The position numbers and the translations under genes were made by a program. From Tritonibacter litoralis (lineage in GTDB: Bacteria > Pseudomonadota > Alphaproteobacteria > Rhodobacterales > Rhodobacteraceae): 64,000 nt of DNA. The notes below the pieces were generated by a model, which worked only from the letters and a program-made list of their open reading frames with translations, was not told where the DNA came from and ran no database searches. Every line of letters begins with the position of its first letter. The stretch's first letter is position 1. The stretch lies in the NCBI RefSeq assembly GCF_009496005.1, contig NZ_WIBF01000001.1:186001-250000 (forward strand), written 5' to 3'. This document shows positions 1-64,000 of the stretch, piece by piece.

Positions 1-327
1 ATGCTGGACGACGAAGCGCAGGTTCTGGCCGAACAGATCGGTCGTATGCCCGAAGCGCGGATGCTGTTGATGGCGGGTCTGATGCTGGCGGATAAAACTG
101 CCGCAATCGAAGACCGCTTGGCCGGCTTTGACGCGCAAATGGCCGCCAAGGATGCGGAGCTTGCGGCCAAAGATGCTGAACTGCAAGCTCTGCGCGCTGC
201 TCCAGCTCCTGAGCCCGAACGGATTGAAGTTCCGGTTGTCCCACCTCAGGTAAATGAGACTTTGGCGGAATTGGCGGCACGCGCCGAAAGCCTTGCCCAG
301 TCTGTCGAAGAAAAGGCAATAGCGTAA
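1..327 (+). CDS. zapA: Cell division protein ZapA, C-terminal part (5' end outside window)
   Basis: This is the last 108 residues of a ZapA-like protein, which binds FtsZ at midcell and promotes Z-ring bundling. The visible part begins inside the conserved segment MLDDEAQVLAEQIG, followed by the MPEARMLLMAGLMLAD stretch typical of alphaproteobacterial ZapA. After it comes a heptad-rich region with a repeated AAKDAEL motif (about residues 48-63), expected to form the coiled coil, then a Pro/Glu-rich tail. The open frame reaches the window edge and the globular N-terminal part is missing, so the true start lies upstream. A hairpin terminator follows 13 bases after the stop, so this is probably the last gene of its transcript. 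Confidence 0.8.
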   Translation: MLDDEAQVLAEQIGRMPEARMLLMAGLMLADKTAAIEDRLAGFDAQMAAKDAELAAKDAELQALRAAPAPEPERIEVPVVPPQVNETLAELAARAESLAQSVEEKAIA

Positions 328-339
328 TCTGCGAAATCG

Positions 340-367
340 CCGGCCTTTGCTTGAAGGCCGGTTTTTT
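340..367 (+). terminator. Rho-independent terminator of zapA
   Basis: An inverted repeat CCGGCCT / AAGGCCGG with a 7-base loop is followed directly by six T residues. It lies 13 bases after the zapA stop. There is no room for a 6S RNA gene between zapA and this hairpin. Confidence 0.8.
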
Positions 368-545
368 GCTGATGCAGGTGACGCGTGCGTCGAACTGATT
401 CATTGTTCGTCACCAAGCCTGAACAGTTTGCTCGGCAAACAGAAACAATTTGTCCGTTTTAAAATTATTGTTCTTAGCCTGCGGACAGGAATGGCTAAAA
501 CAGGCACAGTTTTCATAAACATCTTTAAGTTGCTGTGCTTCCGCC

Positions 546-560
546 TTAAAGTTAACTTAA
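546..560. promoter_or_regulatory. Putative CtrA binding site upstream of the RTX gene
   Basis: The sequence TTAAAGTTAACTTAA matches the full CtrA consensus TTAA-N7-TTAA exactly and is palindromic. It ends 25 bases before the ATG at 586. That is close to the coding start, so it would either drive a nearly leaderless transcript or repress. The stretch 368-585 is AT-rich and holds no gene I can support; it looks like the promoter region of the RTX gene. Confidence 0.5.
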
Positions 561-585
561 TTGAAACGAAATTTCAGGACGCACA

Positions 586-1515
586 ATGTTTGGATTTGCT
601 ATTTTAGCCACGCTGCTGGTGGGCGGCGCAATAATCGCGCTGGATGACGATGATGACACCTCGGTTGCTCCTGAAGAACCAACCGAACCTGATTTGCGTG
701 AAGACGACAATGTCCCAACGTCAGGCGGCGATCTACTCTCGTTTGGTTCAGAAGATGATCTCGTCGAAGCCCGCCAAGGCGACGATGAAGTACGTGCCGG
801 TGGTGGTGATGACACCGTTCTGGGCGGTCTCGGCGCTGATACGTTGTTTGGCCAAGGCGGCAATGATGATCTGCGCGGCGGGGTTGCAGATGATAATCTC
901 ATTGGTGCAGGTGGCGAAGATACCCTGTCCGGTGATGGCGGACAGGACGCCTTGATTGCCAGTGCCGGGGATGATGTGATCTTCTCTGGCGAAGGCAGCG
1001 ATTTTGCCGTGGGTGGCTCTGGCGCTGATAGTATCTTTGGCGGTGCCGGCAATGATATTCTTTATGGCGGGGAATATGATAGCGAGCCGACAGACGATGA
1101 CATCGAAGCCTTGCGTACTGATGTGGATTCATTTGGTTTGATCGAGACCAATGACAATGCCGCCGACACGTTGAATGGTGGCGACGGTGTTGATGCCTTG
1201 ATCTTGGATGACGGTGATATTGGTCGCGGTGGTGCGGACAGTGACCTGTTTATGCTGTTGGCTGACGAAGAAAACGACGACGCTATTACCATCACCGATT
1301 ATGCCGACGGCGAGGATCAGATCCTTGTGGCCATTCGCGGTGAAGACTCCGGTCTGGAGCAAAACGACTTCACTGTTGTGAATGACGAAGACACAGGCGA
1401 CGCGCTGGTTATGCAAGGCACCGAGGTTTTGGCCCGTGTCGAGGATGCAGGCGAAACCCTGACGGTCGAAGATCTGGCGTTTTCGGTGATCGCGCCGGAC
1501 CCGTCCGCCGCGTAA
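586..1515 (+). CDS. RTX-type calcium-binding repeat protein with N-terminal membrane segment
   Basis: A 309-residue acidic protein with roughly nine glycine/aspartate nonapeptide repeats of the RTX type (GGxGxDxLx; for example GGLGADTLFGQGGNDDL and GGAGNDILYGG, about residues 70-165). RTX repeats fold into a calcium-bound parallel beta-roll. The N terminus is one hydrophobic stretch (residues 2-19) followed at once by five aspartates, which suggests a membrane anchor or uncleaved signal rather than a classical cleaved signal peptide. The C-terminal third (about 190-309) has no repeats. No catalytic domain is visible, so the role is unknown. The start is supported by AGGA about 7 bases before the ATG. 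A CtrA-type box lies just upstream. No type I secretion genes are near. Confidence 0.75.
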   Translation: MFGFAILATLLVGGAIIALDDDDDTSVAPEEPTEPDLREDDNVPTSGGDLLSFGSEDDLVEARQGDDEVRAGGGDDTVLGGLGADTLFGQGGNDDLRGGVADDNLIGAGGEDTLSGDGGQDALIASAGDDVIFSGEGSDFAVGGSGADSIFGGAGNDILYGGEYDSEPTDDDIEALRTDVDSFGLIETNDNAADTLNGGDGVDALILDDGDIGRGGADSDLFMLLADEENDDAITITDYADGEDQILVAIRGEDSGLEQNDFTVVNDEDTGDALVMQGTEVLARVEDAGETLTVEDLAFSVIAPDPSAA

Positions 1516-1533
1516 TTCACGCCCATAAGCGAC

Positions 1534-1568
1534 AAAAAAACCTGCCAGATTTGCGTCTGGCAGGTTTT
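1534..1568. terminator. Bidirectional terminator between the RTX gene and grxD
   Basis: The arms AAAACCTGCCAGA and TCTGGCAGGTTTT flank a short loop. There is an A-run on the left and a T-run on the right, so it can end transcripts from both sides. It lies between two convergent genes. Confidence 0.85.
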
Positions 1569-1588
1569 TGTTTATTTAAACAGTTTGC

Positions 1589-1954
1589 TTAGCCGTTGTT
1601 GGCTTCACGGATCTTGTCTGCTGCGTCTTTGTCAAAGGCAACGTCATTGTCAGCCAGCATGGTGTCCAGTTCGCCGGACAGGGTCATCTCGGTGATGATG
1701 TCACAGCCGCCCACGAACTCACCTTTGACGTAAAGCTGCGGGATGGTCGGCCAATCGGAATAATCCTTGATCCCTTGGCGGATTTCTTCATCGGCCAGAA
1801 CGTTTACGTCGGTGTATTCGACGCCGATATAGTTCAGAACACCAGCTACCCGAGAGGAAAACCCGCATTGCGGCATCTCTTTGGTGCCTTTCATGAACAG
1901 CACTACGGTGTTGTCTTTGACGGTATCATCAATACGCGCGTTTACGTCGGTCAT
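1589..1954 (-). CDS. grxD: Monothiol glutaredoxin, Grx4 family
   Basis: A 121-residue protein with the single-cysteine active site CGFS preceded by MKGTKEMPQ, and the downstream [19 protein letters not shown] block that binds glutathione. These are the hallmarks of Grx4/Grx5-type glutaredoxins, which carry a [2Fe-2S] cluster with glutathione and hand it to acceptor proteins, often as a heterodimer with a BolA protein. A BolA-family gene lies 270 bases upstream on the same strand, matching that partnership. The start is set by GGAGA about 6 bases before the ATG. The ATG overlaps the stop of a small upstream ORF (ATGA), so translation may be coupled. The gene ends before a shared terminator. 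Confidence 0.95.
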
Positions 1955-2145
1955 GTTTGTCTCCGTTTCCAGGCGCCGCGGCGCAGTTTTTGTTCAACGC
2001 GCCAAAAGCGTGGTCCGTATTTAAGAAGTTTTCTAAACTCACATATGGGAACAGCAATGATATGCGCAAGGTCCATAATTATCATTGCCCAGTGTAGCAG
2101 TATTTTTGCGATGCCTGCCATGACCAGAACCAAGGCTTCATCCAT
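1951..2145 (-). CDS. Possible small membrane protein between bolA and grxD
   Basis: A 64-residue frame with a hydrophobic N-terminal half (residues about 4-35) and a basic C-terminal tail ([17 protein letters not shown]). Its stop codon overlaps the grxD start as ATGA, and it fills most of the bolA-grxD gap on the same strand. I do not recognise the family. Against it, there is no clear ribosome binding site before its ATG, and the C-terminal part overlaps the grxD leader. It may be a real coupling peptide or simply an open stretch of the grxD leader. Confidence 0.3.
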
Positions 2146-2225
2146 AAGTGATCACCAGATCACAGCCGGATTGGTTAAAGGCATAACTTACCAAAGGGGC
2201 GATCACGAGCCCGCGATATCCAAGA

Positions 2226-2471
2226 TCAATCCGGCGCCTTGGTGGTCAGGGCCAGCGCGTGCAGTTCGCCATCGGAACCGTCCATCTTGCCTTTGAGCGC
2301 AGCATAGACGGCGCGTTGCTGTTGGACCCGGTTCTTGCCGCGAAAGCTTTCGTCAACAACCATGGCGGACATATGCACGCCGTCATTGCCGCCGACCTGG
2401 ATTTCAGCGTCTGGGAAGGTTTCACGCAAAAGCGCTTCGATTTCATGGGCCTGCATGGGCATTTGGATCAA
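2226..2471 (-). CDS. BolA family protein, IbaG/BolA2 type
   Basis: An 81-residue BolA-like protein. The helix-turn-helix-like KH fold is indicated by the N-terminal segment HEIEALLRETFPDAEI, the central VHMSAMVVDESFRGKNRVQQQR with the conserved FRGK..V.QQR stretch, and the C-terminal LHALALTTKAP signature. BolA proteins bind monothiol glutaredoxins and share an Fe-S cluster through a histidine. The nearby grxD gene supports a joint role in Fe-S delivery. There is a choice of three close methionines at the N terminus (residues 1, 4 and 6). The gene follows the Cys-rich gene on the same strand with a 57-base gap. Confidence 0.9.
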   Translation of the reverse strand: MIQMPMQAHEIEALLRETFPDAEIQVGGNDGVHMSAMVVDESFRGKNRVQQQRAVYAALKGKMDGSDGELHALALTTKAPD

Positions 2472-2528
2472 TGTCCTTCTGTCTGTCTGGGTAAAATGTA
2501 GGGCCGCGCCGGTCGCTCTGCAAGCGGA

Positions 2529-3086
2529 TTAGCGCGCGCGCTGCACATAGGGGGCAAGTTGCGGGATAAACGTGGGCACCTGCGCCAGGGCGTCCTGCAC
2601 CTCGGGCTCTTCAAAGTCCCAGATCGAAGTTGCATCCTCTGGGCAAAGCGCATGCATCAAGGTCAGGCAGGTCTGGCGCTCAGCGTCGGGCATGGGGATG
2701 TTCAGCGCTTCTTTCAGGATCAACAGCGCCTCGTGAATGGGGCGCAGAACCCGCAGGGCGTGGGTCATGTGATGGAGCAGGTCGGGATCTTCGCGCCAGC
2801 TTTCACCGTCAAACAGATCCTGCGTGATCCGCTGACCCGCCCCGGCGCAGGAATAGGCGACGCAGCCCGGAAAGCCACGTTTGCTCAGATTCGCATGGAT
2901 CTGACAGCCGCCTGAGGCGTTTAAATTGGAGCAGGGGTGGTCGGTCGCCTTGTTGATTGCAAACTCTTCCCCCTGATCAAAGGGGTAGGCGAGACAACAG
3001 AGATCGGCACAACGGCTGCAGTCGTGGGCCAGCTCCGGCAAGGCAGGCTGACCCAACTGCATCACATCAGGCAACAGCGGCGGCAA
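2529..3086 (-). CDS. Cysteine-rich protein with a YkgJ-like metal-binding cluster
   Basis: A 185-residue protein whose N-terminal 100 residues hold about eight cysteines ([29 protein letters not shown]), followed by [17 protein letters not shown]. The same pattern occurs as an N-terminal module in some pentapeptide-repeat proteins and resembles YkgJ-type zinc/iron clusters; that is recalled family knowledge, not a search. The C-terminal half is helical with no repeats here. The longest start overlaps the purL 3' end by 20 bases, while the methionine at residue 9 (ATG ending at 3062) would avoid the overlap. Function is unknown. Its place between purL and the bolA/grxD Fe-S genes makes a metal-related role possible. 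Confidence 0.7.
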
Positions 3087-5226
3087 AACTGCTGCGGAAT
3101 ATCTCCGCCAGTTCAGCCAACGGCGCTTCTGAGCCGCCGAACTTCACGGTGTCACCGCCAAAGCGGCCCACCGAAATAATTGGAACACCCACTTGACCGG
3201 CAGCCAGCATCAGACCTTCGGCCTGATCAAAGTTACAGGCCACCAGATAGCGCGCCTGATCCTCGCCATACAGGGTCGCCATGTCGCTGGCATCCAGATG
3301 GACACCAACGCCCGCTGCTTCGGCCAATTCAAACGCGGCCAGTGCCAAGCCACCATCGCCCAGGTCGGTGCAGGCTTTGATCAGCGAACGGTTTTCACGG
3401 ATGAACTCACCGTTGCGCTTTTCAGCGTCCAGATCCACGGCAGGCGCGTCGCCCTCTTCGCGGTTGAAGACTTCGGCCAGCAGGGCGGATTGGCCCAGAT
3501 GTCCGGCAGTGTCACCGATCAGAAGGGCCACGTGGCCATCCCGTACTTCACCGATGATCGGCTCTTCGCCTGCGGCCACCAGACCAACAGCGCCGATGGT
3601 TGGGGTTGGCAGGATCGCCTGACCATCCGTTTCATTATAAAGCGACACGTTGCCCGAAACGATTGGCATGTCCAGCGCCGCAACCGCTTCGCCGATGCCT
3701 TTCAGCGCGCCCACGAATTGGCCCATGATTTCGGGCTTTTCCGGGTTGCCAAAGTTCAGGTTGTCTGTGGTTGCCAGCGGTTTCGCGCCAACAGCGGTCA
3801 GGTTGCGATAGGCTTCGGCCACGGCCTGTTTGCCACCCTCAACCGGGTTCGCTTTGACATAGCGCGGGGTCACATCCGAGGTGAACGCCAGTTTCTTGTC
3901 GGTGCCATGAACACGGATCAGACCAGCCGCCGCACCAGGGCGCAGTTGGGTGTCGCCCATGACGGTGGTGTCATATTGTTCATAGACCCATTGTTTGCCC
4001 GCATAGTTCGGCGAAGAGATCAGCGCCTTGAGCCCGTCGATCGGGTCCACTTCGGGCACGTCCCCGACAGGGCCCGCCGCTGGGGTTTCCACCCACGGGC
4101 GATCGTATTCCGGAGCAGACGAGGCCAGTTTTGACAGCGGCAGGTCGGCTTTTACGTCGCCATTGTGCAGGATCAGGAAGCGGTCTTCGGCGATGGTTTC
4201 ACCCACAATGGCGAAATCCAGATCCCATTTCACAAACACAGCCTTTGCTTCGGCTTCCAGTTCCGGTTTCAGAACCATCAGCATGCGTTCCTGAGATTCC
4301 GACAGCATCATCTCATAGGCTGTCATACCCACTTCGCGCTGGGGCACATCTTCGAGGTTCAGTTTGACACCCAGGCCACCTTTGTCGCCCATCTCAACCG
4401 CGGAACAGGTGAGGCCCGCAGCCCCCATGTCCTGGATCGAGATCACAGCGCCGGTCTGCATCAGCTCCAGCGTGGCCTCCATCAGGCGTTTTTCGGTGAA
4501 GGGGTCGCCGACCTGAACAGTGGGGCGCTTTTCCTCGATGGTGTCATCAAATTCCGCCGATGCCATGGTGGCACCGCCCACACCGTCACGACCGGTTTTT
4601 GCGCCCAGATAGACCACCGGCATGCCAACACCCGACGCGGCGGAGTAGAAGATGCCGTCCGTCTTGGCCAGACCCGCCGCAAAGGCGTTGACCAGGCAGT
4701 TGCCATTATAGGCCGGGTGAAAGCGGACTTCGCCGCCGGCGCAAGGCACACCAAAGCAGTTGCCATAACCGCCGATGCCTTCAACCACACCGTTGACCAG
4801 CTGGCGGGTCTTAGGGTGGGACGGCTCGCCAAAGGACAGGGCGTTCATCGACGCAATCGGACGCGCCCCCATAGTGAAGACGTCGCGCAGAATGCCGCCA
4901 ACGCCGGTCGCCGCGCCCTGATAGGGCTCGATATACGACGGGTGGTTGTGGCTTTCCATTTTAAAGACAACCGCATCGCCATCGCCAATATCCACAATGC
5001 CTGCGTTTTCACCCGGACCACAGATCACCTGCGGGCCTTCGGTCGGCAGTGTGCGCAGCCATTTCTTGGACGACTTGTACGAGCAGTGCTCGTTCCACAT
5101 GGCGGAGAAAATGCCAAGCTCAGTGAACGTTGGCTCACGCCCGATGATCTCAAGGATCAGATCGTATTCGTCGGGCTTCAGCCCGTGATTTTCAATCAGT
5201 TCAGGCGTGATCGCTGGTTCCTGCAT
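3067..5226 (-). CDS. purL: Phosphoribosylformylglycinamidine synthase subunit PurL
   Basis: A 719-residue small-type PurL, which converts FGAR, ATP and the ammonia delivered by PurQ into FGAM in purine synthesis. The N-terminal block [20 protein letters not shown] with its active-site histidine, the ATP-binding [20 protein letters not shown] loop, and the second AIRS-like half ([23 protein letters not shown]) are all present. The length fits the PurL subunit that works with separate PurS and PurQ, which are not downstream here. The ATG at 5226 gives the full N terminus. The Cys-rich gene downstream begins inside or next to its 3' end. Confidence 0.97.
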
Positions 5227-5559
5227 TCGTTTCTTCCCGATGGCCGCGTTTGGCCGCCTTTTAGGGCAGCTTGGCCGGTTGGAAAAGCCTAAACAGCATA
5301 GAGGGGTTATATAACAGGTCTTATCCCGTTTTGGTTACATCAACGCAGTTGTTCCAACAGGACGAGTGCACAGCGCGCGTTTTGGCGTTTCACATCATCC
5401 GTCCGGCAAAGAATGGGTGTAATGCGACAAATTCAATCAAACCTGAAATTTTTATGATAAAAAAAGGGGCAGTTGAAAAAAATCGCTTCAAATGAGGTTG
5501 CGGGAACTTGGCTTTTACCGTTGCGCGCGCAAAGCATGGGGCAATCAAGCCAAAAGGCC
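5227..5559. other. Gene-free stretch upstream of purL
   Basis: No convincing gene here. The plus-strand frame at 5271-5495 has no recognisable domain and no good ribosome binding site. The stretch presumably carries the minus-strand purL promoter and leader. I saw no purine riboswitch fold. Confidence 0.5.
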
Positions 5560-5676
5560 AAAAAAAAGGCCGAGCACTAAGCTCGGCCGAAGTCCAACAG
5601 GGAGGTATGAAGGGCGGCGTGTGCCAGCGCCTTCATGAGGTTCATTTAGGGGGTCTCCCGCCCGCCTTCAAGGATT
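5560..5676 (-). ncRNA. Candidate AbcR-like trans-acting small RNA
   Basis: Read on the minus strand, this stretch has small-RNA architecture. There is a hairpin with arms ATGAAGG / CCTTCAT (5607-5636), then an unpaired CU-rich stretch ACCTCCCTG (5598-5606) complementary to ribosome binding sites, then a strong terminator GGCCGAGC / GCTCGGCC (5568-5588) with eight U residues. A promoter-like TTGCGC-N17-TTTATC sits just upstream, predicting an RNA of about 115 bases. AbcR RNAs of Alphaproteobacteria have this size, anti-Shine-Dalgarno loops and a functional link to LsrB/VtlR regulators. An LsrB/VtlR-type gene ends 58 bases upstream on the same strand. Two tiny frames of 19 and 22 codons also fit here and cannot be excluded. 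Confidence 0.6.
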
Positions 5677-5682
5677 AACATC

Positions 5683-5711
5683 GATAAAACACGCAGGGCT
5701 GCCATGCGCAA
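5683..5711 (-). promoter_or_regulatory. Putative promoter of the candidate small RNA
   Basis: On the minus strand TTGCGC (-35, 5711-5706) and TTTATC (-10, 5688-5683) are separated by 17 bases. The predicted start is near 5676. Judged by eye only. Confidence 0.4.
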
Positions 5712-5733
5712 ATTGCATAGCTATTAAGCAGGT

Positions 5734-6639
5734 TTAGAGTTTCCCTAATTCTTTCATGTGCTTGCGATGTTCAATAATTTCACTCTGCACAAAATCGCGG
5801 AATGCTGCGACACGGCGCGAGTGACGTAATTCTTCGGGATAGGCCAGATACACGGGCACTTCGTGAGTCTCTTCTTCGGGCAAGATCTCAACCAAAGCTG
5901 GGAAGTCCTCGGTGACATAGTCTGGCAAGATGCCAATGCCGAGGTCATGCACAACCGCCTGCAGCACGCCGAAGTAGTTGTTTACGTTCAAAACAGACTG
6001 CGGGTTATGGGCCATCAGACGTTTCACCATCAAGGCGGCGGCACCAACCTGCGCCGATTGGGCGTTCTGGCAGATCAGGCGATGATCTTTCATATCCTCG
6101 GCACGCAGTGGAGTTCCGTGTTCCTTCAAATATGTCTCTGACGCATAAAGGCGCATCTGCACCGTCATCAGGCGTTTGCGGATCAAATCGGCCTGACTTG
6201 GTTCTTTCATACGGATGGCGACGTCCGCTTCGCGCATCGGTAGGTCCAACACCCGCTCTTCCAGCATCAGGTCAATGTTGAGACTGGGGTAGACTTCATA
6301 CAGCTTGGTCAGCCGTGGGGCGAGCCACAGGGTGCCAAATCCAAACGCGGTGGTCACGCGCAACTGGCCAAACACCTCTTCGTCGCTGTCACGTATACGG
6401 GCCGATGCCGCATCCAGTCGCTGGCTCATGGCTTTGGTGGCGTCAAACAGCAATTCGCCCTGTTCCGTCAGGATCAATCCACGCGCGTGGCGATGAAATA
6501 AAGTGGCATTTAATTTTTCTTCCAGCGCGCGAATCTGGCGACTGACGGCGGATTGCGACAGGTTCAGCTTGTCACCCGCATGCGTCAGACTGCCGGCGTC
6601 CGCCACTGCGTGGAATATCCTGAGTTTGTCCCAATCCAT
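5734..6639 (-). CDS. LysR-family regulator of the LsrB/VtlR type
   Basis: A 301-residue LysR-type transcriptional regulator. The N-terminal winged helix-turn-helix (residues about 1-60) reads MDWDKLRIFHAVADAG, LSQSAVSRQIRALE and LFHRHARGLILTEQG. This matches, from memory, the LsrB/VtlR regulators of Rhizobiales, which control host interaction, stress responses and the AbcR2 small RNA. The rest is the periplasmic-binding-protein-like effector domain (YLAYPEELRHSRRVAAFRDF near the end). It is divergent from the indolepyruvate oxidoreductase gene, with a T-N11-A palindrome between them. The candidate AbcR-like RNA lies immediately downstream. Effector unknown. Confidence 0.85.
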   Translation of the reverse strand: MDWDKLRIFHAVADAGSLTHAGDKLNLSQSAVSRQIRALEEKLNATLFHRHARGLILTEQGELLFDATKAMSQRLDAASARIRDSDEEVFGQLRVTTAFGFGTLWLAPRLTKLYEVYPSLNIDLMLEERVLDLPMREADVAIRMKEPSQADLIRKRLMTVQMRLYASETYLKEHGTPLRAEDMKDHRLICQNAQSAQVGAAALMVKRLMAHNPQSVLNVNNYFGVLQAVVHDLGIGILPDYVTEDFPALVEILPEEETHEVPVYLAYPEELRHSRRVAAFRDFVQSEIIEHRKHMKELGKL

Positions 6640-6745
6640 TTTTGTGCTCGCCCTTGATTAATTATGCTCATTATAGGTCTAAGACGCGGTGTTTTCCAAA
6701 TTGTGACGGGACGTTCAACGGGTCTGAGGCAAAAAAACACTATTA

Positions 6746-6764
6746 AGGTCAGTAATTGTGACCT
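6746..6764. promoter_or_regulatory. LysR-type operator (T-N11-A palindrome)
   Basis: AGGTCAGTAATTGTGACCT is a perfect 6-base inverted repeat (AGGTCA-N7-TGACCT) containing the LysR T-N11-A motif. It sits between the divergent LysR and indolepyruvate oxidoreductase genes, 45 bases before the latter's ATG. A partial copy, AATTGTGAC, occurs again at 6699-6707. Confidence 0.5.
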
Positions 6765-6809
6765 ACCTTGAGTAAATCAAAGGCAAGCTGATCCAGTGAG
6801 GAGGACTTG

Positions 6810-9800
6810 ATGAGCAAGCAAGGGATTTCACTCAACGACAAATATGATTTGTCGCAGTCGCCCATATTGTTAAACGGAACCCAGGCGCTGGTGCGTCTGA
6901 TGCTGATGCAAAAGGCGCGCGATCAGGAGGCCGGGTTGAATACTGCGGGTCTGGTCACCGGCTACCGGGGGTCTCCTCTGGGCGCGGTCGACATCCAGAT
7001 GGCCCGCGCAGAACGTCAGCTCAAGGCTGCGGATGTCCAGTTCCAATACGGATTGAACGAGGATCTGGCGGTCACCGCACTGTGGGGCGCACAACAGGCC
7101 GAGGTCCGGGGAGAGGGCAAATACGACGGTGTCTTTGGCCTGTGGTACGGCAAAGGGCCGGGGGTTGACCGTTCTGGCGATGCGTTCCGCCATGCCAATA
7201 TGGCCGGCAGTTCCAAATACGGCGGTGTTTTGGTTGCGATGGGCGATGACCACACCGGCGAAAGCTCGACCGTGCTGCACCAATCCGAATGGTCGCTGTT
7301 GGATTGCTATCTGCCCATCCTCAGCCCTGCGGGCGTGCAAGAGATCCTGGATTTTGGCATCTACGGCTATGCGCTGTCGCGATTCTCGGGCCTGTGGGTT
7401 GGTCTGAAGACGATGAAAGACACGATCGAGGTCACCTCGGTTGTGGATGGCGATCCGAATCGACAGCAACTGGTCCTGCCGGAATTTGACATGCCCGAAG
7501 ATGGGTTGAACATCCGTCTGGACGACGACCGGTTCCGCCAGGAAGACCGGATCATCGATTACAAGCGTTTTGCTGCTGAGGCGTTCTCACATGCCAACAA
7601 GATGGACAAACGGGTCTGGGGCAAGCCCGGTGCCAAGATTGGCCTGGTGGCTGCTGGGAAGAACTGGTTGGACATGACCCATGCGCTGAAGCTTTTGAAC
7701 ATCGACGCCAATATGGCCGAACGTTTGGGCATCACCACATATAAGGTCGGCCAGACCTTCCCAATGGATATGAAAGGGTTTCATGATTGGGCCGAGGGGC
7801 TGGATCTGATCATTGTGGTTGAGGAAAAGCGCAAGCTGATCGAGATCCAGATCAAAGAGGCCATCTTTGACGACCGGCGCGGACGGCGGGTCTATGGCTG
7901 GTACAAGGGCGGGGCAGGTGCCATGCACCGCGAGGAGCTGTTCCCGACCAAATACGCGCTGGATCCGATTATGATCGCCCAGAAGCTTGGCGATATCCTG
8001 ATTGAAGAGGGCCGCGAGAACGAGGCGATTTCAGCCGGTCTGCAAGCCCTGGCCGAAGCGCAGCGCGCCGATAATGCCGAGGAAATCGTAACCCGTCTGC
8101 CCTATTTCTGCTCGGGCTGTCCGCATAACACATCCACCCGTTTGCCCGAAGGCAGCCGCGCCTATGCCGGGATCGGCTGTCACTTTATGGTGCAATGGAT
8201 GGACCGTGAAACGATGGGCGTGACCCATATGGGCGGTGAAGGCGTCAATTGGGTGGGCGAGGCTCCGTTTTCCAACCGTAAACATGTGTTCCAGAACCTT
8301 GGTGATGGCACCTACAACCACTCAGGCGTCTTGGCAATTCGCGCGGCTTTGGCCCAAGGAACCAATATCACCTACAAGATCCTCTATAATGACGCGGTGG
8401 CCATGACCGGCGGGCAAGAGGCCGAAGGCGGCCTGACGGCCCACCGCATTGCCGATGAGCTGCGCGCGATGGGGGTCCAGACGCTGGTGGTGGTCTATGA
8501 CGACAAGGAAGACGTGGACCAAAGCCTGTTTCCGGCCGGGTTGAAGTTCCATGAACGGTCCGAGCTGATGCAGGTTCAGCGCGAACTGTCCGAGGTCGAG
8601 GGCGTGTCGGTCCTTTTGTACATCCAGACCTGTGCTGCCGAAAAACGCAGGCGCCGTAAAAAAGGCCTGTTCCCGGATCCAGATCAGCGGATATTCATCA
8701 ACACGGACGTCTGTGAAGGCTGCGGCGACTGCGGGGTTCAGTCCAACTGTGTGTCGATTGTGCCCGTGGAAACCGAACTCGGTCGAAAGCGTGCGATTGA
8801 CCAATCAACCTGCAACAAGGATTTTTCCTGCGTAAACGGCTTCTGCCCATCCTTTGTCTCAGTCAAAGGGGCCAAGATCCGCAAAACCGCCTCAACCGAG
8901 CTGGACTTGCCGGATCTACCAATGCCTGAGCTTCCGGCCATTAACGGCACTCATAATGTGGTGATCACCGGCGTGGGCGGCACAGGTGTTGTGACCGTTG
9001 GCGCAATCCTGGCACAGGCCGCACAGATCGATGGCAAAGCCGCCGGCATGATGGAGATGGCAGGCCTTGCCCAAAAGGGAGGCGCGGTTCATATCCATTG
9101 CCGTCTTGCCAATACGCCAGATGACATCAGCGCCATTCGGGTCGCCACCGGAGAGGCGGACGCGTTGATTGGTGGTGATCTGGTGGTCAGCGCCGGATCC
9201 AAAACCCTGGGTCTGACTGCGCAGGGGCGCACCGGCGCGGTGGTCAACAGTCATGAGATCATCACCGGTGCCTTCACCCGTGATACCGCGTTCCAAATTC
9301 CGGGTGACCGGTTGCAACTGGCGCTGACTGCACGGCTGCAAGAGCGCGCCGATCTGTTTGACGCCTCCGAACTGGCGCGGATCACCATGGGGGATTCCAT
9401 CTTTTCCAACATGATGATCTTTGGCGCAGCCTGGCAACGTGGGTTGCTGCCTGTCGGCCATGATGCGTTAATGCATGCCATCACGTTGAATGGGACAGCC
9501 GTGGACCGCAATAAACGCGCCTTTGACATTGGTCGCTGGGCGGTGTTGCACCCGCAGGAAACAGCGGCATTGATTGCGGATCATCGTCCCGGTGCGGCGG
9601 ATGTCCCCCAAACATTGCAAGGCAAGATCGATTTCCGCGCCGATCATTTGCGCAAATACCAGGGCGCGCGGCTGGCCAAGCGCTACCTTGCTTTGGTCGA
9701 CAGCGTTGAAGATGCGCGGCTCAAGGAGGCGGTGGCCAAAGGATACCACAAGCTGCTGGCCTATAAGGACGAGTATGAGGTGGCCCGCCTGATGCTGGAC

Positions 9801-10256
9801 ACGCGCCAAAAGGCCGAGGCCGAATTTGATGGCGATCTAGAACTGACCTATCATCTGGCGCCGCCCATTCTGGGGGGCAAGGATTCCAATGGACGTCCCC
9901 AAAAACGCCGCTTTGGCCCCTGGATCGAAAAGCTGTTGCCGCTGCTTGCGCGGATGAAAACACTGCGCGGGACGCCGCTGGATCTGTTTGGCTATACGGC
10001 TGAGCGCAAAATGGAACGCGCGCTGATCCGGCAATATCAAAGTGACATGGCCAAATGGCTGCCTGAGGCGGATCCGGCGCGGATGGAGGCCTTGGTGGCT
10101 TTGGCTGAACTGCCTCTGGATATTCGTGGATTTGGACCGGTGAAGGCGAAGAACGAAGCCCAGGCCGCAAAACGGCGCGAAGCTCTGTTGGCCACCTTGC
10201 GCGATGGCGGCACGGACAGCGGTTCAACACCCATGCCCGCACAGGCGGCAGAATAG
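6810..10256 (+). CDS. Indolepyruvate ferredoxin oxidoreductase, fused subunits
   Basis: A 1148-residue thiamine-pyrophosphate enzyme that oxidatively decarboxylates arylpyruvates (from Trp, Phe, Tyr) to aryl-acetyl-CoA, passing electrons to ferredoxin. The N-terminal TPP region includes LVTGYRGSPLGAVD; the second TPP part has the CSGCPHNTS cysteines and GIGCHFMVQWMDR. A ferredoxin-like cysteine cluster follows (CEGCGDCGVQSNC, then further cysteines around CNKDFSC). The IorB-like domain begins at GVGGTGVVTVGAI, and a long C-terminal extension completes the protein. This alpha-beta fusion is common in Proteobacteria. The start ATG at 6810 is chosen because GAGGAGG lies 5-6 bases upstream; a TTG one codon earlier is less likely. 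A PaaG-like gene 8 kb away may act on related products. Confidence 0.93.
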   Translation: MSKQGISLNDKYDLSQSPILLNGTQALVRLMLMQKARDQEAGLNTAGLVTGYRGSPLGAVDIQMARAERQLKAADVQFQYGLNEDLAVTALWGAQQAEVRGEGKYDGVFGLWYGKGPGVDRSGDAFRHANMAGSSKYGGVLVAMGDDHTGESSTVLHQSEWSLLDCYLPILSPAGVQEILDFGIYGYALSRFSGLWVGLKTMKDTIEVTSVVDGDPNRQQLVLPEFDMPEDGLNIRLDDDRFRQEDRIIDYKRFAAEAFSHANKMDKRVWGKPGAKIGLVAAGKNWLDMTHALKLLNIDANMAERLGITTYKVGQTFPMDMKGFHDWAEGLDLIIVVEEKRKLIEIQIKEAIFDDRRGRRVYGWYKGGAGAMHREELFPTKYALDPIMIAQKLGDILIEEGRENEAISAGLQALAEAQRADNAEEIVTRLPYFCSGCPHNTSTRLPEGSRAYAGIGCHFMVQWMDRETMGVTHMGGEGVNWVGEAPFSNRKHVFQNLGDGTYNHSGVLAIRAALAQGTNITYKILYNDAVAMTGGQEAEGGLTAHRIADELRAMGVQTLVVVYDDKEDVDQSLFPAGLKFHERSELMQVQRELSEVEGVSVLLYIQTCAAEKRRRRKKGLFPDPDQRIFINTDVCEGCGDCGVQSNCVSIVPVETELGRKRAIDQSTCNKDFSCVNGFCPSFVSVKGAKIRKTASTELDLPDLPMPELPAINGTHNVVITGVGGTGVVTVGAILAQAAQIDGKAAGMMEMAGLAQKGGAVHIHCRLANTPDDISAIRVATGEADALIGGDLVVSAGSKTLGLTAQGRTGAVVNSHEIITGAFTRDTAFQIPGDRLQLALTARLQERADLFDASELARITMGDSIFSNMMIFGAAWQRGLLPVGHDALMHAITLNGTAVDRNKRAFDIGRWAVLHPQETAALIADHRPGAADVPQTLQGKIDFRADHLRKYQGARLAKRYLALVDSVEDARLKEAVAKGYHKLLAYKDEYEVARLMLDTRQKAEAEFDGDLELTYHLAPPILGGKDSNGRPQKRRFGPWIEKLLPLLARMKTLRGTPLDLFGYTAERKMERALIRQYQSDMAKWLPEADPARMEALVALAELPLDIRGFGPVKAKNEAQAAKRREALLATLRDGGTDSGSTPMPAQAAE

Positions 10257-10400
10257 GGGCGTTGCAGATCCGGTAATCGTTTCGTTAGATTAATGTAACT
10301 AAACGCTGGGCAGTTCGGCTGACCAGCCCTATATAGCAAGGATTCTCTGGAAACCCCTGTGGTTTTCGGGGTGTCCACCACCGAATGAGACCCGACAGAA

Positions 10401-11285
10401 ATGCAGTCGAGCAAACAGATCGCCCGCGAAATATCCTATTCCTACTCGGCCGAGACCCGATCTGGTCGGGCGTTGATCCGCCTGATGGAGAACACCACAG
10501 GCCGGCTGGGACTGATCAAACGCGCCAAAGGGTATGAAAATGACGTGGCCTCTGGTCAAGACTTTTGGGCGGTTATGGCGCAGCGCTATGGGCTTTCGCT
10601 GGATATCACCTGCGGATCTTTGGGCAGCATTCCAAAAGACCGGCCGCTGATCCTGATCGCCAACCATCCTTATGGCATTTTGGACGGGTTGATGATGGGG
10701 CATATCCTGTCCCAAACCCGTGGTGATTTTCGCATTCTGGCCCATCAGGTGTTCCGCAAGGCGCAGGACCTGAACCGGGCGATCCTGCCCGTGGATTTTG
10801 CAGAAACCAAAGAGGCGATACGAACCAATCTGCAAACCCGCAAAACCGCGCTGGATTACCTGTCCGAAGGGGGCGCCATCGGGATCTTTCCTGGCGGCAC
10901 GGTCAGCACCGCCGCCACGCCCTTTGCCCATCCGATGGATCCAGGCTGGCGCGGCTTTACTGCGCGGATGATTGCCAAATCAGATGCAGTAGTTGTTCCG
11001 GTTTTCTTTGATGGCACCACCTCGCGTCTGTTTCAGATTGCAAGCCACCTGCACACAACATTGCGCATGGGATTGCTGATCAAAGAGTTCAAAAAATGCA
11101 TCGACCGCCCGGTGCGTGTGTCTATTGGCGAGCCCATCGACCGTGACATCCTTGCGCCTTTGGCACGCGACACAAAAGCAATGATGGATTTTCTGCGCAA
11201 AGCGACGTATGAGCTGTCCCCAACCCCGTTGAAATCCTTGGATTACGGGTTTGAGTTTGAAGAAAAGCACCGCGTGCGCGCGTGA
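10401..11285 (+). CDS. Lysophospholipid acyltransferase family protein
   Basis: A 294-residue protein of the 1-acyl-glycerol-3-phosphate acyltransferase (PlsC-like) fold. The acceptor-site block reads ILIANHPYGILDGL, where histidine and aspartate are five residues apart rather than the usual four, as in the hemolysin-like and ornithine-lipid-like branch. A second block, AIGIFPGGTVST, corresponds to the glycerol-phosphate binding motif (FPEGT in most members, here FPGGT with Glu replaced by Gly). There is no clear membrane-spanning segment. Substrate cannot be read from sequence. It is followed by murI 28 bases downstream on the same strand. Confidence 0.8.
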   Translation: MQSSKQIAREISYSYSAETRSGRALIRLMENTTGRLGLIKRAKGYENDVASGQDFWAVMAQRYGLSLDITCGSLGSIPKDRPLILIANHPYGILDGLMMGHILSQTRGDFRILAHQVFRKAQDLNRAILPVDFAETKEAIRTNLQTRKTALDYLSEGGAIGIFPGGTVSTAATPFAHPMDPGWRGFTARMIAKSDAVVVPVFFDGTTSRLFQIASHLHTTLRMGLLIKEFKKCIDRPVRVSIGEPIDRDILAPLARDTKAMMDFLRKATYELSPTPLKSLDYGFEFEEKHRVRA

Positions 11286-11313
11286 TACGTGCATCCCAGC
11301 GTGAGAGGGTAAA

Positions 11314-12123
11314 TTGGCTGTAGGCATCTTTGATTCCGGTTTGGGCGGGCTCACTGTCCTGAACGCCGCGCAGAAACATCTGCCGGATGTGGAATTCCTT
11401 TATTATGGGGACAATGCCCGCGCACCTTATGGGGTGCGGGATGCAGAAGATGTGTACCAGCTGACCCGCAACGCGGTTCAGGACATGTGGTCCAAAGGCT
11501 GTGATCTGGTCATTCTGGCCTGCAACACAGCCTCGGCTGCAGCGCTGCGCCGCCTGCAAGAGGAAGGCCTGCCCGAAGGCAAACGGGTGTTGGGCGTCTT
11601 TGTGCCGCTGATCGAAGCATTGACTGAACGGCAATGGGGCGACAACTCGCCACCACGCGAGGTTGAGGTCAAGCATGTCGCCTTGTTCGCGACACCTGCA
11701 ACGGTGGCCAGCCGCGCCTTCCAGCGGGAACTGGCGTTTCGTGCCATCGGCGTGGATGTCGAAGCTCAGGCTTGCGGCGGCGTTGTGGACGCCATTGAAG
11801 ACGGTGACATGATCCTGGCCGAAGCGCTGGTGCGCAGCCATGTGGATGCGTTGCTGCGCAAAATGCCAAAACCGCAAGCCGCCATTTTGGGCTGCACCCA
11901 TTATCCCCTGATGGAAGAGATTTTTCAGGATGCCCTGGGGCAGGACGTCAAGGTCTACAGCCAGGGAAATCTGGTAGCGGACAGCCTGGGTGATTATCTT
12001 CAGCGTCACCCGGATATGCTGGGCAGCGGTGCGGGGGGCTATTTCACCACCGGTGATCCAGCACGTGTCAGCGTACGCGCGACGCAGTTTCTCCGACGAG
12101 AAATGAGCTTTCAGGCGGCCTGA
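11314..12123 (+). CDS. murI: Glutamate racemase
   Basis: A 269-residue cofactor-independent racemase that supplies D-glutamate for peptidoglycan. The two catalytic cysteines lie in ACNTAS and GCTHYP, and the N-terminal [13 protein letters not shown] and [11 protein letters not shown] segments are typical. The start is TTG at 11314 with GAGAGGG just upstream; it is needed to include the conserved beta-strand, and no ATG is available nearby. The gene lies between an acyltransferase and argC, all on the plus strand, with a 70-base gap before argC. Confidence 0.95.
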
Positions 12124-12193
12124 GGTCGCGCGACAACGGCTTTCTTCTGCGCCGCAGCTGGTGCACACACATTGATAAGACTCGAGATCCAAC

Positions 12194-13222
12194 ATGACCC
12201 ATAACGTGGCTATTCTGGGCGCCTCCGGCTATACTGGCGCTGAACTGGTGCGGCTGATTTCACAGCACCCTTCGATCAATATTGCAGCGCTGGCTGCGGA
12301 ACGCAAAGCCGGGCTGGACATGGCCCAAGTGTTCCCACATCTGCGTCACTTGTCGCTGCCAACGCTCTGTAAAATTGACGAAATCGACTTTTCCCAGATC
12401 GACCTGTGTTTCTGTGCCCTGCCACATAAAACCAGCCAAGAGGTGATCAGCGCGTTGCCCAAGGATCTGAAGATCGTGGATCTGTCGGCGGATTTCCGGC
12501 TGCGTGATCCGGACGCATATGAGAAATGGTACGGCAACCCACATTCAGCCGTCGAAATTCAGGAAGAGGCGGTTTATGGCCTGTCCGAATTTTACCGGGA
12601 TGAGATCAAGGCCGCGCGTCTTGTGGCAGGCACGGGCTGCAATGCAGCCACTGGTCAGTTTGCGCTGCGCCCACTGATTGCTGCAGGCGTGATTGATCTG
12701 GATGAAATCATCCTGGACCTCAAATGCGCAGTCTCGGGCGCGGGGCGCGCGCTCAAGGAAAACCTGCTGCACGCGGAATTGTCCGAGGGGTACCACGCCT
12801 ATGCGCTTGGCAGCACCCACCGGCATCTGGGCGAATTTGACCAGGAATTCAGCAAGCTTGCGGGTCGCCCCGTCAAGGTTCAATTCACCCCGCACCTGTT
12901 ACCGGTTAACCGGGGCATTCTGGCTACCGTCTATGTCAAAGGAACGGCGCAGACGGTGCATGACACATTGGCGCAGGCCTATGAGAAAGAACCGTTTATT
13001 GAGGTTCTGCCCTTTGGCGAGGCGCCGTCGACCCACCATGTACGTGGCTCGAACTTCTGCCACATCGGGGTGGCTGAAGACCGGCTTGAGGGGCGCGCCA
13101 TTGTGATTGCGGCGCTGGACAACCTGACAAAAGGTAGCAGTGGTCAGGCCTTGCAGAATGCGAACCTCATGTTAGGTGAAGAAGAGACAGCAGGTCTGAT
13201 GATGGCACCGCTGTTTCCATAA
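12194..13222 (+). CDS. argC: N-acetyl-gamma-glutamyl-phosphate reductase
   Basis: A 342-residue NADPH-dependent reductase, third step of arginine biosynthesis. The Rossmann start [18 protein letters not shown], the catalytic cysteine in AGTGCNAATG, and the substrate-binding histidine region [12 protein letters not shown] are visible. Near the end, [15 protein letters not shown] is a further ArgC signature. It is the long, common type rather than the short type. ccmE follows after 20 bases, so co-transcription into the cytochrome maturation genes is possible. Confidence 0.96.
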
Positions 13223-13242
13223 TCCCAAACCAAGAGGCGCGC

Positions 13243-13719
13243 GTGGCCATCTCGGACGCGCGCGGATCCAGGCTGATGAAGACGCTCAAGAAACAACGAC
13301 GTATCCAGGTTCTGATGGCTGCAGCGGCGGCCTTGGTCTTGTCAACGGCGCTGATTGGCTATGCGATGCGCGATGGGATCAACTTTTTCCGCGCCCCCAG
13401 CCAAGTGATGGAAGAGCCGCCCAAACCCAGCGAAGTGTTCCGGATGGGCGGCTTGGTTGAAGAGGGCAGCCTGGTGCGCGGCGAGGGCGGCCAGGTACGG
13501 TTTTCCGTGACCGATGGCGGCGCAGCAGTGCCCGTGGTGTTTTCCGGCGTGTTGCCCGACTTGTTTGGCGAAAACCAAGGCATGGTGGGCACCGGTCGAT
13601 ACATTGACGGTGTGTTTGAAGCGACCGAGATCCTCGCCAAACACGATGAGACCTATATGCCCAAGGAAGTGGTAGACGCGCTGAAAGAGCAGGGCGTCTA
13701 TCAGGACCCAGAAAGCTAA
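13243..13719 (+). CDS. ccmE: Cytochrome c maturation heme chaperone CcmE
   Basis: A periplasmic heme chaperone that covalently carries heme from CcmC to the CcmF/CcmH ligase. The N terminus has one membrane anchor (about residues 22-42, ending in IGYAMRDGINFF) and a beta-barrel domain. The heme-binding histidine and tyrosine lie in LAKHDETYMP (residues 134 and 138). Start choice: GTG at 13243 with AGAGG upstream gives 158 residues, while the methionine at residue 12 (13276) gives a form closer to usual CcmE N termini. ccmF lies 1.5 kb downstream, separated by the endolysin/holin pair. Confidence 0.93.
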   Translation: MAISDARGSRLMKTLKKQRRIQVLMAAAAALVLSTALIGYAMRDGINFFRAPSQVMEEPPKPSEVFRMGGLVEEGSLVRGEGGQVRFSVTDGGAAVPVVFSGVLPDLFGENQGMVGTGRYIDGVFEATEILAKHDETYMPKEVVDALKEQGVYQDPES

Positions 13720-13735
13720 GCCCGCATCCAGGATC

Positions 13736-13876
13736 AACGTGGGGCTCCCGCCCCAAACGCGCCGCCCCATGGGGGCGGCGTTTTGCGTTGGGGGTGGCGC
13801 CGCGCTTTGCGCGGCGCGCGGCCCAAGGCCGCAAAGGGATCACTGCCCGAAGGGCGGAGGATCCCGCGGGCGCGGG
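13736..13876. repeat. Cluster of GC-rich hairpins after ccmE
   Basis: Nested GC-rich inverted repeats fill the gap: CGCCGCCCC/GGGGCGGCG, GCGCCGCGC/GCGCGGCGC, GCCC/GGGC and CCCGCGGG, enclosed by GCTCCCGC (13744) and GCGGGAGC (13869). Dense hairpin clusters of this kind are seen in intergenic regions of Rhodobacterales. I cannot tell from one copy whether it is a dispersed repeat. Confidence 0.4.
13760..13784 (+). terminator. Terminator after ccmE
   Basis: A 9-base GC stem (CGCCGCCCC / GGGGCGGCG) with a three-base loop is followed by four T residues, 41 bases after the ccmE stop. The T-run is short, so efficiency is uncertain. Confidence 0.55.
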
Positions 13877-14004
13877 AGCACCTGTGTTCTTTTCCAATGC
13901 AGATCGGCCGTGATGGGCGTTGCCTGTCCGGCGCGCGCATCGGTGTCCTGGCCTTAACGTCAGTTTGCGAACCTTGGGCAGATCCAGCCACAAGGAGCCA
14001 TCAC

Positions 14005-14616
14005 ATGCGCCACATCTATGACATCGCGCGGGCCATTGTCGCCCGCGAAGGGGGATTCGTTCAGGACCCGGATGATCCGGGCGGGGCGACAAAACATGGG
14101 GTCACTTTGGCGACCCTGCGCACCTTGGGCAAAGATCTTGACGGCGATCGCGACATTGACGCAGGCGACGTCAAAGCGCTGACGCGGCGCGACGCGTCCG
14201 AGATTTTTGTCGAGCATTACTTCACCAAGCCGCGCATTGGCCTTTTGCCAGAAGCGCTCCAAGATAGCGTGTTTGATATGCAGGTCAATGCCGGTGCCAA
14301 TGCGGTTATGATCCTGCAGCGGCTTTTGCGCCAAATGGGCTATGACATAGTTGTCGATGGCCGCATCGGCCCGCAGACAGCCAAGGCTGCACAGGCCGCG
14401 GCAGAGATCAATGCGCTAGCTCTGCGGGATGCCTATGGGATTGCGCGTCGGAATTATTATTTTGCAATCGCCGATCGCCGCCCAGCCAGCCGGAAATATG
14501 CGCGCACCCGGTCCGGTGCCAAAGGCGGCTGGATCAAACGCGCCGAGGAATTCATCACGCCCAGCTATCACATGAGCGCCAAGGAATTTGCCGAAAGGGT
14601 TGCGCCATGGGGATGA
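14005..14616 (+). CDS. Holin-associated N-acetylmuramidase (GH108), GTA-type endolysin
   Basis: A 203-residue peptidoglycan hydrolase. The glycoside hydrolase 108 motif with catalytic glutamate is in VAREGGFVQDPDDPGG (E15), followed by ATKHGVT. The C-terminal half (NAGANAVMILQRLLRQMGYD, VDGRIGPQT) is the peptidoglycan-binding domain usual in these enzymes. There is no signal peptide, so export must rely on a holin, and the next gene overlaps it and encodes one. In Rhodobacter capsulatus an endolysin/holin pair outside the main GTA cluster releases gene transfer agents; this pair looks equivalent. The start ATG at 14005 is chosen for AAGGAG 8 bases upstream; the frame is open further up but poorly coding. 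Confidence 0.85.
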   Translation: MRHIYDIARAIVAREGGFVQDPDDPGGATKHGVTLATLRTLGKDLDGDRDIDAGDVKALTRRDASEIFVEHYFTKPRIGLLPEALQDSVFDMQVNAGANAVMILQRLLRQMGYDIVVDGRIGPQTAKAAQAAAEINALALRDAYGIARRNYYFAIADRRPASRKYARTRSGAKGGWIKRAEEFITPSYHMSAKEFAERVAPWG

Positions 14617-15188
14617 TCACGCAGCTTTTTGCGGTTTTGTTTGGCGGGCATCGACATGCCTTGCGGGAAACAGTGGAAGTGTTTCGCGAAAACAGTGAAG
14701 CGGCCTCACAACGGGGGCATGCGTTTCAAATGGCGGCCTTGGCCCAGCTGGCGGCTGAGTTTAACCACCCATCAAAGGGGTTGTTTGATCGTCTGGTGGA
14801 TGGGCTCAACCGGCTGCCGCGCCCCTTGTTTGCTTTGGGCACCCTGGCGTTGCTGGTGTCGGCCATGACCGATCCGGTTTGGTTTGCCGCGCGCATGCAA
14901 GGTATTGCTTTGGTTCCCGAACCTTTGTGGTGGCTATTTGGGGTGATTGTCGCTTTTTACTTTGGCGCGCGTCATCAGGCCAAAGGTCAGGATTTTCAAC
15001 GTGATCTGGCCCGTTCACTCGCGCGCCTGCCGGCGGTGATGCAGAATTTGGAGACGTTGGGGGCGCATCAATCGCCATCTGATCCCGGCCTTCATGCGGT
15101 TTTCGAGATATCTTCCCCTCCAACGGACACGAATCCCGCCTTGGTCAGCTGGCAAAAAGCCCAGGGTCAAAAGGCTTTGGTCGACTAA
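14607..15188 (+). CDS. Holin of the GTA 3TM type
   Basis: A 193-residue protein with hydrophobic segments at about residues 72-90 and 104-121 and an amphipathic N-terminal region, flanked by soluble helices. The layout fits the GTA_holin_3TM family, holins thought to release gene transfer agent particles. Its ATG lies inside the last codons of the muramidase gene (10-base overlap), so the two are translationally linked as a lysis cassette. The function would be to permeabilise the inner membrane so the signal-less muramidase reaches the wall. The two genes are inserted between ccmE and ccmF, and 93 bases separate the holin from ccmF. Confidence 0.8.
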   Translation: MGMITQLFAVLFGGHRHALRETVEVFRENSEAASQRGHAFQMAALAQLAAEFNHPSKGLFDRLVDGLNRLPRPLFALGTLALLVSAMTDPVWFAARMQGIALVPEPLWWLFGVIVAFYFGARHQAKGQDFQRDLARSLARLPAVMQNLETLGAHQSPSDPGLHAVFEISSPPTDTNPALVSWQKAQGQKALVD

Positions 15189-15281
15189 GCCCCTCACAAC
15201 CGCGTGTCTGCGACCAACTGCGCAGGCACGTGAGCCTATTGAGGCATTGGCCAAACCAGCAGACAGGCGTATAAAAACTCC

Positions 15282-17246
15282 ATGATTACAGAGCTCGGCC
15301 ACTTTGCCCTTATCCTCGCCTTCCTGATCGCAATCGCCCAATCGGTGATCCCCCTTGTGGGCGCTCACAAACGGTGGCCCGGATGGATGTCCTTTGCCGA
15401 GCCTGCGGCGCAGGCGCAGTTCTTTTTTGTTGCGTTTTCTTTTGGCGCGCTGATGTGGGGCTTTATCACCTCTGACTTTTCGCTCAATCTGGTGACGCTG
15501 AACAGCCATTCGGCCAAGCCAATGCTCTATAAAATTGCTGGCACCTGGGGCAATCACGAGGGCTCGATGCTGCTGTGGGTGCTGATCGTGGCACTATTTG
15601 GCGCGGTTGCGGCCCTTTTTGGTGAGGCTTTGCCGCCAACCCTCAGAGCGCGCGTTCTGGCGGTCCAGGCCTCCATCGGTGTGGCTTTTTACAGCTTTAT
15701 CCTCTTCACCTCGAACCCGTTTCTGCGTCTGGCTGTGCCGCCGATGGATGGGCAGGATCTGAACCCGCTGTTGCAGGATCCCGGCCTCGCCTTTCACCCA
15801 CCGTTTCTTTACCTCGGCTATGTCGGACTTTCGATGGCGTTTTCCTTTGCCGTTGGCGCTTTGATCGAAGGGCGCGTCGACGCGGCCTGGGGGCGCTGGG
15901 TGCGGCCGTGGACATTGGCGGCCTGGGTGTTTTTGACCATCGGCATCGGGCTTGGGTCCTGGTGGGCCTATTACGAACTGGGCTGGGGCGGGTTCTGGTT
16001 CTGGGACCCGGTTGAAAACGCCTCTTTCATGCCATGGCTTCTGTCTGCCGCATTGCTGCATTCGGCCATTGTGGTGGAAAAACGCGAAGCGCTCAAAAGC
16101 TGGACGATCCTGCTGGCGATCCTTGCCTTTGGGTTTTCCCTGATTGGGACGTTTATTGTCCGCTCAGGCCTTCTGACCTCGGTCCATGCCTTTGCCAATG
16201 ATCCGGAGCGCGGCATCTTTATCCTGATTATCATAGCAGCCTTTACCGGCGGCGCACTGACCCTGTTTGCAGCCCGCGCCCAGTCGATGGAGGCCAAAGG
16301 TGTCTTTGGTCTTGTCAGCCGCGAAACAGGGCTGGTGGTCAATAATATTCTGCTGGCCGTCAGCTGTTTTGTGGTCTTCTTTGGCACGCTGTGGCCAGTG
16401 GTTGCCGAGATGGCCTTTGACCGGAAACTGTCGGTGGGTCCGCCGTTCTTCAACATGGCATTCACGCCGTTTATGGTGGCGCTTGGCATTGCCTTGCCGG
16501 TTGGCGCGATGCTACCGTGGAAACGGGGCAAGCTGGTGCGCACCTTCTGGCAGCTGCGTTACGTGTTTGGGCTGGCGTTGGCTTTGATGATCCTAGCCTT
16601 TGTCCTGCAGACCGGGCGTTCGGCGCTGGGGCCTGTGGGGCTGTTTCTGGGCAGCTGGATGGTCTTTGGCGCCTTTGCCGATCTGTGGATGCGCAGCGGC
16701 AAGTCCGGCCGCCTTCAACGTCTGCTGCGTCTGCCGCGTGCGGATTGGGGCAAGGCGGTGGCGCATTCCGGGCTTGGCATCACCATGTTCGCAATTGCGG
16801 GTCTGACCGCCTGGGAGGCCGAGGACATCCGGGTCGCCTATATGGATGAACCGTTTGAGGTTGGCGCCTATACGCTGGTTCTGCGCGATGTGGGGCGCGA
16901 ACGGGGGCCGAACTACTTCTCTACCAAAGCGACGGTGGATGTCAGCCGGAACGGGCAGGCGGTTGCAACGCTGCACCCGGAAAAGCGTGACTATCCTGTC
17001 GCCCGCATGCCCACCACAGAAGCCGCGATTGAATATCAATTCCTGCGCGACATTTATGTGGTGATTGGTGATCCGCAAAACGACGGCGGCTGGACCATGC
17101 GCACCTATATCAAACCGCTGGCGAATTGGATCTGGGGCGGCTGTTTGCTGATGGCATTTGGCGGGCTTCTCAGCCTCTCGGACCGTCGGTTCCGTGTGGC
17201 GGCAGGTGCGCGTCGCAGCGCAATGAAAGGGGTGCCTGCAGAATGA
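15282..17246 (+). CDS. ccmF: Cytochrome c heme lyase subunit CcmF
   Basis: A 654-residue polytopic membrane protein that, with CcmH, attaches heme to apocytochrome c in the periplasm. The tryptophan-rich heme-handling motif is clear (YYELGWGGFWFWDPVENASF, residues about 230-250), and the N-terminal TWGNHEGSMLLWVL block is also diagnostic. About fifteen hydrophobic segments are visible, plus a large periplasmic loop near the C terminus (about 520-610). Its stop overlaps the ccmH start (ATGA), showing an operon. Confidence 0.96.
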   Translation: MITELGHFALILAFLIAIAQSVIPLVGAHKRWPGWMSFAEPAAQAQFFFVAFSFGALMWGFITSDFSLNLVTLNSHSAKPMLYKIAGTWGNHEGSMLLWVLIVALFGAVAALFGEALPPTLRARVLAVQASIGVAFYSFILFTSNPFLRLAVPPMDGQDLNPLLQDPGLAFHPPFLYLGYVGLSMAFSFAVGALIEGRVDAAWGRWVRPWTLAAWVFLTIGIGLGSWWAYYELGWGGFWFWDPVENASFMPWLLSAALLHSAIVVEKREALKSWTILLAILAFGFSLIGTFIVRSGLLTSVHAFANDPERGIFILIIIAAFTGGALTLFAARAQSMEAKGVFGLVSRETGLVVNNILLAVSCFVVFFGTLWPVVAEMAFDRKLSVGPPFFNMAFTPFMVALGIALPVGAMLPWKRGKLVRTFWQLRYVFGLALALMILAFVLQTGRSALGPVGLFLGSWMVFGAFADLWMRSGKSGRLQRLLRLPRADWGKAVAHSGLGITMFAIAGLTAWEAEDIRVAYMDEPFEVGAYTLVLRDVGRERGPNYFSTKATVDVSRNGQAVATLHPEKRDYPVARMPTTEAAIEYQFLRDIYVVIGDPQNDGGWTMRTYIKPLANWIWGGCLLMAFGGLLSLSDRRFRVAAGARRSAMKGVPAE

Positions 17247-17701
17247 ATCGGATCCTTTTTGCCCTGATGCTGAGCTGTGCCGCAGCGCCTGCCATGGCGG
17301 TGCAACCGGATGAGATCCTGGAAGATCCCGCGCTTGAAGCCCGCGCGCGGGTTCTGTCCAAGGATCTGCGCTGTCTGGTGTGCCGCAATGAAAGCATTGA
17401 CGAATCTAACGCGGATCTGGCCCGTGACCTTCGGATTTTGCTGCGCGAGCGTTTAACCGCAGGCGATACGGATGACGAGGCAATGGACTATATCGTCAAC
17501 CGCTATGGCGAATATGTTCTGTTGCGCCCCAATGTGACCGGCGCAAACTGGCTGTTGTGGGCCGCGGGGCCTGCAATGCTGCTGGTGGCGCTGGTTGTGG
17601 GCGGCGGCTTTGTCCGCAACCGGTCCCGCGCTACAACCAAGACCGAGGATGCGCTGAGCGCGGATGAGCAGGCGCGGTTGAAGTCGATCCTGGAAGAGTA
17701 A
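17243..17701 (+). CDS. ccmH: Cytochrome c maturation protein CcmH (Ccl2)
   Basis: A 152-residue thiol-disulfide component of the heme ligase that reduces the CXXCH cysteines of apocytochromes. The N-terminal signal peptide ends near APAMA, and the redox motif is LRCLVCRNESI with the RCxxCRN pattern typical of CcmH. One membrane helix follows (WLLWAAGPAMLLVALVVGGG, about residues 102-121). The start is fixed by the ATGA overlap with ccmF. The fused CcmI-like C-terminal TPR part of gammaproteobacterial CcmH is absent, as usual in Alphaproteobacteria. Confidence 0.95.
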   Translation: MNRILFALMLSCAAAPAMAVQPDEILEDPALEARARVLSKDLRCLVCRNESIDESNADLARDLRILLRERLTAGDTDDEAMDYIVNRYGEYVLLRPNVTGANWLLWAAGPAMLLVALVVGGGFVRNRSRATTKTEDALSADEQARLKSILEE

Positions 17702-17887
17702 TTGCGAAACCGCGCCCCTTTTGTTAAAAGGGCCGTGGTCCGCAGTTCACCAAGGTTCCGCCCCGCGCTAAACCTGCGATTTTTCACGTATACCTGATCT
17801 CCAATTGGACCGTTCAGGCGATACCCCGGGACATGGGCGGACATCCTGCTTGCCAACTGCAAGTGTGGTATCGCAAGGAGCGATAAA

Positions 17888-18487
17888 ATGTCCAAGGACC
17901 TTGACCGCGCGCAATCCGCGCGTCCGCAACAGGTGGAACAGCAGGCGAGCCACCCGGCGAGATAACAGGCCAAACAACCGGGCCGCGATGTTATTCGGCT
18001 GACGATTGATGACCTGTCACACTTCACCAAAACCCTGCGCAAACAGCTGGATGCGCCCCCTAGCCACGTGGAAATGCTGACCCATGTGGCCCGTGCTGCG
18101 GGGTACAAGAATTTTCAGCATCTGCGCGACCAGAACCAACCGGAACCCCAGGCCAACCGAAAACAGGTCGACCGCGCCGCGCGTTACTTTGATGCGCGGG
18201 GGCAATGGGCGCGGTGGCCGCTCAAACGCGGGGTGCGCGAGCTGTGTCTGTGGGTGATCTGGACCGGCATCCCCGCGCGGCAGACCTTTAATGAGCGCCA
18301 GATCAGCGCCGTGATTGATGAGATGACGGTGTTTCATGACCCGGCCCAGATCCGCCGTTCGTTGGTGGAGATGGATCTGATGACACGCGATATCGACGGC
18401 AGCAATTACATACGGTTGGAAAAGCCGATGCCACCCGAAGCGCGGGCTTTGTTGCAGATCGTCAAGGACCGGCGCGACAGCCAATAG
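17888..18487 (+). pseudogene. DUF2087-type gene interrupted by an in-frame stop codon
   Basis: The ATG at 17888 has a strong AAGGAG 7 bases upstream, but the frame meets TAA at 17963 after 25 codons. The same frame then stays open to 18487. It encodes a conserved-looking segment before the next ATG (DVIRLTIDDLSHFTKTLRKQL, then PPSHVEMLTHVARAAGYKNFQHLR). A DUF2087-like winged-helix domain follows (WPLKRGVRELCLWVIWTGIPA, FNERQISAVIDEM, RRSLVEMDLM). So one substitution, for example CAA to TAA, explains the break, with no frameshift. Translation could restart at 18068, giving 139 residues without the N-terminal module. DUF2087 proteins are sometimes fused to regulators; the function here is unknown. 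Confidence 0.65.
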
Positions 18488-18577
18488 AACACCCATAAGA
18501 TTGACGCCGGGTCGGGGTTTAGGCTTCGACCCGTTTCGTGCAGTCTGACGACAACACAGTAATGAGGGGCACGCGTC

Positions 18578-19354
18578 ATGGAATATGTCGAGATTGAATT
18601 TACAAACCACGAAGGGCTGGCGGTCATCACCCTAAATCGCCCGGACAAGATGAACGCCATGAACGCGGCGATGCGGTCCGAGATCACGCATGCCTTGAAC
18701 CATCGGCTGGGGGATGCGCGGGTTGTGGTGCTGACGGGCTCTGGCCCGGCGTTTTGTTCCGGTCAGGATCTGGGCGATGCGCGCAATACCACCAAGCTGA
18801 ACCTAGAACGGGTGTTGCGCGATGAATATTACCCGATGCTTGAGGCTTTGGTGAATTGCCCGTTGCCGACGATCGCCGCGGTCAACGGCGCTGCAGCTGG
18901 GGCCGGGGCCAATCTGGCTCTGGCCTGCGACGTGGTGATCGCCTCACATAATGCGTTTTTCAGCCAGGCCTTCACCCGTATTGGCTTGATGCCGGACGCC
19001 GGTGGGACCTGGTTCCTGCCGCGCAAAGTTGGGCTGGCAAAGGCGATGGGCATGGCCTTTTTCGCCGACCGCATCTCCGCGCGCGAAGCCAGTGAGATGG
19101 GCATGATCTTTGAAGCCGTGGCCGCAGAGGAATTTGTGACCCACTGGCAGAGACGTGCCCAAGCGCTGGCGGCGGGACCGACCTGTGCCCTGCAGGCGGT
19201 CAAACAGGCGATGCGGGAAAGTTTTAACCATGATTTTACCGAGCAGCTAAACCTTGAAGCGCAGCTTCAGGGCAAGCTTGGCAAAACCCGTGACTTCATG
19301 GAGGGCGTCTCTGCCTTTATGGAAAAAAGACCGGCCCAGTTCGAGGGGCGCTAA
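18578..19354 (+). CDS. PaaG-like enoyl-CoA hydratase/isomerase
   Basis: A 258-residue crotonase-fold enzyme. The oxyanion-hole segments FCSGQDLGDAR and NGAAAGAGANLALACD, and PDAGGTWFLPRKVG, resemble PaaG, the ring 1,2-epoxyphenylacetyl-CoA isomerase, along the whole length, including the C-terminal MEGVSAFMEKRPAQFEG. The aspartate in MPDAGGTW is the residue used by isomerases and PaaG. The rest of the paa cluster is not here, so the assignment stays at family level; it could serve aryl-acetyl-CoA made by the oxidoreductase at 6.8 kb. GAGGGG precedes the ATG by about 8 bases. Confidence 0.82.
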   Translation: MEYVEIEFTNHEGLAVITLNRPDKMNAMNAAMRSEITHALNHRLGDARVVVLTGSGPAFCSGQDLGDARNTTKLNLERVLRDEYYPMLEALVNCPLPTIAAVNGAAAGAGANLALACDVVIASHNAFFSQAFTRIGLMPDAGGTWFLPRKVGLAKAMGMAFFADRISAREASEMGMIFEAVAAEEFVTHWQRRAQALAAGPTCALQAVKQAMRESFNHDFTEQLNLEAQLQGKLGKTRDFMEGVSAFMEKRPAQFEGR

Positions 19355-19495
19355 GGAAAACTTAAGTCACATCTTCTACCTCTAAGGCATACGAGCTCCA
19401 CCCAAATTGACTTGAATTGACTCCATTTATTTGGCGTCACCTTCCAGCCATTGTGGCGTAATGACAGAGTTCGTTTTCTAGCTTTGAGGTGTTTG

Positions 19496-20668
19496 ATGTA
19501 TGTGATCCGGAGTAAGGAAATTCAATTCTCTGACAGCGCGGTCACGGGCGGTGATCGTGCCGCATTGGCGGAATGGATTGCCGCGGGCGGGTCCCTGACA
19601 CGCGGGGTTGAAACAGCGCAGTTTGAACGGGAAATTGCAGATTGGTTGGGTGTGCGTCACGCCGTCATGGTGAATTCCGGCGCATCTGCCAATCTGGTTT
19701 TGGCCTATGCGTTGAAGCAGGGCGGGTTTCTGCGCAATCTGCGCGCGATTGTCCCGGCTTTGTGCCGCCCGACCACAATCGCGCCGCTGATCCAGCTCGG
19801 ATTTCAGATCAGCCTGTGCGATTGCGACCCGCAGACACTGAACATTGACCTGGACCAGTTGGAAACCCTTTTGCAGGACCAGTCCCCGGCAGTATTGATG
19901 CTGCCGCATGTGCTGGGAGTTCCATGTGATATGGCGGCGATCCAAACACTGTGCGAACAGTATCAGGTGATCCTGTTGGAAGACGCACGTGAGGCGCTTG
20001 GCTCGGTTGTGTGCGGACGGAAAGTGGGAACCTTTGGAACCGCGGCCAGTTTCTCCCTGCGCGACGGCTATCAGCTGTCCACAGTCGAAGGCGGGCTGGT
20101 TGTCACGGATGACACCGACCTGCACCAAATGGCGCTGAGCCTTCGGGATTACGGCATGAGGGTTATACAGGGAACGGATCGCCGTGCGCGACTGTGCGAC
20201 AGGCTGGGTCATACCGGCCCCCAGGTGCATCCTGGATTTCTTAACGCGGGGTTTGGATTAAACGGGTCCGAGATCAACGCATTTCTGGGGCGTCGCAAAA
20301 TCCATCAACTGGATGCTTCAACGGCGCGCAGGGACAGAAATCGAAGCATCCTGTCTCAGGCATTGGATGGCTTCTTTACGCAGTTCAGCCCGGGTGATGC
20401 GACCTCTTGTACGGGTTTTGGCACTTTGGTGCGCAACCGCGACGAAGTGGTGGAATTCCTGCGTCAAAACCGGGTGGCCAGCCGGGCGATGATTGCGCCC
20501 AATATTGCGCGGCTGCCGTTCTGGTACGCCCAACATGGTGCGCAACCGATGCCAGAGGCGGACCAGATTCATGAAACAGGGCTGTGTCTGCCAGTTCATG
20601 CTGGGCTGGATGAAATGCAGATGGTGCGGATTGCCGATCTGGTCGCCAAAATAGCCGATCCGGTTTAA
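19496..20668 (+). CDS. DegT/DnrJ/EryC1/StrS-family protein lacking the catalytic lysine
   Basis: A 390-residue member of the sugar aminotransferase family (fold type I PLP enzymes). Family features are present: GGSLTRG, the VNSGASANLVLAYAL phosphate-binding region, LEDAREALGS with the PLP-ring aspartate, and STVEGGLVVT. In active aminotransferases a lysine precedes this last block six residues before the EGG glutamate; here that residue is tyrosine (Y192, in RDGYQLSTVEGG), and no lysine is close by. Dehydratase relatives such as ColD and RfbH carry histidine there. So this protein may do different PLP/PMP chemistry or be non-catalytic. The start ATG at 19496 follows GAGGTG. It is monocistronic, ends at a strong terminator, and has no sugar-nucleotide genes nearby. 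Confidence 0.82.
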   Translation: MYVIRSKEIQFSDSAVTGGDRAALAEWIAAGGSLTRGVETAQFEREIADWLGVRHAVMVNSGASANLVLAYALKQGGFLRNLRAIVPALCRPTTIAPLIQLGFQISLCDCDPQTLNIDLDQLETLLQDQSPAVLMLPHVLGVPCDMAAIQTLCEQYQVILLEDAREALGSVVCGRKVGTFGTAASFSLRDGYQLSTVEGGLVVTDDTDLHQMALSLRDYGMRVIQGTDRRARLCDRLGHTGPQVHPGFLNAGFGLNGSEINAFLGRRKIHQLDASTARRDRNRSILSQALDGFFTQFSPGDATSCTGFGTLVRNRDEVVEFLRQNRVASRAMIAPNIARLPFWYAQHGAQPMPEADQIHETGLCLPVHAGLDEMQMVRIADLVAKIADPV

Positions 20669-20691
20669 GCGCGCGCAACGCTCTGGTTATG

Positions 20692-20728
20692 AAAAAGCCG
20701 CCCCGATCAGTATGACGAGGCGGCTTTT
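20692..20728. terminator. Bidirectional terminator between the DegT-like gene and gltA
   Basis: The arms AAAAGCCGCC and GGCGGCTTTT, with a 16-base loop and flanking A and T runs, separate two convergent genes. Confidence 0.85.
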
Positions 20729-20772
20729 TAATGGCTTGGGTTGGCCCCACGCAAACGGGGCCAGTTGAGATC

Positions 20773-22068
20773 TTAGCGGTTTTCGATGTCGATATAGTCG
20801 CGAAGACCTTCACCCGTATAAAGCTGACGCGGGCGACCGATTTTCATTGTCGGATCCGAGATCATCTCTTTCCACTGGGAAATCCAGCCGACGGTGCGGC
20901 TCAGCGCGAAGATCGGCGTGAACATCGATGTCGGGAAGCCCATCGCTTCAAGGATGATGCCCGAGTAGAAGTCGACATTCGGGAACAGTTTCTTCTCAAC
21001 GAAATAGGGGTCGTTCAGCGCGGTCTGTTCCAGTTCCTTGGCAACCTGCAAGAGCGGGTTGTCTTCGACGCCCAACAGCTCAAGAACTTCATCCGCAGAT
21101 TGCTTCAGAACCTTCGCACGCGGGTCGGTGTTCTTGTAGACGCGGTGACCAAAGCCCATGAGACGGAACGGATCGTTCTTATCCTTGGCGCGTGCGATGA
21201 ATTCCGGAATACGGTCCACGGTGCCGATTTCTTTGAGCATTTCCAGGCAGGCCTGGTTTGCGCCACCATGCGCCGGACCCCACAGACATGCGATGCCCGC
21301 GGCGATACATGCAAAGGGGTTCGCACCCGAAGACGACGCCAGACGCACGGTCGAGGTCGATGCGTTCTGTTCGTGGTCGGCGTGCAGGGTAAAGATCCGG
21401 TCCATTGCACGGCTGAGGATCGGGTCCACCTCATAGTTTTCGGCCGGAACCGAGAAACACATGTGCAAGAAGTTCGCCGCGTAATCCAGATCGTTGCGCG
21501 GATACACAAACGGCTGGCCGATGGAGTATTTATAAGCCATCGCCGCAATGGTCGGCAGTTTGGCGATCAGACGGATGGCCGCAACTTCACGCTGCCAGGG
21601 ATCCGAAATATCGGTGGAGTCGTGATAGAAGGCAGACATCGCGCCCACAACACCCACCAGGGTTGCCATCGGGTGCGCGTCACGGCGGAAACCTCGGAAG
21701 AAGTTGTGCATTTGCTCATGCACCATTGTGTGACGGGTCACACGGGTTTCAAAATCTTCCAGCTGCGTTGCGGTCGGCAGTTCACCGTAAAGCAGCAGAT
21801 AACAGACTTCGAGGTAATGCGATTTGGCCGCCAATTGGTCGATCGGGTAACCGCGGTGCAGCAGTTCACCTTTGCCGCCATCGATAAAGGTGATGGTGCT
21901 GTCGCAGGACGCGGTCGAGGTGAAACCCGGATCATAGGTAAAGACACCTGCCTGGGCATAAAGCTTGCGGATGTCGAGAACATCGGGGCCTGCCGTCGGC
22001 GAGAAAATGGGAAGCTCGTATTCTTGCTCATTCAAGAGGAGCTTAGCGGTTTTCTGAGTGTCGGTCAT
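20773..22068 (-). CDS. gltA: Citrate synthase
   Basis: A 431-residue hexameric-type citrate synthase, entry enzyme of the TCA cycle. Active-site histidines lie in [10 protein letters not shown] and [15 protein letters not shown], and the catalytic aspartate in [15 protein letters not shown]. The N-terminal extension with a Cys-containing [23 protein letters not shown] segment is typical of Gram-negative GltA. It lies 129 bases downstream of gltX on the same strand, with room for its own promoter in 22069-22197. Confidence 0.97.
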
Positions 22069-22197
22069 AGATGTCCCTTCCTGTTACAGGCACGGTATGA
22101 AAGAAAAATTTCATAGTCCATGCGGGGCAACACCTGCGCGCCACCCGCGCAGGCGATGTGTTAAAGGAGCGGGCTTACTCTCGCGTTAAAGGAGAGG

Positions 22198-23598
22198 TTA
22201 TCCCGCTTTGTCATTGATCCGGGCCAGGGTTTCATCGCGGCCCAAAACCATCATCATGTCAAAAACCGAAGGCGTTACCGCCCGTCCGGCCAGCACTGCA
22301 CGCAAAGGTGCGGCCAGTTTTCCGAACTTGGTTTCGTGCTCCTCAGCGAAGGCGTTGAGTGATGCCTCCAACTCGGTTCGCGTCCAGCTAACATTTTGCA
22401 GATGCGGCGTCAATTCGCTCAGTATACCGTCGGATACATTTCTCAGTGCTTTTTCCGCTTTTGCATCGGTCTCAACCGGGCGGGACACCAAGGCAAAGTG
22501 AGCCTTTTCAAGGAGTTCCGGGAAAGTCTTGGCCCGGTCTTTGAGACAGAACATTGCCTTTTCCAAATTTTCCGCCTGCGCATCGGTCAGGGCGGGCTGA
22601 TTGGCCGCAACCAGATAAGCGACAATCTCCTGCCGCAACGCGGCGTCCTCACTTTGAGCGATATGCTGGCCACACAGGTTTTCCAGCTTTTTGGTATCAA
22701 AACGGGCCGGGCTTTTGCCGATTCCGTCGAAATTAAACCACTCTTTTGCCTGTGCGTCCGTAAAAAATTCATCATCGCCGTGGGACCAGCCCAAACGCGC
22801 CAGATAGTTGCGCATGCCAGCAGCCGGATAGCCCATGGCCTGATATTCCTGCGCGCCCAATGCGCCGTGGCGTTTCGACAGTTTCTTGCCGTCCGCGCCG
22901 TGGATCAGCGGAATATGCGCGTATACCGGTAGCGGCCAGCCCATCGCGGTATAGATCATCATCTGACGGGCCGCATTGTTCAGATGGTCATCGCCACGGA
23001 TCACATGGGTTACACCCATGTCATGGTCATCCACCACAACAGCCAGCATATAGACCGGTGTGCCGTCAGAGCGCAGCAGGATCATATCATCCAGCTGCTG
23101 GTTCTTGATCGTCACCTCACCCTGAACCTCGTCCCGGATCACGGTTTCACCGTCCTGGGGCGCTTTGATCCGCACCACAAAAGGCGCATCCGGATGAGTC
23201 GCAGGATCAGCATCACGCCAGGGCGAGCGGTAGAGCGTCGATTTCCCTTCAGCCTTGGCCTGGTCGCGGAAGGCTGCAATCTCTTCCTGGGTTGCGAAAC
23301 ATTTGTAGGCCTTGCCCTCGGCCAGCAGCTGGTTGGCGACCTCGGCATGACGGTCGGCACGGGCAAATTGGCTGATCACTTCGCCATCATGATCCAAGCC
23401 CAGCCACGCCATGCCTTGCAAAATGGCTGCCGTGGCTTCGGGCGTGGAGCGTTCGCGGTCGGTGTCTTCGATCCGCAGTAGGAACTTGCCGCCGCGGCCA
23501 CGGGCATAAAGCCAGTTAAACAGCGCGGTGCGCGCGCCGCCAATGTGAAGAAAGCCGGTGGGCGAGGGGGCGAAGCGGGTGACGACCGGTTGGGACAT
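22198..23598 (-). CDS. gltX: Glutamate--tRNA ligase
   Basis: A 466-residue class I aminoacyl-tRNA synthetase. The start [21 protein letters not shown] (ATG ending at 23598) contains the HIGH-type motif HIGG. The second signature is KLSKRHG in [14 protein letters not shown]. The open frame extends 146 codons further upstream without matching GltX, so those codons are not used. AAAGGT lies upstream of the chosen ATG. It is divergent from comEC. No C-terminal truncation or duplicate is seen. Confidence 0.96.
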
Positions 23599-23690
23599 GT
23601 CGGGAATTAACCTTTCGGAAACCATGAGAGGCGAGACTAGCAGCCTGTGATTTTCTGCCTGTCTACCCACACGCTCACGCAGGAGCAAGC

Positions 23691-25736
23691 ATGCGGATTG
23701 GAACGGCCCTTCTGGAGAGCTGGAATTTGCAACAGGGACATCTGTTTCCCTGGTCTGCGGTTTGCTTTGCTGCCGGGGTTGGATTGTATTTCCAGTGGCC
23801 GGTGGAACCTGGCCCTTGGGTCTGGGTCGGGATGTGCGGGTTTCTGGGTCTTGGTCTGGGCGCTTTGATCTTCGCCTCGGTCCGAACCGTCGGCTGGTTG
23901 CTTGTCTTGGCGGTGGCCGGGTTTGGAGCCGGGGCTCTGCGGGCTCATTGGGTCGCCGCGCCGGTGTTGGAGTTTCGCTATTATGGTTCGGTTGAGGGGC
24001 GTCTAATCGCTGTGGACCGCTCCCAAAGCGACGCATTACGGCTGACGCTGGATCAAGTGCGCCTGTCGCGGATGTCCGCTGAGCGCACGCCGGCCAAAGT
24101 GCGGATTGCGCTGCGCGAACTGGACAGGCCGCCCCCTATCGGTGCCCATGTCATGACAACGGCGCATTTGGCTCCGGCGGGTGGCCCGGTGGAGCCCGGC
24201 GGATTTGATTTCAGGCGTCATCTTTGGTTCCTTGGGATCGGTGCTGTGGGATACAGCCGCGTCCCCGTTTTGATGAGCGCTCCACCCGGCGGGGAACTGT
24301 GGGTCGCGCGGTTTCGCGCTAAAATTACCCGCGCGCTGCACGACCGGCTGCCTGGCGCAGGCGGCGCAGTGGCAGCAGCGATCTTGACCGGGGACCGCAG
24401 TGGACTGGGCGCGCAAACGGTGGAGGATCTGCGGGCCAGCAATCTGGCGCATCTTTTGGCAATTTCCGGCCTTCATATGGGGTTGCTGACAGGTGTGGTC
24501 TTTGCCGCTGCGCGCATGGCGCTGGTGATTGTTGGGATGATCACAGGCCTTCGCATCAGGGCCAAGAAATCCGCCGCGGCATTGGCCCTTGTGGCGGCCA
24601 GCCTGTATCTGCTGATCTCTGGCGGCAATGTGGCGACCGAGCGCGCCTTTGTCATGGTCGCGGTCATTATGGTTGCGGTCTTGCTGGAACGCCGCGCCTT
24701 GACGTTGCGGTCGGTGGCCTTGGCTGCGTTGATCGTTTTGACCCATCGCCCGGAAAGCCTGCTGAGCCCTGGGTTTCAGATGAGTTTTGCGGCCACCACG
24801 GCATTGGTTGCGGTGTTTGGGCATCTGCGCCACCACAATTGGAATATAGGCCCGCGTTGGGCCCGACCTCTTCTGATCCTGTTGATGTCATCGGCTGTCG
24901 CGGGGCTGGCCACGGCCCCCTATGGGGCGGCGCATTTTAATACGCTGTCCCATTATGGGTTGTTGGCCAATCTCCTGGCGGTGCCGGTTATGGGCGGGCT
25001 GGTCATGCCCGCCGCCGTGGCAGCCGTTGTAATGCTACCATTTGGAGCTGAAGGGATCGCCCTGAGGGCAATGGTCCAAGGGCTGGAGTGGATCCTGGGC
25101 GTGGCGCAGTTTGTGTCCCATCTGCCCAATCCTCAAAGCTTTGTTGCGCAACCGTCTCAATCCATCGTGCTGGTTTTGACCGCTGGCGCGATTTTTGTGG
25201 CCTTGTGGCAGGGCAAAGGTCGGTTGGTTGGTGTCGCCGTTGTGGTCCTGGCCCTGTGCATGTGGCAACGGGTTGAGCGGCCCTGGATCTTGATCGCCGA
25301 AGACGGCGGTTTGGTGGGGGTGATGGACGGCACGCATCGGGTCCTGTCCAAGGCCAAGGGCAGTGGATTTCCGGCCAAGGTCTGGTTGGAAAACGACGGA
25401 AAGCCGCAGTCGCAACCCGAGGCTGCCAGCGATTGGGCCCAAGCCAATCCGGGCATCATACCGATTCGCGGAAAACGGGCCGCAGAGGCGTTCCTTGGGT
25501 GTGAGGGGGATTGGCTGGTGGTGAGCAATCAGCCACTGTCTGACCAAGGGATTGCCCCCCATTGTCTGATACTGGATCCAACCGTTCTGCGGCAGACGGG
25601 CAGTGTCTCCATCGACCAAAGCGGGCAGATCACAACCTCCCGCAGCCAAACGGGTCTGCGCTTATGGAGCCCGTCCAAATGGCACGGCACCGTGGATCCA
25701 TTGGCGGGGCAAAAAATCCCCGTACCAGAGCAATAG
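23691..25736 (+). CDS. ComEC/Rec2 family DNA-uptake channel protein
   Basis: A 681-residue polytopic membrane protein. The N-terminal part (about 30-200) is the DUF4131 domain, followed by the Competence domain with the signatures [34 protein letters not shown] and [15 protein letters not shown]. ComEC forms the inner-membrane channel for transforming DNA. The C-terminal segment (about 540-681) shows no HxHxDH metallo-beta-lactamase motif, so the nuclease-like domain of full-length ComEC is absent or degenerate. GTA uptake in Rhodobacterales also uses ComEC, which is relevant to the GTA-type lysis genes at 14-15 kb. It is divergent from gltX and convergent with lexA. Confidence 0.88.
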
Positions 25737-25744
25737 CTTCGGGT

Positions 25745-26440
25745 TTAGTAGCTGCGGATGAGGCCCACCAGACGACCCTGAATACGCACCATATGAGAGG
25801 GGTATTTCTGTGTCGGATAGGCGGGGTTCTCCGCCTCAAGCGAGATCTGATCGCCGGTGCGGTAGAAGCGTTTCAGAGTTGCTTCCTGATCTTCGACAAG
25901 AGCCACGACGATATCACCGTTATCCGCGTGCGAGGTTTCGCGGATAACCACGATGTCGCCATCGTTGATGCCCGCGTTGACCATCGAGTCGCCCTTAACC
26001 TCAAGCGCGAAATGCTGGGCGGTGGACGACAGCATCGCGGTCGGCACCGCCACCTGATGCGAAACCTCGCTGATGGCAGAAATCGGCACACCCGCCGCAA
26101 TACGCCCCATCACCGGCAGTTCAATCGCGCCCGCCATCATCTCATCCACCTTGGGGCGGGCGGGGGTGTCGGGCTTGCCGCCATCGACAACATCCAACTG
26201 CGGCGGCTGGACATCACCGCCCATGCTTTCCGGGAGTTTGATAATCTCAATCGCGCGGGCCCGATGGGCCAAACGTCGGATAAAGCCACGCTCTTCCAAA
26301 GCGGTGATCAACCGGTGGATCCCGGATTTGGACCGCAAATCTAGCGCCACCTTCATTTCATCAAAGCTTGGGGGAACCCCGTCCCGCTGGAGGCGTTTGT
26401 GAATAAAGTCCAACAAATCCAACTGCTTCTTGGTGAGCAT
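25745..26440 (-). CDS. lexA: LexA repressor
   Basis: A 231-residue SOS repressor. The N-terminal winged helix-turn-helix (1-65) contains [32 protein letters not shown]. The self-cleavage Ala-Gly bond lies in GRIAAGVPI. The catalytic serine is in [10 protein letters not shown] and the lysine in EATLKRFY. The linker with a Pro-rich stretch is longer than in E. coli, as usual for Alphaproteobacteria. An SOS box of the GTTC-N7-GTTC type overlaps its promoter, indicating autoregulation. The gene is convergent with comEC, nearly touching it. Confidence 0.97.
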
Positions 26441-26484
26441 GCGGGCCTCGCCTGTTTGTCTGTTGTGTGTCCGTGTCTCATTTT

Positions 26485-26499
26485 GTTCTACGCATGTTC
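26485..26499. promoter_or_regulatory. LexA operator (SOS box) at the lexA promoter
   Basis: GTTCTACGCATGTTC matches the alphaproteobacterial SOS box GTTC-N7-GTTC exactly. On the minus strand a -35 TTGACA (26513-26508) and a -10 TAGAAC (26490-26485) are 17 bases apart, so the box covers the -10 and LexA binding would block the promoter. Confidence 0.85.
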
Positions 26500-26534
26500 C
26501 TGTTTTGTGTCAACCGTTCTCCTGTGGATAAACC

Positions 26535-26560
26535 AAAAAACCGCCCCCAAAGGGACGGTT
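26535..26560 (-). terminator. Terminator of the trpGD-ung-trpC-moaC-moeA operon
   Basis: On the minus strand, AACCGTCCC and GGGGGCGGTT form a stem with one mismatch, followed by a run of six T residues. It lies about 25 bases after the moeA stop and before the lexA promoter. Confidence 0.7.
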
Positions 26561-26584
26561 TGGCAACGGGTTACGGAGTTTCAC

Positions 26585-27754
26585 TTAGCCCAGCGGCATA
26601 TATTCCACGGTCTCACCTGCGTCGCGGGCCGTGTCATGCGGTGGACGGATCAACAGCGCATTGGCGCTGGCCAGAACCGATAGAAGGGCGCTGTCCTGGT
26701 TCGGGCAGGGCGTAATCCCCTCGGGCGACAGGATTGCGCGCATGTAATGGGCACGAGGGCCATTGTCAGACAGGGGTTCCAAAAGAGGGGCTGATTTGAC
26801 CGTTGCCGCAATCGGAAGACCCAGCATGCGATGAACCACAGGTGCCAGGAACACATGGCCGCAGACCATGGCCGACACCGGATTGCCGGGCAGGCCGATC
26901 ATGGCGGCATCGCCCATTCGTCCGCCCATCAACGGTTTTCCGGGGCGCATGGCAACCTTGTAGAAGGACTGCTCCAACCCCAGTTCCTGCGCCACGTGCC
27001 CCACAAGATCATGATCGCCGACCGAGGCACCGCCAATGGTCACCACCAGATCCGCGCCATCCGCAAGGCCAAAGGCCGCCCGCAGCGCGGGTTTATCATC
27101 GCGGGCAATCGGCAACATACGGACCGAGGCACCGATCTCTTCCAACAGGGCCTTCAGGCCAAAGGTGTTGGAGGCAATGATTTGATCCGGACCGGGGGTT
27201 TCGCCGGGCATCACCAGCTCATCCCCGGTGGACATCAGCGCAATGTCAGGCTTGCGGCGCACCGGAACCGTGGCGATGTTCATCGCCGCGAGCAGCGCAA
27301 TATCCGCCGGCGCCAGACGTTTTGGGGCCGCCACCACATCGCCGATTTTGAAATCGCCGCCCGCAGGGCGAATGTTATCGCCGCCGGGTTGGTCCATGAT
27401 GGTGATCAGATTGCCCTTGCGGTCCACGTCTTCCTGAATGACCACAAAACTGGCACCCTCAGGCACCGGCGCGCCGGTAAAGATCCGAACCGCCTGACCC
27501 GCGCCGACACGGCCCGGAAACCCATGGCCTGCGGCGGCTTCGCCGATGACCTTGAACATGGCGTGCAGCTCAACCTCGGCCTTGTTCACCGCATAGCCAT
27601 CCATCGCCGAGGCCGCAAACGGGGGTTGGTCGCGATTGGCGGTCAGATCCTCGGCCAACACCCGCCCTGCAGCCTCAGCCAGGGGGACATGTTCAACCTC
27701 AAGCGGGGTGACCAGATCAAGCAGGTGGTCCAGAGCTTCGCTGACGGGGATCAT
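26585..27754 (-). CDS. moeA: Molybdopterin molybdenumtransferase MoeA
   Basis: A 389-residue enzyme that inserts molybdate into adenylylated molybdopterin. The N-terminal domain has RDQPPFAASAMDGYAV. The MoCF-like central domain includes STGDELVMPGETPGPDQIIASN and TIGGASVGDHDLVG. The C-terminal domain ends with HYMRAILSPEG. Its ATG follows directly on the moaC stop codon (no gap), so the pair is translated together. The terminator downstream ends the operon. Confidence 0.95.
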   Translation of the reverse strand: MIPVSEALDHLLDLVTPLEVEHVPLAEAAGRVLAEDLTANRDQPPFAASAMDGYAVNKAEVELHAMFKVIGEAAAGHGFPGRVGAGQAVRIFTGAPVPEGASFVVIQEDVDRKGNLITIMDQPGGDNIRPAGGDFKIGDVVAAPKRLAPADIALLAAMNIATVPVRRKPDIALMSTGDELVMPGETPGPDQIIASNTFGLKALLEEIGASVRMLPIARDDKPALRAAFGLADGADLVVTIGGASVGDHDLVGHVAQELGLEQSFYKVAMRPGKPLMGGRMGDAAMIGLPGNPVSAMVCGHVFLAPVVHRMLGLPIAATVKSAPLLEPLSDNGPRAHYMRAILSPEGITPCPNQDSALLSVLASANALLIRPPHDTARDAGETVEYMPLG

Positions 27755-28225
27755 TTACGCCTCGTACCGTCCTGATTTGCCGCCATCTTTCAACGTAACG
27801 CGCACGCCGCCGATTTCCATGGCTTTGTCGGCGGCCTTGCACATGTCATAGACCGTCAGTGCGGCGGTGGAGACGGCGGTGAGTGCTTCCATCTCGACCC
27901 CGGTTTGGCCGGTTGTTTTGACGGTAGCCGCGATGTGCACACCGGGCAGGTCGGGATCAAGGGTCAGCTCGACCGCGACTTTTGTCACCGGCAACGGGTG
28001 ACACAGCGGGATCAGATCGGGGGTCTTCTTGGCCCCCATAATGCCAGCCAGACGCGCAACCCCCAGAACGTCGCCCTTTTTGGCGCGCCCGTCCGAGATG
28101 ATGTCAAAGGTCGCCTGGGCCATTTTGACAAATCCCTCGGCGGTGGCGATACGCGATGTCACCGCCTTGTCTGAGACATCCACCATATGGGCGTCGCCCT
28201 TTTGATCGAAGTGGGTCAAAGCCAT
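27755..28225 (-). CDS. moaC: Cyclic pyranopterin monophosphate synthase MoaC
   Basis: A 156-residue enzyme in the first stage of molybdenum cofactor synthesis, acting after MoaA. The signatures [18 protein letters not shown] near the start, [13 protein letters not shown] and [23 protein letters not shown] are complete. It sits between trpC (3-base gap) and moeA (directly adjoining), so it belongs to the trp-mo operon; this trpC-moaC-moeA order recurs in Alphaproteobacteria. Confidence 0.97.
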
Positions 28226-28228
28226 GGA

Positions 28229-29038
28229 TTACGCTCCGGGTTGGGCGGGATTTGCCAGCAGATCATGGGTTGCTTTGGCCACATCCTCCTGACGCATCAG
28301 GCTTTCACCGATCAGGAAGCTGCGCGCGCCATAACGCGACATATCCGCCAGATCCGCTGGCGTAAACAACCCGCTTTCGCAGACGATGGTGCGGTCGGCG
28401 GGTACTTGTTTTGACAGGGTGCGCGTGGTGTCCAGCGTTGTCTCAAAGGTTTTCAGATTGCGGTTGTTGATCCCCATCAGGGGAGATTTCAGTTCGCAGG
28501 CGCGTTCCAGCTCTTCGGCGTTATGCACCTCCAGCAGCACATCCATTCCCCATTCAAAGGCGCAGGCTTCCAGTTCGGCCGCTTGGGCGTCTGACACGGA
28601 TGCCAGAATGATCAGGATACAATCCGCATTCAGCGCGCGGGCCTCTGCCACCTGATAGGTGTCATACATAAAGTCCTTGCGCAGCGCGGGCAGGGAACAG
28701 GCGGCACGTGCATTGACCAAGAATTCTTTGGCACCCTGAAAACTGGGCGTGTCGGTCAGAACCGACAGGCAGGTTGCGCCACCGGCCTCGTAGGCCTGGG
28801 CAATGGCGACGGGATCAAAATCCGGACGGATGAGCCCTTTGGACGGGCTGGCTTTCTTGACCTCGGCGATCAGACCATAGCCCTGGCGACTGGCGGTGAT
28901 CAGACGATCTGCAAAGCCTCGCACCGGGTCGGCGGCGTGGGCCTCGGCCTCTACTTCAGCCAGTGGTTTGGCCGCTTTGTCGGCGGCGACTTCCTCAAGC
29001 TTATAGGCTTTGATCTTGTCGAGCACATTTTCAGTCAT
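28229..29038 (-). CDS. trpC: Indole-3-glycerol phosphate synthase
   Basis: A 269-residue TIM-barrel enzyme of tryptophan synthesis that closes the indole ring. Catalytic lysines are in [10 protein letters not shown] and LRKDFMYD. The substrate-binding [10 protein letters not shown], the glutamate-serine pair CESGL and the phosphate loop FLIGESLM are present. It is monofunctional, not fused to TrpF. It lies 16 bases downstream of ung and 3 bases upstream of moaC. Confidence 0.97.
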
Positions 29039-29054
29039 GGCGCGGCCTTTCGGA

Positions 29055-29705
29055 TTATTGGCTCCAGTCGATGGGCGGGTGCCCCTGTTGGGTAAGCCAG
29101 TCGTTCACATTTGAAAAGGGGCGAGAGCCGAAAAAGCCGCGCCGGGCCGAAAGCGGCGAGGGATGTGCGGATTTCAGGATCAGGTGGGTGTCGCCCTGGA
29201 TGAATTTTGCGAGCTTTTGTGCCGTGTTACCCCAGAGAATGAAAGCGGTGGGGCGGGCTGAGCATTGCTCCAGTATCTGATGCACCAAAGGAGCCCAGCC
29301 GAGCCGTTTGTGACCATCTGCCTCACCTGCAGGAACCGAGAGCGCGGTGTTGAGCAACAGGACGCCTTGTTTTGCCCAGCCGCGTAGATCTCCGTTTGGA
29401 CGTGAGATGTTAAGGTCCGCCTCTAGCTCTTTGTGAATATTGGACAAGGAGCGCGGCAAGGGACGCACATTCGGTTCAACCGAAAAGGCAAGACCATGGG
29501 CGTGGCCCGGTGTCGGATAGGGGTCCTGGCCAAGAATAACCACATGCGTATCAGCGGGCGACGTGAGGTCCAGCGCGGCAAAGCGCTGCGCATTTGGCGG
29601 CAGGATCTGGCGCGTCTCTGCGTCGAGTTCGGACTGAATGCGGGGCCAGTCTGATTTAAAAAACGGCAGATGGGACCAGGCGGCGGGAAGGCTGTGGGAT
29701 GTCAT
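29055..29705 (-). CDS. ung: Uracil-DNA glycosylase, family 1
   Basis: A 216-residue enzyme that removes uracil from DNA. Motif [19 protein letters not shown], carries the catalytic aspartate, with the usual histidine after PY replaced by proline. Motif [15 protein letters not shown], carries the catalytic histidine and the minor-groove intercalation loop. ILWGNTAQK is also typical. It is placed between trpD and trpC on the same strand, an unusual insertion in a tryptophan operon. Confidence 0.95.
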
Positions 29706-29756
29706 TGGAACGATGATCTCTCCCCTGCGGATGGACGCATCTGCAGGGGATCTGGA

Positions 29757-30770
29757 TTAACCTGTGGTCAGGGCTGCCAAGGCTTCAACCTTGGCTTTGG
29801 CGGCACCGCTGTCGATGCTTTCGCGTGCCATTTCTGCGCCTTGCGTCAAAGAGCTCGCCTTGTCCGCCACCACCAACGCGGCTGCTGTGTTCAACACAAC
29901 AGCGTCGCGATAGGCCGAAGCCTCGCCTGCCAGAAGCGCGCGGAAGGCAACCGCGTTTTCTTCGGGCGTGCCGCCGATGATTGCCTCAAACGGATGTACG
30001 GGAAGGCCAGCATCCTCAGGGTGGATTTCAAATTCCCGCACCGCGCCGTCTTCGACCGCAGCAACCCAAGAGGTGCCGGTGATCGTCAGCTCATCCGTGC
30101 CGTCGGAGCCATGCACCAGCCAAGCCTTTTCCGAGCCAAGCGCCAGAAGCGTGTCCGCCATGGGACGGATCAGATCCTTGGTGAACGCACCGGTCAGCTG
30201 GCGGGTCACACCGGCGGGATTGGTGAGCGGGCCGAGAATGTTGAAAATCGTCCGCGTGCCAAGTTCCTGCCGGGTTGGCATGACGTGGGCCACAGCCGGG
30301 TGGTGAACCGGCGCCATCAAGAAGCCGATTCCGACCTCGTTGATTGCACGTTCCATCACAGAAGCGCCCGCCATCACGTTGATTCCCATTTGAGATTGCA
30401 GATCGGCGGTGCCAGATTTCGAGGACAGGTTTCTGTTGCCATGCTTGGCAACAACAACTCCTGCGCCAGCAGCGACAAACGCAGTCGCCGTCGAGATGTT
30501 CAGGGTGTTTTTACCATCACCGCCGGTGCCAACAATGTCCATCGCGCCCTTGGGGGCGGTTACGGCGTTGCATTTGGCGCGCATGACGGCAGCGGCAGCG
30601 GCGTATTCTTCAACCGTTTCCCCGCGGGTGCGCAGGGCCATCAGCAATCCACCAATCTGGCTGGGGGTTGCTTCGCCCTCAAACAAAATACCAAAGGCCT
30701 GTTCTGCCTCGGCGCGGGTAAGCGGGCGGTCGGCGGCGGCTCCGATCAGCGGTTTCAGCGCGTTACTCAT
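29757..30770 (-). CDS. trpD: Anthranilate phosphoribosyltransferase
   Basis: A 337-residue enzyme joining anthranilate to PRPP in tryptophan synthesis. The PRPP-binding motif [14 protein letters not shown] and the [17 protein letters not shown] block with basic anthranilate-contact residues are present. Its ATG overlaps the trpG stop (ATGA), so trpG and trpD are translationally coupled. The downstream gene is ung, 51 bases away. Confidence 0.97.
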
Positions 30771-31348
30771 GCCGGGACTTTCATTTCGGACAGGAAGTTT
30801 TTCAGCAGTGCATGGCCATGTTCCGAGGCAATCGATTCCGGGTGGAATTGCACGCCGTGGATCGGTAGTTCCTTGTGCTGGAGGCCCATGATGGTGCCGT
30901 CTTCCAGCTCAGCCGTGATTTCCAGACACTCAGGCAGCGTTTCGCGTTCGACAATCAGAGAATGGTAACGTGTCGCCTCAAACGGGGAGGGCAGCCCGGC
31001 AAAGAGGCCAGTTCCCGAGTGCTTCATCGTGCCCATCTTGCCATGAACGATCTCATGGCAGCGAACCACATTGCCGCCAAAGGACTGACCAATGGTCTGA
31101 TGGCCCAGGCAAACCCCCATAAGCGGTGTACGGGTTTCGGCGGCGGCTTCGACCATGGCCAGACAAATGCCCGCCTGATCTGGGTCACAAGGGCCGGGCG
31201 ATAAAAGGATCGCGGCAGGGTTCAACGCCATGGCTTCCTGCACATCCAGCGCGTCGTTCCGATGCACCTGAACATCGGCCCCCAACTCTCCCAGATAATG
31301 GACGAGGTTGTAGGTAAAGGAATCGTAGTTGTCGATTAGCAGCAGCAT
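30767..31348 (-). CDS. trpG: Anthranilate synthase glutamine amidotransferase subunit
   Basis: A 193-residue class I glutamine amidotransferase that provides ammonia to TrpE. The start [21 protein letters not shown] (ATG ending at 31348) is the family N terminus, and the 21 further codons upstream are not needed. The catalytic cysteine lies in [12 protein letters not shown] and the histidine-glutamate pair in [13 protein letters not shown]. It is the first gene of the trpGD-ung-trpC-moaC-moeA operon, divergent from the YibQ-like gene. TrpE is encoded 5 kb away. Confidence 0.96.
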
Positions 31349-31541
31349 GGATGGCAGCCTCGTTTTTGGCTGGCGGGCAGGGGCCTCACCGCAGTATAGT
31401 CGTTCCAACATAAATGTTCAGGGATAGGCGGCAGCGTCAAGGGCAGTTCAGACTGTGAAAGCTGCATAAACGGTGCAAAGCCTGTAAAAAGGCTTTGTGG
31501 CCAGTCGACACCTTGGCCCAGTGACGAGAGGCATAAGAGCG

Positions 31542-33206
31542 ATGCGGGGATTTTTGGGAGGCGCTGCAATTGGCGCGTTGGTCTCAGGGCTTGGCGCGGC
31601 TCTGGCGTCTTTGGCGGTGCCATTGCCCCAGACGATTGAAGTGTCGAGCGAAAACCCGCCGGTAAGCGATGCTCCTGAGGTGGAGACACCGGTACCCGTT
31701 GAGCCGGTGTCCCGTGATGCCGATCTGGTGGAGGTTGTACCCGTTGCCCCAAAGGATGAGCCAAGCGGCGACAGTTTGGCGGCTTTGGATCCATCTGCTT
31801 TGGCGCCAGCCGCAAGGCCTGACATTGGTGGCGCGACGCAACAGCTGGAGACCGCAGTGCTGTCAACGCCGGTCACACCAGACGTGGGACAGGGCGCGAC
31901 AGAGCCTGTGTTGAACCTGGGCGCAGGCCTTGCCTCCCCAGATGCGCCGGTTCAGGACGCGCAGCCCGAAGTGGAAACCGCAGCGCCCGCGCCGCTTCCG
32001 CCGGAACCAGAACCGATTGATCCTGAGCCAACCGAGACTGAGGTGGTTGTCGGGGAGCTTGCCCCTGAGCCGCCGACCTCGGCAATTCAAGCCCCGGAGA
32101 CACAAGACCCTGAACCTGTGCGCCCAGAAGAAACAGAGGCGCAACCCGCGCCTGTTGAGGATGCTGTCGTAGAAGACGCCCCTGCGGCCCCGGATGAACC
32201 TGTTGATGCTGTGCCAGTCATCGTGGAAAATGACGTGCCCGCAATCCCACCCGCGCCCGAGACACAGCCGGTTGCACCGCAAATCGCCGTGACGTCCCCC
32301 GAGATCGCAGCGCCATCGTTGGGCGCGGGCTTGCCTGGCCTGACGCTGCCGCAAGTAACCGAACAACCAGCTGTTCGGACCCTGCCTGATACAGAAGGCG
32401 CGGCTCAGTCCGACGAAGCCGCAACAGAAAACCGCCCCCGAGTGGGCACGCCGGGTGTTCAATTGGGCACCGCTGATAACACATCGGACCAAGGCACGAC
32501 GTCCACCTCTGATGCAGACCTAAGTTTGCCTGCGTTTGTGCGCAATTCCGAAGAATTCATCGCGCTGGATGATCGCCCCTTGATGTCGATTGTTTTGTTG
32601 GATGAGGTGGACGGAACTGGTGCGGAGGCCTTGGAAGACTTCCCCTATCCGCTGAGCTTTGCGATTCGGGCGGATGATCCCAATGCCACAGCCAAGGTCC
32701 AAGCGCGGCGCGATGCCGGGTTTGAAGTGCTGATGCTGGTGGATCTGCCCCGTGATGCCGGGCCGAAAGAGGCCGAATCTGCAATGGAGCTTTGGACTCC
32801 GGCCATGCCGCTGGCGGTTGGGGTGCTGGAAGGGGTCGACACCGGCTTTCAGGGCAATCGCGCCTTGGCCGATCAGATGGCTGCAGTGGTGGCCGATTCA
32901 GGTTTGGGCTTGGTAACCCAAGCAAAAGGGCTGAATACGGTGCAGAAATTGGCCCAAAAAGACGGCGTGCCGTCGGGCGTGGTGTTTCGCGACTTTGACG
33001 GCGCCGGACAAGATCCGCGCGCGATCCGCCGTTTTCTGGATCAGGCTGCATTTCGTGCAGGCCAGGAAGGCGCGGTGATTATGCTGGGTCGTCTCAAACC
33101 AAACACGATTTCGGCATTGCTATTGTGGGGTCTGCAGGATCGCGCTAGCCGGGTGCAATTGGCCCCGGTGTCCGCAAGCCTCAAAACCGGTCTAAACACA
33201 CAATAA
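31542..33206 (+). CDS. Divergent polysaccharide deacetylase family protein (YibQ-like)
   Basis: A 554-residue protein with an N-terminal membrane anchor (about residues 3-25), a long Pro/Glu/Ala-rich low-complexity linker (about 30-330), and a C-terminal divergent polysaccharide deacetylase domain beginning near PLMSIVLLDEVDG and including GVVFRDFDG and GAVIMLGRLKPNTISALL. Family members are predicted periplasmic and of unknown substrate. The linker probably spans the wall space. The start ATG at 31542 is chosen because the hydrophobic anchor begins there; a GTG at 31497 is also in frame. It is divergent from trpG. Confidence 0.8.
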   Translation: MRGFLGGAAIGALVSGLGAALASLAVPLPQTIEVSSENPPVSDAPEVETPVPVEPVSRDADLVEVVPVAPKDEPSGDSLAALDPSALAPAARPDIGGATQQLETAVLSTPVTPDVGQGATEPVLNLGAGLASPDAPVQDAQPEVETAAPAPLPPEPEPIDPEPTETEVVVGELAPEPPTSAIQAPETQDPEPVRPEETEAQPAPVEDAVVEDAPAAPDEPVDAVPVIVENDVPAIPPAPETQPVAPQIAVTSPEIAAPSLGAGLPGLTLPQVTEQPAVRTLPDTEGAAQSDEAATENRPRVGTPGVQLGTADNTSDQGTTSTSDADLSLPAFVRNSEEFIALDDRPLMSIVLLDEVDGTGAEALEDFPYPLSFAIRADDPNATAKVQARRDAGFEVLMLVDLPRDAGPKEAESAMELWTPAMPLAVGVLEGVDTGFQGNRALADQMAAVVADSGLGLVTQAKGLNTVQKLAQKDGVPSGVVFRDFDGAGQDPRAIRRFLDQAAFRAGQEGAVIMLGRLKPNTISALLLWGLQDRASRVQLAPVSASLKTGLNTQ

Positions 33207-33305
33207 GGCAGGGTCATAACAGGTTTTGCCCGTTTTTATCCGCCGTGAATTGCCCCGGTCCAGACGCATCTGAGCCGGGCAAATTATCAACGTATTCTAG
33301 ACCGG

Positions 33306-33323
33306 ACGTCATAAAACTTTCGC
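33306..33323 (+). promoter_or_regulatory. Possible Pho box upstream of phoX
   Basis: ACGTCATAAAACTTTCGC resembles the PhoB consensus CTGTCATAWAWCTGTCAY with two direct half-sites separated by AAAA, with a few mismatches mainly in the second half-site. It ends about 52 bases before the phoX start. PhoB control of phoX is established in marine bacteria; this site is a reading by eye. Confidence 0.45.
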
Positions 33324-33375
33324 ACCCAAAGCTTAGGCCATCCCCACCTAGTTCACATTAGCCAGGGGAAGTAAA

Positions 33376-35253
33376 ATGGCCGATAAACGTGTAGATTTGT
33401 CGTGGGACGAGTGGGACGAATTGAACGACCCGCGCCCGAGTGAAAACGAGTTTGACCAAGTTGTTGAAGAAGCGCTGACCCGTCGTGGGTTCCTGAGCGG
33501 CATCGTCGCATTTGGTTCCGGCGCAGCTGTTATGGGCACCGGCGCTCTGCTGTCCTCTACAGCCGAAGCGGCCACCACCAGCCGTTTTGCGTTCAAGCCG
33601 ATCGAAATCGCGACCGACGCAACCGTACACGTTCCAGAAGGTTACACCTGGGACATCCTGACCCGCTGGGGTGATCCGCTGTTCTCGGATGCGCCAGAAT
33701 TCAGCCACGAGACCGGTGGTGACGCCGTGTCCGACCGCATCTTTGGTGAAAACACCGACGGCATGGAGCTGTTCGAGGTGGGTGACAAGCAGCTGATCGC
33801 TGTAAACCACGAATATCTGAACCCCAAGCTGAACCTGCCGAAAAACGAAGACGGCAAGCCGACATCCGCAGACGAAGTGAAAAAACTGCAGAACTTGCAG
33901 GGCGTCACCGTCATGGAAGTTGAAGAAACAGGTGACGGCTGGAAAGTTGTTCTGGACAGCGCGTATAACCGCCGCATCCACCACAACACACCGATGCGCA
34001 TCGCAGGTCCGGCAGCTGGTCACGACATGCTGAAAACCGCAGCGGATCCAGAAGGCATCGAAGTTCTGGGCACCATGAACAACTGTGGTTCCGGCAAGAC
34101 CCCTTGGGGCACTTACCTGACCTGTGAAGAGAACTTCAACGGCTACTTCGGCTCCACCGACGCAGCATTTGAACAAACGCCTGGTTTCAAGCGTTACGGC
34201 ATCAAAGGTGAGAGCCGTTACGACTATGAAAAATTCGACGAGCGTTATGACCTGTCGAAAAACCCGAACGAGCCGAACCGTTTTGGTTACATCGTTGAAA
34301 TCGACCCAACCAACCCCGACAGCAAGCCCGTTAAGCGCACCGCGCTGGGTCGTTTCAAGCACGAGAACGCCGAAGTCGTCATCGCAAAAGACGGCCGTAT
34401 CGTTGTCTATCTGGGCGACGACGAGCGTGGCGAATACCTGTACCGCTTTGTCTCCAAAGGCGTCTACCAGCCAGGTGGCGACACTGACAACCTGCTGGAT
34501 GAAGGCACATTGTATGTGGCCAAGTTCCACGCAGACGGCAAAGGCCGCTGGCTGCCGCTGACGCCGGAAACCACTGGCATGGATGAAGTTGAAATCTACA
34601 TCCACACCCGTATGGCAGCCTCTGCCGCAGGTGGCACCACTATGGACCGTCCTGAGTGGGTTGCAGCCAACCCGATCGCGGTTGAAGCCTATTGCGCGCT
34701 GACCAACAACAAAAACCGTGGCGTCAAGCCGAACGCTGGTGGCGACGACACTTCGCCAAACGCTGTTAACCCGCGTGAAGCCAACAACTATGGTCAAATC
34801 GTTCGCTGGACCCCTGCGGATGAAGACTATGCTGCCGACACCTTTGACTGGGATCTCTATGTCATGGCCGGCAACCCGAACGTGCACGGCGATGAATATG
34901 CGGGTTCCGCAAACATCCACCCGGGCAACATGTTCAACTCGCCCGATGGTATGGCGTTTGACACCGCAGGTCTGCTGTGGATCCAGACCGACGGTAACTT
35001 CAAAAACGAAGGCGATTTTGAAGGTCAGGGCAACAATCAAATGCTGGTTGGCGACCCTGTGACCGGCGAAATCGTACGCTTCATGACCGTGCCTTACGGC
35101 GCCGAAGTCACCGGCCTGTGCTGGTCTGCAGACCGTCGCTCGATGTTTGTTGGCATCCAGCACCCTGCGGCACCTTTCCCGGACGGCGAAGGCAAGCTGG
35201 CGCGTTCCTCCGTTGTGGTGGTCAAGCGTGAAGACGGCGGCCTGGTCGGCTAA
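33376..35253 (+). CDS. phoX: PhoX-type alkaline phosphatase
   Basis: A 625-residue secreted phosphatase of the PhoX (DUF839) family, which uses calcium and iron to release phosphate from organic esters. The Tat signal is clear: ALTRRGFLSG (about residues 34-43), a hydrophobic stretch, and a cleavage site near STAEAATTS. The signatures VNHEYLNP, GTYLTCEENFNGYFG and HENAEVVIAKDGRIVVYLGDDERGEYLYRF cover metal and phosphate sites. Codon use is strongly biased (CGT, GGT, AAC, CTG) compared with its neighbours, as expected for high expression. A Pho-box-like site precedes it and a terminator follows. Confidence 0.93.
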   Translation: MADKRVDLSWDEWDELNDPRPSENEFDQVVEEALTRRGFLSGIVAFGSGAAVMGTGALLSSTAEAATTSRFAFKPIEIATDATVHVPEGYTWDILTRWGDPLFSDAPEFSHETGGDAVSDRIFGENTDGMELFEVGDKQLIAVNHEYLNPKLNLPKNEDGKPTSADEVKKLQNLQGVTVMEVEETGDGWKVVLDSAYNRRIHHNTPMRIAGPAAGHDMLKTAADPEGIEVLGTMNNCGSGKTPWGTYLTCEENFNGYFGSTDAAFEQTPGFKRYGIKGESRYDYEKFDERYDLSKNPNEPNRFGYIVEIDPTNPDSKPVKRTALGRFKHENAEVVIAKDGRIVVYLGDDERGEYLYRFVSKGVYQPGGDTDNLLDEGTLYVAKFHADGKGRWLPLTPETTGMDEVEIYIHTRMAASAAGGTTMDRPEWVAANPIAVEAYCALTNNKNRGVKPNAGGDDTSPNAVNPREANNYGQIVRWTPADEDYAADTFDWDLYVMAGNPNVHGDEYAGSANIHPGNMFNSPDGMAFDTAGLLWIQTDGNFKNEGDFEGQGNNQMLVGDPVTGEIVRFMTVPYGAEVTGLCWSADRRSMFVGIQHPAAPFPDGEGKLARSSVVVVKREDGGLVG

Positions 35254-35279
35254 GCCACTTTTGCTTCAAGGAAAAAACG

Positions 35280-35307
35280 GCGCGTCCCCAGTGGGGCGCG
35301 CTTTTTT
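35280..35307 (+). terminator. Terminator of phoX
   Basis: The stem GCGCG-CCCC / GGGGCGCGC with one bulged T is followed by six T residues, 26 bases after the phoX stop. Confidence 0.8.
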
Positions 35308-35473
35308 GTGAGAGTACGCGTGCCAAGGGCAGTTCGTTGCGCCGTAACTGGACCTCGGAACATTTAACCCGGCTGATCTGCGCGACACAAATGTCTGCCT
35401 GCCACCAAAATGTGAGAATTGCGACAACTGCGCCGTGGTATTCTCGGACCCAGTCAAACCGGGAGAGGCTGCA

Positions 35474-36376
35474 ATGACCAGCGAGACCAACACGCGTAAA
35501 AAAGCCAGTGATTTTGATCAACGGATCCTTGAGATCTTTGATGGCTATGTGCATGGCAAAATCAGCAAACGAGAGTTTATGATACAGGCCGGGCGTTATG
35601 CTGCGGCAGGCGTCACCGGCGCAATGCTGTTGGAGCAGCTGCAGCCGAATTATGCTTGGGCCGAACAGGTTCCTGCCGATGATCCCGCCATCGAAACCAA
35701 TTGGGTTGAATATCAAAGCCCCGAAGGTCACGGCACCATAAAAGGCCTGATGGCCAAGCCGGCCGGTGTCACGGGCAAGCTGCCCGCAGTTCTGGTTGTC
35801 CATGAGAACCGAGGGCTAAACCCCTATATTCAGGATGTCGTGCGCCGCGCCGCAAAAGCAGGCTATATGGCGTTCGGCCCGGATGGTCTGTCTCCCCTCG
35901 GCGGCTACCCTGGTACCGACGAAGAGGGCCGCGCCATGCAAAAGAGCATGGACCGTGCCAAATTGATGGAAGATTTCTTTGCGGCTTTTGAATTTCTGCG
36001 GAATCACGCGGACTCAACCGGCAAAGTTGGCGCGGTTGGCTTCTGCTATGGCGGTGGCGTGTGTAATGCCTTGGCCGTAGCCTATCCAGACCTCGCAGCC
36101 TCGGTTCCCTTTTACGGGCGTCAACCCGCCGCCGAAGACGTCCCCGCCATCCGGGCCCCGCTGATGATCCAATACGCCGGGCTCGACACACGGATCAATG
36201 CAGGTTGGGAGGCTTATTCAGCCGCATTGCGCGAGCATCAAAAAGCCTTCACGGTGCATTTCTACCCGGACGTGAACCACGGGTTTCACAATGACACCAC
36301 CCCGCGCTACGACGAAGAGGCTGCAACCTTGGCCTGGGACCGGACGCTGGAATTCTTTGCGGACAATCTGCGCTAA
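35474..36376 (+). CDS. Dienelactone hydrolase family protein, YghX-like
   Basis: A 300-residue alpha/beta hydrolase with an N-terminal extension. The nucleophile cysteine lies in VGFCYGGGVCN, the aspartate in AGLDTRINAGW and the histidine in VNHGFHND, the DLH triad. The N terminus (DGYVHGKISKREFMIQAGRYAA) matches E. coli YghX along its length; it looks like a Tat-type signal with KR in place of RR, so export is uncertain. The natural substrate is unknown. The start ATG at 35474 follows GGGAGAG. It lies downstream of phoX but beyond its terminator. Confidence 0.85.
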   Translation: MTSETNTRKKASDFDQRILEIFDGYVHGKISKREFMIQAGRYAAAGVTGAMLLEQLQPNYAWAEQVPADDPAIETNWVEYQSPEGHGTIKGLMAKPAGVTGKLPAVLVVHENRGLNPYIQDVVRRAAKAGYMAFGPDGLSPLGGYPGTDEEGRAMQKSMDRAKLMEDFFAAFEFLRNHADSTGKVGAVGFCYGGGVCNALAVAYPDLAASVPFYGRQPAAEDVPAIRAPLMIQYAGLDTRINAGWEAYSAALREHQKAFTVHFYPDVNHGFHNDTTPRYDEEAATLAWDRTLEFFADNLR

Positions 36377-36390
36377 ACCCCGCCAGGGAC

Positions 36391-36427
36391 AAAAAGGGCG
36401 CGGCTGTGTGCCACGCCCTTTCATCTT
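36391..36427. terminator. Bidirectional terminator between the YghX-like gene and trpE
   Basis: The stem AAAGGGCG-GGC / GCC-CGCCCTTT (one bulge or mismatch) has an A-run on the left and T-rich sequence on the right, between two convergent genes. Confidence 0.75.
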
Positions 36428-36430
36428 TTC

Positions 36431-36450
36431 TCAAATACTTCCGCCGGAGG
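36431..36450. repeat. Intergenic sequence of a type repeated in Rhodobacteraceae
   Basis: TCAAATACTTCCGCCGGAGG, with the internal palindrome CCGCCGGAGG-like arms, resembles a short sequence I recall near gene ends in many Roseobacter genomes. Only this copy is seen in the window. Confidence 0.3.
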
Positions 36451-36465
36451 CTCCCCAGCTTTGCC

Positions 36466-37977
36466 TCAAGAGTTGCCGCCGCGAGTAAAACGGGCGGCAT
36501 CTGCAGCCGCGCGACGGATTGCGTTGGATTTGTGAACGGTCTCCATATACTCCGCTTCGGGATCGCTGTCGTAGACAACGCCACCGCCAGCCTGAATAAA
36601 GAGCTTTTGATCCTTCACAATCGCAGTCCTCAAGGCGATACACATGTCCATGTCGCCCCCGGCTGAGAAATACCCAACGCCCCCGCCATAAACGCCGCGT
36701 TTTTCGGGCTCCAACTCGTCAATGATCTCCATCGCGCGCACTTTTGGCGCGCCAGAGACGGTGCCGGCAGGCATGCCCGCAAAAAACGCATCCAGCGCAT
36801 CCTTGCCCTCAGCCAGCTCTCCGACCACGTTGGAGACGATGTGCATCACATGGCTGTAGCGTTCGATAATGAACTCTTCGGTCGGCTTGACGGTGCCAAT
36901 TTTGGCCACGCGTCCCACATCGTTGCGGCCCAGATCCAGCAGCATCAGATGTTCGGCCAGCTCTTTTTTGTCGGCCAGCAGATCCAGTTCGTGTGCCTTG
37001 TCCTCTTCGGGGGTGGCACCACGGGGGCGGGTGCCGGCGATGGGGCGAATGGTGACCTCATTGCCGAAGACCCGCACTAGGATCTCGGGCGAGGCCCCCA
37101 CAACCTGAAAACCGCCAAAATTAAAATAGAACATAAACGGCGACGGGTTGGTGCGACGTAAGGACCGGTAGAGCGCAAAAGGCGGCAGCGGGAAATCATG
37201 GGTCCAGCGCTGCGCCGGCACCACCTGAAAGATATCGCCTGCGCGGATGTATTCCTTGGCCTTTTCAACCGCTTCCATGTAACCGGATTTGGTGAAATTC
37301 GACACGGGTTCCCCCACGTCCTGACTGTCGCCGAGATCGCGGGTGGCCTCGGGCATGGAACGTTCCAGATCCCGCACGGCGTCCATCACCCGTTCGGACG
37401 CCTGAGCATAGGCCGCCTTGGAGCTTTGTTCGCCTGAATTCCAGACCGGTGACACCACGGTGACTTCCCCTTTGACACCGTCCAGAACGGCGATCACCGA
37501 CGGGCGCATCATCACCGCATCGGGCAGGCCAAGCGGGTCGGGGTTCACATTGGGCAGCACCTCCACATGGCGCACCATGTCATAGCCGAGATAGCCAAAA
37601 AGCCCGGCCGCCGCCTGTGGCAGATCTGCAGGCAGATCGATTTTGCTTTCGGCCAGAAGATCGCGCAGATTGTCGAGCGGGTTGCCGGCCTGCGGTTCAA
37701 ACGCATCCTCATCAAACCGGGCGTTGCGGTTCAGTTCCGAGGCTTTGCCACGCGAGCGCCAGACCAGATCCGGCTTCATGCCAATGATGGAATACCGTCC
37801 GCGCACCTCACCACCGGTGACTGATTCCAGCATAAACGCATCTTTTTGCGCGCCGGTCAGCTTGAGCATCAGCGACACAGGTGTGTCCAGATCTGCCGCT
37901 AGCCGGGTATAGACAACTTGGTTTTCACCGCGTGCATAAGCGTCCGTGAACGCCGCGAATTCAGGTGTCAGAGCCAT
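36466..37977 (-). CDS. trpE: Anthranilate synthase component I
   Basis: A 503-residue chorismate-utilising enzyme and first committed step of tryptophan synthesis. The tryptophan feedback-binding segment FMLESVTGGEVRGRYSIIG is near residue 50. The catalytic region has RPIAGTRPRGATPEEDKAHE, LLDLGRNDVGRVAKIG and SGAPKVRAMEIIDELEP. It works with TrpG (30.8 kb). It lies 15 bases after ppiD on the same strand, so it is probably co-transcribed with ppiD rather than with trpGDC. No leader peptide with tryptophan codons fits in the gap. Confidence 0.97.
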   Translation of the reverse strand: MALTPEFAAFTDAYARGENQVVYTRLAADLDTPVSLMLKLTGAQKDAFMLESVTGGEVRGRYSIIGMKPDLVWRSRGKASELNRNARFDEDAFEPQAGNPLDNLRDLLAESKIDLPADLPQAAAGLFGYLGYDMVRHVEVLPNVNPDPLGLPDAVMMRPSVIAVLDGVKGEVTVVSPVWNSGEQSSKAAYAQASERVMDAVRDLERSMPEATRDLGDSQDVGEPVSNFTKSGYMEAVEKAKEYIRAGDIFQVVPAQRWTHDFPLPPFALYRSLRRTNPSPFMFYFNFGGFQVVGASPEILVRVFGNEVTIRPIAGTRPRGATPEEDKAHELDLLADKKELAEHLMLLDLGRNDVGRVAKIGTVKPTEEFIIERYSHVMHIVSNVVGELAEGKDALDAFFAGMPAGTVSGAPKVRAMEIIDELEPEKRGVYGGGVGYFSAGGDMDMCIALRTAIVKDQKLFIQAGGGVVYDSDPEAEYMETVHKSNAIRRAAADAARFTRGGNS

Positions 37978-37992
37978 GTTACGTCGCCTTTA

Positions 37993-39822
37993 TTAGTGGA
38001 AGTTGGCCTGAACAGCCGACAAAGCCTGTTGATTGACCTGCGGTTGCGCCTGTTGCAGCAGATCATTGGCATAGGCCTCAAACAGGCCTTGGGCCAGCGA
38101 TTGATCCAGCTGTTGTGCGATGGCGTCCGCCAAGGAGTTCAGCTCATCCGTTTCCGCAGGGGGCAGAACCTCATCCAGGCGGACCACAACGGTGTTGTCT
38201 TCGCCTGTGACCACGCGCAGATCACCGGGTGCCATTTCGAACACTTGGTTCATCAGGTTAGCCGGAGTGTGATCCAGATAAGCCGTACGGGTCAGCGCGG
38301 TCTCAGTCTGAACCTCTGCTGTCTCAGGGAAATCGCCGCCTTCGGTGGTTTGGGTCACCAACGTCTCGGCTTGCTGCTCCAGAGCCTGTGACACGCGGTT
38401 TGCCTCCCAGGCGGCGTTGACCGCATCGCGTGCATCCGCAAACGGTTCGGGACGCGGTTCAAGCGTTTCATCCAGGCGCAGCGCATAGAGGCTGCCATCG
38501 GCCAGGAAATCTACGGTTGGGAAATCATCCAGCGTCACCGCAGCGGCGCGGTTGCGGAAACCGTCATAGGCTGCGATGTCCGCATCACTGTCGGCGGTCC
38601 AGTTGATCTGGCCCAAGGAAAGGCCGTCACTGTTGGCCAGCTCTTCCAATGTCACGCCTCCTGCCAGAAGGTCTTCGATATCTTCCGCGCGGGCTTCGAT
38701 CAAACGGCGGGCGCGATCACCCGCCAGTTCGCGGCGCAGTTCGTCACGCACCTCATCCAGGGACGTATTGCGGGCGTCCAGAATGCCGTTCACCCGATAA
38801 AGCGCAGGGCCAAGGTCAGAGGGCAGGGGCGCTGTCACCGCGCCAGCCGCAACCGCAAAGACGCCCTCTGCCGCATCGCCCAACGCATCAGGGGTCAGAT
38901 CGCCAAGGTCGATGTCCGCCAGATCAAGACCCCGTTCCGCGACCAGACCTTCAAACGTTACTTCGCCTGCGTCAATCCGAGCCTTGGCAGCTTCTGCGGC
39001 GGCTTGGTCGCCAAATACAAGACGTTCAACCAGACGGCGGGCGGGCAGATTGTATTGATCCGCGCGTTGTTCATACAGCTCGACCAGTGCGGCTTCTTCC
39101 ACGTCGATATCCGCCATAACCATTTCCGGGCTCAGCTGGACATAGGTGATGACTTTGGTTTCCGGCAGCGTGAACGCGGCAATGTTTTCATCATAAAATG
39201 TCTGCAACTCAGCGTCGCTTGCAGCCACTTGCGGCAGGATCACATCCTGCGGCGACAGCAAAACATAAGAAAAGCTGCGGCGCGAACCGACATAGTTCAA
39301 CAGTGTTGCGCGCATGGTTTCGGGCATTTTTACACCCGAGATCACCGCGCCCTGCACCAAGGTCCGCGCTGTTTCCTGACGAATGTCCGCTTCAAACTCA
39401 CGCTCGCTCAGACCTGCGTTTTGCAAGGCAAAGCCGTAAGCCTCGCGGTCGAAGCTGCCATCGATGCCCTGGAAGGCAGGAATTTCCGAAATTTCCCGCA
39501 ACAGATTGTCATCCCCGGAAGAGACGCCGATGCGTTTCACCTCATTGTCGATCGCGGCCACGGACACCAGACGGTTCAAAGTGGTGCGGTCCAAACCCAG
39601 TTCGATCATTTGTGAGATCGAAAAGGCCTGCCCGGATTGCGCTTGAATGGCGCGTTGTTCCTGTTGCAGCGCGCGGGCGTAATCATTGATCGAGACTTCT
39701 TCGTCCCCAACCGTAGCCACAGCCGTGCCGGATCCGGTAAAGCTCACTGCGCCAAAGCCTGCAAGGCCCAGGATCAGCATCCCCATAAGGATCCATACGA
39801 AGGTTTTTGAGAGTTTTTTCAT
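37993..39822 (-). CDS. ppiD: Periplasmic folding chaperone PpiD-like
   Basis: A 609-residue membrane-anchored SurA-like peptidyl-prolyl isomerase relative. The start MKKLSKTFVWILMGMLIL (ATG ending at 39822) gives one N-terminal membrane helix, followed by the SurA_N-like helical domain (VGDEEVSINDYARALQQE) and a central parvulin-like region (about 240-360) that is not clearly catalytic. The periplasmic part is acidic and helical. PpiD assists outer-membrane and exported protein folding next to the Sec translocon. The open frame extends 23 codons upstream, but those lack a ribosome site and a signal. trpE follows directly. Confidence 0.88.
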   Translation of the reverse strand: MKKLSKTFVWILMGMLILGLAGFGAVSFTGSGTAVATVGDEEVSINDYARALQQEQRAIQAQSGQAFSISQMIELGLDRTTLNRLVSVAAIDNEVKRIGVSSGDDNLLREISEIPAFQGIDGSFDREAYGFALQNAGLSEREFEADIRQETARTLVQGAVISGVKMPETMRATLLNYVGSRRSFSYVLLSPQDVILPQVAASDAELQTFYDENIAAFTLPETKVITYVQLSPEMVMADIDVEEAALVELYEQRADQYNLPARRLVERLVFGDQAAAEAAKARIDAGEVTFEGLVAERGLDLADIDLGDLTPDALGDAAEGVFAVAAGAVTAPLPSDLGPALYRVNGILDARNTSLDEVRDELRRELAGDRARRLIEARAEDIEDLLAGGVTLEELANSDGLSLGQINWTADSDADIAAYDGFRNRAAAVTLDDFPTVDFLADGSLYALRLDETLEPRPEPFADARDAVNAAWEANRVSQALEQQAETLVTQTTEGGDFPETAEVQTETALTRTAYLDHTPANLMNQVFEMAPGDLRVVTGEDNTVVVRLDEVLPPAETDELNSLADAIAQQLDQSLAQGLFEAYANDLLQQAQPQVNQQALSAVQANFH

Positions 39823-40001
39823 GCCTGCCGCCCTGATGGCCAAATTCCAGTTTTCCGCCGCTCCCTGCGCCCAACCCGATGTCGAATGCACAAACGGGAG
39901 CCGCGTCTGTGTGGTTCGCCGACCTAATTACGCTGCCACTGGCGGGGGGGCAAGGCACAGCAGTGAGTCAGGTCGCAAAGTTCTGTGCGAAATGCGCGGC
40001 C

Positions 40002-41186
40002 CTAACGCCGGTTTGGGTGCCAATCTGCCAATCGACGATACATTTCAGCGATCCCATCCGCGTCCACATTGGCAAAAGCGATGCGGAATTGACGCTCTCC
40101 GCTGGGATCATTTTCGGGTGTGAACATCGATCCGGGCAACATCAAAATCCCACAATCATGGATCATCTGCTGCGCCAGATCGATCGAAGGCGTGTCAAAC
40201 GGGTGTTCGACATAGGCAAAATAGGCACCACAGCCCAGAAGACGCCAGCCTTGGTCTTGCAATACGGCAAAACCAGCCTCAATCGCAGCACGACGATCCA
40301 GAACCTCTTGACGTTCCTGCGCAAGCCAGCCCTGCAGATTGGCAATTCCCCAGGTCGCAGCAATCTGTCCGATCTGGTTGGGGCAAATCGTATGCGTATC
40401 TAGGAATTTTTCAATTTCGAACAATTTCGCGCGACCCGCTATGATAGCGCCAACCCGGTGTCCCGTAAGTCTATAGGATTTAGAGAAGGAATAGAGGTGC
40501 ACCAACGTGCTTTCCCATACGTCAACTTGGAACAACTTATGCGGTATTCCCGTGCGTTGATCAAAGTCGCGATAGGTCTCATCCACAATCAAAGCCACGC
40601 CGTGATCGTGTGCCAATCTCATGAACGCTTCCAGAAGGGTATCGGGGTATTCAACGCCACAAGGGTTATTCGGCGTGACCAGCACGATGGCGCGGGTCTT
40701 CTCGGTCATCAGCTGTGCGGCCATGTCTGCGTCGGGCAACATGCCATCGCCGACGGGCAGGGGAACTGAGGTCACGCCCGCCAAGTCCAACGCCATCTTG
40801 TGATTAAAGTACCAGGGTGTTGGCAGGATCACCTCATCCCCTTCGTCGCACAGGCAGGCAATCGTGGCCGTAAAGGCCTGGTTGCAGCCCGAGGTGATTG
40901 CAACCTGATCCGCCGTGATCTGCGCCGCATAGTGGGCGCTGACTTGTTCTGCCAGCGCCTCACGAAGCTCGTGCCGCCCCAGCACTGCGCCATAAAGATG
41001 CGCACTGTCATCTGTCAGCACCGCCTCGGCAATGACGTTGCGTAAAGCTTCGGGTGGAGGATCGGCTGGCGCGGCCTGGCTGAGGTTCAAAAGCGGGCGA
41101 TCTGCCGGAAATGAGACCCCCTGAAGCCATCGCCGCGATTCGACGATGGGCGAGGAAAAGGTGCGTTTGGTGCGTGGTATCGCCAT
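40002..41186 (-). CDS. Class I/II pyridoxal-phosphate aminotransferase
   Basis: A 394-residue aspartate-aminotransferase-fold enzyme. The PLP lysine lies in SFSKSYRLTGHRVG, the ring aspartate-tyrosine in LIVDETYRDF, and the asparagine in VTPNNPCGVEYP. A C-terminal arginine for the substrate carboxylate is in RQFRIAFANV. The substrate cannot be read from sequence; the annotation stays at family level. The start MAIPRTKRTF (ATG ending at 41186) follows AGGCGGAGG 5 bases upstream, better than the earlier methionine. It is monocistronic, between ppiD and gpt. Confidence 0.88.
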   Translation of the reverse strand: MAIPRTKRTFSSPIVESRRWLQGVSFPADRPLLNLSQAAPADPPPEALRNVIAEAVLTDDSAHLYGAVLGRHELREALAEQVSAHYAAQITADQVAITSGCNQAFTATIACLCDEGDEVILPTPWYFNHKMALDLAGVTSVPLPVGDGMLPDADMAAQLMTEKTRAIVLVTPNNPCGVEYPDTLLEAFMRLAHDHGVALIVDETYRDFDQRTGIPHKLFQVDVWESTLVHLYSFSKSYRLTGHRVGAIIAGRAKLFEIEKFLDTHTICPNQIGQIAATWGIANLQGWLAQERQEVLDRRAAIEAGFAVLQDQGWRLLGCGAYFAYVEHPFDTPSIDLAQQMIHDCGILMLPGSMFTPENDPSGERQFRIAFANVDADGIAEMYRRLADWHPNRR

Positions 41187-41230
41187 AAAAGCCTCCGCCT
41201 TGGGCTGTCTCAAATAAAAGTGACGTAACG

Positions 41231-41258
41231 AAAAAAGGCGCCCCTAACAGGAGCGCCC
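41231..41258 (-). terminator. Terminator of gpt
   Basis: On the minus strand GGGCGCTCC and GGGGCGCC form a bulged stem followed by six T residues, about 20 bases after the gpt stop. Confidence 0.8.
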
Positions 41259-41277
41259 GATCAGAAATTGGATGGGT

Positions 41278-41781
41278 TTAGTCTTTGCCGCGATAAGGTT
41301 CGACATATTGCAAAGCCATGTCCCAAGGGAAGAAGATCCAGGTGTCCTGGCTGACCTCGGTGATAAACGTATCCACCTGGGGCCGCCCTTTGGGCTTGGC
41401 ATAGACCGTTGCAAAATGCGCCTTGGGATACATTTCCCGCACCAGCTCCAACGTCTTTCCGCTGTCGACCAGATCATCGACGATCAGGATCCCGGTACCA
41501 TCGGTCATCAAATCGGCGTCGGGCGCTTTCAGCACCTGTGCCCGACCCTGGTCCTGGTGGTGGTAGGATTTGACGCTGATGGTGTCCACGGTTCGAATAT
41601 CCAGCTCTCGGCTGACAATCATCGCAGGCGCCATACCGCCTCGTGTGATGGCGACCACAGCACGCCAGGCGCCGTCGTCAGGACCCTGGCCATCCAGACG
41701 CCACGCCAGAGCACGGCTGTCCCGGTGGATCTGGTCCCAGCTGATGTGAAAGCCTTTTTCGTGTGGAAGACGATCTGTCAT
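41278..41781 (-). CDS. gpt: Xanthine phosphoribosyltransferase
   Basis: A 167-residue purine salvage enzyme that converts xanthine, guanine and PRPP to nucleotides. The PRPP-binding motif is [18 protein letters not shown] with the two aspartates. The [18 protein letters not shown] and [11 protein letters not shown] segments match E. coli Gpt. The C terminus [12 protein letters not shown] is diagnostic. It stands alone with its own terminator and is transcribed in the same direction as fabI, 69 bases downstream of that gene's end. Confidence 0.95.
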
Positions 41782-41850
41782 TAGGGTGCTCCTATTGCGC
41801 TGCGGCGCAGTCGTTGGCGGCCGCCTCCTTTGGCGATCCGCCTTATTTTA

Positions 41851-42657
41851 TTAGGCTTTGGACATATCAGGTGCGTCAACGGCCTTCATGCCGACAACAT
41901 GGTACCCCGCATCCACGTGCAGGTTTTCACCCGTCACGCCGGAACCAAGATCCGACAAGAGATAGAGCGCAGATTTGCCCACATCCTCGGTTGTAACATT
42001 ACGGCGCAGGGGTGAGTTATGTTCGTTCCATTTCATAATGTAACGGAAATCACCAATGCCCGAAGCCGCCAGCGTCTTGATCGGGCCGGCCGAGATCGCG
42101 TTGACGCGAATGCCGTCTTTGCCCAGATCTTCGGCCAGGTATTTCACCGAAGCCTCCAATGCGGCTTTTGCAACGCCCATGACGTTGTAATGTGGCATCA
42201 CCTGTTCCGCACCATAGTAGGTCAGGGTCAGGGCACTGCCGCCTTCGCTCATCATCTTTTCCGCGCGTTTCATCACGGCTGTGAACGAATAGACCGAGAT
42301 ATCCATCGTCATGGTGAAATTGTCACGGCTGGTGTCGACATACCGCCCGCGCAGCTCGTTTTTGTCAGAAAAACCAATGGCATGAACAACAAAGTCCAGC
42401 TTGCCCCATTTTTCCTCGAGCGCTGCGAACAGCGCGTCAATCGACGCTTCGTCCGCGACGTCGCACGGCAGCACGATCTCGCTGCCCAGTTGCGCCGCAA
42501 GCGGGTCGACCCGTTTCTTCAGAGCATCGCCCTGATAGGAAAACGCAAGTTCCGCTCCGGCGTCGGCGCAGGCCTTGGCGATGCCCCAAGCAATTGATTT
42601 ATCGTTGGCAAGGCCCATAATTAGGCCGCGTTTACCAGTCATAAGTTGACTAGACAT
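41851..42657 (-). CDS. fabI: Enoyl-[acyl-carrier-protein] reductase (NADH)
   Basis: A 268-residue short-chain dehydrogenase-type enoyl-ACP reductase, last step of fatty acid elongation. The N-terminal GLIMGLANDKSIAWGIAKA nucleotide loop and the catalytic Tyr-x6-Lys pattern (Y-N-V-M-G-V-A-K within HYNVMGVAKAALEASVKYLA) identify FabI. The PIKTLAASGIGDF loop, which closes over substrate, follows. It is divergent from pdxH, with a 153-base shared upstream region. Confidence 0.96.
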   Translation of the reverse strand: MSSQLMTGKRGLIMGLANDKSIAWGIAKACADAGAELAFSYQGDALKKRVDPLAAQLGSEIVLPCDVADEASIDALFAALEEKWGKLDFVVHAIGFSDKNELRGRYVDTSRDNFTMTMDISVYSFTAVMKRAEKMMSEGGSALTLTYYGAEQVMPHYNVMGVAKAALEASVKYLAEDLGKDGIRVNAISAGPIKTLAASGIGDFRYIMKWNEHNSPLRRNVTTEDVGKSALYLLSDLGSGVTGENLHVDAGYHVVGMKAVDAPDMSKA

Positions 42658-42810
42658 GCAGGTTCTCCGCCTGTGATCACGTGATTATGTGGTGTTTATT
42701 ATGACAAAGCGGCTGCTTCAAGAGGTCACGGTGGCTTGCGCACGCTTGTGGTCAATAATCTCAGCGCTTACGTATCCCTATACATTATAATTTGGTGGGG
42801 ATTTCAGCAT

Positions 42811-43416
42811 ATGTCTGATCGCAACGCAGTATTCTCGGGCGACAACCCGTTTGACATCGCACGGCGCTGGCTGACCGAGGCCGAAGCCCAAGAGATCAAT
42901 GATCCAAACGCGATAGCCTTGTCCACCGTGGACAGCGACGGGATGCCCAATGTGCGAATGGTGCTGCTGAAAGAGATCGAAGACGCGGGCTTTGTCTTTT
43001 ACACCAATTACGACAGCACCAAGGGTCAGGAAATCTCTGCATCCGGTAAGGCAGCCTTTGTTATGCATTGGAAATCTTTGCGCAGACAGATCCGCGTGCG
43101 CGGGTTGGTGGAGCGCGAAGAGGGGCCAAAAGCCGATGAATATTTTGCGTCTCGCTCCCTCAAAAGCCGCCTTGGGGCCTGGGCGTCACAACAATCCAAA
43201 CCCCTGGCAAGCCGGGCCTCGCTGATGGCTGAAGTTGCCAAGATCACGGCCACAAAAGGTCCTGCGCCCAAGCGCCCTCCGTTTTGGGGCGGGTTCCGAA
43301 TTTCACCCCTAGAGATTGAGTTCTGGGCCGATGGCGACTTCCGTCTGCATGATCGTTTCCAATGGAGCCGATCAGATATTGGGCAAAACTGGTCAGTACA
43401 GAGATTGTCTCCATAA
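42811..43416 (+). CDS. pdxH: Pyridoxamine 5'-phosphate oxidase
   Basis: A 201-residue FMN enzyme making pyridoxal phosphate. FMN-binding [10 protein letters not shown] and [15 protein letters not shown], the RQIRVRG loop, the substrate-binding [11 protein letters not shown] and [17 protein letters not shown] are all present. The ATG at 42811 is chosen over an upstream in-frame ATG because the family begins around [20 protein letters not shown] and GGTGGGG lies upstream. PLP made by this enzyme serves several enzymes in the window. Confidence 0.96.
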
Positions 43417-43536
43417 CATTTTAGTGCGAATTTCCATTTTGCCACATCCGACACAAATTTGTACTTGCAAATGTTCAATCAATTATCGCATCAGAAAAAC
43501 GCACATAATAATTCAAAAACGATTGGTGAGATTCCA

Positions 43537-44067
43537 GTGGCTGAAGACGTTAATCTGAGCAGCATGCAAACTCTGCGTGGTGTGGTGAAGTGGTTTGATC
43601 CGACCAAAGGCTATGGCTTTATTGTCTCAGACGAAGGCGGCCCCGATATTCTGCTTCATATAAATGTACTAAGGAACTTTGGACAAAGCTCGGTTGCAGA
43701 TGGGGCAGTCGTGCAGTTGATCGCACATCGCACGACACGTGGCGTGCAGGCGGTCGAAGTTCTTGAGATCGAACCGCCAAAGCGCGAAGATGTTCCGGTG
43801 CTGAGCGATTTTGCTGAGCTGGACATGGCAGAGATCAGCACGCGACCGCTGGAAGCTGCGCGTGTGAAATGGTTCGACAAAGGAAAAGGCTTTGGCTTTG
43901 CCAATGTTTTTGGCCGGTCAGAGGATGTGTTTTTACATGTGGAAGTTTTGCGGCAATCTGGCCTTGCGGACCTGCAGCCTGGCGAAGCGCTTGCGATGCG
44001 TGTCATCGACGGCAAACGCGGACGTATGGCGGTTGAAGTTCTGGCCTGGGAAGCAGCCAATATCTAA
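43537..44067 (+). CDS. Protein with two cold-shock domains
   Basis: A 176-residue protein with two tandem cold-shock (OB-fold) domains. The first (about 14-75) has the RNP1-like VKWFDPTKGYGFIVSDEGG and RNP2-like DILLHIN. The second (about 108-170) has VKWFDKGKGFGFANVFG and DVFLHVE. A Pro/Glu/Asp linker joins them. Such double-CSD proteins bind single-stranded nucleic acid and are common in Alphaproteobacteria. The start is taken as GTG at 43537 (MAEDVNLSS), with GGTGAG about 6 bases upstream; a longer in-frame version starts at 43459. The 120-base leader between pdxH and this GTG is AT-rich, as in cold-shock genes. Confidence 0.88.
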   Translation: MAEDVNLSSMQTLRGVVKWFDPTKGYGFIVSDEGGPDILLHINVLRNFGQSSVADGAVVQLIAHRTTRGVQAVEVLEIEPPKREDVPVLSDFAELDMAEISTRPLEAARVKWFDKGKGFGFANVFGRSEDVFLHVEVLRQSGLADLQPGEALAMRVIDGKRGRMAVEVLAWEAANI

Positions 44068-44068
44068 T

Positions 44069-44533
44069 ATGATACGCCAGTTGATGGCTGTTGGTGCTGT
44101 GCTGATGATGGGAAGCGCGGCTTTTGCGGAGTGCCGCGAAGGGCAGGTCGAGCTCAAAGGGGATTTTGGGCAACTGGCGTTTTCCATCGAATTGGCTGAT
44201 ACACCTGCTGAACGCTCGCAGGGTTTGATGTTTCGCGAAACCATGCCACGCAGCGCTGGCATGCTTTTCGTTTATGAATATCCGCAGCGTGTCGCCTTCT
44301 GGATGAAGAATACGTTGATTCCGTTGGACATGCTGTTCGTCGACGCGAACGGTCGAATTTCCCACATCCATGAAAATGCAATCCCAAAGGACCTGACCGT
44401 GATTCCGGGCGGGGACTCGGTCTTTGCGGTGTTGGAAATCAACGGTGGTTTGGTCGCTAAATACGGCATTTCGGTCGGTAACGTGCTGCGACACAAAGTT
44501 TTTTCAAATTCTTCGCCAATTTGGCCTTGTTAG
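44069..44533 (+). CDS. DUF192 family periplasmic protein
   Basis: A 154-residue protein with a signal peptide (about residues 1-20, ending GSAAFAECREG) and a DUF192 domain: FSIELADTPAERSQGLMFRETMPRSAGMLFVY, VAFWMKNTLIPLDMLFVDANGRI and VIPGGDSVFAVLEINGG. The function of DUF192 is unknown. Its ATG lies one base after the stop of the double cold-shock gene, so the two are co-translated; this pairing recurs in related bacteria as I recall. Confidence 0.88.
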   Translation: MIRQLMAVGAVLMMGSAAFAECREGQVELKGDFGQLAFSIELADTPAERSQGLMFRETMPRSAGMLFVYEYPQRVAFWMKNTLIPLDMLFVDANGRISHIHENAIPKDLTVIPGGDSVFAVLEINGGLVAKYGISVGNVLRHKVFSNSSPIWPC

Positions 44534-44576
44534 GGGTTTTCATTCCCATCCAGCAAGGATAGGAAGGCGCACGGTC

Positions 44577-44653
44577 CGGGGCGTGGCGCAGTCTGGTAGC
44601 GCACCTGTTTTGGGTACAGGGGGTCGTAGGTTCGAATCCTGCCGCCCCGACCA
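44577..44653 (+). tRNA. tRNA-Pro (anticodon TGG)
   Basis: A complete cloverleaf: acceptor CGGGGCG / CGCCCCG, D-loop with AGTCTGGTAG, anticodon stem CCTGT / ACAGG with loop TTTGGGT giving anticodon TGG, and T-arm GGTTCGAATCC. An encoded CCA follows discriminator A. It lies 43 bases after the DUF192 gene. Confidence 0.95.
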
Positions 44654-44683
44654 CTTTCTACTCTCAACGTAGAAAGTGGTCGG
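44647..44683. repeat. Perfect inverted repeat overlapping the tRNA-Pro 3' end
   Basis: The arms CCGACCACTTTCTAC and GTAGAAAGTGGTCGG are perfect 15-base inverted repeats with a 7-base loop. The left arm covers the last bases and CCA of tRNA-Pro. There is no T-run after it, so it is not a standard terminator; it could aid 3' processing or be a trace of past integration. Confidence 0.6.
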
Positions 44684-45190
44684 AGAGACCGAAATCCAAG
44701 AAAATCGACTCACATGATTGTCCGCGATTGTCGGGACCCTTCGGCACTGGCCAAGTCTTAACATACTACATGTAGTCCATTCGTGAATTAACCAAACCTT
44801 AATCAATTGGCCCAAAATCGCGCCAAAACATGGCAGGTTAACCGCGGTTCTGATTTATGTGCCTGCTAATCAATCTTCTCCTTTGGTGAAGAAATGTCAC
44901 ACGGCTGGCGCTGAAACGTCTGGCAATTTTTACGCAGAGCGGGATGTAGAGACATACGATTCATTGCGCGGTTGCAGCATCTCAAACGGTTGAAATCTTA
45001 AGACATCTCGGCAAGGTATTGATTTCACGTGGCTTCGAAAAAACCAGCCGCTTATGCTGCTTTTGCATTGCCTTGATTGACCCCGCCTTTGGTGAATCAA
45101 AAACACTTGCACCCCCATGACTGCCGTTTCTCCGTCAATAGAAAAGAAGGGTAGAACATGGTAAATTTGGCGTTGACCAATTGTGTCCAA
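44684..45190. other. Gene-poor stretch between tRNA-Pro and the nrdJ promoter
   Basis: No gene can be supported in about 500 bases. The minus-strand frame 44930-45190 (86 codons) has no recognisable domain. The stretch carries one exact CtrA-type site (44788-44802) and three GANTC sites, the CcrM methylation target. No repeat of the tRNA 3' end was found. Confidence 0.5.
44788..44802. promoter_or_regulatory. Putative CtrA binding site with no clear target gene
   Basis: TTAACCAAACCTTAA is an exact TTAA-N7-TTAA match. The nearest plus-strand gene, nrdJ, starts about 600 bases away; on the other side lies tRNA-Pro. Confidence 0.45.
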
Positions 45191-45237
45191 ATACGTCAGA
45201 TTGTGTGTACTGGACGCGGCGACACAAGATCTTGTAG
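45191..45237. promoter_or_regulatory. Paired NrdR boxes upstream of nrdJ
   Basis: Box 1 is ATACGTCAGATTGTGT (45191-45206) and box 2 is ACACAAGATCTTGTAG (45222-45237), containing the perfect palindrome ACAAGATCTTGT. Their starts are 31 bases apart, the three-helical-turn spacing typical of NrdR tandem sites (consensus near ACACWATATATWGTGT). A TTGACC -35-like element at 45173 places box 1 over the -10. Box 1 is the weaker match. Confidence 0.55.
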
Positions 45238-45397
45238 GTCAAATTGGGGTAACCGCAAGAAAGCTCAAAACAACGTTTTTTCATAGCCTTACGGGCACGT
45301 CGGCGTGTGCAATGCGCCGCGATAAGGCGTTTTTTGGCTGTTTACGCGTCCGATCACGAATGAAAACCGAATTGACTGCAGAGCCGGGGCAGAACGC

Positions 45398-48300
45398 ATG
45401 AAAATCGAACGGAAGTTTACCACCGCAGGGGAAGACGCCTACGCTGGTTTGAAATTTAACGCTGCCACTTCCGAAATCCGCAATCCAGATGGCACGATCG
45501 TGTTCCGACTGGACGACATTGAAGTTCCCTCGACCTGGAGTCAGGTGGCCAGCGATGTCATCGCACAAAAATACTTCCGCAAGGCCGGTGTCCCGGCCAG
45601 CACCAAGAAGGTCCGCGAAAAAGGGGTTCCTGAGTTCCTCTGGCGTTCGGTTCCGGCGGATGATGCCGTTGAAATGGGCGGTGAAACCTCCTCCAAACAG
45701 GTATTTGACCGTTTGGCCGGTGCCTGGGCCTATTGGGGTTGGAAAGGGGGATATTTCTCCTCTGAAGAGGATGCGCGTGCCTATTTCGATGAAATGCGGT
45801 TTATGCTGGCCACCCAACGCGCGGCACCAAACTCGCCTCAATGGTTTAATACCGGCCTGCACTGGGCTTATGGGATCGATGGCCCATCACAGGGTCACCA
45901 CTATGTCGATTTCAAATCCGGCAAGCTGACAAAATCGGCCAGTGCCTATGAGCATCCGCAGCCGCATGCCTGTTTCATCCAATCTGTCGCCGATGATCTA
46001 GTGAACGAAGGTGGCATTATGGATCTATGGGTCCGTGAGGCGCGCCTGTTCAAATATGGCTCCGGGACGGGCACAAACTTTTCTGCCCTGCGGGGCGAAG
46101 GTGAATCGCTGTCAGGTGGGGGCAAATCCTCGGGGCTGATGGGCTTCCTGAAAATTGGGGATCGCGCCGCTGGTGCGATCAAATCTGGCGGGACAACCCG
46201 TCGAGCAGCGAAGATGGTGATTGTGGACGCCGATCACCCGGATATCGAGGACTTCATCCAATGGAAGGTCCTTGAGGAACAGAAGGTTGCCTCCATTGTT
46301 GCGGGTTCCAAGATGCACGAGAAGATGCTGAACGGGATTTTTCAGGCGATCCGCAACTGGGACGGCGCCGAGGCTGACGCAACCGATCCCGCGAAAAACG
46401 ACGGGCTGAAGAAAGCGGTGCGTGAAGCCAAAAAAGTCGCGATCCCGGAGACTTATGTCAAACGCGTGCTGGACTATGCCAAACAGGGATACACCAGCAT
46501 CGAGTTTCCGACCTATGACACCGATTGGGACAGTGAAGCCTATAGCTCGGTATCGGGACAGAATTCCAATAACTCGATCCGGGTCACCAATGCCTTCCTC
46601 ACAGCGGTTGAAAAAGATGCCGACTGGCAGCTCATCAATCGTGTGGATGGCTCGGTGTCAAAAACCGTAAAAGCCCGGGATCTGTGGGAGAAGGTGGGTC
46701 ACGCCGCTTGGGCCTGTGCAGATCCCGGCATTCAATTCCATGACACCGTGAACGAGTGGCACACATGCCCCGAAGATGGTCAGATTCGCGGTTCAAACCC
46801 CTGTTCGGAATATATGTTCCTGGACGACACCGCCTGTAACCTGGCGTCGATGAACCTGCTGACCTTCTATGAAGATGGCAAGTTCCAGGCCGAAGATTAC
46901 ATGCATGCCTGCCGCCTGTGGACGCTGACGCTGGAAATCTCGGTGACCATGGCGCAGTTCCCGTCCAAGGAAATCGCCCAACGGTCCTATGACTTCCGTA
47001 CGCTGGGTCTGGGCTATGCCAATATCGGCGGCCTCTTGATGAATATGGGCCATGGCTACGATTCGGACGAGGGACGCGCGCTTTGTGGTGCACTGACCGC
47101 GCTGATGACCGGTGTGGCCTATGCCACCTCGGCCGAGATCGCGTCGGAACTTGGTGCCTTCCCCGGCTATGAGCGCAATGCAAAACACATGCTGCGTGTC
47201 ATCCGCAACCACCGCAATGCGGCCCGCGGCATGGCCGAAGGGTATGAAGGGCTGACCGTAAAACCAGTTCCGCTCGATCTGGACAATTGCCCCGATGCGC
47301 GTCTGGTGGATTTCGCCATGAGCGCCTGGGACGAAGCACTGGAGCTGGGCGAGCGCCACGGGTATCGCAACGCGCAGACCACCGTGATTGCCCCCACGGG
47401 CACCATCGGTCTGGTGATGGATTGCGACACCACCGGGATCGAGCCTGACTTTGCCCTGGTCAAATTCAAGAAGCTGGCGGGTGGCGGGTATTTCAAGATC
47501 ATCAACCGGTCGGTTCCGGCCGCGCTGGAAGGTCTGGGATATACCTCTGCTCAGATCGAAGAAATTGTCTCTTATGCGGTCGGTCATGGCTCCATCGGCA
47601 ATGCGCCGGCGATCAACCACACCTCGCTGACCGGGCATGGCTTTGGCCCGCGCGAGCTGGCCAAAATCGACGCCGCACTCGAAAGCGCCTTTGACGTGCG
47701 CTTTGTCTTTAACCAATGGACCCTGGGCGAAGATTTCTGCACCGGTGTTCTGGGCATCCCATCGGCCAAGCTGAACGATCCCGCCTTTGATCTGTTGAAC
47801 CACCTTGGTTTCAACAAGGCCGAGATCGACGCCGCCAATGACCACGTCTGTGGCACCATGACATTGGAGGGCGCGCCGCACTTGAGCGAAGATCACTATG
47901 CGATCTTTGACTGTGCAAACCCCTGCGGCAAGAAAGGCAAGCGTTATCTTAACGTTGAAAGCCATATCTGCATGATGGCGGCGGCGCAGTCGTTCATCTC
48001 GGGTGCGATTTCCAAGACGATCAATATGGCCAATTCCGCTACGATCGAGGAATGCCAGAAGGCCTATGAGCTGAGCTGGTCCTTGGGCGTCAAAGCCAAT
48101 GCGCTTTATCGGGACGGCTCCAAGCTGAGCCAACCTCTGGCGGCGGCACTGGTCGAAGACGATGATGACGCGGCAGAGGTTCTGGAAACTGGCACACCAC
48201 AGGAAAAAGCAACCGTTCTCGCCGAAAAAGTCGTCGAGAAAGTGGTCATCAAAGAGGTGCTGAAATCTCACAGGACCAAAATGCCGGAACGCCGCAAAGG

Positions 48301-49036
48301 GTACACCCAAAAGGCGGTTGTCGGTGGTCACAAGGTGTATCTGCGGACCGGCGAATACGGCGATGGCTCCTTGGGTGAGATCTTCATCGACATGCACAAG
48401 GAAGGCGCGGGCTTCCGGGCGATGATGAACAACTTCGCCATCGCGGTCTCGGTTGGTTTGCAATATGGCGTTCCGCTGGAAGAGTTTGTGGACGCCTTTA
48501 CCTTCACCAAGTTTGAGCCCGCCGGCATGGTGCAGGGCAACGACTCGATCAAGAACGCAACCTCGATCCTGGATTACATCTTCCGGGAACTGGCAGTGTC
48601 TTATCTGGATCGCACCGATCTGGCGCATGTCAAACCCGAAGGCGCGGCATTTGACGATGTGGGACGTGGCGACAAGGAAGAGGGGATCTCAAACGTTTCC
48701 GAAATCTCCGACACTGCAGCCACGCGGTCACTGGAGGTGCTGAAACAGATTTCCTCCACCGGGTATCTGCGCAAACGTCTGCCCCAAGAGCTGGTGGTCT
48801 TGCGGGGTGGTCAGGAAGCCCCTTCGACCATCTCCGATGTCGAAGATCCTGTGGCAGCGCTGCAGACATTGGTGCCTGAAACATCGCAGCCGCGATCGGG
48901 CATGGATGCGCGCACCAAGGCGAAAATGCAGGGGTATGAAGGGGATCCATGTGGCGAATGCGGTAACTACACTTTGGTGCGCAACGGCACCTGCATGAAG
49001 TGCAACACTTGCGGCGCAACATCTGGCTGTAGCTAA
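45398..49036 (+). CDS. nrdJ: Class II (B12-dependent) ribonucleoside-diphosphate reductase
   Basis: A 1212-residue adenosylcobalamin-dependent ribonucleotide reductase making dNTPs. The NTP-reducing barrel shows [30 protein letters not shown], the catalytic Asn-Pro-Cys-Ser-Glu block [20 protein letters not shown], and [20 protein letters not shown]. The C-terminal tail has the redox cysteines [15 protein letters not shown] followed by CNTCG. No insertion or intein interrupts it. A pair of NrdR-type boxes lies upstream. This is the only ribonucleotide reductase in the window, so B12 supply would limit DNA synthesis if it is the only one in the genome. Confidence 0.97.
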
Positions 49037-49221
49037 GAGAGGTTTTAGCCGGCGCGCGCCATTCACCCCCGGTGCGCGCAGGCGGCCTTGGGTCCCCAGG
49101 CTTAAAACGGGGACCACGAAATTTCGGAACCCTGGGGCGGGTGCGCTCGCTCTCAGCGTTGGTCAGGCCGCAGGCAAAAAACAACGAGCGGTATAAAGCA
49201 GAGCCTGAACGACGAAACTTA
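49037..49221. other. Structured gene-free stretch downstream of nrdJ
   Basis: No gene is supported. The stretch contains GGTCCCC / GGGGACC, CCCAGG / CCTGGG and the palindrome CGAAATTTCG, so the nrdJ 3' RNA could be structured. The remaining 49255-49443 looks like the promoter region of the next gene, without a clear -10/-35. Confidence 0.4.
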
Positions 49222-49254
49222 CCTCCTCTTCTGCGAAGAGGAGGTTTTATTTTG
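49222..49254 (+). terminator. Terminator downstream of nrdJ
   Basis: CCTCCTCTT and AAGAGGAGG form a perfect 9-base stem with a 5-base loop, followed by TTTTATTTT. It is 185 bases after the nrdJ stop. Confidence 0.85.
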
Positions 49255-49443
49255 TCTGGCTTACCAGTGCCTCAGGCGTCAGCGCATTTTTTATGGATTT
49301 CTGCTGATATCCCTGCTGTTGGTTAAAAAGAGCGCGATTTTGGAAACCGCAGGTTAAGCAATATGGCCCATAATGAAACCTGGGATGTCAGGCGCGGCGG
49401 CGCTGCTTTTTAATCTATCGGTTGAACAATGGGACACTACAGA

Positions 49444-49938
49444 ATGTGGATGGCTCGGGCTGTTGCTCTGGGCCTCATGGTATCGATATCGGTTTTGCCT
49501 GGGTACGCACAGGATCAGCGCGGCTTTTTCCTGGGCGCAGGCTGGCCCGGTGGTGGGCAGGTTCATCTGTTTGAAAATCGCGGATCCGGCGCGCAGCTTG
49601 GTCCGTCCCACGCGTTGCAATTGCAAACCTATCAGCAGGGCGCGTCCCTGCAACGTTTGGCGGATCAATGGGAGATGGACCCACAAAGTTTGAACCGTCA
49701 TACTCCGGTTCAACTCCAGGCCGGATATGATTTTGGCAGGCTTTTGGGATATCTCTCGCTTCAGGATGACGGCCATGAAGGGGTAATGGAACTGGATCAG
49801 GGCGCGCTGAGCATTGGCATCTCGGTCCCTGTTCGCCAAAACATCCAGCTGATCGGTGAGGTCAGCCAGACAGAGGCCAATGCCGCAAACACCGGCACCT
49901 ATAACATCTGGTCCCTCAGCGCTGGTTTCCGGTTCTAA
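49444..49938 (+). CDS. Small exported protein, possibly an outer-membrane beta-barrel
   Basis: A 164-residue protein not recognised as a named family. The N terminus is a signal peptide (about residues 1-23, ending SVLPGYAQD). The rest shows alternating hydrophobic and polar strands (VQLQAGYDFGRLLGYLSLQD, ALSIGISVPVRQNIQLIGEVSQTE) and ends with WSLSAGFRF, a C-terminal phenylalanine as in many outer-membrane beta-barrels. It is too short for a large barrel but long enough for an eight-stranded one. The start is uncertain between ATG 49444 and 49450. It stands alone between nrdJ and cysS. Confidence 0.6.
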   Translation: MWMARAVALGLMVSISVLPGYAQDQRGFFLGAGWPGGGQVHLFENRGSGAQLGPSHALQLQTYQQGASLQRLADQWEMDPQSLNRHTPVQLQAGYDFGRLLGYLSLQDDGHEGVMELDQGALSIGISVPVRQNIQLIGEVSQTEANAANTGTYNIWSLSAGFRF

Positions 49939-50152
49939 ACAAAAGGCGGTTGGCCTTTGACCCCCATCGTGATACAGCAAAGTCATGAAGCCCAAATGCA
50001 CCCTTATTCTCATTTGTATTTCCTGCTGATTTCCTCAGCGGGCTGGTTTCTGTCGTTTTCTTCTTCCTGACAAGCTGCTAAGCCCGCGCTGCGCGGATCC
50101 GCGCAAGAAGCCACGCGGAATACCTGGGCCCGACCGAGTAAACGGAGCTGTC

Positions 50153-51526
50153 ATGACGACGATCAAATTGCACAACACCTGGACCCGTCAAAAAGACGTC
50201 TTTGAGCCGATTGATGCGCAGAATGTGCGCATGTATGTCTGTGGTCCAACCGTTTACGACCGCGCGCATCTGGGCAATGCCCGGCCCGTGGTGGTGTTTG
50301 ACACGCTCTTTCGCCTGCTGCGTGAGGTCTATGGCGCGGGTCACGTGACTTATGCGCGCAATTTCACGGATGTGGATGACAAGATCAACGCACGCTCCGC
50401 AGAAAGTGGCCGCCCGATTGGCGACATCACCGCCCAGACCACCCAATGGTTCCTGGACGACATGGGAGAGCTGGGCGCGCTGGAGCCGAACCACATGCCC
50501 CGCGCCACCGCCTATATTGCCGAGATGGTGGATATGATCGGCGTGTTGATGGAGCGCGGTCATGCCTACGCCGCTGAAGGTCATGTTTTGTTTGCGGTCG
50601 ACAGCTGGAAAAAAGAATACGGCAAGCTGTCGGGCCGTTCCGTCGATGACATGATCGCTGGCGCGCGGGTCGAAGTGGCACCTTACAAGAAGAACCCGAT
50701 GGATTTTGTCCTGTGGAAGCCGTCCACCGGCGACCAACCGGGGTGGGAGAGCCCTTGGGGCTTTGGTCGTCCGGGCTGGCACATTGAGTGTTCCGCCATG
50801 AGCCAGGCCTTGTTGGGCAAGGATTTTGACATTCACGGCGGCGGCAATGATCTGATCTTCCCACATCATGAAAACGAGATCGCTCAAAGCCGCTGTGCGA
50901 ACCCGGACCACCGCTTTGCCCGGTATTGGCTGCACAATGAGATGCTGCAGGTCGAAGGCAAGAAGATGTCCAAATCACTGGGCAATTTCTTTACCGTGCG
51001 GGATCTGTTGGATCAGGGCATTCCGGGTGAGGTGATCCGCTTTGTCTTCCTGCAGACCCATTACCGCAAGCCAATGGATTGGACCGAGGAAAAGGCCAAG
51101 CAATCCGAGGCCACGCTGCGCAAGTGGCGGGCGCTGACAGCGGGCGTCGAACCCGCTGCCACCGCTGCTGCCGCGGTCCTGGAGGCGCTGGCGGATGATC
51201 TGAACACCGCGGGCGCGGTTGCAGAGCTGCATAAGCTGGCCGCCAGCGGGGAGGCCGCCTCCTTGTTGGCGTCGGCCCAGTTGATGGGGCTGTTGACACC
51301 TGCGCTTGGCGCATGGGCAGAGGCACCGAGCATGGAACTGACCCCCTTTGCCGATCGGTTGGCTGCGGCGCGGGAGGCGGCCATGGTCAGCAAGGACTTT
51401 GGCGAGGTTGACCGGTTGAAAGCGGCCTTTGTGGAGGCTGGACTGGAAGTGCGCATGTCGAAATCCGGTGTGGAACTGGTTCCGACCACAGGTTTTGACG
51501 CCGCCAAATTGGAGGCACTGGCGTGA
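50153..51526 (+). CDS. cysS: Cysteine--tRNA ligase
   Basis: A 457-residue class I aminoacyl-tRNA synthetase. The HIGH-type motif is in [17 protein letters not shown] with the zinc cysteine in YVCGPTV. The remaining zinc ligands are in HIECSAMS and [10 protein letters not shown]. The KMSKS loop is KMSKSLGNF. It is a normal full-length CysS. The stop overlaps the GTG start of cimA (GTGA), so the two are co-translated. Confidence 0.97.
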
Positions 51527-53148
51527 CCAAGGAGCGTCTGTACCTTTACGACACCACATTGCGGGACGGGCAGCAGACCCAGGGCGTTCAGTTTTCCACC
51601 GCCGAAAAGCAGCAGATCGCCGAAGCGCTGGATCTGTTGGGGGTGGACTATATCGAAGGGGGATGGCCCGGCGCCAACCCCACCGACAGCGCGTTTTTTG
51701 AGGCAGCGCCCGAGACCCGCGCGCGTATGACCGCCTTTGGCATGACCAAACGGGCGGGACGGTCGGCCGAAAATGACGAGGTTCTGGCGGCAGTATTGAA
51801 CGCGGGCACGGGTGCGGTCTGCCTGGTTGGCAAAAGCCATGATTACCATGTGACCCAGGCCCTTGGCATCACGCTTGAGGAAAACCTTGAGAACATCCGC
51901 GCCTCGATCGCCCATATCGTGGGGCAGGGGCGCGAGGCGTTGTTTGATGCTGAGCACTTCTTTGACGGCTATGCGGACAATCCAGACTATGCGCTGGCCT
52001 GTTGTCAGGCGGCTTATGAGGCAGGCGCGCGGTGGGTGGTCCTGTGCGACACCAATGGGGGCTGCCAACCGAGCCGGATTCGGGAGGTTGTGCAGGCGGT
52101 GATTGCCAGCGGCATTCCCGGTGGCCACCTGGGTATCCATTGTCACAATGACACCGAGCAGGCCGTGGCCTGTTCGCTGGCTGCGGTTGAGGTCGGAGTG
52201 CGTCAGGTTCAGGGCACGCTGAACGGATTGGGCGAGCGCTGCGGCAATGCTAATCTGGTCACCTTGATCCCGACGCTTATGCTCAAGGCGCCTTATGTGG
52301 ATCTGGTGGACACCGGCGTGTCACAAGACAGACTGGGAGATCTGACCCGCATCAGCCGGATGTTGGATGAAATCCTGAACCGGGTTCCACAGAAACAAGC
52401 GCCTTATGTGGGGGCCTCGGCCTTTGCCCACAAGGCAGGTCTGCACGCCAGCGCCATTCTGAAGGATCCGTCAACTTATGAACATGTGGACCCTGCGGTG
52501 GTTGGCAATGGGCGCATTATTCCCATGTCCAATCAGGCAGGGCAGTCGAACCTGCGCAAACGTCTGATGGAAGCTGGGATCGAGGTGCCAAAAGGCGACG
52601 CCGCCCTGCCGCGTATCCTTGAGGTGATCAAAGAGCGCGAGGCGCAGGGCTATTCCTATGACACGGCACAAGCCTCGTTTGAGCTGTTGGCGCGTCGGGA
52701 GCTGGGTCTGTGCCCTGAGTTCTTTGAAGTGAAACGTTATCGGGTGTCGGTGGAACGCCGCAAGAACAAGTACAACCAGATGGTCAGCCTGTCCGAGGCT
52801 GTGGTGGTTGTGGTGGTTGATGGTGACAAACGCCTGTCGGTGAGCGAGTCGATGGATGAAACTGGCAGTGACCGGGGTCCGGTGAACGCGCTGTCCAAAG
52901 CCCTGCAAAAGGACCTGGGTCGATACTCCGACCAGCTGGCAGGCATGCGTCTGGTTGATTTCAAGGTGCGCATCACCCAAGGCGGGACCGAGGCAATGAC
53001 GCGGGTGATCATCGACAGCGAGGACGCAAGCGGACACCGCTGGTCCACGGTCGGCGTCTCACCAAACATAATTGATGCGTCGTTTGAAGCAATGCTGGAT
53101 GCGGTGAACTGGCGTCTTTTGCATGCCGAGACGATGGCAGCGGAGTAA
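51523..53148 (+). CDS. cimA: (R)-citramalate synthase
   Basis: A 541-residue enzyme joining pyruvate and acetyl-CoA to citramalate, a route to isoleucine. The TIM-barrel begins [22 protein letters not shown], and the metal ligands appear in [14 protein letters not shown]. The C-terminal regulatory LeuA dimer domain is present ([31 protein letters not shown]). CimA-type sequence features ([27 protein letters not shown]) separate it from LeuA. Start is GTG overlapping the cysS stop. The next gene starts 3 bases after its stop. Confidence 0.93.
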
Positions 53149-53151
53149 ACC

Positions 53152-53946
53152 GTGGCAGAGCTGCAATTTGACGACGACCTGCGCGCCTGTGCTGAATTGG
53201 TCGAACGGGCGGATCCGGATCGGTTTCAGGCTGCCATGGCGGCTCCGGTGCCCGCACGGTTTCGGCTCTTTGTGCTCTATGCATTTAACGCGGAACTGTC
53301 GCGCGCGCCCTGGGCCAGTCAGGAAAGCATGATTGCAGAGATGCGCGTTCAATGGTGGCGCGATGTAGGGGCAGAAATTGCCAGCGGAGCGCCCGTGCGC
53401 CGTCACTTTGTGGCAACCCCTTTGGCGAAGGTTCTGTCACCCACAGAAGCCCAAAACATCGACGCCATGGCCGAAGCGCGGCGCTGGGACATCTACCGTG
53501 ACCCGTTTTCGGATGTGGAAGCCTTGGTCCAGTATCTGAAGGACACATCCGGCAATCTGATGTGGATGTCTGTCGCAAGCCTTGGGTCGAATCTGGGGCA
53601 GGGGGACGAAACCGCTGCGCGGGAATTCGGCTTCGCGCAGGGCGTTGCGAATTGGCTGCGCGCCGTTCCTGCGTTGGAAAAACAAAACCGCGTTCCGTTG
53701 GTGGATGGCACGCGTGAAGGTGTGCAAGAGCTTGCGCAAATTGGCCTGGATGCTTTGCAGAAATCACGGCGCTCTGGCGCGTTTGCCGCAGAAACCCGCC
53801 CGGCGTTGCTGGCAGGCTGGCAAAGCGAGGCGATCCTACGCCAAGCTTTGAAAGAGCCCCAGCGGGTGGTCGCAGGTGAACTGGGACTGAGCGAGTTTAA
53901 AAAGCGCCTGCGTCTGATGTGGTGCGCCAGCACCGGTCGCTGGTAG
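53152..53946 (+). CDS. Squalene/phytoene synthase family protein (NDUFAF6-like)
   Basis: A 264-residue all-helical protein of the trans-isoprenyl diphosphate synthase fold. Family segments include RFRLFVLYAFNAELSRAP, MRVQWWRDVGAEI and YLKDTSGNLMWMS, and AQGVANWLRAVPAL. The aspartate-rich DXXXD magnesium motifs of true squalene/phytoene synthases are not clear, and the protein resembles the NDUFAF6 group, which in mitochondria helps assemble respiratory complex I. I therefore do not assign squalene or carotenoid synthesis. The start is GTG at 53152, 3 bases after the cimA stop. Confidence 0.78.
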   Translation: MAELQFDDDLRACAELVERADPDRFQAAMAAPVPARFRLFVLYAFNAELSRAPWASQESMIAEMRVQWWRDVGAEIASGAPVRRHFVATPLAKVLSPTEAQNIDAMAEARRWDIYRDPFSDVEALVQYLKDTSGNLMWMSVASLGSNLGQGDETAAREFGFAQGVANWLRAVPALEKQNRVPLVDGTREGVQELAQIGLDALQKSRRSGAFAAETRPALLAGWQSEAILRQALKEPQRVVAGELGLSEFKKRLRLMWCASTGRW

Positions 53947-53982
53947 ACAGGCAATCAGACTGGGCCGCTTAGCCTGAACACG

Positions 53983-55200
53983 TCAGACTGGGCGGGGGCG
54001 CAAGGCCAATCGCAACAGAACCGCACCTGCCAGAACCAGGAAAGGCGCCATCGCCAGGTTCACCGCGCTCCACCCTTCGGTTGGGGTTCCACCAGAACAA
54101 TTCATCAGACCACCGGACGACAGCGATGCCAGAGTGACACCGCCAAAGACGAGGAAGTCGTTCATGCCCTGCATGCGACCTTTTTCCGAGCCCTCATGGG
54201 CTCCGGCCAACATTGTGGTTGCGCCAATAAAGCCAAAGTTCCAGCCAAGCCCCAGAAGGATCAGCGCGATATAGAAATTCTCAAGCGTTACCCCGCTTAG
54301 CGCTACACCACCTGCGCCGGCAAGGATCACCAGACCCGCGCCAACAATCTTTTCCACGCCAAAACGGGCGATCAGATGGCCAGTAAAGAACGAGGGAACA
54401 TACATCGCCAGAACGTGGCTCATCACAACATTGGCGGCATCACCTTGGCCAAAACCACAGCCTACAACCGCCAACGGTGTCGAGGTCATCACCAGGTTCA
54501 TCAAAGCATAGGACACGACCGCACAGATCACAGCGGTCGAAATCACAGGGTCTTTCAGCAGTTCCATCCGGCTGCGACCACGTGGTGCCGAGGCGGAAGG
54601 TTTTTCCGGCATTGGGATTTTCAAAAAGAAAAACACCGCAGATCCCACCAGATTGAGCAGGATGATCACCATATAGGTGCCCATAAACGGCACCACAAAG
54701 GCGTCGGATGTTTCGACCACCAGCGTCTTGCCCAGCACCGCGGCCAGCAGGCCGCCTGCCATGACATATGAGATCGCCTTGGGGCGAAACGCATCGGACG
54801 CCGTGTCCGCAGCTGCAAAACGGTAAAACCCCTGTGCGCTCATATAGACGCCGGTCAAAAGGCTGCCGGCGAGAAAGATCGGAAATGACCCAAGATAAAG
54901 CCCATAGGCCCCAACAGCTGCCCCAAGCGCGCCAAATAAGGCCCCCATCAAAAACCCGACACGCCGCCCAAAACGCTGCATCACAGCCGACACTGGGTTC
55001 GCCGCCAACATGGATCCCGCAACGATCAATGAGATCGGCAGGGTTGCAAAACATGCGTTGGACGCCAATGACTGTCCTGCAAGGCCGCCGATGGTAAAAA
55101 TCATCGGCATCTGTGCACCAAGGATGGCCTGAGCCATCACAAGGATAACAACATTGCGTTTGGCGACGCGATCATCGGGGGCTGTCATGGTCATTGTCAT
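53983..55200 (-). CDS. MFS transporter
   Basis: A 405-residue membrane protein with about twelve hydrophobic helices and the inter-helix motif QRFGRRVGFLMGALFGALGA after helix 2, as in the major facilitator superfamily. A long charged central loop (KIPMPEKPSASAPRGRSRMELLKDP, about residues 193-217) separates the halves. The substrate cannot be read. The N terminus repeats MTMTM, so the exact start is uncertain by a few codons. It is divergent from the AlkA-like gene. Confidence 0.88.
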   Translation of the reverse strand: MTMTMTAPDDRVAKRNVVILVMAQAILGAQMPMIFTIGGLAGQSLASNACFATLPISLIVAGSMLAANPVSAVMQRFGRRVGFLMGALFGALGAAVGAYGLYLGSFPIFLAGSLLTGVYMSAQGFYRFAAADTASDAFRPKAISYVMAGGLLAAVLGKTLVVETSDAFVVPFMGTYMVIILLNLVGSAVFFFLKIPMPEKPSASAPRGRSRMELLKDPVISTAVICAVVSYALMNLVMTSTPLAVVGCGFGQGDAANVVMSHVLAMYVPSFFTGHLIARFGVEKIVGAGLVILAGAGGVALSGVTLENFYIALILLGLGWNFGFIGATTMLAGAHEGSEKGRMQGMNDFLVFGGVTLASLSSGGLMNCSGGTPTEGWSAVNLAMAPFLVLAGAVLLRLALRPRPV

Positions 55201-55307
55201 GTGAACTGCCTACTCCTATGGAAGAAAGGGAACAAGAGTCTCACGCCGCTTGGTACAATCACAGTTTTGCAATGCTTGAACCCACCAAACCAACAAACCC
55301 TGCAGAG

Positions 55308-55946
55308 ATGCCGCAATCAATCGGCCGGGTCATCACCTCGGACGACTGTGTAGCCGAAGGAGCCGCCTGGCTGGCGTCGGCCGAACCGCGCTTTGCCCAT
55401 GCGCTCACCCTAACGGGGCCTTTGCCGCTACGGCTGAAATCGGATGGGTTTGATCAGCTGCTAAGCGCGATTGTCAGCCAACAGGTGAGCGTGGCCTCGG
55501 CCAATGCCATTTGGAAACGGATGCAGGAGGCGCGGCTAACAGGTCCGCGTAAAATCATGTGGGCCAGCGACGATGATTTGCGCGCTGTGGGGCTCAGCCG
55601 TCAAAAGATCCGATATGCCCGCGCCCTGGCTGAGGCGCGGATTGATTTCAAAGCATTGCGCGATGCGCCAAATGATGTGGTGATGACAACCCTGACCCAA
55701 GTGCCCGGCATCGGAGTCTGGACGGCTGAGATTTATGCCATGTTCTCGCTTGGACGGGCGGATGTTTTTGCGCCGGGTGATCTGGCCCTGCAAGAGGCGG
55801 CGCGGGTGTTGTTTGACCTGGATGCACGGCCCAAAGAACGTGACCTGCGCGACATGGCCCATGCCTGGTCGCCCTGGCGGTCGGTTGCGGCGCGGCTCTT
55901 GTGGGCCTATTACCGAGTGGCAAAGGACAGGGAAGGGATCCGATGA
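55308..55946 (+). CDS. DNA-3-methyladenine glycosylase, AlkA-like (HhH-GPD)
   Basis: A 212-residue base-excision enzyme. The HhH-GPD core reads LLSAIVSQQVSVASANAIWKRM, LSRQKIRYARALAEA and LTQVPGIGVWTAEIYAMFSLGRADVFAPGDLALQ; the aspartate in PGDLALQEA is the catalytic residue. The short AlkA N-terminal domain is missing, as in the Mag/AlkA2 type. Start choice is uncertain: ATG 55308 (MPQSIGRVITSDD) suits the family, but ATGs at 55272 and 55218 are in frame, and no start has a good ribosome site. Its stop overlaps the esterase start (ATGA). Confidence 0.88.
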   Translation: MPQSIGRVITSDDCVAEGAAWLASAEPRFAHALTLTGPLPLRLKSDGFDQLLSAIVSQQVSVASANAIWKRMQEARLTGPRKIMWASDDDLRAVGLSRQKIRYARALAEARIDFKALRDAPNDVVMTTLTQVPGIGVWTAEIYAMFSLGRADVFAPGDLALQEAARVLFDLDARPKERDLRDMAHAWSPWRSVAARLLWAYYRVAKDREGIR

Positions 55947-56608
55947 CACGTGTTTTGAACGCAGGGCGCAAAGCGCCGCTTTCCGGGGACACCCGATCTG
56001 CTGTGGTGTTTCTGCATGGCTATGGCGCGAATGGGGCCGACCTTTTGGGCATGGCCGATCCATTGGCCGAACATTTGCCCGATACGTTGTTTGTGGCGCC
56101 TGATGCGCCCGAGGCCTGTGCCGGTGCGCCAATGGGGTTCCAGTGGTTCCCGATCCCATGGATTGACGGCTCCTCCGAAGAAGAGGCCGAACGCGGCTTG
56201 TTGGCGGCAGCCGAGGATCTGAACGCCTTTTTGGATGCGTTGATGGTGGATGAGGATCTGCTGCCCGAGCAGGTTGTCCTGTTGGGTTTCAGCCAGGGCA
56301 CCATGATGAGCCTGCATGTGGCCCCACGCCGCGAAGATCCGGTGGCCGGTGTTGTCGGCTTTTCCGGGCGTTTGATGCGACCAGAACTTTTGGACGACGA
56401 AGTGGTGTCGCGGATGCCCATTCTTCTGGCCCATGGGGATCAGGACGATGTTGTGCCAATCCAATCGCTGCCTCAGGCTGCCGAAGCGCTGCAAGAGGCC
56501 GGGTTCAAGGACGTCTATGCCCATGTGATGAAAGGCACCGCGCATGGGATCGACCCCGATGGGCTGGGCGTTGCCTTGGCTTTTATGCGCGATGTCCTGA
56601 GTCTGTAA
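55943..56608 (+). CDS. Phospholipase/carboxylesterase family hydrolase
   Basis: A 221-residue alpha/beta hydrolase of the acyl-protein-thioesterase/carboxylesterase type. The oxyanion segment is VVFLHGYGANGADLL, the nucleophile serine is in LLGFSQGTMMSL, the aspartate in LAHGDQDDVVP and the histidine in KGTAHGIDPDGL. The substrate is unknown. The ATG is chosen at 55943 because it overlaps the glycosylase stop and GGAAGGG lies upstream. It has no signal peptide, so it is cytosolic. Confidence 0.9.
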   Translation: MTRVLNAGRKAPLSGDTRSAVVFLHGYGANGADLLGMADPLAEHLPDTLFVAPDAPEACAGAPMGFQWFPIPWIDGSSEEEAERGLLAAAEDLNAFLDALMVDEDLLPEQVVLLGFSQGTMMSLHVAPRREDPVAGVVGFSGRLMRPELLDDEVVSRMPILLAHGDQDDVVPIQSLPQAAEALQEAGFKDVYAHVMKGTAHGIDPDGLGVALAFMRDVLSL

Positions 56609-56619
56609 ACCGGACCCGG

Positions 56620-57273
56620 TTACGATTTTGCGCCGCGCGGCCGTCTGGGTTTGCGCGGCGTTTCTGTCTTTGGTCGCCGCGGTGGTTTCATCGCGGGTTT
56701 TGGACGCCCCGGAATACGCGGAACCTCAAGGTCTTGCCAACTGCCTTGGGGTAGGTCGTCCAAATTCCATGTGCCGATGGAATAACGGATCAAGCGCAGC
56801 GTCGGGTGGTTCACGGCGGCAGTCATGCGGCGCACCTGCCGATTTTTGCCTTCGGTGATTGTCAGCTCGATCCAACTGTCGGGAACCGATTTCCGCTCCC
56901 GGATCGGTGGAACCCGCGCCCAGAGGTTTTGGGGTTCTTTTATGAGACGCGCCTTGGCCGGGCGAGTCTGGCCGTCTTTGAGCGTCACGCCGTCCCGCAA
57001 CGCCTTAAGGGCCGCGTCATCGGGAACACCTTCGACCTGCACCCAATAGGTTTTGGGCAGCTTGTGTTTTGGGTCACTGATCCAGGATTGCACCCGACCG
57101 GTATCCGTCAGCAGCATCAACCCTTCGCTGTCACGATCCAACCGACCCGCCGGATAGACACCGGGGCAGTTTATATAGTCGCTCAGCGTCTTGCGCGGGC
57201 TGTCCGCATTGGCGCTGTCGGTGAACTGCGGCAACACGTCAAACGGTTTGTTAAATCGGATCAATCGGGACAT
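56620..57273 (-). CDS. Pseudouridine synthase, RluE/RsuA family
   Basis: A 217-residue rRNA pseudouridine synthase. The catalytic block PAGRLDRDSEGLMLLTDTG contains the conserved aspartate, and KTYWVQVEG and GKNRQVRRMTAAVNHPTLRLIR are RsuA-family signatures. No S4 domain is visible at the N terminus, which starts directly at MSRLIRFNKPFDVLPQFTD as in RluE (23S rRNA position 2457). A basic Pro/Arg/Lys-rich tail (about 195-217) ends the protein. Convergent with the esterase gene. Confidence 0.88.
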   Translation of the reverse strand: MSRLIRFNKPFDVLPQFTDSANADSPRKTLSDYINCPGVYPAGRLDRDSEGLMLLTDTGRVQSWISDPKHKLPKTYWVQVEGVPDDAALKALRDGVTLKDGQTRPAKARLIKEPQNLWARVPPIRERKSVPDSWIELTITEGKNRQVRRMTAAVNHPTLRLIRYSIGTWNLDDLPQGSWQDLEVPRIPGRPKPAMKPPRRPKTETPRKPRRPRGAKS

Positions 57274-57495
57274 GAGCACGCACATAGGCTGCAGGCTCCA
57301 GACTGGCAAGCCCGCAGGCTTGCAGCCTGTGGATAACCGTCACGCCGCTGTCACGGAATCGACGTAAACACTGCGACATATTGTGGACACTTGGGGCTTG
57401 CCTCCTGTTAACCACGATATATAGTTTGAGGTAGCTGGGGCGGGTTCCCCGCTCTGGTGCCAGTAGAGGCAGACAGGGCGAGGAAGACGTTACCA

Positions 57496-58080
57496 ATGGA
57501 CGGCGATTTCAGGACAGATTTTGTAAGAGAACCGGGCGCTTTGCGTCACCATCCGGCGTTGGTTTTGAACGCGGATTACAGACCGCTTTCTTATTATCCA
57601 TTGTCCTTGTGGCCCTGGCAGGATGCGATCAAGGCGGCTTGGCTGGATCGTGTTGATATTGTTGCAGAATATGACGAAACCGTCCGCAGCCCGAGCACCG
57701 AAATTCGAATACCTTCGGTTGTTGTATTGAAAGATTTTGTCAAACCCCAAAAGCGCGTGGCCTTCACGCGCTTTAATTTATTTTTGCGGGACGGTTTTCA
57801 ATGCCAATACTGCGGTGCCAAAGGGGATCTGACCTTTGACCATGTGGTGCCACGGGCGGCCGGCGGTGTCACAAGCTGGGAAAATGTGGTTGCGGCCTGT
57901 TCGCCTTGTAACCTGAAAAAGGGTTCCAAATCGCTGCATCGCGCTGGAATGTCCCTGCGCAAACCGCCACGTCGCCCAAATGCTGAAGAATTACGCAATA
58001 TCGGGCGACGGTTCCCCCCAAATCACCTGCATGAAAGCTGGATGGACTTCCTCTATTGGGACACCGAGCTGGACGCGTGA
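57496..58080 (+). CDS. HNH endonuclease family protein
   Basis: A 194-residue protein with an HNH nuclease domain: LFLRDGFQCQYCGAKGDLTFDHVVPRAAGG, then WENVVAACSPCNLKKGSKS, giving zinc cysteine pairs CxxC and CxxC and the HNH histidine in FDHVVP. The N-terminal region (LVLNADYRPLSYYPLSLWPWQDAIKAAW) is the conserved extension of the alphaproteobacterial HNH protein of unknown role. The ATG at 57496 follows GAGGAAG. A CtrA-like half-site (TTAACCACGATATAT, 57408-57422) lies upstream. It is a stand-alone gene, not a toxin or intron element as far as can be seen. Confidence 0.88.
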   Translation: MDGDFRTDFVREPGALRHHPALVLNADYRPLSYYPLSLWPWQDAIKAAWLDRVDIVAEYDETVRSPSTEIRIPSVVVLKDFVKPQKRVAFTRFNLFLRDGFQCQYCGAKGDLTFDHVVPRAAGGVTSWENVVAACSPCNLKKGSKSLHRAGMSLRKPPRRPNAEELRNIGRRFPPNHLHESWMDFLYWDTELDA

Positions 58081-58317
58081 TCCACAGGGTGTTTGAAAGC
58101 CAAATGTTGGATTGAACGTCTGCTCGGATCTCACCAAAGCAGCAAGCTTCAGACCCATCCTCTTTCTTGGCCCAAACTGGCAGAGGCGGGGTCTTGCACA
58201 AGGAAAATGGACGTATCCCCGCCCGATGGGCGCGGAGCCTCGTCAATTTTTCTTGCGCCAGCCCCCTCGACCCTCTGCCCAATTGGAGCCAAGCGAGGAC
58301 GGCTCCGAAGCAGCAGC

Positions 58318-59364
58318 TCAGGTTTTGGCGCGGGTCAACATGCCAAAGAGGTCGCGCGGATCATCCGGGTCAGCCAGCATATCGAGATCCTCGTAGTAAC
58401 CTGTGCCATTGATATGATCGCGGATATACCGCAGCGCCGAAAAATCCTCGATCGCAAAGCCGACGCTGTCGAACAAGGTGATCTGCCGTGCGTCGCTGCG
58501 CCCTTGGGCCTGGCCGGTGACAACTTTCCAGAATTCGGTCACTGGGAAGTCCTCAGCCATTTGTTGGATCTCCCCCTCAATCCGGGTTTGCGGCGGGAAT
58601 TCCACAAAGACATCTGAACGGGACAGTATACCCGCTGCCAGTTCGGTCTTACCCGGACAGTCGCCACCAATCGCATTAATATGAACCCCGGCACCCACCA
58701 TATTGTCGGTCAGAATCGTGGCACATTGCTTGTCTGCAGTGCAGGTTGTCAGGATCTGCGCTCCCTGAATTGCGTCTTCGGGCGTGCTGCAGGAAACGAT
58801 GTTGATCCCAAGACCCGAGAGGTTTTGCGCGCACTTACGTGTAGCGGAGGGATCATTGTCATAAAGGCGCACCGTCTTCAGACCACAGATCGCCTTCATC
58901 GCCAACGTTTGAAATTCAGACTGCGCCCCATTGCCGATCATCGCCATGGTATCCGCACCTTGGGGGGCAAGATGTTTGGCAACCATAGCTGACGTGGCCG
59001 AGGTGCGCAGGGCGGTCAGCAGGGTCATTTCGGTCAAAAGCACCGGATAACCCGTGTACACATCCGCCAGCAGGCCAAAGGCCGTCACGGTTTGCAGCCC
59101 TTCGGATGTGTTTTTCGGATGGCCATTGACGTATTTGAACCCATAGGCCTCTCCGTCTGAGGTGGGCATCAATTCGATCACGCCGACCTCGGAGTGGCTG
59201 GCCACACGTGGGGTCTTGTCAAAGCTATTCCAGCGCTTGAAGTCATCCTCGATATATGTGGCAAGCCCTTTGAGCATGTCCTCCAAGCCGATGTGGTGGA
59301 TCAGCTTCATCATATTGTCGACGCTGACAAAGGGGACCAGGGCTTTTTCCGACGGGTGTGACAT
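58318..59364 (-). CDS. Ornithine cyclodeaminase
   Basis: A 348-residue NAD-dependent enzyme of the OCD/mu-crystallin family that turns ornithine into proline and ammonia. The substrate-binding FKYVNGHPKN, the ALRTSATSAMVAKHLAP helix, the Rossmann MIGNGAQSEFQTLAMKAI and HINAIGGDCPGKTEL with the catalytic aspartate are present. It is the last gene of an arginase - CtlX - OCD operon, so arginine probably goes to ornithine and then proline. 18 bases separate it from ctlX. The stretch 58081-58317 is empty. Confidence 0.94.
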   Translation of the reverse strand: MSHPSEKALVPFVSVDNMMKLIHHIGLEDMLKGLATYIEDDFKRWNSFDKTPRVASHSEVGVIELMPTSDGEAYGFKYVNGHPKNTSEGLQTVTAFGLLADVYTGYPVLLTEMTLLTALRTSATSAMVAKHLAPQGADTMAMIGNGAQSEFQTLAMKAICGLKTVRLYDNDPSATRKCAQNLSGLGINIVSCSTPEDAIQGAQILTTCTADKQCATILTDNMVGAGVHINAIGGDCPGKTELAAGILSRSDVFVEFPPQTRIEGEIQQMAEDFPVTEFWKVVTGQAQGRSDARQITLFDSVGFAIEDFSALRYIRDHINGTGYYEDLDMLADPDDPRDLFGMLTRAKT

Positions 59365-59382
59365 AGAGTTGTCCTTTGATCT

Positions 59383-60306
59383 TTAGACTTTACGAGGGCT
59401 GAGGTGGATCCCCGCCATCATGCAGCGGACCGAGCCGCCGGCTGTTTCAATGGTTGGAATGCGCAGGGGCAGAAGGGCGGCGCTGTCTTCGATTTGGGCC
59501 ATTTGACCCTTGGACAAGGCCGCCAAAGCGGTTTCCGACAGGGCCAAAATCCGACCGTCAGAGACCGACAGTTCCAAAGCATTTCCCGCAAAGGCGTTGA
59601 TCTGCGCCTCGCTGAGGTCAATAACGGTGCGCCCGGTTTCTTCCAAACGCTGCACCACTTGGTCGCGGCGAGTGGGGTCCACGATCATATCCAGGCAGAT
59701 CAACGCAAAACGGGTCGCAACGCTCATCAGAACATTGGTGTGATAGACATCGCGGCCTTGGGAATCCTTGGCGTCAAAGGCCATCGGTTCAAAGTTGAAA
59801 TGGGTGCAAAACCGTTCCAGCAACACAGGATCCGCCCGGTTGGATTTCGCCACATAAGCCACCCGGCCGATATGGTCCAACACCATGGCACCGGTCCCTT
59901 CAAGCCACAGATCGTCCTGTTCCATGCCCGAGTAATCAATCACATCCTGGACCCTGTAGCGCTGTTTCAACGCCTCGATCACATCCCAGCGGCGTTCCCG
60001 GCGTCGGTTTTCTGCAAACATCGGATAAACCGCGATGTGACCGCCCGCATGGGTCGAAAACCAATTGTTGGGAAACACGCTGTCAGGCGTGCCGGGGGTG
60101 TCATCGTCAAACACCAGAACGGACACGCCAGCCGAACGCAGCGTCTCAACCGTGCTGTCAAATTCGCGCAACGCTGAGTCTGCAACCGCGCCTTCGTCCA
60201 GATTCGGGCGGGTTTGAAACGCATTGTCGGCGCAGGTCTCGGGGTTTGATACAAAATGATGGGGACGGATCATAACCAGATCCGATGGAGATTGCAGGGA
60301 CGTCAT
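59383..60306 (-). CDS. ctlX: CtlX-like amidinotransferase/citrulline hydrolase family protein
   Basis: A 307-residue protein of the arginine deiminase-related (guanidino-group modifying) superfamily. The N-terminal MIRPHHFVSNPETCADNAFQ, VFPNNWFSTH, the catalytic histidine in DVYHTNVLMSV and the C-terminal cysteine in GGSVRCMMAGIHLSP form the expected active site. Family members include CtlX, which uses citrulline in Francisella. Its ATG overlaps the arginase stop (ATGA). In this operon it would act on an arginine-related metabolite; the substrate is inferred. Confidence 0.85.
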   Translation of the reverse strand: MTSLQSPSDLVMIRPHHFVSNPETCADNAFQTRPNLDEGAVADSALREFDSTVETLRSAGVSVLVFDDDTPGTPDSVFPNNWFSTHAGGHIAVYPMFAENRRRERRWDVIEALKQRYRVQDVIDYSGMEQDDLWLEGTGAMVLDHIGRVAYVAKSNRADPVLLERFCTHFNFEPMAFDAKDSQGRDVYHTNVLMSVATRFALICLDMIVDPTRRDQVVQRLEETGRTVIDLSEAQINAFAGNALELSVSDGRILALSETALAALSKGQMAQIEDSAALLPLRIPTIETAGGSVRCMMAGIHLSPRKV

Positions 60307-61226
60307 AGATAGCTCCGGGTGGGACGATCAAAAACACGGCGACCAAAGGCAGAGGCACAAAGGTCCACCATCAAATGCGCGGTGCGGCCGCGCTCATCCA
60401 GGAACGGGTTCAGCTCAACCAGATCCATGGACGTGATCAGCCCGCTGTCGTGGAGGATTTCACAAACCAGATGCGCCTCGCGCACCGTGGCGCCACCGGG
60501 AACGGTTGTGCCAACCGCGGGGGCAACGGCAGGGTCCAGAAAGTCCACATCCAACGAGACATGCAACATGCCGTTTTGGGCCGCGACCTGTTCGAGGAAA
60601 GCTTTCAAGGGTTTTACAACCCCGTTTTCATCAATGTCCCGCATGTCGTGGATGCGCAGCGCGGTTTTGTGGATCTGTTCCCGTTCCACTGGATCCACCG
60701 AGCGTAGACCCATCATGCAAACATTCGCAAAGGGCACCGGATAGGGCACGGGCGGGAACGGGTCAAATCCGGAAACTCCGGTAAAATAGGCCGCTGGTGT
60801 CCCATGCAAATTGCCGCTGCCCGTGGTGGTCAGCGTGTGAAAATCGCTGTGTGCATCCAACCACAGGACAAATTGCGGGCGCTTGATCTGTGCGGCATAG
60901 GCCGCAACACCGGTGACGGTTCCCATGGCCATCGCATGGTCGCCCCCCAGAAAGATCGGCACACCTTCTGACATGACCTGTTCCGCCACGTCCTGAAGGG
61001 TTCGTGTCCAGGCCACGGTTTCATTTAATGCATGCGGGTGCGCGTGGGGCAGATCCGGTGCAAACGCCGCGGGACCAAGGTTGCCAAGATCCGTGACGCG
61101 AAATCCCAAGCTCTCCAACGCAGGGCCCAGACCTGCGGTGCGCAGCGCATCTGGTCCCATCAAACAACCGTTTCGGTCTTTCCCACTGTCAATCGGCGCA
61201 CCGACCAAAACACAGGTCTGCTTCAT
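60303..61226 (-). CDS. Arginase
   Basis: A 307-residue manganese enzyme hydrolysing arginine to ornithine and urea. The metal-binding motifs FLGGDHAMAMGTV, LWLDAHSDFHT and VSLDVDFLDPAVAPAVGT are all complete. The start at MKQTCVLVGAPIDSG (ATG ending at 61226) is the family N terminus, and the six codons before it are not needed. First gene of the arginine operon, divergent from the Lrp-family regulator. Confidence 0.95.
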   Translation of the reverse strand: MKQTCVLVGAPIDSGKDRNGCLMGPDALRTAGLGPALESLGFRVTDLGNLGPAAFAPDLPHAHPHALNETVAWTRTLQDVAEQVMSEGVPIFLGGDHAMAMGTVTGVAAYAAQIKRPQFVLWLDAHSDFHTLTTTGSGNLHGTPAAYFTGVSGFDPFPPVPYPVPFANVCMMGLRSVDPVEREQIHKTALRIHDMRDIDENGVVKPLKAFLEQVAAQNGMLHVSLDVDFLDPAVAPAVGTTVPGGATVREAHLVCEILHDSGLITSMDLVELNPFLDERGRTAHLMVDLCASAFGRRVFDRPTRSYL

Positions 61227-61337
61227 CTGTCCCAGCCTTATCAATCAACCTGGAAACAGTGTATCTTTGCAAAGGGGCTGGATTTAATCCCACAATTTGA
61301 CCATAACGGAACCCAATTTACCATTGCGGGTTAGAAA

Positions 61338-61763
61338 ATGGACAAAGTGGACGAGCGCCTGATTTCAGCTTTGCGACATGACGCGCGGGCGTCACTGTCG
61401 GATTTGGCAACACAGCTGAATCTGTCACGCACCACTGTACGCAGCCGTATCGAGCGGTTGCAAGCGCGTGGCGATATCCTTGGCTTTACGGTGGTTATGA
61501 AAGAAGACGTGTTGCGCGATCCGGTGCGCGGCTTGATGTTGATCGGGATCGAGGGGCGAGGAACCAACCGGATTGTGCGACAATTGCAAGGTCTGCCCGA
61601 GGTGCGCGCCATTCATACCACAAACGGGCGATGGGATCTGATTGTTGAGATCGGCACCGAAACGCTGGAAGATTTTGACGCCGCCCTGTCACGGGTTCGA
61701 TTGATCGAAGGCATTACCACCAGCGAAACAAACCTGCTGTTGGCGACCAAGAAGGACAGTTGA
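61338..61763 (+). CDS. Lrp/AsnC-family transcriptional regulator
   Basis: A 141-residue regulator with an N-terminal helix-turn-helix (DERLISALRHDARASLSDLATQLNLSRTTVRSRIERL) and a C-terminal RAM ligand-binding domain (VRAIHTTNGRWDLIVEIGTETLEDFDAALSRV). Lrp/AsnC proteins sense amino acids. It is divergent from arginase with 111 bases between, so it very likely controls the arginine operon, with arginine or ornithine as probable effector (inference). Confidence 0.92.
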   Translation: MDKVDERLISALRHDARASLSDLATQLNLSRTTVRSRIERLQARGDILGFTVVMKEDVLRDPVRGLMLIGIEGRGTNRIVRQLQGLPEVRAIHTTNGRWDLIVEIGTETLEDFDAALSRVRLIEGITTSETNLLLATKKDS

Positions 61764-61794
61764 GCGCGAGGGCGCTCAAGCTTTGGTTCGCGCG

Positions 61795-62259
61795 TTATCG
61801 CGGATGGCGGGCCGCTGCGACCCACAAAAGCGCAAGGATCACGGACACAACCGCATTCCACCCAGCCATGGAAAGGCCAAACAGCTCCCATGGGATATCA
61901 TCACACCGCACCAATGGCGCGGACATGATCTGGTTCATCAGCTGATCTGGTGTCAGCCCGCCAATAGGAGAAGAGGTGCAGGTGCTGGGCCCCTCCCACC
62001 ATCCTTGCTCCACACCTGCGTGATATGCGCCGACGCCAGCAGTTGCCGCAGCAGCCAACGCGCCAAGCCAGAGCAGGGCGGGCAGGGGAATAAAGAAGGC
62101 GATCACACCAATGGCTGCAGCCGCCGCATGCGGATAACGTTGCCAGATGCAAAGCTTGCACGGTGCCAACCCACCAAGGTGCTGAAACGCAAAGGCCGTC
62201 AAAAGCACGGCAGCCGATCCCAGCGCCGCCATTAGAATCAAAAACTTACGTGTCGTCAA
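61795..62259 (-). CDS. dsbB: Disulfide bond formation protein B
   Basis: A 154-residue four-helix membrane protein that reoxidises DsbA using quinone. The first cysteine pair is in LAPCKLCIWQRYPH. The second is split between STCTSSPIGGLTPDQLM and PLVRCDDIPWELFGLSMAGWN, the periplasmic loop with the spacing seen in alphaproteobacterial DsbB. The final WNAVVSVILALLW helix completes it. Convergent with the Lrp gene. Confidence 0.92.
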   Translation of the reverse strand: MTTRKFLILMAALGSAAVLLTAFAFQHLGGLAPCKLCIWQRYPHAAAAAIGVIAFFIPLPALLWLGALAAAATAGVGAYHAGVEQGWWEGPSTCTSSPIGGLTPDQLMNQIMSAPLVRCDDIPWELFGLSMAGWNAVVSVILALLWVAAARHPR

Positions 62260-62356
62260 AGGGTCCTCACAAACCTGCGCTCAATCCATGGCACCTGTGG
62301 GATCTGACCTGATGGCCACATCCGGTGCCTTTGGTCCCTGTCTGACGGAAAACGCC

Positions 62357-62971
62357 TTACAGGCCAATCCAATTTTTGATGAGGCTGGCCAAAGTTGCGC
62401 CGGCAAAAATAAGAGACGCAATCCAGGCCGTACCCAGAAGCGAGCCGATGATCACCAAAATCCCATCCCGTTGCAACAAACCCATGGCCACCACAACCAC
62501 CGCAAACCCCGGCACCGTATTTGTGCCCGGCAAGGGGACGAGGATCGACGCGCTGAACAGCACCAGAGCCAGGCCGACGAAACGATCCAGCGGTGGGTTC
62601 GTGAGCAGCGCCAAACGCGGTTTGCTCACCCCCTCGATCCGCCGCAACCAGGGGCCTGCCCGTTGTGACAGCTTGTCCAAACCGTCCTTGGTCACGCTGC
62701 GTTCGCCCAGTTTCCCCGGCAGCCAAGGGTCGCGACGGCCCATTACAATCTGAGCAGAGATAAACATCAACGGCAACGAGACGATCTGCGGGATCCCATA
62801 CAGAAAGGGGATGCAGCACGGCAGCGCCAGGATCAGCAGAAACAGACCAAAGGCCCTTTCATGCAGCTGATGCAGGATCCAACTGAGCGAGATCTGCTCG
62901 GCTGGGGCCTCTGCCACCAAATGGTCAAGCCGTTGCGAAATGGTTAAATCCACAGAGGGTTGCGCTGTCAT
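62357..62971 (-). CDS. ExoD family protein
   Basis: A 204-residue membrane protein of the ExoD family, named for an exopolysaccharide-related rhizobial gene; its function is not understood. The conserved ISLSWILHQLHERAFGLFLLILALPCCIPFLYGIPQIVSLPL block and VPLPGTNTVPGFAVVVVAMGLLQRDG are present, with about five hydrophobic helices. It lies 97 bases upstream of dsbB on the same strand. Confidence 0.88.
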   Translation of the reverse strand: MTAQPSVDLTISQRLDHLVAEAPAEQISLSWILHQLHERAFGLFLLILALPCCIPFLYGIPQIVSLPLMFISAQIVMGRRDPWLPGKLGERSVTKDGLDKLSQRAGPWLRRIEGVSKPRLALLTNPPLDRFVGLALVLFSASILVPLPGTNTVPGFAVVVVAMGLLQRDGILVIIGSLLGTAWIASLIFAGATLASLIKNWIGL

Positions 62972-63210
62972 GGGTTGGATCCTCGCACTGCTTGGGCCTG
63001 GTTACTTACCGTTCGCCTAGCAAATCATGACCCGCAGCGCCACCGCTGCAAAGCAGCAATTTCACCCTGTGCTTTAGCTGCCATGGATGCAACGGCATCG
63101 GTCGATCAGGCGCATAGATTTTTGTCACTACGTCTTTGGAAATAATCGCAAATAAGTGCACGCTTAGCTCTTGTCCTTTCCAAAAGACTTGGATAAACAG
63201 CCCAAACGCG

Positions 63211-63296
63211 GCCCAAGTGGCGGAATGGTAGACGCAGGGGATTCAAAATCCCCCGCTGGTGACAGCGTGCCGGTTCGAGTCCGGCCTTGGGTACCA
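63211..63296 (+). tRNA. tRNA-Leu (anticodon CAA)
   Basis: An 86-base tRNA with acceptor GCCCAAG / CTTGGGT, anticodon stem GGGGA / TCCCC with loop TTCAAAA giving anticodon CAA, a long variable arm (CGCTGGTGACAGCG) typical of class II tRNAs, T-arm GGTTCGAGTCC and encoded CCA. Confidence 0.95.
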
Positions 63297-63655
63297 CCGC
63301 GTTTTCAAAAATAGTGAAAAATTAATCTCTGCGCCCATACGGTGTGCATAGGTTAATTTTTGACGTCCGCTTGCCGCCAGATGGGCGGAATTCTCCCAAT
63401 TCTCCTACCGCCACCTCACAACAGCTCCAATGGTGATCCCCATAGCGAGTGGGTCAGTTGGGGATTCTTTATCGTGACAAATCCAAAACCTATTTCAGAC
63501 AAGACGGTTTATGACGCGCAGGCGCGGTTGACGTTGCAATCTGCGGCACCGTCCAATAACGCAAAGCCAGGACCGTTCAACATCAGGGGGCCGGCCGATT
63601 TGTGCCAAATCGTATCCCCTCAGGTCGTATTTGTTTCTGAGCGTGGAAAATAAAA
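63297..63655. other. Gene-free stretch between tRNA-Leu and gyrA
   Basis: No gene can be supported. A GTG-started frame at 63474-63653 (60 codons) has no ribosome binding site and no recognisable domain. Confidence 0.4.
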
Positions 63656-63684
63656 AAGCCGCCCTAATTGGGGCGGCTTCTTTT
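63656..63684. terminator. Terminator of gyrA, usable in both directions
   Basis: AAGCCGCCC and GGGCGGCTT with a 6-base loop have an A-run on the left and a T-run on the right, 18 bases after the gyrA stop. Confidence 0.85.
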
Positions 63685-63701
63685 TATCTTGTGACAGCGT
63701 T

Positions 63702-64000
63702 TTAGGTCTCGCTTGGACCCTCATCCGGTTCGTCGTCCTCGTTTTGCTCGGCGATCCAAGCAACCGACACAACCTCTTCACCGGCGCCGGTGTTAAACAC
63801 CCGCACACCACCGGCAGAGCGGGAGCGGAAGGAAATGCCATCCACTGGCACCCGGATCGACTGCCCTTTGGACGTGGCCAGCATGATCTGATCACCCATT
63901 TCAACCGGGAAAGAGGCAACCAATTGACCACCGCGCATGCCTTTGTCCATGGCCGTGACGCCCATGCCGCCCCGGCCACGAACCGGATAGTCATGGCTGG
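63702..64000 (-). CDS. gyrA: DNA gyrase subunit A, C-terminal end (5' part outside window)
   Basis: The last 99 codons of GyrA. The visible part is the end of the beta-pinwheel C-terminal domain that wraps DNA (GRGGMGVTAMDKGMRGGQLVASF, then GQSIRVPVDGISFRSRSAGGVRVFNTGAGEEVVSVAWI), followed by an acidic tail (EQNEDDEPDEGP), as in Alphaproteobacteria. The frame is open to the window edge. Confidence 0.9.
   Translation of the reverse strand, partial: SHDYPVRGRGGMGVTAMDKGMRGGQLVASFPVEMGDQIMLATSKGQSIRVPVDGISFRSRSAGGVRVFNTGAGEEVVSVAWIAEQNEDDEPDEGPSET

Follow-up and report, generated by a model that had tools for sequence, protein, structure and literature searches.

A probable SorY-type small RNA downstream of an LsrB/VtlR-type regulator in Tritonibacter litoralis, and a conserved palindrome as its proposed LsrB site

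SorY, a small stress RNA of Rhodobacter sphaeroides, has its own promoter (PMC6238624) and is described as acting on the mRNA of takP, a malate transporter. It is reported to limit malate import, to depend upon RpoHI/RpoHII and to be bound by Hfq (PMC5036791, PMC8307010); the sections of these two papers drawn on here name RpoHI/RpoHII as its control, and no LysR regulator. A second RNA of the species, SorX, is reported to derive from an OmpR-type gene, RNase E cutting it out of the 3' UTR (PMC6238624); that gene is RSP_0847. The published RNase E site of SorX is at 2,598,224 and the published start of SorY at 1,632,642.

Another group is formed by the AbcR RNAs. The alpha-r15 family is reported from most Rhizobiaceae and Brucellaceae, the AbcR1 region is described as syntenic across alphaproteobacteria, and in Sinorhizobium meliloti the inputs are split, with LsrB acting on AbcR1 and RpoH1 on AbcR2 (PMC8844928). 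A box for LsrB/VtlR, GCAT-N3-TG-N3-T, has been published at -61 to -49 of S. meliloti abcR1 (PMC7486931, PMC8844928). The LsrB structure of Agrobacterium tumefaciens has been deposited as 9HH1, in a study that discusses four of its cysteines (C144, C236, C244 and C273) and, in 2025, stated that only Rhizobiales have LsrB (PMC11975290, section 31). A TrxB-type gene upstream of lsrB has been described for Agrobacterium. SorY and AbcR appear in separate literatures: within the open-access papers, which were the scope of the search, SorY was named together with LsrB, VtlR or AbcR1 only in a Salmonella paper, and no paper joined SorX with AbcR or LsrB.

This study focused on one intergenic spacer of Tritonibacter litoralis, within a stretch of 64,000 nucleotides (the window). 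The features found there and in its surroundings are given in Table 1.

Table 1. Features of the lsrB-purL spacer and other elements of the window
Feature	Position	Strand	Basis
Intergenic spacer from the LysR stop codon to purL; site of the small RNA	between 5734-6639 (LysR gene) and 3067-5226 (purL)	-	
lsrB/vtlR ortholog, LysR-type regulator, 301 aa, one cysteine	5734..6639	-	9HH1 match, back search, tree, Pfam
Palindrome GCTATGCAATTTGCGCATGGC (ATGC-N7-GCAT), proposed LsrB site	5701..5721	-	pattern counts in spacers
Box GCATGGCAGCCCT, begun by the right half of the palindrome	5707-5695	-	one letter off the published GCAT-N3-TG-N3-T
Predicted -35 element CTTGAA	5667..5672	-	profile of relatives; R. 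sphaeroides SorY promoter
Predicted -10 element CCTAAAT, 16 nt past the -35	5644..5650	-	profile of 47 relatives; R. sphaeroides CTTGAA-N16-CCTAAAT
Predicted SorY-type sRNA, about 78 nt	5560..5637	-	Rfam scores; start from homology to the SorY start reported in R. sphaeroides
5' hairpin with varying sequence and conserved structure	5607..5636	-	covariation and z-scores
Mostly unpaired ACCTCCCTGTTGGACTT / ACCUCCCUGUUGGACUU, proposed mRNA-pairing stretch	5590..5606	-	conservation, unpaired probability
Intrinsic terminator with stem GGCCGAGC/GCTCGGCC and a run of eight T	5560..5588	-	sequence and fold
PurL, BolA-like protein and glutaredoxin genes, consecutive, downstream of the sRNA; a 185-aa frame sits within the row	1589-5226	-	
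Indolepyruvate ferredoxin oxidoreductase family protein gene, divergent from lsrB	6807-10256	+	
COG3860 RNA (RF02940)	17736-17779	+	Rfam, 45 bits (cut-off 42.5)

The neighbouring regulator

The initial annotation described the gene upstream of the RNA as LsrB/VtlR-type, and this is upheld by searches in both directions and by a tree. Among solved structures the protein matches 9HH1 best, at 245.6 bits, the next structure scoring 105.1. When the 9HH1 stretch is searched back against the T. litoralis genome, the window gene comes first (245 bits, next 123), and in the genome G051, taken to be R. sphaeroides, it is the gene before SorY that comes first (250 bits, next 126). Pfam finds the HTH_1 and LysR_substrate domains, and in a tree with 11 LysR paralogs from the same genome, 51 candidates and 9HH1 form a group free of paralogs (support 0.86). 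The two-way best match with Agrobacterium LsrB and the tree thus identify the window gene as an LsrB/VtlR ortholog.

The gene is widespread. It was matched at E 1e-60 or better in 192 of 198 family genomes, a set taken to be Rhodobacteraceae, and the window protein found matches at E 1e-50 or better in 225 of 385 class genomes, while Agrobacterium LsrB did so at 1e-60 or better in 220. Among the matches listed, no genome of the class sample comes closer than 55% to Agrobacterium LsrB. The orthology and these class-wide matches speak against LsrB being unique to Rhizobiales. Cysteines C144 and C273 are absent from all 18 Rhodobacteraceae proteins and all 33 other class proteins compared; among the latter, C236 occurs in two and C244 in one. 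All 25 class loci whose flank extends to 900 nt or more carry, upstream of lsrB and on its strand, a TrxB-like frame with the motif CxxCDG, as do 26 of another 30 class loci that overlap in part; none of 34 Rhodobacteraceae loci has one.

The small RNA and its closest relatives

Three elements noted from the letters of the minus strand, a hairpin, a mostly unpaired stretch and a terminator with eight T, are borne out by the sequence, the predicted fold and comparison with shuffled sequences. A stretch of 126 nt folds better than its shuffles (z -2.95; 4 of 200 shuffles were equally good), and across 49 distinct RNAs from relatives the 38 nt preceding the core have a mean folding z of -3.2 (47 of 49 below -1.5 and all 49 below 0), as against -0.47 for a control stretch in the same relatives. 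RNAalifold on a MAFFT alignment returned only six pairs, two in the core and four in the terminator, because the hairpins differ in length; the 5' stem was therefore assessed by the single-sequence z-scores above and by a covariation count that used the fold of a single member of the set. Compensatory changes had been suggested as a check on this stem, and pair-keeping double changes were found in 10 of its 12 pairs among the 49 relatives, with 83.9% of cells paired compared to 36.1 to 47.8% when the structure is slid along the alignment. The covariation score, the paired cells and the double-change cells each lie above every one of 500 shuffles. Two further measures, how many pairs carry double changes and how many pair types occur, are less clear, being reached by 50 and 46 of these shuffles, respectively. 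The terminator stem is paired in 95.3% of cells. In the core, ACC/TTCCCTGTTGGACT, 13 of the 16 letters of ACCTCCCTGTTGGACT are invariant or nearly so in the alignment of the 49 relatives, and the mean unpaired probability of the stretch is about 0.7. Both the stem and the CU-rich stretch, whose lack of conservation in relatives had been named as the counter-evidence, are therefore conserved.

By the patterns used, the core lies downstream of the LysR gene in 50 of 54 Rhodobacteraceae loci and was not found at four (L032, L038, L248 and L254), so that the reported position of a small RNA with an anti-ribosome-binding-site stretch, directly downstream of an LsrB/VtlR-type regulator, holds as a conserved linkage. 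The 54 loci come from 53 genomes and comprise the T. litoralis locus, the 29 next best, 20 chosen by hand, R. sphaeroides and three from the class search. The Rfam SorX model finds a match at E 0.001 or better in 188 of the 198 family genomes and exceeds its cut-off in 157, counts that pool all loci of a genome.

The promoter differs from that first proposed. A profile built from 47 relatives shows CTTGA and CCTA..T as conserved, and 47 of 49 distinct relatives have CTTG at a distance of 55-80 nt before the core. The window promoter, CTTGAA-N16-CCTAAAT, appears to be of an RpoH-like type, the described consensus for S. meliloti RpoH1 being CTTGAA-N16-CCTATAT. The initial annotation had instead proposed TTGCGC-N17-TTTATC, which is probably wrong and was rejected: its TTGCGC (5711-5706) falls within the palindrome ATGCAATTTGCGCAT, and the conserved elements lie elsewhere. 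From the conserved promoter the RNA is predicted to run from 5637 to 5560, about 78 nt and not 115. A dual function through two small frames of 19 and 22 codons was likewise discarded. The 22-codon frame begins outside the predicted RNA, on its upstream side at about 5645, and the 19-codon frame at the second base of the RNA; any frame of at least 12 codons starting before the core is found in only 10 of 50 relatives, ATGAAG at that place in only five, and R. sphaeroides SorY has no such frame before the core.

The Rfam cut-offs alone would name this RNA SorX, since the SorX model (RF02784) scores 54.6 bits, over its cut-off of 46.6, and the SorY model (RF02651) scores 52.9 bits (E 2.2e-9), under its cut-off of 111. 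The latter cut-off fits R. sphaeroides itself, where the SorY model passes it with 115 bits (G051). In that genome the SorX match (C4:2598225-2598299) adjoins the published RNase E site, so G051 appears to carry the coordinates of strain 2.4.1, the strain identity being read from this agreement. The LsrB ortholog of G051 occupies 1631580-1632473, and the published start of SorY lies 169 nt beyond its end, in the order CTTGAA-N16-CCTAAAT, six letters, start, hairpin, core, terminator. The promoter and spacing of the window RNA are identical, which places its start near 5637 and gives the length predicted above. It shares with SorY the LysR gene upstream, this promoter, a hairpin, the core and a terminator, and differs in the sequence of the hairpin and in scoring below the SorY cut-off. 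Its place downstream of an LsrB ortholog and its own RpoH-type promoter mark it, by position and despite the cut-offs, as the likely counterpart (ortholog) of SorY.

Three other identities were weighed against this one. That the RNA is merely the terminator end of the lysR mRNA, with no function of its own, would suit its location about 100 nt past the lysR stop, but is hardly credible given the conserved promoter, the covarying hairpin and the nearly invariant unpaired core, and given that its R. sphaeroides counterpart is reported as a mapped sRNA with its own start; the spacer RNA looks real, a conserved small regulatory RNA. It is also very unlikely to be SorX, an RNase E-cut 3'-UTR RNA acting on a polyamine transporter, although the two models score in favour of this and the CTCCCTGTTGGA core and the terminator are common to both RNAs. 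SorX sits behind an OmpR-type gene, from whose 3' UTR it is cut, whereas the window RNA has lsrB as its neighbour, is preceded by a conserved promoter of its own and shares synteny with SorY. The OmpR-type ortholog of T. litoralis (86% identical) is on another contig (C23, 91994-92674), where a terminator hairpin follows it but the next 500 nt lack the CCTCCCTG core, so that SorX is apparently absent from this locus. A SorX identity was rejected on these grounds of position.

An AbcR (alpha-r15) RNA, as earlier proposed, is highly improbable as well. The sense of a regulatory module carries over: like abcR1 of Agrobacterium and Sinorhizobium, the RNA lies behind lsrB/vtlR, has a proposed LsrB-type site upstream (the palindrome is present, the exact published box being one letter off) and possesses an anti-Shine-Dalgarno (anti-SD) stretch, by which AbcR1 of Rhizobiaceae and Brucellaceae (RF02345) is reported to act on transporter mRNAs. 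The name does not. The suggested covariance search with the ar15 model (RF02345) gave no match in the window up to E 10, and the best match in the genome (18.8 bits) lies elsewhere, unlinked; none of the 385 class genomes held a match over the cut-off, in a sample with no positive to show that the search works here. Furthermore, the window RNA has two hairpins with the anti-SD between them, whereas AbcR1 is described with three, an anti-SD in the 5' loop and a second anti-SD. The AbcR identity was rejected for the missing match and the other architecture, leaving the SorY ortholog as the preferred assignment.

The MmgR/suhB model (RF00519) scores 25.9 bits, under its cut-off of 41. The alphaR8/MmgR/SisA-D RNAs of this family also hold a single-stranded CCUCCCU core between a hairpin and the terminator, but the window RNA lacks their 10-mer UUUCCUCCCU and has CAUACCUCCCU instead. 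A second SorX-model match in the T. litoralis genome (L016; C1:304764-304820, minus strand; 43.4 bits, under the cut-off) reads TTTCCTCCCTGTCAGACT; it holds the alphaR8/MmgR 10-mer and may belong to that family.

The palindrome and the lsrB-linked RNAs of the class

The palindrome between lsrB and the RNA is new here. In a profile of 47 Rhodobacteraceae loci anchored on the -35 element, ATGC-N7-GCAT begins 47 or 46 nt before the -35 in 37 loci, and a GCAT-N3-NG-N3-T box begins 36 or 35 nt before it in 39; in the window this box has A where the published one has T. Across Alphaproteobacteria, 99 of the loci compared have the core C[CT]TCCCTG at a distance of up to 700 nt. In 75 of them the lsrB-sRNA spacer contains the palindrome, which appears in only three of the 99 stretches upstream of lsrB (up to 300 nt each) and eight times in the 285,358 other bases of these loci; the 30 SorX loci, 91,108 bases in all, contain it four times. 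With a gap of N5-9 allowed, 34 of the 49 spacers from other families of the class have a palindrome (mean 0.85 and at most 4 in 300 shuffles). The published box in its exact form occurs in only nine of these 49 loci (shuffle mean 0.70, maximum 4), the shuffles preserving single-letter content only. When positions were compared with those of lsrB, the stringent form GYYATGC-N7-GCATRNC lay in the lsrB-sRNA spacer of 11 of 14 genomes searched (not of G005, G034 and G263). Further sites numbered 0 to 4 in each of the other genomes, and the T. litoralis genome has a single one, inside a long coding frame.

LsrB may switch on the sRNA through this palindrome, both its binding and the direction of control being presumed from comparison of the letters. 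The RNA could be SorY without any control by LsrB, with the palindrome serving another regulator or purpose and RpoHI/RpoHII alone setting its level, as would fit the control reported for SorY (PMC5036791, PMC8307010) and a core promoter that suits RpoH. This is unlikely, as the distance from palindrome to -35 is kept, the palindrome is LysR-like (T-N11-A), its right half opens the published LsrB box, and it is rare elsewhere in the same loci.

Similar RNAs accompany lsrB in other families of the class. Among 65 such loci (the 25 best class matches and 40 picked by hand), CCTCCCTG occurs within 700 nt downstream of lsrB in 49, the other 16 being without the core by the patterns used. Within 1.2 kb, CCTCCCTGTT was found in 94 of 119 loci, a count that includes L254 at 1186 nt, which is perhaps unrelated. 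In many copies from outside the Rhodobacteraceae the core is preceded by ACGTCTCCCAGACGT-GAAG. At core loci of these families the SorX model reached E below 1e-4 in 9 of 20, with none over the cut-off, and it found 2 of 20 other loci that had been chosen because the exact core was missed there. For the 30 class loci with the closest matches to Agrobacterium LsrB, which overlap the 65 in part, the core was found within 700 nt in 15 and the palindrome in eight of these 15. At three loci of one class family (L189, L199 and L200), at least two CTCCC-type RNA-like units stand in tandem downstream of lsrB, an arrangement that recalls AbcR1/AbcR2.

It could be speculated that lsrB, the LsrB palindrome and a CUCCCUG sRNA form one old alphaproteobacterial module, in which SorY of Rhodobacterales and AbcR1 of Rhizobiales occupy one slot and the lsrB-linked RNAs of other families are further members, and that LsrB activates SorY directly; the case for and against this wider reading is evenly balanced.

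Proposed regulation and its meaning

For T. litoralis itself, it is probable that the RNA is a SorY ortholog, transcribed from an RpoH-type promoter, activated by LsrB via the palindrome and, aided by Hfq, masking the ribosome-binding sites of transporter mRNAs. The sequence, structure, covariation and synteny, and the conservation of promoter and palindrome, are directly observed. Transcription would begin at the promoter just downstream of lsrB, with LsrB bound to ATGC-N7-GCAT upstream of it as activator, and, together with Hfq, the exposed ACCUCCCUGUUGG stretch would pair with the ribosome-binding sites and so lower translation. The sRNA would then work like AbcR1, occupying the same slot. 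Expression in T. litoralis is presumed, as are the targets. The pattern CAACAGGGAG, the complement of a portion of the core, is present at five places in the genome, compared to two for a reversed control pattern, and one of the five is the antisense of the sRNA itself. Another lies 8 nt before the ATG of a gene for an NMT1/THI5-like (PF09084) periplasmic binding protein (L273, C3:165540), a candidate target only; the duplex energy is uninformative here, as 11 of 300 shuffles are as low.

The sRNA is the counterpart of a known RNA, and the regulatory link is the new, testable part. If a regulator and site are indeed shared, SorY would gain a new input, the restriction of LsrB to Rhizobiales (PMC11975290) would need correction, and the redox cysteines of the Agrobacterium protein would be a local acquisition and not the ancestral signal. 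The window RNA seems to carry both the LsrB and the RpoH input, in contrast to S. meliloti. If the one-module reading is true, SorY would be activated directly by LsrB, a regulator so far regarded as peculiar to Rhizobiales, and would combine the LsrB input of AbcR1 with the RpoH input of AbcR2; the circuits for nutrient uptake in rhizobia and for photo-oxidative stress in Rhodobacter would then be versions of a single one.
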